A stretch of DNA of 36,232 nucleotides. Source: Thermoproteota archaeon. GTDB lineage: Archaea > Thermoproteota > Thermoprotei_A > Sulfolobales > Ignisphaeraceae. The translations under genes and the position numbers were made by a program. The DNA is taken from NCBI GenBank assembly GCA_030550585.1, contig JAUQPB010000003.1:1-36232 (forward strand). Direction: 5' to 3'. This document shows, one piece after another, positions 1-36,232 of this stretch. The notes below the pieces were generated by a model, which was not told the DNA's origin, ran no database searches, and worked only from the letters and a program-made list of their open reading frames with translations. The first letter of the stretch is position 1. Every line of letters starts with the position of its first letter.

Positions 1-377
1 AAGTTGTAAATGCCAAAGACACCATATTTATCATAGATATATGGGCCAACGCCTCCACCAGTAGCACTTTGACCTGCTTTTCCAGCAACAGTAAATCCAT
101 CATTATTGCTTGAGGGATTTACAGGATCGACAATATCTCTCAAATACACTGCATACCATTCATGATATCCAGCCTGTGTATATCCAGCGAATTTATATAC
201 TTCATAGTAATAATATATGTTACCATAAGAACTACTTTGATAGCCATAACCAACCAATATCAAATTCCAATTTTGTTGTGTCACACCAGCATTTACATCA
301 GGCAAGCATAGTATTGCTAACAGGCCTAAAAGAGCTAGCAGAACCGACAGATGCGCTCTGCCTATCGCCCTCATCAT
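1..377 (-). CDS. Exported protein of unknown function (partial, 3' end outside window)
   Basis: The frame stays open from an ATG at 377 to the left edge, giving about 125 residues with the C-terminus missing. Residues 1-31 form a signal peptide (MMRAIGRAH, then a Leu/Ala-rich core ending near VNAG). The mature part is rich in Tyr and Gly (GYGYQSS, IYYYYEVYKFAGY) and has a GKAGQSATGGGVG stretch, consistent with a beta-rich surface protein. A GGTGAG site sits just upstream of the ATG-ATG pair and overlaps the stop of the preceding gene, so the two are probably cotranscribed. I do not recognise the family. Confidence 0.7.
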   Translation of the reverse strand, partial: MMRAIGRAHLSVLLALLGLLAILCLPDVNAGVTQQNWNLILVGYGYQSSSYGNIYYYYEVYKFAGYTQAGYHEWYAVYLRDIVDPVNPSSNNDGFTVAGKAGQSATGGGVGPYIYDKYGVFGIYN

Positions 378-387
378 ACTCACCCCT

Positions 388-1113
388 TCACCTCCCAGGT
401 ACTAAATCATTTTCTGCTTTTACAACTAACATTAGGGTATTAAGCAATGCCTTTTGGATTGCATCATCTATGTTGTTGAAGTCGTCGATATGCACTGTGC
501 CTGTAAAATCGATTGGAACTAGCCGCCCATCTATGTTCCTATATGTCCTGCCTACAACGATTAACAAATTCTGTGATATGGTTTCGGCTCTTCCATCTTT
601 ATACTGTTTTGTGATTGTAACTCTAGATTCGCTAATGTAGCTGAGTGGTGGGTCAAATAATTTACTAATACTCTGAATTACTCTTGAATCATTTGCTACA
701 AAAAGTATGTAGTTGCTGCCTCGTGCAAGTCCACGAAGAACATCGATGTTTCTAGCAGAAGAATTTATCTCTTTCAACACCTCCTCGTCTAACAGATTCA
801 ATATGACTATAGACGGCTTCCAAAGTTCGCTACCAGCAAGCGTGGATACACTACCACATCTTGTTGTCGAAGCGTTAATGTTCTTATAAGTCAAGATTTT
901 CTGCAGGTTTTTGTACAGCACACTGCTATTGTGTTCTACAACTATGAAGCTCCATTTATTAAGGAGTTGCAAATCAATACCAGCTTCAACGTCGCTTTTC
1001 GGGATTACACTATTTTCCTTGCTTGCAATTGCAGATGAATATATCAAACCACCAATTATTGACAAGCCTATGACAATCAACACTATGCTAACCTTATTAT
1101 TTAGCCTAATCAT
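388..1113 (-). CDS. Membrane-anchored or secreted protein of unknown function
   Basis: The protein has about 241 residues. Residues 5-27 form one hydrophobic segment (VSIVLIVIGLSIIGGLIYSS), either a signal peptide or an N-terminal anchor. The rest is soluble with no motif I recognise; it contains alternating beta/alpha-like stretches such as WSFIVVEHNSSVLY and SIVILNLLDEEVL. A TTG at 1122 would add three codons, but a TATA element at 1137-1145 lies about 28 nt before the ATG at 1113, which suits a leaderless transcript starting at that ATG. It is followed after 10 nt by the second exported protein, so the two look like one operon. Function is unknown. Confidence 0.7.
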   Translation of the reverse strand: MIRLNNKVSIVLIVIGLSIIGGLIYSSAIASKENSVIPKSDVEAGIDLQLLNKWSFIVVEHNSSVLYKNLQKILTYKNINASTTRCGSVSTLAGSELWKPSIVILNLLDEEVLKEINSSARNIDVLRGLARGSNYILFVANDSRVIQSISKLFDPPLSYISESRVTITKQYKDGRAETISQNLLIVVGRTYRNIDGRLVPIDFTGTVHIDDFNNIDDAIQKALLNTLMLVVKAENDLVPGR

Positions 1114-1136
1114 AGAGAACAACTTTACACCCCAAG

Positions 1137-1145
1137 TTATAAAGT
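1137..1145 (-). promoter_or_regulatory. TATA element for the exported-protein operon
   Basis: On the minus strand CTTTATAAC is centred about 28 nt upstream of the ATG at 1113, the spacing expected for a leaderless archaeal transcript. Confidence 0.5.
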
Positions 1146-1384
1146 TAAGATAAGAAAGTTAAAAAAACTTTTATGACAGTATTTGTTTTCCCTCTATAGC
1201 AATGCTTTTTACTACAGGCCTTCGTATGCCTATTATATTTACTTCCCTCTCCACTCCTCATAGCCTACACCACTGGTTTCCACAGATTTGAATGTTGGAG
1301 TGTTGCTTGAAATGAATATTTATACGATATAGCTATGGGTGTGATGGTCTTGTGTTTTTCCGCTGAGAGAATAGCTCTCGGGGT
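1146..1384. other. Intergenic stretch without a clear gene
   Basis: On the minus strand a 27-codon frame (GTG at 1254 to TAA at 1171, reading VNIIGIRRPVVKSIAIEG) looks protein-like but is too short to call. A TATA-like GTATAAATA lies upstream of it near 1318-1326. A stem GAGAG/CTCTC with a 5-nt loop at 1365-1379 follows the end of the decayed gene at 1385 and could have been its terminator, although no T-run follows. Confidence 0.3.
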
Positions 1385-2495
1385 TTACCGCTGGTACTTG
1401 AAGTAGGTGTTGTCATTCCTCTTATCCACGTGTTCCTCGGGCATAACAATGTATTTAGCGATTGAGTGTGCTTGTGCGGGGTTGTAGTTTACCTCTGCTA
1501 CTAACTCTCCATAGATGGTTTCTAGCCTAAATCCCCCGGTGTTATCGGGGTAGACAGCTATATATAGTATTAGTGGCGATCCCTAAGCTAGCCGTCCCAT
1601 GGTTTTAAGTATGTAGTGTATTTTCCTCGCTTCTCTGTAACTGTCATGGAAGCACGCCTTTATTAGGCCGCCTACTGGCTGCACGTGTACGAACTCCTGC
1701 CTGAAGCCCATATCCCGAAGTATTTCCGCTAGCCTTTCGGAGCGGAAGTAGTGGTAGTTGGGTTTAGCCTTCTTCTCCCAGTAGATGAATATGTCGTCAA
1801 TCCACAGTACCCATCTTCCATTCTCCCGCGTGCCTACGAGGGTGTGCTGTATTAGCCCCAGCGCTCTTCGTGTCTGACCCTGCTCTACTAGCCTTTCAGC
1901 AATGCGAAGCACCCTCTTGACAGCTAGTGGAATGGTCTTCTCCCTTGCGGTGCCTCTGCCTTCTGCTTCCGAATCCGTGGCAAGTGTCTCTAGCAATTGT
2001 TTGGCACCCTTCCGGCCGCTTCTAACCCGTTTAGCATCTATTAGCTCTAGGATTAGCTCCTCATCGTCTACAGCGGTGTAGTACCTGCCCTGCCTCTTCA
2101 CGATTATTCCCTTGTTCGCCATCATCTCGATGAGGTCTCCGACCGTGCCGTTGCTCACCTCCCTGCGTTTGAAGAACTCGTAGATGGCCTTTATGTCGAT
2201 GAAGCTCATTCCTCTATCTCGTAGAAAGCTGCTTAGGAGGAACCAGATGACGTACTGTATCCCATTGATGAAAGTCTAAATATATTATAGTAGCTTAGCA
2301 GTATGTGCAGGTAATTCACTACCTCTACTGGGAGGCTATGCGGCATTATGACGAGCACTAGGTTTATGGTGCCGAGAACCTCGTTGAACGTACTCCTAGC
2401 GATAACTTGGAATGGGTACATCCCTAGTTTGTTTTGTTTTCTAGGAACCCCCTATACGGGGGTTATGTTCCTCTCTTGCCGGGGGTTGATACGGC
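1385..2495 (-). pseudogene. Decayed gene of unknown family beside tRNA-Arg
   Basis: One protein-like reading can be followed across this interval but is broken at several points. From about 2495 one frame reads RINPRQERNITPV, hits TAG at 2452-2454, and continues as GVPRKQNKLGMYPFQVIARS and on to ILLSYYNIF near 2280. A second frame then takes over with NGIQYVIWFLLSSFLRDRG and runs without a break into the ATG at 2209. That frame ends at TAG (1583-1585), yet the same frame continues past the TAG for 65 protein-like codons (GSPLILYIAVYPDNTGG to YFKYQR) to TAA at 1385-1387. Total length without the lesions would be about 365 codons. What is seen is the open, protein-like frames; that they were one gene is inference. 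Its position just beyond the 3' end of tRNA-Arg fits remains of an integrated element. Confidence 0.55.
1583..2209 (-). CDS. Hypothetical protein with N-terminal winged-helix-like segment (probably a fragment)
   Basis: This is the longest intact piece, 208 codons from ATG at 2209. Residues 5-50 resemble a winged helix (IKAIYEFFKRR, VGDLIEMMANKGIIVKRQGRYYTA). The middle is basic and helical; residues 110-208 hold a Trp/Tyr-rich part (WVLWIDDIFIYWEKKAK). No strong ribosome site precedes the ATG, and protein-like sequence continues in frame both upstream of the ATG and downstream of the TAG. It may therefore be the middle of a larger broken gene rather than a complete one. GC content is visibly higher than in neighbouring genes, consistent with transfer. 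No family recognised. Confidence 0.5.
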   Translation of the reverse strand: MSFIDIKAIYEFFKRREVSNGTVGDLIEMMANKGIIVKRQGRYYTAVDDEELILELIDAKRVRSGRKGAKQLLETLATDSEAEGRGTAREKTIPLAVKRVLRIAERLVEQGQTRRALGLIQHTLVGTRENGRWVLWIDDIFIYWEKKAKPNYHYFRSERLAEILRDMGFRQEFVHVQPVGGLIKACFHDSYREARKIHYILKTMGRLA

Positions 2496-2637
2496 ATAAG
2501 CATCAACAGCATAATAATTATCATCAACAACGGTATCAATAATGCTTGGTAATGTTTTAGAGCTAATAACCTATAACCCTTCTAGAAAATAGGTATAAAA
2601 ACTTATCGGGAACTGCCTCAATTCTTTGTATGTTTTG

Positions 2638-2715
2638 TGGCGGGCCCGGGGGGATTCGAACCCCCGACCACCGGCTTAGGAGGCCGGCGCTCTGTCCTGG
2701 CTGAGCTACGGGCCC
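2638..2715 (-). tRNA. tRNA-Arg (anticodon CCU)
   Basis: On the minus strand the 7-bp acceptor arm GGGCCCG/CGGGCCC, U8-A9, a D arm starting GCTC, an anticodon stem CCGGC/GCCGG with loop CTCCTAA, and a T arm with loop TTCGAAT form a full cloverleaf. The anticodon is CCT (CCU). The discriminator is G (position 2641) and CCA is encoded (2638-2640). There is no intron. The mature body without CCA is 2641-2715. Confidence 0.95.
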
Positions 2716-2732
2716 GCTAGATCTGTTTGTGC

Positions 2733-3584
2733 CTAGGTTTTTATTTTTTCATAGGCTTGCTTGAATAGTATTGCGTCTTCTTCTAGGTTTGGTGATTCGC
2801 TTATTACAACGCCTTTTACGTTGTATTCTTTTAGTGTTTTTGCGAGGTCTTGGTAGTTGAAGTCTGATTCTCTTAGGTTTAGATGTTTTATCTCTCCTTT
2901 TTCCCCGTATTCTATTCCGCTTATGTGTATATGCATGTTTTGGAGTGCCTCTTTCCCGAGTCTCTGCTCGATTGTGTTTAGAACTTCTTTGAATTCCTCG
3001 TATGTGTTGTATCTCCCATTTGTTCTTGCATGCAGGTGTGCAAAGTCTATGCAGGGTAGCACAAGATCTCCAACTTCTTCGGCTAGCTTCACAACCTCTT
3101 CTAGAGACCCTATCTCCGCTACACCCCCCATAAGCTCTGGTCTAACCCATATGTCCACACCCTCGTCTCTAAGGGCCTTGACAACTCTTTTCAGAGCCTC
3201 TCTAACATTTCTATAGGCTTCTTCGCTTGGCGACGAACCGTAGTAGCCACTGTGGAATACAACACTCCACGCACCGGCCTTGAACCCTATTCTAGCACTC
3301 TCCAATATCCTGTTTATGCTTGCCTCAACCTTTGATGGGTCACCGGAGTTTAGATTTATGTAGTATGGTGCGTGAACTGTTAGGAGAACTCCAAGGCTAG
3401 AGGCGAGCTCCCTAACCTCAGCAGCCATTTCATCACCCATTCTAACACCTCGCACAAACTCAATCTCCATAGCATCTAAGCCAAGTTCCCAAACCCTCTT
3501 AACACCATTTGGCGTAGACTTCCTGGGAGTCGAATTGGGTATCCCAGCCGTGCCTATGAAAAGCTTTGGAACGTCCCTTGGCAT
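2733..3584 (-). CDS. Endonuclease IV-like (Nfo/AP endonuclease family 2) TIM-barrel protein
   Basis: The protein of about 283 residues matches the xylose-isomerase-like TIM barrel used by endonuclease IV, which cuts DNA 5' of abasic sites using a trinuclear zinc centre. The expected metal ligands appear in order: His in TVHAPYYINL, His in VVFHSGYY, Glu in RPELMGG, Asp and His in CIDFAHLHAR, His in NMHIHISG, His in EIKHLNL and Glu in VVISESP. The Asp-x-His motif near the C-terminus is GEIKHL here, so one ligand may differ from E. coli Nfo. Length is usual for the family. I chose ATG 3584; a GTG at 3593 is an alternative and neither has a clear ribosome site. It stands alone between tRNA-Arg and the importer operon. 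A sugar isomerase of the same fold is less likely. Confidence 0.8.
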   Translation of the reverse strand: MPRDVPKLFIGTAGIPNSTPRKSTPNGVKRVWELGLDAMEIEFVRGVRMGDEMAAEVRELASSLGVLLTVHAPYYINLNSGDPSKVEASINRILESARIGFKAGAWSVVFHSGYYGSSPSEEAYRNVREALKRVVKALRDEGVDIWVRPELMGGVAEIGSLEEVVKLAEEVGDLVLPCIDFAHLHARTNGRYNTYEEFKEVLNTIEQRLGKEALQNMHIHISGIEYGEKGEIKHLNLRESDFNYQDLAKTLKEYNVKGVVISESPNLEEDAILFKQAYEKIKT

Positions 3585-3868
3585 AGAGCCCACAACAAAA
3601 TGTATTGCTTGGAGAACTCAAAAACTCTATCACCATAAAACCATTTGCCTAGGCTCACACTTGCAACACCTCAGTATAAGCTTGGGGTGTCACAGGCGAT
3701 GGCATCCGATTTGTGATTTTGGTAAGAACCCAAAAACGCTGGTTCAACATGCAATAGCTAATGTTGTATATAAACTAAGTGAACTAACTAAAAAAGTGAT
3801 GGGACAAGAGATTCTGCTGACTTCTATACAGCCTGTACCGATCCATAGACAAAAATGCTATTTCGAGG

Positions 3869-4831
3869 CTATTTCTTTGTATATAGCCAGCACTTGACTT
3901 TGGCTTTGCCTAGGTCTACCATGGGGGGCTCCTCCCTCCTACAGATATCCATTGCATACGGGCATCTATCTGCAAAGACACAGCCAACACCTGTAGCGCC
4001 TAGTGCTAGAGAGCCCACGCCATATTCTATTTTGCTGTCCCACTTCTTGTCTATTCTGGGGATAGCTTTGGCGAGCATCTGGGTGTATGGGTGGGATGGC
4101 TCATTGAGTATCTCGGCCGGCCCCTCCTCTACTATCTGCCCTCTGTAGAGCACGACAACCCTGTCACTGGCATATCTTGTTAGGCCTAGGTCGTGGCCTA
4201 TTATAGCTACTGTAAGCCCCTCAGTCTCTTTGAGGTCTATGAATATGTTGAGAATGTCTATTCTTGTAGAGGCGTCTATCATAGAAACAGGCTCGTCAGC
4301 TATTATCACCTCTGGCTTTACCAAAAGTGCCCTGGCTATGGAGAGCCTCTGGAGCTGTCCGCCGCTAAACTCGTGTGGGTATCTACCTGCGACTTCTGAA
4401 ATGTTTAGCCCCACCTTCTCCAGGGCTGTGCTAATCTCTCTATCTATGTCTTCTGGGGGTAGAGTTGGGTAGTAGTTTTTCATTACATCTCTTAATACGT
4501 CCAAAACCCTTCTTCTTGGGTTGAAGCTTGCGTAGGGGTCTTGAAACACCCCCTGCACATGCCTATAGTATTCCTTTAGCCCCTTGGACCCTTTGAACTC
4601 CTTTATGTCCCTCCCTCTATAGAGTATTCTCCCATACGATGGCGAATATATCTTTAGAATCATTTTAGCTATAGTGGATTTACCGCTACCAGACTCTCCT
4701 AGAATGCCTAGTGTCTCACCTTTTCTAATCTCCATGTTCACTCTGTCAACAGCTTTGATAACTGTTTTTCCTAGGAGCCCAAGCCTGAACGTTTTTGATA
4801 CATTCTCAAGCTTTATTATAGACTCGCTCAT
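3869..4831 (-). CDS. Oligopeptide/dipeptide-type ABC importer ATPase (OppF/DppF-like)
   Basis: A nucleotide-binding subunit of 320 residues that would drive uptake by ATP hydrolysis on the inner face of the membrane. Walker A GESGSGKS is at residues 45-52, the Q-loop VFQDP near 95-99, the signature FSGGQ at 155-159, Walker B VIIADE at 175-180 and the switch His in IIGHDLG. The C-terminal extension typical of the Opp/Dpp branch is present, with cysteines in GVGCVFADRCPYAMDICRR and a final KCWLY. GAGGTGAG lies 6 nt before the ATG. It is the last gene of a four-gene minus-strand operon, 11 nt after the partner ATPase. In crenarchaea this branch also carries oligosaccharides, so the substrate is open. 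Confidence 0.93.
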   Translation of the reverse strand: MSESIIKLENVSKTFRLGLLGKTVIKAVDRVNMEIRKGETLGILGESGSGKSTIAKMILKIYSPSYGRILYRGRDIKEFKGSKGLKEYYRHVQGVFQDPYASFNPRRRVLDVLRDVMKNYYPTLPPEDIDREISTALEKVGLNISEVAGRYPHEFSGGQLQRLSIARALLVKPEVIIADEPVSMIDASTRIDILNIFIDLKETEGLTVAIIGHDLGLTRYASDRVVVLYRGQIVEEGPAEILNEPSHPYTQMLAKAIPRIDKKWDSKIEYGVGSLALGATGVGCVFADRCPYAMDICRREEPPMVDLGKAKVKCWLYTKK

Positions 4832-4842
4832 GTGGTCTCACC

Positions 4843-5814
4843 TCACTTTTTTGCATAGAGCCAGCATGCAACAAAACGCCCCTTCTCAACCTCTATCATA
4901 GGCGGCTCCTCCCTCCTACAAACATCCATTGCATATGGGCACCTAGGATGGAACCTACAGCCAGGCGGAGGATTGATAAGACTTGGTGGAGAGCCTGCCA
5001 ATCCAGATAGCCTAGTTGCTTTGTAGGATTGTTCAACTGTTGGAACAGACTTGATCAGCATGGCTGTGTAGGGGTGTAGAGGAGATGATACAACATTTTC
5101 GAGGGGCCCTACCTCCACTATCTTCCCTGCATACATTGTTGCAATCCTATCTGCTATTTGCCTAATAGACGCAATGTCGTGTGTTATAAACATCAGCGAG
5201 CCAGCTATCTTCTGGTTGACAAGGTCTCTCAGCAGTTCGAGTACATATCTTTGTGTAACAACATCGAGTGCCGATGTGGGCTCGTCGGCTATCAGCAAAT
5301 CCGGATTAAACAGCGTTGCAATAGATATAACTACTCGTTGTTTCATACCACCCGAAAGCTGTATTGGATACATGTCGAGGACTTCTCGTGGCAGGTTAAC
5401 AAGTTTGAGTCTCTCCACGAACTTCTCCACAAGCTCTTCATATTCAACGCCTTTATCTTTTGCAAGGTCTTTGATAAAGACTTTAATTTTTTTGATTGCT
5501 GGTAGAGCGTCCATGACATATTGGGGTATGAGGGCAATGTTTTTAAGTAGAACCTCTCTGCGCTTATTGCTATCGATTTTTGCTAGATCTATTTCTCCGA
5601 GGAGTTTGGCCGAGCCTCCCGCTATGAACATTGGTGGCTTGGGTAGTACAAGGGATTGTACCATAGTTGATTTTCCACAGCCGCTTTCACCGATAATGCC
5701 CAGAACCTCCCCTCGTCTAACCTCTAGATCTACACCATCAACAGCTCTGACAATTCCTGTAAACGTCTTGTAGTAAACCTTGTACTCCTTTAGCCTAAGG
5801 ACGGTGGCGCTCAT
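4843..5814 (-). CDS. Oligopeptide/dipeptide-type ABC importer ATPase (OppD/DppD-like)
   Basis: The second ATPase of the importer, about 323 residues, expected to form a heterodimer with the OppF/DppF-like subunit. Walker A GESGCGKS is at residues 42-49, followed by the Q-loop LIPQYVMDAL, the signature LSGGMKQR, Walker B LLIADEPTSALD and the switch His in FITHDIAS. The C-terminal Opp/Dpp extension has PPGCRFHPRCPYAMDVC and ACWLY. I start at ATG 5814: the upstream GGGGGTG in the 12-nt gap after the permease stop gives normal spacing, whereas the GTG at 5823 would overlap that site. Third gene of the operon. Confidence 0.93.
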   Translation of the reverse strand: MSATVLRLKEYKVYYKTFTGIVRAVDGVDLEVRRGEVLGIIGESGCGKSTMVQSLVLPKPPMFIAGGSAKLLGEIDLAKIDSNKRREVLLKNIALIPQYVMDALPAIKKIKVFIKDLAKDKGVEYEELVEKFVERLKLVNLPREVLDMYPIQLSGGMKQRVVISIATLFNPDLLIADEPTSALDVVTQRYVLELLRDLVNQKIAGSLMFITHDIASIRQIADRIATMYAGKIVEVGPLENVVSSPLHPYTAMLIKSVPTVEQSYKATRLSGLAGSPPSLINPPPGCRFHPRCPYAMDVCRREEPPMIEVEKGRFVACWLYAKK

Positions 5815-5826
5815 AGACCCCACCCC

Positions 5827-6957
5827 CTATGCTTTTCTCAGTCTTGGGTTAAACACCTCTTCTAGTGACAAAACCATTAGATAGAGTGATGCAATCATAG
5901 CAACAACTATTGCACCGGGTATGAATAGCGTCCACCAGTTGCCTGACCAGTGCTCACCAAGCATTAGATACTGGTTGATTCTGGCGAACAAAGACCATTC
6001 AGCAGCTTTTATGCCTAAGAACTCCAGAGTCACAACAGTTCCTAGAGCATTTGCCAGCTGTATCACAAAGACTAGGAATATGTATGACGCTATATTCGGC
6101 AGAATATCCTTAAATATTATCTTTATGGTAGAGTTCCCGCTCAGCATCGATACAGACACAAAGTCGCTTGCCTTCAGCGCCGATACTTGTGCTCTAACAG
6201 CTCTCGATACCCATTGCCACGATAGAAGCCCCACAGTGAGACCCAGGAACACCATATTCTGAACCTCTCTGCCTACAGCAGATCCTCCAACCACATAGAA
6301 AAGTCCTATCATCAGCATTAGGAAGACTGTTGGTATGGCTATCAACAAATTCGTTATAGCATCAATTAGAGCATCGACCCAGCCACCCATGTATCCAGCC
6401 AACAGACCTAGTACCGTACCAACAATGGTTGCTACAATAGCTGCTATAACGCCAACGCTTAGCGAGACCCTCAGACCATAGACAGTTGATGAGAAAACAT
6501 CGTAGCCTTGTTTATCTACGCCAAAGGGGAAGTCTAGAGACGGTGGCTTAGATCTTATATAGGCCACAACCATCATTTTTGATGGATCATAGCACTCTAT
6601 TCTGGGTATTGGCTGTGTATATATTTTGACTTGCATGCCCTGGCTTTTACATTCTTCAGCTAGAGTATTAAGCTCTGTTGTGTTTGTTGTGTTGGATAGC
6701 TGCTTGATAATGCTATACATGCTTATAGAGATGTCTGCAGGTGCCAGACCATACCTTTCCCTAAGCTCTTCTGCAACCCTATTGGCATCAGACGCATTGA
6801 CAATACGAACTATAGTCACAGTTTCTTGTGGCCCATATTTAGCGAATAGGGGGCCTACAATAGCTAGGAGCACCACGAAAAGTACTATGCCTAGACATAT
6901 CCAAAATCCTATATTCCTCTTAAGCAGTAGCCACACAACACTCCTCTCCTTGTCCAT
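5827..6957 (-). CDS. ABC importer permease (OppC/DppC-like) with enlarged external loop
   Basis: A membrane subunit of the importer, 376 residues, longer than the roughly 290-300 typical of the family. The first membrane segment is residues 15-38. A soluble insert of about 90 residues follows (roughly 45-135, including VAEELRERYGLAPADISISM and TTELNTLAEECKSQG) before the conserved GVDKQGYDVFSS. Then come the remaining membrane segments and the cytoplasmic coupling loop VRAQVSALKASDFVSVSML, which contacts the ATPases. The insert would face outside and might help dock the binding protein; that is inference. It starts 2 nt after the preceding permease stop. Confidence 0.92.
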   Translation of the reverse strand: MDKERSVVWLLLKRNIGFWICLGIVLFVVLLAIVGPLFAKYGPQETVTIVRIVNASDANRVAEELRERYGLAPADISISMYSIIKQLSNTTNTTELNTLAEECKSQGMQVKIYTQPIPRIECYDPSKMMVVAYIRSKPPSLDFPFGVDKQGYDVFSSTVYGLRVSLSVGVIAAIVATIVGTVLGLLAGYMGGWVDALIDAITNLLIAIPTVFLMLMIGLFYVVGGSAVGREVQNMVFLGLTVGLLSWQWVSRAVRAQVSALKASDFVSVSMLSGNSTIKIIFKDILPNIASYIFLVFVIQLANALGTVVTLEFLGIKAAEWSLFARINQYLMLGEHWSGNWWTLFIPGAIVVAMIASLYLMVLSLEEVFNPRLRKA

Positions 6958-6959
6958 GG

Positions 6960-7973
6960 CTACACACCCACAACTCCAAGTCTTATCCTAGGATCGAGCA
7001 GCGAGTATATAAGGTCTACAACAAAGTTTGCTACGATGACCATGGCTGTGTAGACTATTGCTATAGCTTGTATCAAAAACACGTCCCTATAGTTAATGGC
7101 ATAGATCAGCAGGATGCCCACACCAGGATAGTTAAATATGGATGAAACTACTATACCGCCAACTATCACCGTTCCAAGCTGAATCCCAAGACCAGTTATC
7201 TGCGGGTTTATAGCATATCTAAAAGCGTATCCGGCAACCCTCCTATTTGAAAAGCCTAGCGACTCCATGTACCTTGCATAATTAGACTCTAGCTCATAGA
7301 TCATAAGAGTTCTCATACCCGATGCCCAGCCACCCATACTCACAAGAACCATCGATAAAAATGGCAGGGTGTAGGTATTGATAAATCTGGTGAATGTACT
7401 CCAGTTTGGACTAGCTAAAAACGCGTCGATGTCGGTGCTTGTCATGGTTGGTGTAAACACATGATATACAACACCTAATGCATAGCCTAGCAACAGCCCC
7501 ATGAGGAAATACGGCGTCGAAGTCAATATATATATTATCGGTATCAGCACTCTATCAACATTCTTGTATCTAGCGGCCATGGCACCAATCCAGTTGCCTA
7601 AAAACCAGCTAACAATTATAGCTGGAACTAGGAGAATCAGATCGTTCCTCAGTCTAACAGCTATTGTACCAAGTATATCCTCCTGCACCATTGTACTAAC
7701 ACCAAAATACCCTCTAAACAGGTTATACCAAAACATTGCATACTGCTCTAACCACGGTCTATCAAGCCCTAGCTTATGCCTATACGTATCGATTAGCTGT
7801 TTAACTTGTTCAGGAGAAAGCGGAGTACCAGGCGTCATAACAGCTCTTGATATCGCTAACAGCGCTGGATCTCCCGGGGCCAGTCTTATCAATAGCCACA
7901 CAAGCGTTACAGCTACAACAAATACTGCCAGATACATAGCTGCTCTTTTCAGTATATACATTTTCAATGACAA
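6960..7973 (-). CDS. ABC importer permease (OppB/DppB-like)
   Basis: A membrane subunit of 337 residues, the usual family size. It begins with the characteristic N-terminal segment YILKRAAMYLAVFVVAVTLV followed by RLAPGDPA, has six predicted membrane segments, and carries the coupling loop MIYELESNYARYMESLGF. It pairs with the OppC/DppC-like permease to form the channel. I chose a TTG start at 7973 because GGTGAG lies exactly 6 nt upstream; the ATG at 7961 has no ribosome site at proper distance. First gene of the four-gene operon (two permeases, two ATPases), with its own TATA element at 8011-8023. Confidence 0.92.
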   Translation of the reverse strand: MSLKMYILKRAAMYLAVFVVAVTLVWLLIRLAPGDPALLAISRAVMTPGTPLSPEQVKQLIDTYRHKLGLDRPWLEQYAMFWYNLFRGYFGVSTMVQEDILGTIAVRLRNDLILLVPAIIVSWFLGNWIGAMAARYKNVDRVLIPIIYILTSTPYFLMGLLLGYALGVVYHVFTPTMTSTDIDAFLASPNWSTFTRFINTYTLPFLSMVLVSMGGWASGMRTLMIYELESNYARYMESLGFSNRRVAGYAFRYAINPQITGLGIQLGTVIVGGIVVSSIFNYPGVGILLIYAINYRDVFLIQAIAIVYTAMVIVANFVVDLIYSLLDPRIRLGVVGV

Positions 7974-8010
7974 GCTATACTCACCTACCGCAGTTGTCCA
8001 AAAAGTATCT

Positions 8011-8023
8011 GGTTAAAAAGCTT
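8011..8023 (-). promoter_or_regulatory. TATA element for the permease/ATPase operon
   Basis: On the minus strand AAGCTTTTTAACC lies 38-50 nt upstream of the TTG at 7973. That places transcription start about 15 nt before the start codon and leaves room for the GGTGAG site. The four downstream genes can thus be transcribed separately from the binding-protein gene. Confidence 0.5.
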
Positions 8024-8049
8024 ATGATACAAATTATTAAAACAATAAT

Positions 8050-8163
8050 GTTATAAACAAGTATTAACAGCATAAACATTACAAATGTTAGAACCAAGAA
8101 TTTTGTTAAAAATGTTTTTGTTAAAAATGTGGTTAAAAAAGAGTTTAAAAAGAGTGTTTTGTT
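8050..8163 (-). terminator. T-rich termination region after the binding-protein gene
   Basis: Immediately after the stop codon the minus strand carries a series of T-runs (CTCTTTTTAAAC, CTCTTTTTTAACC, then ATTTTTAACAAAA twice in tandem). Crenarchaeal termination uses such T-tracts without hairpins, and none is needed here. The tandem copies of TTTTGTTAAAAATG (plus strand) are near 8099-8128. Confidence 0.45.
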
Positions 8164-10272
8164 TTATTTTCTTTTTATGAGCCATCCGATTGCGAATCCT
8201 ATTATGAGTAGTGCTATTGCTAGTGCTGCTGTTATTGTCCAGTTTGTTACCTCTACTGTTGATGTTGATACTGATACCGATGTTGTTGTGACTGTAGCCA
8301 CAGATGTGACTGTGGCTGTAACTGTTGCCGCTCCTACTGTTGACACTACTGTTGTTGGCACGGTTACCGTCACCGTTACTACTTGCGTTGGAGTTGTTGG
8401 CGAAGTGGTAGTTTGTGGAGATGTTGGCGTAGTTGTCGTTGGAGACGGAGACTTTGGCGATGGAGATGTTGTTACTGCTGCTCCAGCTGGTCTTAGATTG
8501 AGCAGTACTAGCAGTCCTCCGTGTTGCCACTGACCATTCCAAATTGTTGGTACTCCATACGGGTTCTTCTCGTCAGGCCATCCAGTCCAGTATTTCTCTG
8601 ATGCTAGGAACCAGTAACCGTTGTACCATAGTGGTAGTGCTGGCATCTCATCTAGTAGTATCTTCTGGATATCTCTCAGCACCTGTTTAATCTGGTCTTT
8701 CTGTAGATCTGGGTTTAGGTTGCCTAGCTGGTTTATCAGGTTTCTAAGCTGTGGATTGTCATATCTGCCTAGGTTGCCTACCCACATGCCAGGTGGCCAT
8801 CTTCCATAGGCCCAGTAGAGCAGTGTGTATGGTGATGGTGCTGCGAAGCTTCCGAAGTTGTTTATTGCTGCATCATATTCTCCACGGTCTATCTGTTGAG
8901 TATATGCACCATAGTCTGGGAACTGAGCCTCTGCATATATGCCTACAGCTCTTAGATCATCTTGAATGCTCATGGCTGCGAACATCCAGTCTGTCCAGCC
9001 GTATGGTACTATGATACTTATTCTTATTGGGCTACCATCAGGTGCTTCCCTCCATCCATCTCCATTAACGTCTTTATATCCTGCCTGATCCAGCAGAGCC
9101 TTTGCGGTGTTTGGATCGTACTTATAGCCGTACTGCTCTATTAGGTCTGTTGCTAGGTAGTCCTGCCAGTATGGCAAGAACCCTACTGGGTTAGACTTTA
9201 TAACAACTCCTCCCTCATAAGCATTTGATATCAGTTTATCAATGTTTATAGCGAAGTATAGTGCTTTTCTGAAGTTGGGGTCGTTAAATGGTTTCTTCTG
9301 GGTGTTTACGAAGAGGAATGCCACGTTTGCAGATAGGTAGTATGGGTAGTTGCTGTAGAAGGCCTTTGCCAATCCTCTCTTGACCATGTCTGGACCTCCG
9401 GGTATGTAGAAGCAGCTCCAGTCAAGCTCGCCTGCACCCAGCATGTTTGCTGCTACCTGGTTGCTGTAGACAACAACGCCCTTTATGTATTTTGGTGCCG
9501 GTAAGCTGCCTGTGAATGGATATGTTTTAACGTTTTTGCCCCACCAGTTGTCTACTCTCTCCATTATGAAGTAGTCTTGGCCAATCTCGATAAGTCTATA
9601 CATACCGCTTGCAACAATGTTCTTGAAGTCTTTGTTCGGGGCTACAACAGGCCACGCAGATGTGTCGGTAAGGTTTTTCTTGTATGTGTCTACAAGGCTC
9701 TTGAGGGCGTGCTCGGGTAGTATGGGTGCTTCATATAGCTGGTAGAAGAAGTCGCCATAGCTTGGATTAGTCTTGTTGAGGTGTATTCTAACAGTCTTAT
9801 CATCCACGACCTCTACACTAGTAATATAATTGGCCATGCCACCCCAAGCAGCTGTTGTAACAACTTTAGGCACATACTCAAAGGTGAACTTCACATCCTC
9901 TGCTGTAATTGGTTGACCATCCCACCAAGTTGCCTCAGGCCTAATCTTTATCTCAACTGTGTAGAGGTCGATCCATTTTGGCAGGTCTGCAGCTAGCCAT
10001 GGAATGAATCTCTGACCCTCGGGCTTGATGGGCACCCAGATGTATAGGGGCTCGTATATGAGTCCAACTATACCTGAGTTACCTGCTCCAGGGATGAGCG
10101 CATTCCAAACAGTTGGTGGCATTGACCAGTAGGCTCCTCCTATTATAAGCGTCTGTTCCCTGGGATACGCTTGTGCCTGTACCATAGGCACTAGATGTGC
10201 AATTGGTATGAGTAATAACATTGCTAATGTTACAACAATTGCTGATTTTATAGTTTTCTTGGTTATAGACAT
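8164..10272 (-). CDS. Extracellular solute-binding protein, family 5 (peptide/oligosaccharide), membrane-anchored
   Basis: The substrate receptor of the adjacent importer, about 702 residues from ATG 10272. Residues 1-35 are a signal peptide (MSITKKTIKSAIVV to VQAQA). The family 5 binding domain spans about 40-590, with recognisable blocks such as WWDGQPITAEDVKFTFEY, FRKALYFAINIDKLI and LLDQAGYKDVNGDGWRE. A Ser/Thr/Pro/Val stalk of about 80 residues follows, then a membrane segment (about 680-699) and a KRK tail, the usual way crenarchaea tether binding proteins. AGGTG precedes the chosen ATG by 5-6 nt; the longer frame to 10329 would cover the promoter. A separate promoter lets the cell make more receptor than transporter. 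Confidence 0.95.
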   Translation of the reverse strand: MSITKKTIKSAIVVTLAMLLLIPIAHLVPMVQAQAYPREQTLIIGGAYWSMPPTVWNALIPGAGNSGIVGLIYEPLYIWVPIKPEGQRFIPWLAADLPKWIDLYTVEIKIRPEATWWDGQPITAEDVKFTFEYVPKVVTTAAWGGMANYITSVEVVDDKTVRIHLNKTNPSYGDFFYQLYEAPILPEHALKSLVDTYKKNLTDTSAWPVVAPNKDFKNIVASGMYRLIEIGQDYFIMERVDNWWGKNVKTYPFTGSLPAPKYIKGVVVYSNQVAANMLGAGELDWSCFYIPGGPDMVKRGLAKAFYSNYPYYLSANVAFLFVNTQKKPFNDPNFRKALYFAINIDKLISNAYEGGVVIKSNPVGFLPYWQDYLATDLIEQYGYKYDPNTAKALLDQAGYKDVNGDGWREAPDGSPIRISIIVPYGWTDWMFAAMSIQDDLRAVGIYAEAQFPDYGAYTQQIDRGEYDAAINNFGSFAAPSPYTLLYWAYGRWPPGMWVGNLGRYDNPQLRNLINQLGNLNPDLQKDQIKQVLRDIQKILLDEMPALPLWYNGYWFLASEKYWTGWPDEKNPYGVPTIWNGQWQHGGLLVLLNLRPAGAAVTTSPSPKSPSPTTTTPTSPQTTTSPTTPTQVVTVTVTVPTTVVSTVGAATVTATVTSVATVTTTSVSVSTSTVEVTNWTITAALAIALLIIGFAIGWLIKRK

Positions 10273-10312
10273 ATTTACACCTGCTCTATCTATTTTAATC
10301 CCCATGGATGGG

Positions 10313-10323
10313 GTATATAAGCT
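10313..10323 (-). promoter_or_regulatory. TATA element for the solute-binding protein
   Basis: On the minus strand GCTTATATACC, preceded by an A-rich GAAAA, is centred about 45 nt before the ATG at 10272. That predicts a leader of about 18 nt containing the AGGTG ribosome site. Confidence 0.65.
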
Positions 10324-10410
10324 TTTCACATTTTAACTCGCAATTCCACTAGGTGTTTATAGAACTGCAACGTATTTCCTAGTTTCAAGAGACTACTATA
10401 TTTTTGCTTG

Positions 10411-10740
10411 CAATCTTTTAGAGGCTTCCTTATACTGGGTCTAGAAATGCAAAGTCTTTTACTATGCTTAGCTTCTCTATCTAGGCAGTGTCGACTTTGG
10501 CAGGACAACACTATAGTGCTCAGCTATGAAGTCTCTAGCGCTACTCCAGCTTCTGCATCTTGAGGCTATTGCTTTGAGAACAGCTTTCTCTCTATCACTA
10601 AGCTAGTCAAGCTCTTGAAGAACTGTCCCTACAGATATTCTCTTTATGTAGCTGAAGTCTCTAATACCATCGAAGAAGCTTATTGCCTTTTCCATAGCCT
10701 CTCTGGGTTTCCACCCTCTTCTTCAATCCTTTGACTAGAA
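10411..10740 (-). pseudogene. Remnant of an archaeal AAA-type ATPase gene (PF01637-like C-terminal part)
   Basis: The minus strand preserves, in the right order, the C-terminal landmarks of the archaeal ATPase family often written DEXX-box or PF01637. These are GWKPREAMEKAISFFDGI (about 10730-10660), then LSDREKAVLKAIA, SWSSARDFIAEHY and LPKSTLPR (to about 10480), then EKLSIVKDFAFLDPV and KEASKRL (to about 10411). The reading is broken by an in-frame TAG at 10603-10605, a frameshift with a small loss between LPR and EKL near 10477, and a further frameshift between DPV and KEA near 10430. The N-terminal nucleotide-binding part is not recognisable, although the stretch up to 10860 may hold more debris. 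These ATPases are common, dispersed and often lost in crenarchaea; function here is gone. Confidence 0.75.
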
Positions 10741-10867
10741 ACTATTTGGAGAGCTTATTGCTAGAGGATGAGAGATTGTGAGCAGCTAGACCTCTATACA
10801 GGGTTTGAAAGAAAGTCGTTCTAGCTGGCATCTACATTGCTTTGAGGAGAGCTGATCTAGGCCTGCT

Positions 10868-11113
10868 CTACTCTTCGAAGATCTTCTTATATAGTTCGTT
10901 GAACAGCTCTATATATTCTTGTCCCTTGTCCGTCGTCATGTACTCATTCCCTTGTTTGATTAGAAGCCCTTTTCTCACTAACATTTCTATATATCTCTTG
11001 GCTGTCTTTGTGTTTAGGTTGCAAGCTAGCAATATTTGCGACAATTTTCTGGGGGTTCTACAGTATGTTAGTATATCCCAGATAATCTCGTAGATGCTCC
11101 GCCTCGGCTTCAT
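10868..11113 (-). CDS. Small winged-helix DNA-binding protein (HTH_45-like)
   Basis: A protein of about 81 residues. It opens with the typical MKPRRSIYEIIWDIL helix, continues with a recognition region (KLSQILLACNLNTKTAKRYIEML) and a wing (GLLIKQGNEYMTTDKGQEYI), and ends with an acidic/amphipathic helix (LFNELYKKIFEE) that may be a dimerisation helix. This is the layout of archaeal winged-helix regulators of the HTH_45 type. I use ATG 11113 because a TATA-like CATAAAA lies about 26 nt upstream (leaderless) and because family members begin at this point; ATG 11134 is an alternative. It follows the membrane-protein gene in the same direction, so it may control or be coupled to it. Confidence 0.75.
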   Translation of the reverse strand: MKPRRSIYEIIWDILTYCRTPRKLSQILLACNLNTKTAKRYIEMLVRKGLLIKQGNEYMTTDKGQEYIELFNELYKKIFEE

Positions 11114-11144
11114 TCCTATCACATGCAATATCATTTTTATGGGG

Positions 11145-11774
11145 CTACTTGATGGACTTTGAAAGCACATTTTCTATCTGTTTAACTCTCACCAGCATTC
11201 TGAAAATAGTTCTTCTCTCGAGGTATAGATCTAGAACACCATAGCCAAGATATATGATGGCCACAACAAATCTAAACAAGATTACACCTATCCCCCCGCT
11301 AACACCCTCTTTCACAGCCAGTACTATTAGTGCTATAAGCACAGCACCCGTTATTGTTAGCACTATCCCCACTAAGACTATGTACCAGCGATAGCCCCTA
11401 TAAAGCGATATTACATCTTTTATAAGGCAAATCGTCTCCTCCTCATCAAGCCCACGTATTCTATTATAAGGAGAGGGTAAAAGCCCATACCTCCTTAGAA
11501 TACGCAGGATATTGTAGATTAGTGTAGCTGAAATCAGGAGCCCCACAACACCAAAGAGAGCCAACAATATATTGAATAAAAAATTGGTGATACCAGTGGT
11601 CATCAGGGACCCCCTAACAGAGCTACCTACTATTGAGGCTGAAAGGCCAAGCAAAACTGATGAGGCGACAAACCAGATAGACAAACCGTCAATAGCTTTC
11701 TTGGCTACCGACCCCCCGTTTCCAGCCACTGCAAACACCACTAACACATAGATGCAACACCCATCTAAAACCAT
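11145..11774 (-). CDS. Polytopic membrane protein of unknown function
   Basis: A protein of about 209 residues with four hydrophobic spans: one near residues 5-20, two around 30-85 (FVASSVLLGLSASIVGSS and FLFNILLALFGVVGLLISATL), then a cytoplasmic loop with a short basic patch (LRILRRYGLLPSP), then two more spans (WYIVLVGIVLTITGAVLIALIV and VILFRFVVAIIYLGYG). It ends in a basic amphipathic tail. No family recognised. ATG 11774 was chosen because TTTATAAG at 11798-11806 is centred 28 nt upstream; the longer frame reaching 11891 would run through this promoter. The winged-helix gene follows. Confidence 0.6.
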   Translation of the reverse strand: MVLDGCCIYVLVVFAVAGNGGSVAKKAIDGLSIWFVASSVLLGLSASIVGSSVRGSLMTTGITNFLFNILLALFGVVGLLISATLIYNILRILRRYGLLPSPYNRIRGLDEEETICLIKDVISLYRGYRWYIVLVGIVLTITGAVLIALIVLAVKEGVSGGIGVILFRFVVAIIYLGYGVLDLYLERRTIFRMLVRVKQIENVLSKSIK

Positions 11775-11797
11775 TGTGTATTCCAGATTCGAAAAAC

Positions 11798-11806
11798 TTA
11801 TAAACA
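11798..11806 (-). promoter_or_regulatory. TATA element for the membrane-protein gene
   Basis: GTTTATAAG on the minus strand, centred 28 nt upstream of ATG 11774, predicts a leaderless transcript. Confidence 0.55.
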
Positions 11807-12050
11807 AGAAATGTAAGCCAAGCTGTGGCCAGAGCCCATAGACACTATATTCTTTAAAGAAATGCCAATGGGTGAGAAGCAACGAACACAATGCTTTACA
11901 TCTATATATGGCTTGGCATACCTTCTAACGCCCAAGCTTGTAGATTCTGCCTGGGGCAACCTCCATTATCTAGCCAAGGGCCTCTAGCGAAATCCTACTG
12001 CAACAGGCTCTAATCTCCTTAAAGCAATATACAGTAACAGTTGAGAATGC

Positions 12051-12224
12051 GTGGCTAAAGCTATACGTATACGCTATGAGAATGGCGTCTTAAGACCTTT
12101 AGAGCTTGTAGACCTGGTCAATGGAAAGGAGATAGTGGTTTTCATCCACAAGAAAATGGTGAGAAAAGTTCCCGATGAATACGTTGGGATCTTTGGAGAG
12201 GCTAGTGTTGAAGAGTTGAGGTAG
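12051..12224 (+). CDS. DUF104/AF2212-like antitoxin, without an adjacent toxin
   Basis: A 57-residue protein starting at GTG. It opens with AKAIRIRYENGVLRPLELVD, matching the small archaeal family (DUF104, PF01954) whose members read roughly K-x-I-x-V-x-Y-x-x-G-V-x-K-P-L-E. In toxin-antitoxin pairs these proteins neutralise a PIN-domain VapC ribonuclease encoded directly downstream. Here the gene ends at TAG 12222-12224; an AGGAGG site and an ATG at 12245 follow, but that frame runs straight into the tRNA-Gly gene, so no toxin gene is left. A TATA-like CTTAAAGC lies about 28 nt upstream. Either an orphan or the survivor of a broken pair. Confidence 0.75.
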   Translation: MAKAIRIRYENGVLRPLELVDLVNGKEIVVFIHKKMVRKVPDEYVGIFGEASVEELR

Positions 12225-12266
12225 TAGGAGGAAGAGGCTAGAGATATGCAGAGGTTTTCTATTGTT

Positions 12267-12345
12267 TGGTGCGGCGGCCGGGATTTGAACCCGGGATCTC
12301 CGGCTTGGGAGGCCGGCGTCCTAGACCAGGCTAGACGACCGCCGC
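12267..12345 (-). tRNA. tRNA-Gly (anticodon CCC)
   Basis: On the minus strand a 7-bp acceptor GCGGCGG/CCGCCGC, anticodon stem CCGGC/GCCGG with loop CTCCCAA, and a T arm with loop TTCAAAT form a full cloverleaf. The anticodon is CCC. The discriminator is A (12270) and CCA is encoded at 12267-12269. There is no intron. The body without CCA is 12270-12345. Confidence 0.95.
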
Positions 12346-12448
12346 TAGATAGAGTTTGTTTGTGGTGTGGGTTTTTTATTTTTAGTTGTTTCTTTTTATG
12401 TTTGCTTATTTTTGTTTTCTTTTCTGTTTCTGTTTTTGCTGGTGTTTT

Positions 12449-13333
12449 GTGTTGGGCTCTAGGTTTTTGTATTATGCTTTGCTTGTTGTTGCAACTGTTT
12501 TGTGGGGTAGCTCGTTTGTTTTTATCAAGTTTTCTGTTGAGAGTGTTTCTGGTTTTGGCTATACCTTCTATAGGATGTTGTTTGCTGTTGCTCTGCTTAC
12601 CCCTGTTGTTTTGCTGAGGTTTTCTAGGGGTTTGTTTGATTACAGGGGTTTTGTGGGGGGTTTGGCTGTTGGCATGACTTATATGCTTGGTCTTCTTCTC
12701 CAGGGTATTGGAACGAGATACACACTCCCATCTACAAGCGCTTTTATCACCGGTTTGAATACTGTTCATGTCCATGCCTATTGCGCTTTTGTTGAGAGGA
12801 GCTACAGCCTCGATCTCTTGGCCTCTCTTCTAATGGCTTTGGCCGGCCTATACATGGTTACAGCTCCTAGCGGCGGTTTTGGCTTTGGCGAGGCAATGGT
12901 CTTTGCAGGCTCTATTGCATGGGGCGCTCAAATAGTTCTTGTGTCTAGATATGGCAGGGTTGCTAAAAGCTACACAGATTTTCTCTACGGCATGTTCCTA
13001 CCATCTTTGGCTCTAGCACCATATGCTCTAGTAGTCGACAACCCCAGGTCAATAGGTTTGGGCACATGGCTATACATAGCATATCTTGCTGTGGCATGCT
13101 CTGTTGCAGCCTCGTATCTACAGGTAATTGGGCAAAAGCATGTTAACCCAGCTATAGCCTCTATAATATATCTTCTCGAGCCCTTCTTCGCACTGATATT
13201 CTCCATATTCATATATGGCGAGAAAGCAGATCCTGTTAGAGTTGTTGGCGGGGCTCTAATAATGCTTGCAATATTCGTTTCTGCGAGGGGTGGTGCAAAG
13301 AGTAGTGGCGCTGGCTCGGCATGTAGCTGGTGA
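12449..13333 (+). CDS. DMT-superfamily (EamA) membrane transporter
   Basis: A protein of about 294 residues with ten hydrophobic segments arranged as two repeated five-helix halves, the layout of EamA drug/metabolite transporters. The first half starts YYALLVVATVLWGSSFVFIK; the second half contains EAMVFAGSIAWGAQIVLVSR, and the end has the typical LLEPFFALIFSIFIYGE. Substrate unknown. The GTG at 12449 sits 4 nt after GGTG; a TTG at 12452 is the alternative. A longer frame to 12386 would add an improbable Phe/Cys-rich stretch. A T-rich TATA-like element is near 12371-12382, in the gap behind the divergent tRNA-Gly. It converges with the threonine dehydratase gene, 5 nt apart. Confidence 0.85.
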   Translation: MLGSRFLYYALLVVATVLWGSSFVFIKFSVESVSGFGYTFYRMLFAVALLTPVVLLRFSRGLFDYRGFVGGLAVGMTYMLGLLLQGIGTRYTLPSTSAFITGLNTVHVHAYCAFVERSYSLDLLASLLMALAGLYMVTAPSGGFGFGEAMVFAGSIAWGAQIVLVSRYGRVAKSYTDFLYGMFLPSLALAPYALVVDNPRSIGLGTWLYIAYLAVACSVAASYLQVIGQKHVNPAIASIIYLLEPFFALIFSIFIYGEKADPVRVVGGALIMLAIFVSARGGAKSSGAGSACSW

Positions 13334-13338
13334 TACGC

Positions 13339-14553
13339 TCAAAGAACCTTTATAGAGCTTTTCTCAAGCTCTTTTCTAAGCTCCTCAACAACCCTCTGCT
13401 CAGGTGCTTCAAAAACTATCTCAACTGTTGCATAGCCAACTGGTGTGTATAGGCTGTATCTATCGTGTCTAATATCTATTATGTTGCATCTATATCTATA
13501 GAATATGTTTAGAGCTTTTAGAAGCTCCCCTGGAGAATCCCTCAAAACAATTCTCAGTATAGACACTCTGCCATCGCTTGCCAACCCCCTCAAAACAACT
13601 CTGTAAAGCGTTGTCAAATCTATGTTACCACCACTAACAACCAAAACAACATTCTTTCCACTGTTGTGCATATAGCCTTCCAGTAGAGCTGCTAGAGGAA
13701 GGGCTCCAGCACCCTCAACAACTATCTTGGACCTCTCCATGAGAAGGTATATAGCTCTCGCAATAGAGTCCTCGTCAACTGTGACAACATCGTCTACAAC
13801 TTCATTCATGATCTCAAAGGTTTTTTCACCAACACACTTGGTTACAACAGCATCGGCTAGAGAGGGGATTGGCTCCACCTCAACTATTCTCCCACGCTGT
13901 CTAGAGACAGAGTATTTCGGCGCATTCCTAGGCTCGACACCCACAATCCTAACCCCTGGTCTAAGCCTCTTCAAAACAGCTCCAATACCAGATATTAGTC
14001 CACCACCACCCACAGGAACAATAACAGTGTCAACAGATTGTATCTGCTCAGCAATCTCAAAACCTATTGTACCCTGCCCAGCTATAACCTCCAAATCATC
14101 GAATGGGTGGACAAACAAAGCCTTGCTCTCTTCTACAATATCCAAAGCCTTTCTATAGGCCTCGTCATATACACTACCATGCAGAACAACTCTTGCCCCA
14201 TAGCCCCTAGTGGCATTGACCTTGAAAACAGGTGTGGTCTCAGGCATAACAATAGTTGCCTCAACGCCTAGAAGAGAAGCTGCGTATGCAACCCCCTGTG
14301 CATGGTTGCCACTAGAAGCTGCGACAACACCTCTCCTCTTAGCATCATCCAAATGCCTCCAAATCTTGTAGAAAGCACCCCTAATTTTGAAAGAGCCTGT
14401 CTTCTGCATATTCTCAAGCTTCATATAAACACTGTTTCCGCTTAACCTTGAAAAGGTTCTGCTAAAGTCTAGTGGCGTTCTATGAACCCTGCCAGATAAG
14501 ACATGCAGCGCATCTCTGCTATATGTGAACACCTCATCGATTAGTCTAGACAA
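13339..14553 (-). CDS. ilvA: Threonine dehydratase (PLP-dependent) with C-terminal ACT domain
   Basis: Converts threonine to 2-oxobutanoate and ammonia, the first step toward isoleucine or a catabolic step. With the TTG start the protein has 404 residues, the usual size. The PLP lysine is K56 in KTGSFKIRGA, the SSGNHAQG loop is at 80-87, and the phosphate-binding glycine loop VGGGGLISG is near 181-189. The C-terminal ACT-type regulatory domain starts about residue 325 (ILRIVLRDSPGELLKALNIF). The TTG at 14553 is in frame about 27 nt after the predicted transcription start and follows GGGGA; a longer frame to 14706 would run across the promoter. It could also be a serine/threonine ammonia-lyase of catabolic type. 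Confidence 0.9.
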   Translation of the reverse strand: MSRLIDEVFTYSRDALHVLSGRVHRTPLDFSRTFSRLSGNSVYMKLENMQKTGSFKIRGAFYKIWRHLDDAKRRGVVAASSGNHAQGVAYAASLLGVEATIVMPETTPVFKVNATRGYGARVVLHGSVYDEAYRKALDIVEESKALFVHPFDDLEVIAGQGTIGFEIAEQIQSVDTVIVPVGGGGLISGIGAVLKRLRPGVRIVGVEPRNAPKYSVSRQRGRIVEVEPIPSLADAVVTKCVGEKTFEIMNEVVDDVVTVDEDSIARAIYLLMERSKIVVEGAGALPLAALLEGYMHNSGKNVVLVVSGGNIDLTTLYRVVLRGLASDGRVSILRIVLRDSPGELLKALNIFYRYRCNIIDIRHDRYSLYTPVGYATVEIVFEAPEQRVVEELRKELEKSSIKVL

Positions 14554-14602
14554 CGTGTAGTCCCCACAGCAAAATGCTCTTGGCGATGAAATAGAGAGAC
14601 CA

Positions 14603-14613
14603 AGGCTTATAAA
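14603..14613 (-). promoter_or_regulatory. TATA element for threonine dehydratase
   Basis: On the minus strand GTTTATAAGCC preceded by CAAAA. Expected transcription start is near 14580, downstream of the KaiC-like gene stop, so the gene has its own promoter. Confidence 0.6.
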
Positions 14614-14671
14614 CTTTTGAAAATGGTGAAAAGGGTGGGCTAGGCTAGAAGAATTCAAAAAACCTATTTTT

Positions 14672-15451
14672 CTACTCCTCTTCTCTCTGCTGCGAAACCT
14701 CTTCATAGCTTCCTCTATACACTTTCAGAACCTTGTTGTGGTAAACCACAATACCCTTATCAGTTATCTCGAAAGGATGCCTCTTCATGCTATGGCTAGT
14801 CCCCCTCATTTTCCACACTATCAAACTTCTCTTAAGCTCCCCATTAATTTCATCCAGATCTAGCCTCACTATACCATCTGCCGCATGTTCAACCCCAGGC
14901 CCTCCAAAACCCCTTTCCGTTACAGACACTTGGCTGACTAGAAATGCTGTTACCCCCAACCCGCTTAAAACCTTCTTTATCTGCATTACAACGCCTCTCG
15001 CCATAGAGGGTCTTGTGATGTAGAGTGTTGAGACAGAGTCTATCACAGCTCTCTGTGCGTTGAGCTCCTTAACAGCATCTCTAATAACATCAACTAGATG
15101 GCCAACATCTGTTGGGTCTGGGACAACGTACTTCTCCCTCTTAGCATACTCCCCAACCCCACCGGTGAAAGCATCTACTATCTCAAACATGCCCTTCTTC
15201 TCAAACTGTGTGACATCCCATCCAAACTGCTTCATATTCTGCTTAACCTGTGCTGGATGCTCCTCGAGAACAACATATACCCCTGGCTCGCCCATCTGAA
15301 GACCATTCCAAATGAATTGCTGACTCAGTATACTCTTTCCGGTTCCAGGACCCCCGCTAATCAAAACAATGTTCCTCTTTGGTATGCCACCATACAAAAT
15401 CTCGTCAAATCCAGGTATGCCAGTCTTCACCCTTTCAGACAATGTAACCAC
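14672..15451 (-). CDS. KaiC-like RecA-family ATPase, single domain
   Basis: A protein of about 259 residues with one KaiC/RadA-like domain. It begins with the family signature [17 protein letters not shown], then Walker A GGPGTGKS at residues 33-40, a catalytic Glu pair in VVLEEHP, and Walker [12 protein letters not shown]. It ends with a [17 protein letters not shown] segment typical of archaeal KaiC homologues. Cyanobacterial KaiC has two such domains; archaeal single-domain versions are thought to act in signalling and regulation. The GTG at 15451 is used; TTG 15442, which follows GGTGG, is also possible. Two unknown genes upstream point the same way. Partner and role are unknown. Confidence 0.88.
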
Positions 15452-15495
15452 CGAAAATAGAAAGAGGTTAAAACCTTAATTAGCTTGTATTTGCT

Positions 15496-15825
15496 TCAAC
15501 TTCTAGCCACAGCCTCGACAACGACCATTTTCTCAAACACAGTTTTAATGTCGTTGATTGTCATCATCGGTGCTGTGCTAGTGCCTAGGCTATAGACAAA
15601 GTCTTTGAACATTGCCAAAGCTCTTTTGAATCTGTAGTAGAAGTCGGGTTCTATGAGACCGTACTCCATGTATGCATCGGATAGTATAGATGCTACAACA
15701 TAGCCTGTCAAACCAGTTTTGTACGCCTCCTCTACATATCCCTCCCTCCACAACGCATCCACCACATTCATAAATCCTACTAGAGTTTCTATCAACTGGG
15801 AACAGATATTGCTACAGCTATCCAA
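15496..15825 (-). CDS. Small all-helical protein of unknown function
   Basis: A 109-residue protein, probably all alpha-helical (LVGFMNVVDALWREGYVEEAY, YRFKRALAMFKDFVYSLG), without membrane segments or a motif I know. The start is TTG at 15825, supported by AAAAGGTGA ending 4 nt upstream. A TATA element (TATTTAAATAG, about 15862-15872) precedes it. It lies just upstream of the KaiC-like gene in the same direction (44-nt gap), so a working relation with that ATPase is possible but not shown. Confidence 0.65.
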   Translation of the reverse strand: MDSCSNICSQLIETLVGFMNVVDALWREGYVEEAYKTGLTGYVVASILSDAYMEYGLIEPDFYYRFKRALAMFKDFVYSLGTSTAPMMTINDIKTVFEKMVVVEAVARS

Positions 15826-15918
15826 GATTTCACCTTTTGCTATTATAGAACATGTATTACTATTTAAATAGCGAGAGATGAGAAGGCCGATCCTGATAGA
15901 GTGTTGATTGGGTTTGAC

Positions 15919-16794
15919 CTATCCAAAAATCCACATCTTCACATTCGACAACTTTCTGTTTCCAATCTCTTTGGCAGCCCCCTCACCACAAAGCACATTT
16001 CCTCTAGAATCCTCAAACTCCATGTAAACAACATTTTTCTCAACATCTACAACAATCCTTGTTACACCATCTTGAATGTTCGCAGAGAGGTAGACTTGCT
16101 TAGCCTTTACACTTTTCGCAATATTGCCAATCCTTTTAATTATATCTTGGTAGCTGATCTCCTCGCTAACCGATTGAACAGCCCCATTCTTCACTATTGT
16201 GTAGAGTGTTAGCGGGTCTATACACTCATTTGAGATCGGCATCTCAACTTCTGCAACAACTTTCTCAACCTTAGTCTCGGCTACAACCTCTTGTCTTGCA
16301 GAACTGGGCTGAGCTTGTGCTATTGGGGTTGGTGAAGGCTGTACTTGAGTGGACTGTATCTGAGGAGTTGTTGGTGGAGGTGGGGCAGGTGCTGGTGCCG
16401 GTTCCACACGCTTTGAAGCAGCTCCTAAGCGGCTTTGAAGTAGCATTACAAGCCCTCTCTTCTCAGAGACCACACTATATGGGAAGTGGATAATATCGCG
16501 AAGTATCTCCCTCTCACCAATCTCTACAACCTCTATAGAGCCGTTGGGCACATACAAGTAGTTAGAGGCAACATGTTCGCACTCGCCTCCCTCAAACACA
16601 GACCCTCTCTCAGTAGCTCTGCAGACTTGGATAACCCCTCTGATCATCTCAATGGATATGAAAACCCTTGAAGAGGCGTCTCTATACGTTATTCTGCCTG
16701 TGAATCCCTTTGCAATATACTCTACAATAACATTTCCCAAAGCCTTTGCACTTGCATCTATCGTTGCAACTACGTTTCCGCTACTCAAAAACAT
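15919..16794 (-). CDS. Two-domain protein of unknown function with proline-rich linker
   Basis: A 291-residue protein without signal peptide or membrane segment. An N-terminal beta-rich domain (about 1-120; VIVEYIAKGFTGRITYRDAS) is joined to a C-terminal alpha/beta domain (about 195-291; ISYQDIIKRIGNIAKSVKAKQ) by a flexible linker rich in Pro, Ala, Gln and Ser (PAPAPAPPPPTTPQIQST). The N-terminal part has some resemblance to domains that sense or bind partners in signalling systems, but I cannot assign it. A TATA element GCATATAAATC at 16828-16838 gives a short leader before ATG 16794. The KaiC-like gene and the small helical gene follow in the same direction. Confidence 0.7.
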   Translation of the reverse strand: MFLSSGNVVATIDASAKALGNVIVEYIAKGFTGRITYRDASSRVFISIEMIRGVIQVCRATERGSVFEGGECEHVASNYLYVPNGSIEVVEIGEREILRDIIHFPYSVVSEKRGLVMLLQSRLGAASKRVEPAPAPAPPPPTTPQIQSTQVQPSPTPIAQAQPSSARQEVVAETKVEKVVAEVEMPISNECIDPLTLYTIVKNGAVQSVSEEISYQDIIKRIGNIAKSVKAKQVYLSANIQDGVTRIVVDVEKNVVYMEFEDSRGNVLCGEGAAKEIGNRKLSNVKMWIFG

Positions 16795-16894
16795 TTTCTA
16801 CAGCCCAAACTCATTAGATGAAAAAGATTTATATGCTAATTTCTCATATACACTAATTGTGTTCTGAGGTATGGGAATAAAAAATTTTCATTGT

Positions 16895-19800
16895 TTAGAA
16901 TATCTCCTCTTCCCTCATAAGTCTACTAGCTATAATAGTCCTGATCTTGAAGGCTATGTAAACAGCTATTCCAAGACCAATTAGAGTTGCTATAATGGGC
17001 ATGAACCTCCATATAAGCGCCTGTATTGTTGGTGATAGATATTCAACTGTTGTATAGTCGCTGCCCAAGTTAACGAGCAGTGTTTTTGATTGGTAACTTG
17101 GATGGGAGATCTCTATTCGATATGAAGAGTATGGCAGTTGCGTTGATATACTCCCATCATCTGATGATATGAGGGATGTTAGAGTTGTTCCAGTCTCTAG
17201 GTTTATTATCTGTGCAGTAGCGTCTTTAATTGGCGTTGTCCCTTCTCTGAGATATATTGTGAGCTTGTATCTATTTCTAGGTACAGCTACTGTTATCTGG
17301 CTGTTGTTGTATAGTGAAACGGTTACAGGCTTTGAAGAGGAGTAGATGGCTGTGTATGCTTGCTGGGGAACAAGCTGAATTGTGTAGGTTCCGTATGGAA
17401 GTGTTATATTGCCTCCTCTAAACTTTTGCATATATAGAGAGTTGTTGACATATAAGTCGAAGTCTCCTATGAGTTTTCCAAATGGATCGTCAACAACTCT
17501 TATAGACAGCGTGTATTTGATTCTTGGAATCCTTATATTCATGGTCATTGGGTTTGAAACAAAGATCTTTGTAGAGACAGTCTCATAGATGTTTTCAAAG
17601 CCTTCAGCAGGCTCTGCCCGAACTGTGTAGTTTCCGAATGGTAGAGATGCTATAACGCTTCTGCTAGAAGGATCTACTAAAAACACCTTGTTGATAGCCC
17701 CCATGATACTTACCTTCAGGGGAGCTATCAACCTATTGAAGTCGTCTCCAAAGTAGATTGTAACTATATGACTTTTTCTCTGTATTGTAGCATTTACAGC
17801 AATATTTCCATTTGCGTAGATAACTTCTTCATAGTTCTCATACACATTCTCAAATCCTTTTGACGGTGTTATTGCAATACTCCAGTTGCCATATGGTATA
17901 GATAGTGATATGGTATTATCACTTGTTTTAGATATTCTTGGACTACCATTAACAAACACGTCAATTGGCGCTACAAGTGCATTGCTTATAAAGTCTCTCA
18001 CATATAATGTCATAGTATATATCTTTCTCTCCATGGTTATGCTAACATTCTTATCGCTGTCTACAAATAGGTTTAGCGTCTTCTCATTATAAGCATTTTC
18101 AAATCCCTTAGCAGGTTTAACAACTATCGTTGTATTTCCATATGGTACGGTAAGTGCAGTACTCAAAGATTTGAAGGCAGGTATCGACAAGTTGTATTCT
18201 AAGCCATTTGCCACACTCATTTGGAGAGGTGCAACAACAGAGCCATTGGTTATAGAATCAAATATTTTTATATAAACCTTGTACATTCTTCTCTGAAGTG
18301 AGACATCTATACTGGTGTTTTTATTGACAAAGAGGCTTATGAAGGTAGAGTTGTAGGCTGCTTCAAAGCCCTTGGCAGGTGCAACAGCTATTGTGTGTGG
18401 CCCGTATATAGCGGATATTGTTACCGTCGGCGCAGTTGTCGGACCTGCAACAACATTGCCGTCAAGCAAGACGATATATGGTGCAACAACTCTTCTCGAG
18501 ACATTATCGTAGACATTTATAGATAGTCTGAATGTTCTATATTTTAGCTGAATGACCTCGTCTATGTCTCTAAAGCTTATGGCCACTATATTGTCTAACA
18601 CCACACCTTCTATATACGGCTCCTCATAGTCAATCCTAACGCTATACGCTATTCCTGGTATGATGTTTCTTACAACAATCTGTCCATTCTCATCAGGTTT
18701 TAGAGTTATACTTCCAGCAGGGTATTTGAAGACTGCGTGAACCTTAGCAATGGATTCGTTAGCTGGTAGCAGAATTCTTAGCCTTAGGCTTGGAGCCGTT
18801 ATAGAGTCTAGCGATACAGGTTTAGACGATGAGATCAAGGTGTTGATATTTTTGATAACAACTATTTCACTTGATGTTACTAAGAATGATGTTGATGTGT
18901 CTTCCAGCACAGATCCATCCACATATCCACTCTCAGAAGCGGCAAGATATGTAGAGTTTCTGAAGAGTGGTACAGCATACTGCCTAGAGGCCATAACTTG
19001 TATTCCCTGAGACGATATGACTGCATACGAATATGTTTGACCAACTATTGCGGTACAGACCCTTCTTATAGAGGCTTCAAATGGATATATGTATTGCAGA
19101 GTAAAGCTTGGTCCAACGCTGTAAAATCTTATGTTACTTGAAGAGGGGGTGTTGACCCCAATTATAACAGTATCTCCAGATGGATATGCACTCACATCAA
19201 CGAGATTTGCCCCGCTCCCAACATAGTCAACAAATTTGTTGCCAATCAGAATACTGTTACCTTGGATACTGACTGTAGACAGCGTTACTGTGCCTGCTGA
19301 TGATGATCCAAAGACAGCTATTATGGATGGTGAGGCAGCCCCCCGTACAAATTTCATTGAATCAAAGTTTAGGAGCAGTGAATCCTTTGTCTCCGCCTTT
19401 GAAGAATATGATGACGGTACGCTAGAGAGGTCGAATAGCGATATCTTCACGCGCATAAATGGTGGGGTTCCATAAACCTTTAGAGCGTTTCTTGTGTCTG
19501 GAGGTGATGGAAGTGTGACTGGGGGTATATAGACCTCGTTATCAACTACCTTATAGTACTTGGGGTTAAAGCTAAAGAACCACATAATGTTTCCTGCTGT
19601 ATCCCTTATACTCAAATTGGCTAAGAGCGTCTCATTCCCGACAATGGGTATCGGTATCCTCGCCACACCACTCTCATCAGCATTAACGCCATAGAGATAA
19701 GATACATTGAGTGTTTTGCTGTATGCTAAAACCTCCACAAGCGCGTTTGCTGCTTTATGGAGGGTGTTGTTGTATACATAGGATATGTTTGTGACCAAGA

Positions 19801-20515
19801 CAATGTACTGCGCTGGGAGATAGGATATGAAAACCTGGGATGCATCATAGTATACACCATCTGGTGTAAACATCTTCAAGGGCTCAACATCTTGAACATA
19901 TATCTTGTCAAAGTGTATAGAGACATTGCCTGTCATATACCCTGCTCTAAAAATCCCTGGAAGATTCTCGTCGAATGCATACACATAGCATTTCATACAT
20001 GGTAGTGCTCTTGGCCCGCCCTCGCTTACAAGCACAATAATCTTTGTCGACCCGCCACCCCCTCTCGCAATATAGGCTTTATCCACGTAGAAATCTGCTC
20101 CAAGAACTCTGTGAACATAGCCTATGATATCGCCTCCACTAAGCTTTAGTAACAGTATCTCTCCTTTGTCGCTACCAATTACAACTCTTGTCGGTGGATA
20201 TCCATCTGTATCAAGCCATGTTGGAGAGCCTGTAAGTGAATAGAGCTGTAGTATCTTTGGCTCTTGATAGGGATCTGAAACATCTATTAGTGCAACTGCG
20301 TTGGATCCATTTATTGTTCCAGCAATCAAAATCCTGTTCTGGCTAACGCCAATTCCATAAACTGGTTTGATCCAGCTTGGCAGGGAGATTCTATAAGCAT
20401 ATGCAAAGTCTGTTGGAAGCCAATCACCCTGAGCTGCAACGCTATGTACGTTTGGCAAAAATGTTGATATAAGTACTATTAATGTGATGGTCACGACATA
20501 TTTTTTGTAATTCAT
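16895..20515 (-). CDS. Large cell-surface protein: propeller-like N-terminal half, PEGA-like tandem repeats, C-terminal anchor
   Basis: A protein of 1206 residues. Residues 1-28 are a signal peptide (MNYKKYVVTITLIVLISTFL). About 35-560 looks like a beta-propeller, with recurrent strand-turn units such as ILIAGTINGSNAVALIDV and RVVIGSDKGEILLLKL. About 560-650 is an Ig-like or carboxypeptidase-regulatory-like domain. About 655-1080 holds five tandem repeats of 82-87 residues, each with (L/V)PYGN and PAKGFENAY-type motifs. A sixth related unit (LPYSSYRIEISHPSYQSK) leads to a membrane segment (about 1172-1193) and a basic cytoplasmic tail. Asn-X-Ser/Thr sites are frequent, as expected for a glycosylated surface protein. 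AAGGTGA lies 7 nt before ATG 20515. Binding partner unknown. Confidence 0.88.
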   Translation of the reverse strand: MNYKKYVVTITLIVLISTFLPNVHSVAAQGDWLPTDFAYAYRISLPSWIKPVYGIGVSQNRILIAGTINGSNAVALIDVSDPYQEPKILQLYSLTGSPTWLDTDGYPPTRVVIGSDKGEILLLKLSGGDIIGYVHRVLGADFYVDKAYIARGGGGSTKIIVLVSEGGPRALPCMKCYVYAFDENLPGIFRAGYMTGNVSIHFDKIYVQDVEPLKMFTPDGVYYDASQVFISYLPAQYIVLVTNISYVYNNTLHKAANALVEVLAYSKTLNVSYLYGVNADESGVARIPIPIVGNETLLANLSIRDTAGNIMWFFSFNPKYYKVVDNEVYIPPVTLPSPPDTRNALKVYGTPPFMRVKISLFDLSSVPSSYSSKAETKDSLLLNFDSMKFVRGAASPSIIAVFGSSSAGTVTLSTVSIQGNSILIGNKFVDYVGSGANLVDVSAYPSGDTVIIGVNTPSSSNIRFYSVGPSFTLQYIYPFEASIRRVCTAIVGQTYSYAVISSQGIQVMASRQYAVPLFRNSTYLAASESGYVDGSVLEDTSTSFLVTSSEIVVIKNINTLISSSKPVSLDSITAPSLRLRILLPANESIAKVHAVFKYPAGSITLKPDENGQIVVRNIIPGIAYSVRIDYEEPYIEGVVLDNIVAISFRDIDEVIQLKYRTFRLSINVYDNVSRRVVAPYIVLLDGNVVAGPTTAPTVTISAIYGPHTIAVAPAKGFEAAYNSTFISLFVNKNTSIDVSLQRRMYKVYIKIFDSITNGSVVAPLQMSVANGLEYNLSIPAFKSLSTALTVPYGNTTIVVKPAKGFENAYNEKTLNLFVDSDKNVSITMERKIYTMTLYVRDFISNALVAPIDVFVNGSPRISKTSDNTISLSIPYGNWSIAITPSKGFENVYENYEEVIYANGNIAVNATIQRKSHIVTIYFGDDFNRLIAPLKVSIMGAINKVFLVDPSSRSVIASLPFGNYTVRAEPAEGFENIYETVSTKIFVSNPMTMNIRIPRIKYTLSIRVVDDPFGKLIGDFDLYVNNSLYMQKFRGGNITLPYGTYTIQLVPQQAYTAIYSSSKPVTVSLYNNSQITVAVPRNRYKLTIYLREGTTPIKDATAQIINLETGTTLTSLISSDDGSISTQLPYSSYRIEISHPSYQSKTLLVNLGSDYTTVEYLSPTIQALIWRFMPIIATLIGLGIAVYIAFKIRTIIASRLMREEEIF
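17275..18540 (-). repeat. Five tandem coding repeats (PAKGFE-type) in the surface protein
   Basis: Each unit of 82-87 codons starts with a basic residue and an aromatic (RTFRLSINV, RRMYKVYIKI, RKIYTMTLYV, RKSHIVTIYF, RIKYTLSIRV). Each has a central PYG motif and then PAKGFEAAYN, PAKGFENAYN, PSKGFENVYE, PAEGFENIYE or PQQAYTAIYS at about residues 712, 799, 882, 967 and 1049. They diverge at DNA level, so duplication is not recent. Confidence 0.8.
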
Positions 20516-20801
20516 ACATACATCACCTTGTAGGGCATAACATCCAACTTGGACAACTCTATCTACAACTCCACCAAATCTAAAGAATAGGATTCTAACT
20601 GTTTTTAAAGTTTTTGTTTACCCAAGACTTTATAGCAATAACAACATTTATAGCAACAAAGCTTCAGAGCCTTATGATAACATATTGTGTCTATACCTCA
20701 ACAATGTCTCAACATCATCTTATTTCTCAAAAATCTTTGTATTTCTGAAGCAATGCCACAAGTACTACATATCTAGTAGCATTAACTACAATGTTGATAG
20801 A

Positions 20802-21896
20802 ATGATGAAGCTTTTATTCTCTGTATCTGTATCTTCTCTGGCGTTTTGTATGGTTAGCATCATCTGGTCTGTTTCGAGCAACCCCAGCATCTATAGAGAT
20901 GGTGCTTATTCGTGCTGTGTTTTCGAGGATACACTCTTTGTAGTTGGTTTCGATGAAACTAGTGGGCTGGGGAAGCAAAGGTATAGAATAGAAACTAGAC
21001 GTATTTCGGATGGCTCTCCCATTGGCAGATGGTCTGACGATAAGGCTTATAGCTTTGCATCTCTTTTTTCATGTGTTGTTGTCAAGAACAAAGTTGTAGT
21101 TGTCGGTGCTACAGAGAGCTCTTGGAGTGTAATAGCATTTGATAAGAAGCTTAATGTTGTTGCTAGAAAAGATTTTGAGAAGCCTAGGTTCATACCATAT
21201 TCTGTTGATAGCGATGGGGATATAGTTCTTGTTGGTGGCATTGAACTAGTCGGCGAAAAGGCCTATGCTATTCGAGTAGAGGTCTTGTCTGCCGACGACC
21301 TGTCTCCCATTGGTTTCTACACATCGAATCCCATGGGGAAAAACGCTGGTGCATACTCCATCATCTACAATCCAACGGTAAAGAATGTTATTGTTGGCGG
21401 TTTTGATGAGCTTGATGGTGCTAGGAAGTGGAGGGTAGAGATATTGTCTAGAGACCTCTCGCTAACAAGAATTGCTAGGCTAGATCTCAACGGTTCTGTA
21501 ACTGGGTTGGCTGTTGACTCTCAAGGGTTTGTCTATGCTGTTGGCAGAGGTGGGGTGGCTAAAATAGATAGGAATGGTAGTGTGGTGTCCACAACGAGAG
21601 CGGTCTCAGGAGCACAGGTGATAGCATCTCCAAGCGATTCGAGACCAATTGGAAGATACATTGGTGTTGTATCTGACAACAGCTTCTATCTGCTGGACAA
21701 AAACCTTGGAATGGTTGACAGAGCCATATTTACTAGAGAAGCAGAGGCAACATTTGTTGGACAGGGAAGACCTGCCATGGACTCTGAGAAAATCTACATA
21801 GCGGCCAGCACTATTGTGACAGATGTTGACTGGGGCTGGAGAGTGATAGCTTTAAACCCATCGCCATCCATGTTCAGAAGAATCTTCAGAACATAG
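20802..21896 (+). CDS. Exported propeller-like protein of unknown function
   Basis: A protein of about 364 residues. Residues 1-28 form a signal peptide or N-terminal anchor (MMKLLFSVSVSSLAFCMVSIIWSV). The rest consists of repeating strand units of a beta-propeller type (FEDTLFVVGFDETSG, NKVVVVGATESSWSVIAFD, VKNVIVGGFDELDG, QGFVYAVGRGGVAKIDRNG). Start ATG 20802 (20805 is next) was chosen over the longer frame to 20685 because the extra residues are not signal-like. It is transcribed away from the large surface protein, from which about 290 bp separate it, and it resembles that protein's N-terminal half in design. No enzyme motif is seen. Confidence 0.75.
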   Translation: MMKLLFSVSVSSLAFCMVSIIWSVSSNPSIYRDGAYSCCVFEDTLFVVGFDETSGLGKQRYRIETRRISDGSPIGRWSDDKAYSFASLFSCVVVKNKVVVVGATESSWSVIAFDKKLNVVARKDFEKPRFIPYSVDSDGDIVLVGGIELVGEKAYAIRVEVLSADDLSPIGFYTSNPMGKNAGAYSIIYNPTVKNVIVGGFDELDGARKWRVEILSRDLSLTRIARLDLNGSVTGLAVDSQGFVYAVGRGGVAKIDRNGSVVSTTRAVSGAQVIASPSDSRPIGRYIGVVSDNSFYLLDKNLGMVDRAIFTREAEATFVGQGRPAMDSEKIYIAASTIVTDVDWGWRVIALNPSPSMFRRIFRT

Positions 21897-21906
21897 AGGG
21901 AGGGAG

Positions 21907-22236
21907 CTAGCCATACAATATCGATGCTAAAACCCTTTTAAACTTGTCCGGATCGTTAAGAAAGCTTGTGGCAAGCTCCTCCTCAAGATCCAATCTATTC
22001 CTCTCAACAAGTAGAGGCCTGAGAAAAAGGTATTTCACAACAAAGTAGACAGACGACATATCATTACTGTATCTACTCAGTAGAACATCCCTTAGCTTCC
22101 CAGGCTCATCAAGAAAAAGATCTGTGCAACTCCTGCCGTAGAGCCTCCTACAGTTTATCTCCATAATCTCGTAGAAGCCTGGTATCTTGCTCTGCATGCT
22201 TCTCCTAATGATCGAAGCTATTGCCGCTCTATCCAT
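21907..22236 (-). CDS. Small protein of unknown function
   Basis: A 109-residue soluble protein, mainly helical, starting at ATG 22236 with GTGA 6 nt upstream. It has a CRRLYGRSCTDLFLDEPGKL segment with two Cys and a conserved-looking hydrophobic block SSVYFVVKYLFLRPLL. It converges with the exported propeller-like gene, 10 nt apart. I do not recognise the family; the charge and helix pattern suggest a small cytoplasmic protein of a crenarchaeal family. Confidence 0.65.
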   Translation of the reverse strand: MDRAAIASIIRRSMQSKIPGFYEIMEINCRRLYGRSCTDLFLDEPGKLRDVLLSRYSNDMSSVYFVVKYLFLRPLLVERNRLDLEEELATSFLNDPDKFKRVLASILYG

Positions 22237-22377
22237 AGCTAGTCACATCCAAGAGCTTGATGTGACCACAACACATAGAGTAATTGTGACGAGAAAATAT
22301 TAAGGAATGTGAGAAAAGTTTTTAGGTGCCTAGGCATTGACCCACCTACACAGCTCTTAGGCCTTTCAAAACCCTTC

Positions 22378-23478
22378 TCATGTTTGTATACTATTATGGC
22401 CAGGAATATATAAGTTTTGATGGTATTTCACAACCTTTGACGAGGCTTTTCTAAGCCTATTCATAACTGCTAGCCCGAGTCCCTTCTCCTCAACCCCCTC
22501 AACAATTGCTATGTCAACCCCCTCCCTATCAAGCTCTCTCAGAATCTTAAACAGGTTTCTGGCAACCTCGAAAACGTTTTTTCTCGAGCCATAGACAAGC
22601 ACCTTATCTGCTAATCCCTTGTATCTGTGGAACGTCTCAGAAGATGCTATGACTGCAACCTTTTTACCTGTTCCCCCAACCTCTTCAACAACCCTGATAA
22701 CATCTTCAACCATTTTCTCGACATCCTCTCTATACTCAACTAGGATTAGTGGTGTCTCTGGGGAGTAGTGCTTGTACTTCATACCGGGTGCAAGAGCCCT
22801 TTCGCTCTCTCTATAGCCCCTGGCCTCTGGAGTTATGATGATCTCCTCCCCAAGAACCTCAGCTATCTTCTCTACAGGCATTGCACCAGGTCTTAGAAGC
22901 TTCATAGGCTTTGATGTGGCGTCGATTATTGTTGACTCTACTCCGTAGAGCGTTTCCCCAGAATCTATTATAGCATCTGCTCTTCCAAACATGTCGACCA
23001 TTGCATGGAAACCTGTTGTTGGGCTTGGCCTGCCAGATATGTTTGCACTTGGAGCTGCTATAGGCCCTGCACAATCTATGAGCCTTAGAGCAACTGGGTG
23101 GGCAGGCATTCTAACAGCAACTGTTGGGAGGTTCGCTGTAGCCTCTTGGGCCACCCTAGGGCCTTTCCTTAGAAGGACTGTGAACGGCCCTGGCCACAGA
23201 ACATCTATTGCCCTAGCAATCTTCTCTGGAACCTCTTCGACAACCTCGTAAAGCTGCTTCTTATTGGATATGTGCACAATTAGTGGGTTGTCCATGGGCC
23301 TGTTCTTAGCTATGAATATCCTTTTAACGGCCTCTCCATTGTATGCCGAGGCCCCGAGCCCATAGACGGTCTCTGTCGGGAATACCACTATACCCCCTCT
23401 CGAAACAATCTCGCAACACTCTCTAACAGAACCCTCGTCTATGTTGTCAACCGCTATCCGATAAACCCTTGTCAACAC
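22378..23478 (-). CDS. sua5: Threonylcarbamoyl-AMP synthase (Sua5)
   Basis: Makes threonylcarbamoyl-AMP from threonine, bicarbonate and ATP, the first step of the t6A modification at position 37 of tRNAs reading ANN codons. The 366-residue protein has the YrdC domain (about 1-200) with GGIVVFPTETVYGLG, a KNRPMDNPLIVHI segment and the conserved SANISGRPSPTT. It then has the Sua5-specific C-terminal domain (about 240-350) after the linker LAPGMKYKHYSPETPL. GTG 23478 is used; GGTGAG is 8 nt upstream. The first 32 nt overlap the end of the HAD phosphatase gene, so the two are translationally coupled. Confidence 0.93.
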   Translation of the reverse strand: MLTRVYRIAVDNIDEGSVRECCEIVSRGGIVVFPTETVYGLGASAYNGEAVKRIFIAKNRPMDNPLIVHISNKKQLYEVVEEVPEKIARAIDVLWPGPFTVLLRKGPRVAQEATANLPTVAVRMPAHPVALRLIDCAGPIAAPSANISGRPSPTTGFHAMVDMFGRADAIIDSGETLYGVESTIIDATSKPMKLLRPGAMPVEKIAEVLGEEIIITPEARGYRESERALAPGMKYKHYSPETPLILVEYREDVEKMVEDVIRVVEEVGGTGKKVAVIASSETFHRYKGLADKVLVYGSRKNVFEVARNLFKILRELDREGVDIAIVEGVEEKGLGLAVMNRLRKASSKVVKYHQNLYIPGHNSIQT

Positions 23479-24112
23479 CGGCTATTCTCACCCAGCCCAA
23501 TCTAGAGGCAATTTCTATAGCATCTAAAAGGTTTTTCGCAATTGGTATTCCAAGAACCTCCAGATCCTCGTCTAGGTAATCGGTATCGCTTATCCTGAGA
23601 TCCCTGGCGTTTCTAAGTATCACAACAGCCTTCAGTCCGTTGAGGTATGCTGCCAAGGCATCCAGCATCTTATCTCCTATGAAAAGAGTTCTCGAGGGTG
23701 AAACACCGAGTTTTTTAACAGCAATGGCTATCTGCTCGATTCTATTCCTGGCATCCTCTCTAGAAACAAGCACCTTCGCGCAATCGCTGATCCCAAGCCT
23801 TTTAAGCACCTCTACACCAGCTACCTTACTCTGCATAGTTACAAAACCTATTGTGTAGAGTCTGCAAAGCTCGGAGACTATGACAGGGGAGTTGTCAAGC
23901 ACAACAATGTTTTCAACAGCCCTCAGCTCAAGCTCGCTAACAAGATTGTGTATCCTCCAAAAAGATTCTGTACCATGACACCTATTCACAAAGCCTAGAA
24001 AACTGTTTGCACTACACGGCTCCTCTCTAATAGCATCTATTACAGCCCTCCAGTCTATTGGCAACAACGCTAGCGTTCCATCAACATCGAATACTATTGC
24101 CTCAACACCCAA
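23447..24112 (-). CDS. HAD-superfamily phosphatase
   Basis: A 221-residue hydrolase of the haloacid dehalogenase type. Motif I is FDVDGTL (nucleophile D9, acid D11), motif II is probably FVTMQSK, and motif IV is FIGDKMLDALAA. The cap region lies between motif I and motif II. The substrate cannot be told from sequence; phosphoglycolate-type or nucleotide phosphatases share this layout. TTG 24112 is the start, with GGTG 7 nt upstream. The gene overlaps sua5 by 32 nt. Confidence 0.85.
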   Translation of the reverse strand: MGVEAIVFDVDGTLALLPIDWRAVIDAIREEPCSANSFLGFVNRCHGTESFWRIHNLVSELELRAVENIVVLDNSPVIVSELCRLYTIGFVTMQSKVAGVEVLKRLGISDCAKVLVSREDARNRIEQIAIAVKKLGVSPSRTLFIGDKMLDALAAYLNGLKAVVILRNARDLRISDTDYLDEDLEVLGIPIAKNLLDAIEIASRLGWVRIAGVDKGLSDSG

Positions 24113-24250
24113 CTATTTACACCATGTATAGCAAACATCAGATACATTGGTAATGCCTAATAAGCTGATTTGGAAATGATTGAGTGTTGTTGCATATGCC
24201 CATGAAAAAATATTTGCTGTAGCCACACTATTGATTGGAAAGGTGATTCG

Positions 24251-26803
24251 ATGAGTAAAACTCTTTCCCTCATCCTCTTATCCGTAGTGCTAATAGCGGC
24301 TGTCAATGGCCTTGCCATTGGAATTGCTAAAGCAGGTTCGCTAAGCAATGCAAGCGAATATATAATATACTTCAAAGACAGGTCTGAACTATCGCAGATA
24401 TCCTTGCAGTGTATGGTCGAAAGCATTTTCTGGAATATTGGTGCTGCCCTAGCCCTCTGCAACCAGGGCTCTGCCGAGGCTCTTCGAAACATGGGCTTTG
24501 CCGTCTACCCCAATTCGAATGTGTCTATACACTCAACACTCTCGAGCTTGAGGATCGTTGGTGATGTAAAAAGGGTTTACCAGGAGCAGACAGGCTTTGG
24601 AAACATATCCTCTGCGTGGTCGTGGGCTATATCGAGAGTGGGGGCAGACATTGCATGGAGGTTCTTCAATGCTTTGGGATACAATGTCACAATAGCTATT
24701 CTGGACACAGGTATAGACCCCACACACCCGCTGATAGCCGGTAAACTCGTTGGTTGGATAGAGTTTGACAGAAAGGGTAAACCCGTTTGCTCGGATCCCC
24801 ACGACACATATGGTCATGGGACATGGGTTGCCAGCATAGCTGCTGGTGGGGATGGAGAGAGATACGTTTTTGGGGTGGCACCAGAGGCTAGGATAATATC
24901 GGCTCTCGTTCTGCCAGCTGGGAGTGGGACAGACGCACAGGTTTTGGCAGGGCTCGACTGGGTTCTCAAGCCATATGACTGTATGGGGAGGCCACTAGAT
25001 GTTGGCAGGGTGAATGTTGTTTCGATGAGTTTTGGAGCCCCAGGAAACTACTCAAATGTGTTTCTACCAGCTATAGAGAAACTGATTGAGAATGGTATTG
25101 TGGCTGTAGCTGCTATAGGGAACGAGGGGCCGTACACCTCCTCTAACCCTGGAAACATATGGGGGGTTATAGGCGTTGGCGCAACAGACTTCAACGACGA
25201 AACAACATGGTTTAGCAGCTATGAATATGTTGAGTGGCCAGATCCCCCGGCTACATGGCCATTTGAAGGAGAATATCCTAAAACCTATGAGAAACCCGAT
25301 GTTGTTGCGCCCGGCACAGATGTTCCAGGGGCTTTCCCAGGGGGGCTGATAGCTATAGGCAGTGGAACAAGTGCATCAACACCTATAGTAGCTGGGATAG
25401 CAGGTATTGTGAGTAGCATTCTCTACTCCAAGGGGCTTAGAGGCCCCCAGCTCGTGATGCAGGTATACAACATACTGACCTCGTCTACAGATCCTGTGAG
25501 CTCTCCCGGTGCTGGAAAGGGGCTTGTAAACATGTTTAAAGCAGTTGCAAAAGCTCTTGAATACCAGATCTACAGCCTAAAAATTGGTGTATACCCATAT
25601 GAGACACCAATATCACCACTATCAAGGGTCGCGGCCAGGATCTCTGGACTCTATGAAGAAACCCAGCTATCTATCTATGTGGCTGGCGCAGAGGTCTACA
25701 GAGGTGTTTACACACCGGGGAGTATAATAGAGTTTGTTGTTCCGCCAACACATGTTGAAGGAAATGAGGTTATTGTTGCTGGCATTGAGGAAAGCCATGT
25801 CTACTATGGCAAAACACTTATCTATATAAACCCAGCTATCTACCTACCAATCAAGAACGCTAGTAGAATAGCAAACATTTCTAGCGGAGCTGTTCTAGAC
25901 ATTGGCGTTGGTGGTGTTGGTATAGGGGATCTGATAGCAATATACATAGGAGATAGCATAGCTGGTTTAGACACAGCTGGTCTGAGAGGCTGGATGCATG
26001 CAAATCTGATTGTACCCTATGTTGAGAGAGGCGATTGGTACAACATCACAGTATACGACTACTCAAACCCGAGTATAGTCCTCAGTCACCCACTATACAT
26101 ATCAAAACCTGTTATGGCTAAAGAGGTAGAGGTTATAAATAGGACATACATAGTCAACAACACCATCGTCAATGAACATAGACTATACACCCTTCTACCC
26201 CTTCTAGTCAACACAAAAAGCTATTACGTTGCTGGGGAGGAGGGCTACATAGAGATATCATCACCGATTAACATATCTGTAGATAGAGTAGAGATTGTGG
26301 CAAAGCCGAGCAATGCAATAGATGTGAGAATACTCAACATTTCAAAACCTTACGCCAATGTATATAGGGTGTGGATAGAGCCAATACCAAAGACTGCATT
26401 CACCTCTGCAGAAGCAATTGCAACAATATATATTAGAGTAAACGGTACAGAGGTGCGGTATATAACAACACTTTCTATATTGTCGCAAAAACCAGAAGAG
26501 GAGATGGCAAAAATGGTTGGTAGTATGGTTGATGCTGTGACCAGGAACATGACAATCATTGAAACAAGCTTAGAGAATAGGCTGAATAGCATAGCGGCAG
26601 AGATAGAGAGTATAAGAGGTGTGGAAAGCAAGGTAGAAGGGGCTATAAACAATATAAGTGCATTGAATCAAACAATACACAGCTACTACAAAGACATGAG
26701 CGGTAAGGTAGACACAATATCAAAAGGGCTAATGGCAAGTATAGCACTAGCGGTAACAGCTATTGCGCTAGCTGTAATAGCGATCGTAAGAAGGGGTAGG
26801 TAG
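24251..26803 (+). CDS. Membrane-anchored subtilisin-like serine protease (S8)
   Basis: An extracellular protease of 850 residues. Residues 1-28 form the signal peptide, about 33-115 an inhibitor-like propeptide, and about 125-440 the catalytic domain. The triad is D152 (AILDTGID), H189 (YGHGTWVAS) and S374 (GTSASTP); the oxyanion Asn is N291 (AIGNEGP). About 450-760 are beta-rich domains with many Asn-X-Ser/Thr sites. About 765-825 is a coiled coil (ETSLENRLNSIAAEIESI), followed by a membrane helix and an RRGR end. This architecture recalls proteases attached to the S-layer through a coiled-coil stalk. GGTGA lies 5 nt before ATG 24251. Nothing in the triad is missing, so it should be active. 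Confidence 0.95.
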   Translation: MSKTLSLILLSVVLIAAVNGLAIGIAKAGSLSNASEYIIYFKDRSELSQISLQCMVESIFWNIGAALALCNQGSAEALRNMGFAVYPNSNVSIHSTLSSLRIVGDVKRVYQEQTGFGNISSAWSWAISRVGADIAWRFFNALGYNVTIAILDTGIDPTHPLIAGKLVGWIEFDRKGKPVCSDPHDTYGHGTWVASIAAGGDGERYVFGVAPEARIISALVLPAGSGTDAQVLAGLDWVLKPYDCMGRPLDVGRVNVVSMSFGAPGNYSNVFLPAIEKLIENGIVAVAAIGNEGPYTSSNPGNIWGVIGVGATDFNDETTWFSSYEYVEWPDPPATWPFEGEYPKTYEKPDVVAPGTDVPGAFPGGLIAIGSGTSASTPIVAGIAGIVSSILYSKGLRGPQLVMQVYNILTSSTDPVSSPGAGKGLVNMFKAVAKALEYQIYSLKIGVYPYETPISPLSRVAARISGLYEETQLSIYVAGAEVYRGVYTPGSIIEFVVPPTHVEGNEVIVAGIEESHVYYGKTLIYINPAIYLPIKNASRIANISSGAVLDIGVGGVGIGDLIAIYIGDSIAGLDTAGLRGWMHANLIVPYVERGDWYNITVYDYSNPSIVLSHPLYISKPVMAKEVEVINRTYIVNNTIVNEHRLYTLLPLLVNTKSYYVAGEEGYIEISSPINISVDRVEIVAKPSNAIDVRILNISKPYANVYRVWIEPIPKTAFTSAEAIATIYIRVNGTEVRYITTLSILSQKPEEEMAKMVGSMVDAVTRNMTIIETSLENRLNSIAAEIESIRGVESKVEGAINNISALNQTIHSYYKDMSGKVDTISKGLMASIALAVTAIALAVIAIVRRGR

Positions 26804-26841
26804 AGGAGGATATAATTCAGCGAATTTCATGAAAACCACAA

Positions 26842-26879
26842 GTTGTTGTTGACCCGTGTTGACACGGTTTGAAAACAAC
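26842..26879. terminator. Nested hairpin between convergent genes
   Basis: The inner stem is CCGTG (26854-26858) / CACGG (26863-26867) with loop TTGA. An outer pairing is GTTGTT (26842-26847) / AACAAC (26874-26879). CTGTTTTTATG follows on the plus strand, after the protease gene. It could terminate that transcript or both convergent genes. Confidence 0.5.
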
Positions 26880-26885
26880 CTGTTT

Positions 26886-27419
26886 TTATGTATAAACATC
26901 TCTGTTTATGAATGGTATTAGTGCTGTTATGACTGAGTAGTAGACCAGATCCTCTCTAAGGACAACACCTCTTGTCAACAGCTTTATGAAACCCCCCTTC
27001 TCCCCTATATCCCTAGTTCCATAGTGGTGATCGACAACCTCTTCAAGCTCTCTGAAAACGCCTTTCAATATCAATTCAACGAATTTCCTTGGTATTGGAA
27101 AAGCAGGGGACAGTCCATATGAGCTGCGACCCTCTCTATCGACTACATACGCTATTTGCACATCGTAAAAGTCTTCACCAAGCCTTATAAAGCCTGCTTC
27201 AACACCAACACCATAATCGCAACTGCTATGACACTTCAACGCCTTTTCACCCCTTATCCTAGCACCCTCCATAATAACATCTATCCCTATAGGCTGTGGC
27301 GGAAGACCTGTTTCAACAGCACAGCCCATAACATCAACCTCTTTAAAGAAGGCTTGAAAGGCTCTTTTAACGCCCTCAACCTTCGACGGGTTTTTACTAC
27401 CGATGCACACAAAAACCAT
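26886..27419 (-). CDS. Inosine/xanthosine triphosphatase (YjjX/NTPase_I-T family)
   Basis: A house-cleaning enzyme that hydrolyses non-canonical purine nucleoside triphosphates (ITP, XTP), protecting nucleic acids. The 177-residue length fits the family. Diagnostic blocks are CIGSKNPSKVEGVKRAF at the N-terminus, VGVEAGFIRLGEDFYDVQIAYVVDREG, and YGLSPAFPIPRKFVE. The usual glycine-rich VGIEGG is VGVEAG here. ATG 27419 has no strong ribosome site. It is a single gene that converges with the protease gene. Confidence 0.9.
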   Translation of the reverse strand: MVFVCIGSKNPSKVEGVKRAFQAFFKEVDVMGCAVETGLPPQPIGIDVIMEGARIRGEKALKCHSSCDYGVGVEAGFIRLGEDFYDVQIAYVVDREGRSSYGLSPAFPIPRKFVELILKGVFRELEEVVDHHYGTRDIGEKGGFIKLLTRGVVLREDLVYYSVITALIPFINRDVYT

Positions 27420-27523
27420 CTAGACCACCCACAGATGCCTACATCAATAGCGTTACCATGGTTCAACACAATAAGTTTTTCTACAGCCATATCTAAGGCT
27501 GACCAAGGTCAGATAATGTTAGA

Positions 27524-28396
27524 CTACTGTTTTTCATATACTCTCCCAGTCATTATAACAATTGCTGTCCCAGCTGTGGCAAGGGCTAGGGACACGATGT
27601 ATATGGGCTCTAAAGACTCTTTTAAGATGATTGTTGCTAGCGTTGTTGCTATTGCTGGCTCTGCTAAGGCTATTGATGTTACTGTCGAGCTTTTGTAGAA
27701 TTTTAGAAGGTGGTTCATTGTTGTGTGCCCACCTATCATGGGAACTACGGCTAGGGCTAATAGCCATGCCCAAGATTTCTGCAGATAAGCTAAAACATTG
27801 TCCTTGGCTATGAAGCTGTATACAAGTGTTGCTATGGATGCTGAAGCATATGTTGCTACAGAATATTCTTTTATCCCCATATATCTTCTTGAGGCCCTCC
27901 CCATGTAGAAGTATATGGCGGCAACTATAGATGCTGCAAAAGACTCTGCTACCCCTATGAAGCTATCTTTTACCGGGCTGTGCTGTGCATATGCAGCGAG
28001 TAGAACAACGCTCAAAAAGCTTGTTGCTATGCCCATAACCTCTAGATGAGTTGGCTTCTCACCTTTTGCAAACTCTATAATCGCTAGATGCACTGGATAT
28101 AGAACAACAATTGTTGTACTAACCGCCACAGAAACTCTAAATAGAGAGTCCATCCAGAGCACAAAATGTGCTGCAAGGGCAAAGCCAGCTATTAACGTGT
28201 TGATAAAATGCTTTCGCGGCATAGACCAAAGCACCTTTTCGCCTGTTGGCACAAGGGCGAGTATTGTAGCGGCTATTGCAAGTCTCCAAAAGGCACAGGC
28301 AATTGGCGATGCATTTGAGAGCCTGACAAGTATTGATGCAGAGCCTATGCTGGTCGCTGCAACTACAAAGAGTATGGCATGGACTGCTCTACCCAC
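27524..28396 (-). CDS. DMT-superfamily (EamA) membrane transporter
   Basis: A 290-residue protein with ten hydrophobic segments in two EamA halves. The first half has SIGSASILVRLSNASPIACAFWRLAIAA cut into helices 1-2; the second begins VAESFAASIVAAIYFYMGRASR and ends LAEPAIATTLATIILKES. Substrate unknown; it is not closely similar in sequence to the other EamA gene at 12449-13333. GTG 28396 is the start, with GGTG 8 nt upstream. It diverges from the MarC-family gene; CCTAAAAATG near 28414-28423 is the likely TATA element. Confidence 0.88.
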   Translation of the reverse strand: MGRAVHAILFVVAATSIGSASILVRLSNASPIACAFWRLAIAATILALVPTGEKVLWSMPRKHFINTLIAGFALAAHFVLWMDSLFRVSVAVSTTIVVLYPVHLAIIEFAKGEKPTHLEVMGIATSFLSVVLLAAYAQHSPVKDSFIGVAESFAASIVAAIYFYMGRASRRYMGIKEYSVATYASASIATLVYSFIAKDNVLAYLQKSWAWLLALAVVPMIGGHTTMNHLLKFYKSSTVTSIALAEPAIATTLATIILKESLEPIYIVSLALATAGTAIVIMTGRVYEKQ

Positions 28397-28460
28397 TTAT
28401 GAAACACCAAAACATTTTTAGGTTTGCCACCCCAAGCTCTCAATATAAAGGCTTTTAGCC

Positions 28461-29060
28461 ATGGCGACGCTAGAGCCGTCGACAATAGCTTTGCTATCTA
28501 TCCAGCTATTCGCTATAATGGATCCCCTAGCAGCTATACCAACACTTCTAGACGTTATATCTACAGTGCCTCAAGAGGAGAGCAAGAGGCTTATTGACAA
28601 GGCTGCTCTAGCGATATTCATTCTGCTAAACATATTTGCAGTTGTTGGAGGATACATACTATCGCTATTCGGTATAAGCATACCAGCATTCAAAACAGCT
28701 GCAGGTGTAATACTAATGGCAACAGCTATAGACACTCTACTAACTGGACACAAACCTGAGAAGATAGATGTTGGAACATATATTATAGTGCCAATAGCAA
28801 CACCGCTCATAGTCGGGCCAGGGACTATGACACTTCTAATAACATCTGCAAGACTCTACGGAATCCCCAACACTTTGATAGCCTCGTACATAGCATTTGT
28901 AGCAACATATATAGTGCTCAGAGTCTCAAAAGAGATTGCTAGGCTTGTTGGAACAACTTTTATACATGGACTTGGAAGGTTCATGTCCATAATTATAGCC
29001 TCGTTTGCTGTTGAAATGGTTATGTCGGGAATCAATGAATACATAAAGTCGTTGGGATAA
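28461..29060 (+). CDS. MarC-family integral membrane protein
   Basis: A 199-residue membrane protein with six predicted helices in two related halves. It shows typical MarC features: FAIMDPLAAIPTLLDV near the N-terminus, FGISIPAFKTAAGVILM, and PIATPLIVGPGTMTLLI in the middle. The family is widespread, and its link to antibiotic resistance has not held up; the true role is unknown. A TATA-like element is near 28414-28422 and a second (AATATAAAG) at 28440-28448. It converges with the ABC exporter operon end. Confidence 0.9.
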   Translation: MATLEPSTIALLSIQLFAIMDPLAAIPTLLDVISTVPQEESKRLIDKAALAIFILLNIFAVVGGYILSLFGISIPAFKTAAGVILMATAIDTLLTGHKPEKIDVGTYIIVPIATPLIVGPGTMTLLITSARLYGIPNTLIASYIAFVATYIVLRVSKEIARLVGTTFIHGLGRFMSIIIASFAVEMVMSGINEYIKSLG

Positions 29061-29083
29061 AGGTGATAGAAGCTCTATGGCGC

Positions 29084-29872
29084 TTACTCTATCGTAGTCT
29101 TCTCAAACATTCTCATAGCTATGACCATCAATGCTAGAGATGTTACCACAAGCAACAACGCTTCGACTTCTTGGGTTAGCCAAGGATACACCATATTCAG
29201 GAATGACACGCCAGTCAAGAAGTATCTGCATAGATCGACAGCGTATGTCAGTGGAGATACTAGTGCCAGTATCTGCATCCACTCTGGAGTCATGTTCAGT
29301 GGGAACATGGCTCCGCTTAGCAGGGTCATTGGCATTGTAATTGTTCCCACAATGAGCTGGAACCCCTCGGGGCTTCTCATCGTAGATGCTATCGCTATCC
29401 CCATTGACGTGAATCCAACTGCCATTACAAACCCTATTGCAAGAGCCATTGGAAGCCCAGCTGGGTTCAGCTTGGATGTTAGTGCAAAGCCAAATGCAAG
29501 CATTATCAAACCGTTCAGTAGAGAGACTATGGAGTCTCCTAATGCCCTTCCAAGAATTGTTAGAGATCTTGGTGCTGGGGCAACAAGAACCTCTTTCAGG
29601 AAGCCAAACTGCTTATCCCAAATAACTGAGATCCCGCCCATGAAACTTGCTTGGAATATTGACGTTGCGAAAGTTGCTGGCAGTAGAAATGCTAGATAGT
29701 CAAGCCCCTTGAAAAGCACTTGGAATTGCTGCCCTCTTAGAGTGTATGCCCAGCCAAGCCCGAAGAAGAGTAGCCAGAGAATATTGTTTATTATTACACC
29801 AGCTACTCTAGACTTTGCTCTAACAAACCTCTTTATCTGTCTGTAGGCCATTATGTATATAGACTCCAACAT
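29084..29872 (-). CDS. ABC-2 type exporter permease (DrrB-like)
   Basis: A protein of about 262 residues with six membrane helices, forming the channel of a drug- or lipid-type exporter with the ATPase encoded just upstream. It has the family's N-terminal amphipathic region (YIMAYRQIKRFVRAKSRV) and the conserved MLLSGAMFPLNMTPEWMQ-like motif before the last helices (PMTLLSGAMFPLN). GAGGTGAT spans the ATPase stop and sets ATG 29872 at normal spacing; ATG 29878 and GTG 29881 overlap the stop. Last gene of the PadR operon. Confidence 0.9.
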   Translation of the reverse strand: MLESIYIMAYRQIKRFVRAKSRVAGVIINNILWLLFFGLGWAYTLRGQQFQVLFKGLDYLAFLLPATFATSIFQASFMGGISVIWDKQFGFLKEVLVAPAPRSLTILGRALGDSIVSLLNGLIMLAFGFALTSKLNPAGLPMALAIGFVMAVGFTSMGIAIASTMRSPEGFQLIVGTITMPMTLLSGAMFPLNMTPEWMQILALVSPLTYAVDLCRYFLTGVSFLNMVYPWLTQEVEALLLVVTSLALMVIAMRMFEKTTIE

Positions 29873-29877
29873 TTTCA

Positions 29878-30870
29878 TCACCTCATCCTCGCCCTATGCC
29901 TCATTCTAGCAACTTCAATAAAACTGCCCTCACTATCTCTTATCTCCCTGCCGGTCAAGTGTATAAATACGTCGTTTAGAGATGGTCTTCTATAGCTGAC
30001 TTCTGTAACCCTGATCTCGAGTCTGTCTAGATGTAGCAGAATTGCTGGTATGGCCTCAGATGCCTTCTTAACCTGTAGAGCTACTGTGCCACCCTCAACA
30101 ACTTTGCAACTATCTACACCTGCTATCGATAGCTTTGAGCATATATCTGGATCTGGCTTGGCAAGCTTTACATAGACAATATCCGAGCCAACCATCGATT
30201 TAAGCTCTTCTGCTGTTCCCAAGGCAATTATCTTTCCATGGTCTATAATAGCTATTCTATTGCAAAGCATCTCAGCCTCATCCATATAGTGTGTTGTTAG
30301 GAAAACTGTTGTCCCATACTCTCTGTTAAGCTTCCTTATGTAGTCCCATATGTGAACCCTTGTCTGCGGATCGAGACCTATTGTTGGCTCGTCTAGGAAT
30401 AGTATCCTAGGTGTGTGTAGCATTGCCCTAGCTATCTCCAGCCTCCTCCTCATACCACCAGAGTAGTTTCTCACAAGCCTGTCTCTGAAATCCCATAGCT
30501 CAACAAACTTCAGCGCCTCTTCAATCCTCTCTCTCAGACCCTGTCCATTCAGTCCATAGAGCCTCCCATGTATATATAGATTCTCATAGCCAGTAAGATT
30601 ATCGTCTAGAGATGGATCCTGGAAAACAATACCAATATTTCTTCTAACCATGTTAGGCTCTGAAACAACATCATAGCCAGCTACAAGAGCTTTTCCAGAT
30701 GTTGGTTTGAGTAGAGTTGATAGAATATGTATCGTTGTTGTCTTCCCAGCCCCATTCGGCCCTAGAAACCCAAATATCTCACCCTTTCTAACCTGGAAGC
30801 TTATCCCCCTAACTGCCTCAACAGATCCATACCTCTTAACAAGGTTTTCAACAACTATGTCAAACTCCAT
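29878..30870 (-). CDS. ABC exporter ATPase (DrrA/CcmA-like)
   Basis: A 330-residue ATPase for the adjacent ABC-2 permease. Walker A GPNGAGKT lies at residues 37-44, the Q-loop in GIVFQDPSLDDNLTG, the signature YSGGMRRRLEIARAM, Walker B ILFLDEPTIGLD and the switch His in FLTTHYMDEAE. The C-terminal extension of about 90 residues is the type common in DrrA proteins and ends with RRPSLNDVFIHLTGREI. It starts 2 nt after the regulator's stop codon and overlaps the permease start region, so the three genes form one transcript. Confidence 0.94.
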   Translation of the reverse strand: MEFDIVVENLVKRYGSVEAVRGISFQVRKGEIFGFLGPNGAGKTTTIHILSTLLKPTSGKALVAGYDVVSEPNMVRRNIGIVFQDPSLDDNLTGYENLYIHGRLYGLNGQGLRERIEEALKFVELWDFRDRLVRNYSGGMRRRLEIARAMLHTPRILFLDEPTIGLDPQTRVHIWDYIRKLNREYGTTVFLTTHYMDEAEMLCNRIAIIDHGKIIALGTAEELKSMVGSDIVYVKLAKPDPDICSKLSIAGVDSCKVVEGGTVALQVKKASEAIPAILLHLDRLEIRVTEVSYRRPSLNDVFIHLTGREIRDSEGSFIEVARMRHRARMR

Positions 30871-30872
30871 GC

Positions 30873-31355
30873 CTATCCACCCCTAGACACTATCCTGTTT
30901 CTCAATTCGTCCAATTCCCTCACAAAACCCCTTACAATAATGCTTAGCTGCTCCAAATCATCTCTATTTGCATTTGGAAGAACCTCTACAAGCCTGAAGA
31001 TAGACTCTCGAAGCATGTGTCCACAGCAATCCTCGAAAATCTTTATCCCCCTAGAAAACCTCTTTATATACTCGACCCTACTCATATTGCTAGAGAGGAA
31101 TTTGGCACCCTCATCAGTAATTCTATATACCCTCAAAAGCTTCCTACCCCTCGCACCCTGTTCGGCGACCTCTATATAGCCCATGGAAACAAGCTTTCTT
31201 AGAGACGGGTATAGAATACCCGGGCTTTTGTGCATGTAGAACTCCTCTTTAATTCTCCTCATAATCTCATACCCATGAGCAGGCCCCTTGGAGAGAACAT
31301 AAAGTATTATGAGAGCTGTATTGAATTCGAATTCCTTTTGCGATGGTCTGAACAT
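30873..31355 (-). CDS. PadR-family transcriptional regulator
   Basis: A protein of about 160 residues. The N-terminal winged helix (about 10-95) has the PadR hallmark LSKGPAHGYEIMRRIKEEF followed by SPGILYPSLRKLVSMGYIE. The C-terminal helices (about 100-160) form a dimer arm and carry CC in FEDCCGHML. PadR regulators usually repress neighbouring efflux genes and release DNA when the exported compound binds. ATG 31355 is chosen over the longer frame to 31460 because AGTGAT sits 4 nt upstream and the promoter (31395-31406) lies inside the longer frame. First gene of the exporter operon. Confidence 0.9.
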   Translation of the reverse strand: MFRPSQKEFEFNTALIILYVLSKGPAHGYEIMRRIKEEFYMHKSPGILYPSLRKLVSMGYIEVAEQGARGRKLLRVYRITDEGAKFLSSNMSRVEYIKRFSRGIKIFEDCCGHMLRESIFRLVEVLPNANRDDLEQLSIIVRGFVRELDELRNRIVSRGG

Positions 31356-31365
31356 CAATATCACT

Positions 31366-31387
31366 AGATGTATCTGCAGATATATCT
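31366..31387. promoter_or_regulatory. Candidate PadR operator (paired AGATNTATCT palindromes)
   Basis: Two 10-bp units, AGATGTATCT (31366-31375) and AGATATATCT (31378-31387), are separated by GC. The second is a perfect palindrome, and the junction TATCTGCAGATA is also a perfect palindrome. The site covers the predicted transcription start of the PadR operon, so binding would block transcription. That PadR is the binding protein is inference. Confidence 0.5.
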
Positions 31388-31394
31388 GGAGAAA

Positions 31395-31406
31395 GCTTAA
31401 AAACTT
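31395..31406 (-). promoter_or_regulatory. TATA element of the PadR/exporter operon
   Basis: On the minus strand AAGTTTTTAAGC; expected transcription start is near 31373, within the candidate operator and about 18 nt before ATG 31355. Confidence 0.6.
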
Positions 31407-31487
31407 TACCACTGAAAAAAGGATTGGATACTGAACTAAACATTTAAGGCACCTATACAAAGCAACCTATTCTGAAACATCTCAGCT

Positions 31488-32066
31488 GTGGCGATTGAAG
31501 TGGAGAGGTCTCTGATACTGGTGATGTCTGATAGCCACATTCATGAAAGGGCTGATTGGTTTCCGAATGAGTTTGTGGAGCTGTTTAAGAATAGAAGATA
31601 TGATGTTGTTATCCATGCTGGCGATGTTGTTGATCAGGATGTGCTAGACTATGTGAAGAGCTTGGGGAAGAGGGCATATGTTGTCCAGGGAAACATGGAT
31701 TATCTTGATCTTCCAGAAGAGGAGATATTAGATGTTTTTGGGGTAAAGATTGGTGTTGTTCATGGGGATCAGGTTAGGCCAAGGGGTAATATAAGCGCCT
31801 TGACCATGATTGCTAAGAGCATGGGTGTATCAATACTTGTTTCAGGCCATACACACTCGCCCTTTATAACAGTTGACTCTGGCATTCTGCATGTAAACCC
31901 TGGCTCCGTCACCGGTGTGTGGGGTGGTGGTGGAGGCTCTTTCAAACCATCGTTTATAGAGATAGAGCTTTATAGAAACTGGGTAGCGAGGATAGTTTTG
32001 TACGAGATAGAGAGGGGGAGGATTGCAACAAGGGAGGAGACAGTCACAATCTATCCAGCGCAATAG
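31488..32066 (+). CDS. YfcE/MJ0936-type metallophosphoesterase (VPS29-like)
   Basis: A 192-residue calcineurin-like phosphodiesterase. Metal ligands are in D15-S-H17, H43-A-G-D46, G-N69-MD, H92 (VVHGDQ) and G-H121-T-H123, followed by the family's HVNPGSVTG. This is the layout of archaeal MJ0936 and of eukaryotic VPS29; archaeal members hydrolyse model phosphodiesters, and the natural substrate is unknown. GTG 31488 is the start. It is divergent from the PadR operon; a TATA-like ACATTTAAGG is near 31439-31448. Confidence 0.9.
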   Translation: MAIEVERSLILVMSDSHIHERADWFPNEFVELFKNRRYDVVIHAGDVVDQDVLDYVKSLGKRAYVVQGNMDYLDLPEEEILDVFGVKIGVVHGDQVRPRGNISALTMIAKSMGVSILVSGHTHSPFITVDSGILHVNPGSVTGVWGGGGGSFKPSFIEIELYRNWVARIVLYEIERGRIATREETVTIYPAQ

Positions 32067-32130
32067 CGCTGAGCCAATGCTAGGTAACAAACTTTTATTC
32101 TGAGGCAAACCCACATTATAGCTGATTGCT

Positions 32131-33117
32131 ATGGAGTGGCCATACATACTAGCTGCAACAGCTCTGGTCACAGCACTGGCAACTGTTTTCTCCATATTTG
32201 CTGAGAAAAGGCTTGGAATTCTATGCACAGATGTCCACAAGGTTAGCAAGCCGAAGATACCTTGTATAGGTGGCTTCGGGGTTTTGGCTGGTCTTGTGAC
32301 AGGGTTTCTGCTTCTCTTCGCCAACGGCTATATAGATTCTGCCCAGCTAGAGACCCTTCTATCATCTGTTTTAATATCATTTGCAATTGGGTTGGCAGAT
32401 GATCTGCTAGACCTCAAATCAAGATGGAAAATAGTTCTAGGCCTTGCACCAGCCCTTCCAATACTGTTGCTACAAGCCTATTATCCAAGGCCTTGGATAC
32501 CCGTCGCAGGCTACATAAGGATATCGACTCTATACCCACTACTACTTCTAGCAGCATTCACAGTCTACCAGAATGGTGCAAACATGATAGATACCCACAA
32601 CGGCACACTACCAATATTCGTTCTATCAACACACATATTCGCACTAGCAACAAAGCTGCTGACAGGCTCAGATACAGAGTCTTGCCTCCCCCTACTAACA
32701 GTCATAGCAACAATACTAGCATATGCCATATTCAATGTGTACCCAGCCAAAATATTCAATGGAAATACAGGTGCATTCCTACTAGGCGTAACAATACCCC
32801 TAATGCTAGCCATGTACAGACTAGAGCTATATTATATAATGGCGTCTACCCCCATGTTCATAAACGGATTCTACTACATAGTATCAGTCAAAGGCTTCTT
32901 ACAAAAAGAAAGCGTGAAAAGACCAACACAACTAGACGAAAAAGGCTGCATACACGCATCAAAAGACCCATCAGCACCAATAACACTAGTAAGACTAGTA
33001 ACAGGCTTTGCCAAAAACGGACTAAACGAAAAAGAGCTTGTCACAGCACTATATACAATATTCATACTATCGTCACTAATATCAGCAACACTAACCATAG
33101 TCCTCGGCTACAGATAG
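32131..33117 (+). CDS. Glycosyltransferase family 4 / polyprenyl-phosphate sugar-1-phosphate transferase
   Basis: A 328-residue protein with about ten membrane helices, related to WecA, MraY and eukaryotic ALG7, which put GlcNAc-1-P on a polyprenyl (dolichyl) phosphate carrier to begin N-glycan or wall precursor assembly. Motifs in order: DVHKVSKPKIPCIGG (34-48), GLADDLLDL (87-95, the Asp-Asp pair), NGANMIDTHNG (148-158) and PAKIFNGNTGAFLLG (205-219). In most homologues the last motif has Asp where N212 stands (GDTG). TATA-like ACTTTTATT lies upstream near 32090. In this neighbourhood, rich in glycosylation-site-bearing surface proteins, a role in N-glycosylation is likely. Confidence 0.88.
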   Translation: MEWPYILAATALVTALATVFSIFAEKRLGILCTDVHKVSKPKIPCIGGFGVLAGLVTGFLLLFANGYIDSAQLETLLSSVLISFAIGLADDLLDLKSRWKIVLGLAPALPILLLQAYYPRPWIPVAGYIRISTLYPLLLLAAFTVYQNGANMIDTHNGTLPIFVLSTHIFALATKLLTGSDTESCLPLLTVIATILAYAIFNVYPAKIFNGNTGAFLLGVTIPLMLAMYRLELYYIMASTPMFINGFYYIVSVKGFLQKESVKRPTQLDEKGCIHASKDPSAPITLVRLVTGFAKNGLNEKELVTALYTIFILSSLISATLTIVLGYR

Positions 33118-33418
33118 CCAAACCACAGTCCACCAAAGACCAAACCCACTACAAAATCATTCTAAGCTCTTTAAAACACCTTTACACACACCAATCAACT
33201 CTTTCTTGGTGTTTCAGTCTATTCTTAGTCGTCGGAACAAAAACATTCAATTCTTTTCATCCAACCATCGGAACAACTACATAAAGTCAACTCCTTTTCA
33301 TCGGAACACACATCGCATATACAATCGATGAGTCTATGGACTTTCTGATTAGAGTCAAAAAGCTTTTTAAGCGGGGCGGGAAAAGGTTTTTATAGAAAGT
33401 ATATAGGTGTGAATGCAA
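33118..33418 (+). promoter_or_regulatory. CRISPR leader with short internal repeats
   Basis: This gene-free stretch lies between the glycosyltransferase and the first repeat. It has three copies of TCGGAACA (33232, 33268, 33301; 36 and 33 nt apart), interspersed with similar T/C-rich blocks (TCAATTCTTTTCATC and TCAACTCCTTTTCATC). A perfect palindrome AAAAAGCTTTTT is at 33357-33368, overlapping a TATA-like CTTTTTAAG (33363-33371) that would start transcription about 25 nt before the array. TTTTTATAG (33386-33394) and GTATATAGG are alternatives. The repeat's 3' end (AGAAAG) matches the tag end of crenarchaeal repeats, supporting plus-strand transcription from this side. Confidence 0.65.
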
Positions 33419-36232
33419 GAAACTCCCATAAGGGAGTAGAAAGGAGGCTCTCTATCTTCACCCCATCAAAAGTCCATTTGGGTTAAATCCGGAAACTCCC
33501 ATAAGGGAGTAGAAAGTGCGTATCTGTATCTTCTTCCAATAGTGTTGAGAAGATCTTCAAGTGTATACGTGAAACTCCCATAAGGGAGTAGAAAGCTATA
33601 CAGAGCGAAACACAGAGCAACAAAACAGTGTATAAGGGAAACTCCCATAAGGGAGTAGAAAGTAAACCTATGCTTATACGGAAGCAAAAGAAAAGAACCA
33701 TCCTCAAGAAACTCCCATAAGGGAGTAGAAAGCTAGAATGACCTTCGATATATTCCCCTTGACCTTGCCATATCTCTTGAAACTCCCATAAGGGAGTAGA
33801 AAGTTCTCTGTTAGTTTAACAATCATTGCTTTCTCCTCCGGATTGGGTGAAACTCCCATAAGGGAGTAGAAAGATTTTTAACGTATCCATAAAAATTTTG
33901 CAATGCTATTAACATTGCTCGAAACTCCCATAAGGGAGTAGAAAGCCTCACTACTACTTATCAGAAGAAGATTTTAGCTCAGGGTTCCTTAAGAAACTCC
34001 CATAAGGGAGTAGAAAGGCATTTAAGTGTGGTGTTGATATCCGTGGTGTAAACATAGATCCATGAAACTCCCATAAGGGAGTAGAAAGTATGAGTATATA
34101 TTTGTGGTTGGCTTTATCCATCCCAAGAAACTCCCATAAGGGAGTAGAAAGCTATTTCCAGATGCTAGGAAACCGGTGTAATTTATAAGCCTTGTCCATC
34201 CAGAAACTCCCATAAGGGAGTAGAAAGTCAGGTATTTATGGTATCTATCGTCTATTCCATGCATATGTAATATCAATGAAACTCCCATAAGGGAGTAGAA
34301 AGTCGATATCCATGACCAATGCATCCCCTATACGGTTGTCAATGAAACTCCCATAAGGGAGTAGAAAGTAGCTGAGTCTCGACAGTTTCTGGTCTAACCC
34401 TATGCCTAGAAACTCCCATAAGGGAGTAGAAAGGGAAATCCTTTACAACAGCCTTAATCGTTTCTATATTTGATTTGAAACTCCCATAAGGGAGTAGAAA
34501 GTTTTGATTGAGAATAACTTTGTTGTCTCTTTTTCTGATTAACTTGAATCTAGAAACTCCCATAAGGGAGTAGAAAGCGGTAAGCTTTTCGCAAGAATTT
34601 CTCAAGTGATTGAGAGAATGAAACTCCCATAAGGGAGTAGAAAGAACGGCAAAGCGGCTATAGAGCTACGAGTATCTACTGTTAATTTGAAACTCCCATA
34701 AGGGAGTAGAAAGATACCAAATGGTGTACATCCATATATCAACGATAGATACATTTGAAACTCCCATAAGGGAGTAGAAAGACGAAGGTTGTTCTCACTT
34801 GCTGGAAATTGATTGGTGCATTTGATGAAACTCCCATAAGGGAGTAGAAAGAAGTTTATTTTGGTGGGGGTGGTGGGAGTTATATGCTATCCATTTCTAG
34901 AAACTCCCATAAGGGAGTAGAAAGGCTGAACTTGGTTTGCCAACGATTATTAAGAAAATAGAAAGTGAGAAACTCCCATAAGGGAGTAGAAAGATATTTA
35001 AAACTTTCGTTTTTGTTTGGTTTTTGTTTTACTTTTTTGTGAAACTCCCATAAGGGAGTAGAAAGCTCTACCTCTACCACAACCTTAAACCTGAACTGTT
35101 TTCTCGTGGAAACTCCCATAAGGGAGTAGAAAGGCTAGCACATCAACAACAAAGTCTAGCATACTTACAAATATCAGAAACTCCCATAAGGGAGTAGAAA
35201 GTGTATGTTGATGAGCTATAACCAGGTGTAGCCCATACTTCCTAGCTTCACTCAAGAAACTCCCATAAGGGAGTAGAAAGAGGAACAACATTATTGTGAA
35301 GAGGTGGGGCACTAGATCTAGATTGAAACTCCCATAAGGGAGTAGAAAGCTCTCAGTAAATACCAATGGATAATGTATATCTGGATTTGTCTCAAGAAAC
35401 TCCCATAAGGGAGTAGAAAGCAGTACACAGTACAGTATCCGAACCAGCAGCCACAGCAAACAATGGACACGGAAACTCCCATAAGGGAGTAGAAAGGTGA
35501 ACACAACTATGGTCGTTGTTGATGTGTTGTAGTCTATCATTGCGAAACTCCCATAAGGGAGTAGAAAGGCGCAACATTCTCCAGAATGCTACTCCGCCTA
35601 CCCTAGCCTTCACCAAGAAACTCCCATAAGGGAGTAGAAAGTTATTATATCCAAACCTTATCGTTATTCTCCCCGCATTATCCCACAGCCACGAAACTCC
35701 CATAAGGGAGTAGAAAGTCAGACCGAGATCGTGGAAGAACTTGTGAACACCTGAATCGATTAAGAACTGAAACTCCCATAAGGGAGTAGAAAGACGAATA
35801 TGGGCATTCAGAGGTGTTCTTCGTTGATGCGGACAAGTACGGAAACTCCCATAAGGGAGTAGAAAGGACTATCCAGACGACTACAGCAGGTGGTGGGGCA
35901 GGAGACACGCCGAAACTCCCATAAGGGAGTAGAAAGTTCTTCACAGTATTTTGGAATCTTTTCAATTAAATTTGACATAGATTGAAACTCCCATAAGGGA
36001 GTAGAAAGGTCCAAGAATCCCTCCTCAGCCAATCTTCTGATTGCCCTTTCCATCGTATGAAACTCCCATAAGGGAGTAGAAAGAACTTATTTTAGCTTTT
36101 TCACAATGTCTTTTTCTATTGATACTATCAGACGAAACTCCCATAAGGGAGTAGAAAGTTTGATAATAAAGAAAATGAGGATGACGCAGCACAGAACAAG
36201 GAGCTATGAAACTCCCATAAGGGAGTAGAAAG
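33419..36232 (+). CRISPR. CRISPR array: 40 repeats of 25 nt and 39 spacers, continuing past the window
   Basis: The repeat begins GAA, contains the stem-loop ACTCCC-ATAA-GGGAGT and ends AGAAAG; I read all 40 copies as identical. Repeats start at 33419, 33492, 33571 and so on to 36208, with the last ending on the final base of the window. Spacers are 38-54 nt long (most 43-51), all different. The 6-bp stem suits processing by a Cas6-type enzyme; by analogy with crenarchaeal repeats this suggests a type I or III system, but no cas gene is in the window to confirm it. Most spacers read openly in at least one frame, as expected for pieces of virus or plasmid genes. The unbroken repeat identity fits the leader-proximal, recently active side. 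Confidence 0.98.

Follow-up and report, generated by a model that had tools for sequence, protein, structure and literature searches.

A CRISPR spacer in an Ignisphaeraceae archaeon that probably derives from the TraG/VirD4-type ATPase gene of a conjugative element

Spacer 26 of the CRISPR array that closes the window (the whole stretch of 36,232 nucleotides that was analysed) very probably records the past entry of a conjugative element into an ancestor of the host archaeon, a piece of the element's TraG/VirD4-type ATPase gene having been captured. This piece would lie immediately downstream of the Walker B motif of the gene, which appears to encode a DNA-translocating ATPase of the HerA/FtsK superfamily (DUF87). 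The invading element would belong to a family that occurs in Desulfurococcaceae and related genomes, and to which pNOB8, pARN3, pMGB1 and THER333_p, all archaeal conjugative plasmids, are probably related in sequence.

Both flanks of spacer 26, which is number 26 counted from the leader, are formed by the identical 25-nt repeat GAAACTCCCATAAGGGAGTAGAAAG, and the array has 42 identical repeats and unique, regularly spaced spacers of 38-54 nt, as is characteristic of CRISPR spacers (Table 1). Because the sequence upstream of the first repeat is nearly identical in this array and in the array at C7:275-277 kb, the leader is placed on the left and spacer 1 is leader-proximal; a crRNA made from spacer 26 in this direction would run antisense to the matched gene's coding strand. 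The reverse complement of spacer 26 is open over 18 codons, reading LSEARKYGLHLVIAHQHT without a stop. The initial annotation had described a 54-nt spacer with a fully open reverse complement, which was confirmed to the nucleotide between identical repeats; the reading frame of the peptide that it printed was right, but only 17 residues were given, the final T of LSEARKYGLHLVIAHQHT having been dropped. Since most spacers contain several open frames, the open frame of spacer 26 alone is weak evidence. The length of the array is uncertain because a 100-N assembly gap lies inside it directly after the window end (G000:C3:36233-36332) and spacer 39 reappears right behind this gap (36358-36406). 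A fifth array (G000:C7:57840-61011), with 45 spacers and the variant repeat GAAACTCCCAAAAGGGAGTAGAAAG, lacks a leader resembling that of the window array.

Table 1. Positions of spacer 26 and of associated CRISPR features in the window
Feature	Position	Strand	Remarks
Spacer 26 (54 nt)	35202..35255	coding sense (-)	LSEARKYGLHLVIAHQHT; predicted piece of a TraG/VirD4-type DUF87 ATPase
Repeat, leader side of spacer 26	35177..35201	(+)	
Repeat, distal side of spacer 26	35256..35280	(+)	
Spacer 1, leader-proximal	33444..33491	(+)	frame EALYLHPIKSPFGLNP; same predicted ATPase family, strand opposite to spacer 26
CRISPR array	33419..36232	(+)	40 repeats and 39 spacers within window; extends beyond window end
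Leader	33190..33418	(+)	conserved with array at C7:275-277 kb; approximate boundaries; gives array direction

A 21-aa query consisting of the spacer-26 peptide plus three flanking residues, compared by tblastn with 72,556 plasmids (7.3 Gb), matched 19 records, 16 of them archaeal, and in 18 of the 19 the matched gene carries a DUF87, T4SS DNA-binding, HerA-like or ATP-binding annotation. The best match (80%, E=1e-4) was to Thermococcus nautili THER333_p, which we take to be pT33-3 from its strain name and size; the others include S. islandicus pARN3, S. solfataricus pMGB1, S. tengchongensis pTC, an Acidianus hospitalis plasmid and pNOB8. With the ATPases of THER333_p and of those Sulfolobales plasmids that matched best, the spacer-26 peptide shares 72-83% identity, and the product of the matched plasmid gene is 1,006-1,370 aa long in the five records inspected. 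The degenerate codon pattern of the peptide occurred at 38 places in 84,980 genomes. Letter-for-letter copies of the peptide occur in L048 (Desulfurococcaceae archaeon KUA_Bin13), G073 and G074, all from the host's order, and this codon-pattern search gave close versions in Sulfolobales, Acidilobaceae, Pyrodictiaceae, Fervidicoccus, Archaeoglobus and Marsarchaeota. When PDB sequences and Pfam were searched, the spacer-26 peptide was too short a query to give a relevant match.

At the nucleotide level, spacer 26 differs from the G074 gene at 11 of 54 bases, all of them third codon positions, and from L048 and G073 at 13 bases, with no amino-acid change in any of these comparisons. Since only about 23% of randomly placed changes are expected to be silent, this pattern argues strongly that spacer 26 descends from a gene with the LSEARKYGLHLVIAHQHT reading frame. 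The same gene was matched as DNA in pNOB8 (85% over 41 nt) and in G073 (83% over 48 nt). The proposal of the initial annotation that the peptide carries an ATPase motif, and that an ATPase gene is the protospacer class, is therefore borne out: translated searches returned the predicted class in the predicted frame, the nucleotide matches agreed with them in gene and frame, and only synonymous changes separate spacer 26 from the closest genes. These searches found ATPase matches in archaeal plasmids and genomes but no exact protospacer of spacer 26 in plasmids, phages, IMG/VR, 84,980 genomes or 214 genomes of the order, the best match being 43/54. In them, the spacers of the window array were compared with plasmids and phages, those of two other arrays with phages and those of one with plasmids; the degenerate codon pattern was run over IMG/VR and the 84,980 genomes, and the spacers were compared as DNA with the 214 genomes of the order. 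Divergence confined to third positions can reveal the target gene of a spacer where an exact protospacer is absent.

The target protein of L048 (P0001, 814 aa, cut off at the locus end) matches the Pfam families DUF87 (5e-16), TrwB_AAD_bind (1e-12), TraG-D_C (7e-9) and T4SS-DNA_transf (8e-8), all above curated cut-offs, and is therefore TraG/VirD4-like by sequence, which supports a TraG/VirD4-type DUF87 ATPase as the target of spacer 26. Structure prediction for the target (mean pLDDT 85.6) gave a fold whose best matches include HerA, VirB4 and TrwB alike and which does not separate these subtypes. Of the broader DUF87/TraG/VirB4/HerA-like class that had been named at the outset, the TraG/VirD4 type is thus retained on the Pfam evidence, whereas the VirB4-type paralogues adjoining the target gene match only 4-5 of the 18 peptide residues and the HerA-like proteins of the host match 6-9. 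On archaeal conjugative plasmids, VirB4- and VirD4-like ATPases are the T4SS proteins that have been recognised, and mutation of the VirB4/VirD4-like genes of pT33-3 abolished conjugation, according to a review (PMC12857230).

Several target loci have VirB4-type and T2SSE-type ATPases and multi-TM proteins close by, and the 16 loci examined contain, in varying sets, an AAA_10 (VirB4-type) ATPase, a T2SSE/VirB11-type ATPase together with its multi-TM partner, and membrane proteins such as the one matched by spacer C7a_sp45; no integrase was detected among ten tested neighbours of target loci. Clusters of TraG/VirD4-, VirB4- and T2SSE-type ATPases with multi-TM proteins are present in related archaeal genomes (L146-L158), in some of which the ATPase frame is broken by a stop codon, and these clusters possibly represent a family of integrated conjugative elements.

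The source of spacer 26 is most likely a conjugative element because the gene is absent from the host and has no close member in viral collections. HerA/FtsK-superfamily ATPases are carried by some viruses, and distant relatives of the target are present in IMG/VR, both of which speak for a virus with a packaging ATPase of this type as the source. Nevertheless, the phage collection contained no match to the peptide or to the target protein, the single exact occurrence of the motif in IMG/VR lies in a gene identical over that stretch to a match in a bacterial genome, and the best segments of the other IMG/VR relatives are mostly 22-31% identical, while every close match lies on a plasmid or in a chromosomal locus with transfer genes. 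A viral origin was rejected on these grounds and is given a low probability; of the conjugative or ATPase-packaged past invader proposed by the initial annotation, the conjugative part is supported and the packaging part is not. A chance resemblance of an open frame to an ATPase motif, which might be entertained since spacers commonly hold short open frames, is effectively refuted by an E value of 1e-4 in 7.3 Gb, by the confinement of divergence to third positions and by a further spacer that encodes part of a protein of this family. In a local search against conjugation loci, moreover, spacer 26 reached E=6e-15, spacer 1 6e-11 and C7a_sp45 6e-9, and the best of all reversed spacer peptides run as a control reached 1.8e-4, some ten orders of magnitude weaker than spacer 26.

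That spacer 26 was taken from the host itself, or from a relative's cellular ATPase of the HerA-like or Ced/Ted DNA-import type, has in its favour the similar motif AREGRKFGLGLVIVSQRP of HerA-like proteins and the existence in Crenarchaea of the Ced/Ted systems, which are domesticated conjugation systems (PMC9905601). Like the loci described here, Ced/Ted are conjugation-derived and combine a VirB4/HerA-type ATPase with a polytopic membrane partner; however, their ATPase is VirB4-type (CedB), whereas Pfam prefers TrwB/TraG for the target of spacer 26, and they are domesticated, whereas the target is patchily distributed (33 of 214 genomes of the order at E<=1e-30). The host genome (1.76 Mb, 99.9% complete) contains no target homologue besides the spacer itself, its distant HerA-like proteins being 26-32% identical, and none was found at E<=1e-20 in the 18 genomes of the host family, the host and 17 others. 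With neither another copy nor a close gene in its own genome, spacer 26 matches foreign rather than host DNA, and in view of this and of the poor match to the host HerA-like proteins, a self or cellular origin was rejected as very improbable.

Two further spacers point to the same transfer machinery. When the window spacers were compared as DNA with the genomes of the order, spacer 1 matched the same gene in G105 (80% over 41 nt), and its frame corresponds to ESLYLHPLKSPFGLNP, EALYLHSIRSPFGLNP and similar stretches. C7a_sp45 (G000:C7:57840-57882) encodes GLYLALGLAFGAF, which L148 matches at 13/13 residues and L147 at 12/13; the protein concerned is a membrane protein with about 10 predicted TM segments, encoded near the ATPase. 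Because two spacers target one gene, and one of these is the newest in the array, repeated encounters are indicated; spacers 26, 1 and C7a_sp45 indicate that the host lineage met conjugative DNA more than once. In spacer 25, an ATPase-like motif was seen by eye in the +1 frame (LAHQQQSLAYLQIS), but this candidate was set aside, being absent from the notable matches of the local search.

PAM flanks could be read from homologues only. The flank of spacer-1 homologues is CCN in 7/9 (a proline codon), and that of C7a_sp45 homologues is CCC in 2/2; for spacer 26, for which the initial annotation had suggested looking for a conserved flanking PAM, the homologues carry CCN in 8/33 and TCN in 6/33, counts that do not single out a PAM. 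Type I-A systems of Sulfolobales are known to use CCN and TCN as PAMs (PMC3839810, PMC4390879). Neither Cas1 nor Cas6 (TIGR01877) was detected in the assembly, a genome with more than 130 repeats, nor was Csa2 (TIGR02583), a weak negative since the control for it rang in one genome only; type I-A, which is recognised by Cas1 together with Csa2, is thus not assigned to the assembly. Within the genus, Cas1 is present in 6 of 11 genomes. Near the C4 array (G000:C4 ~771.4-782.4 kb; L162, L036) lies an operon encoding Cas10, Csm2-like, Csx10-like, several Csx7/Csm3-like proteins and Csx1, which places it in type III-D, qualified as type III-D-like because several of its NCBIfam scores fall below curated cut-offs.

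These features are consistent with a scheme in which the array would be transcribed from the left-hand leader to yield a crRNA with a 5' handle ending in GAAAG, followed by UGUAUGUUGAUG. The spacer-26 crRNA, which would be antisense to the ATPase mRNA, may guide interference against incoming or integrated copies of the element, at least through the encoded type III-D-like complex. Type III interference would fit spacer 26 on account of this antisense orientation but would not fit spacer 1, whose crRNA would be sense. Spacer 1 was presumably acquired later, from the opposite strand, and fits PAM-guided (CCN) adaptation of the type I-A style, the genes for which were not found in the assembly. 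We tentatively propose, as a possibility that we regard as rather doubtful, that the three convergent spacers mark an unsequenced conjugative-element family in the host lineage, distinct from the pNOB8 family and resembling the Desulfurococcaceae- or Fervidicoccus-type loci with VirB4-, VirD4- and T2SSE/VirB11-type ATPases, which would be repelled largely by the type III-D-like system after loss of the adaptation genes.

In Sulfolobales, spacers directed at conjugative plasmids have been amply documented, e.g. those acquired from pMGB1 in S. solfataricus (PMC3839810, PMC4390879), so that the finding on spacer 26 belongs to a known kind and is ordinary CRISPR biology, well identified; new are the lineage of the host and the fact that three spacers converge on a single gene cluster. 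Long spacers, large arrays, matches to conjugative-plasmid genes and mixed strands are common to both, as apparently are CCN/TCN PAMs, whereas the host family lies outside the studied Sulfolobales strains, its spacers are 38-57 nt long, no exact protospacer was found, and the target gene is closest to Desulfurococcaceae-type loci rather than to the pNOB8 family. The TraG/VirD4-like ATPases of pNOB8, pARN3, pMGB1 and THER333_p share the domains and the motif of P0001, with 35-44% identity to it, but only chromosomal copies in related genomes have the spacer-26 peptide unchanged, and the neighbourhoods of these copies often add a T2SSE/VirB11-type ATPase. An anonymous array thereby testifies that conjugative DNA was met repeatedly in a family in which the ATPase gene itself was not found, and the delimited transfer-gene loci of related genomes are where the invader may be sought.

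Other spacers of the host resemble other genes. Spacer 39 (36159-36207; frame +1, LIIKKMRMTQHRTRSY) resembles a KaiC/RadA-like ATPase gene that genus relatives carry, at its C-terminus and with 91% over 34 nt in G003 (L118 644-1603); the gene looks chromosomal, and an Rfam search of the loci matched by this spacer gave nothing. C7b spacer 3 (G000:C7:276674-276718) matches, at 80% over 41 nt, an IS607-type resolvase gene located upstream of a TnpB-like gene in L154.
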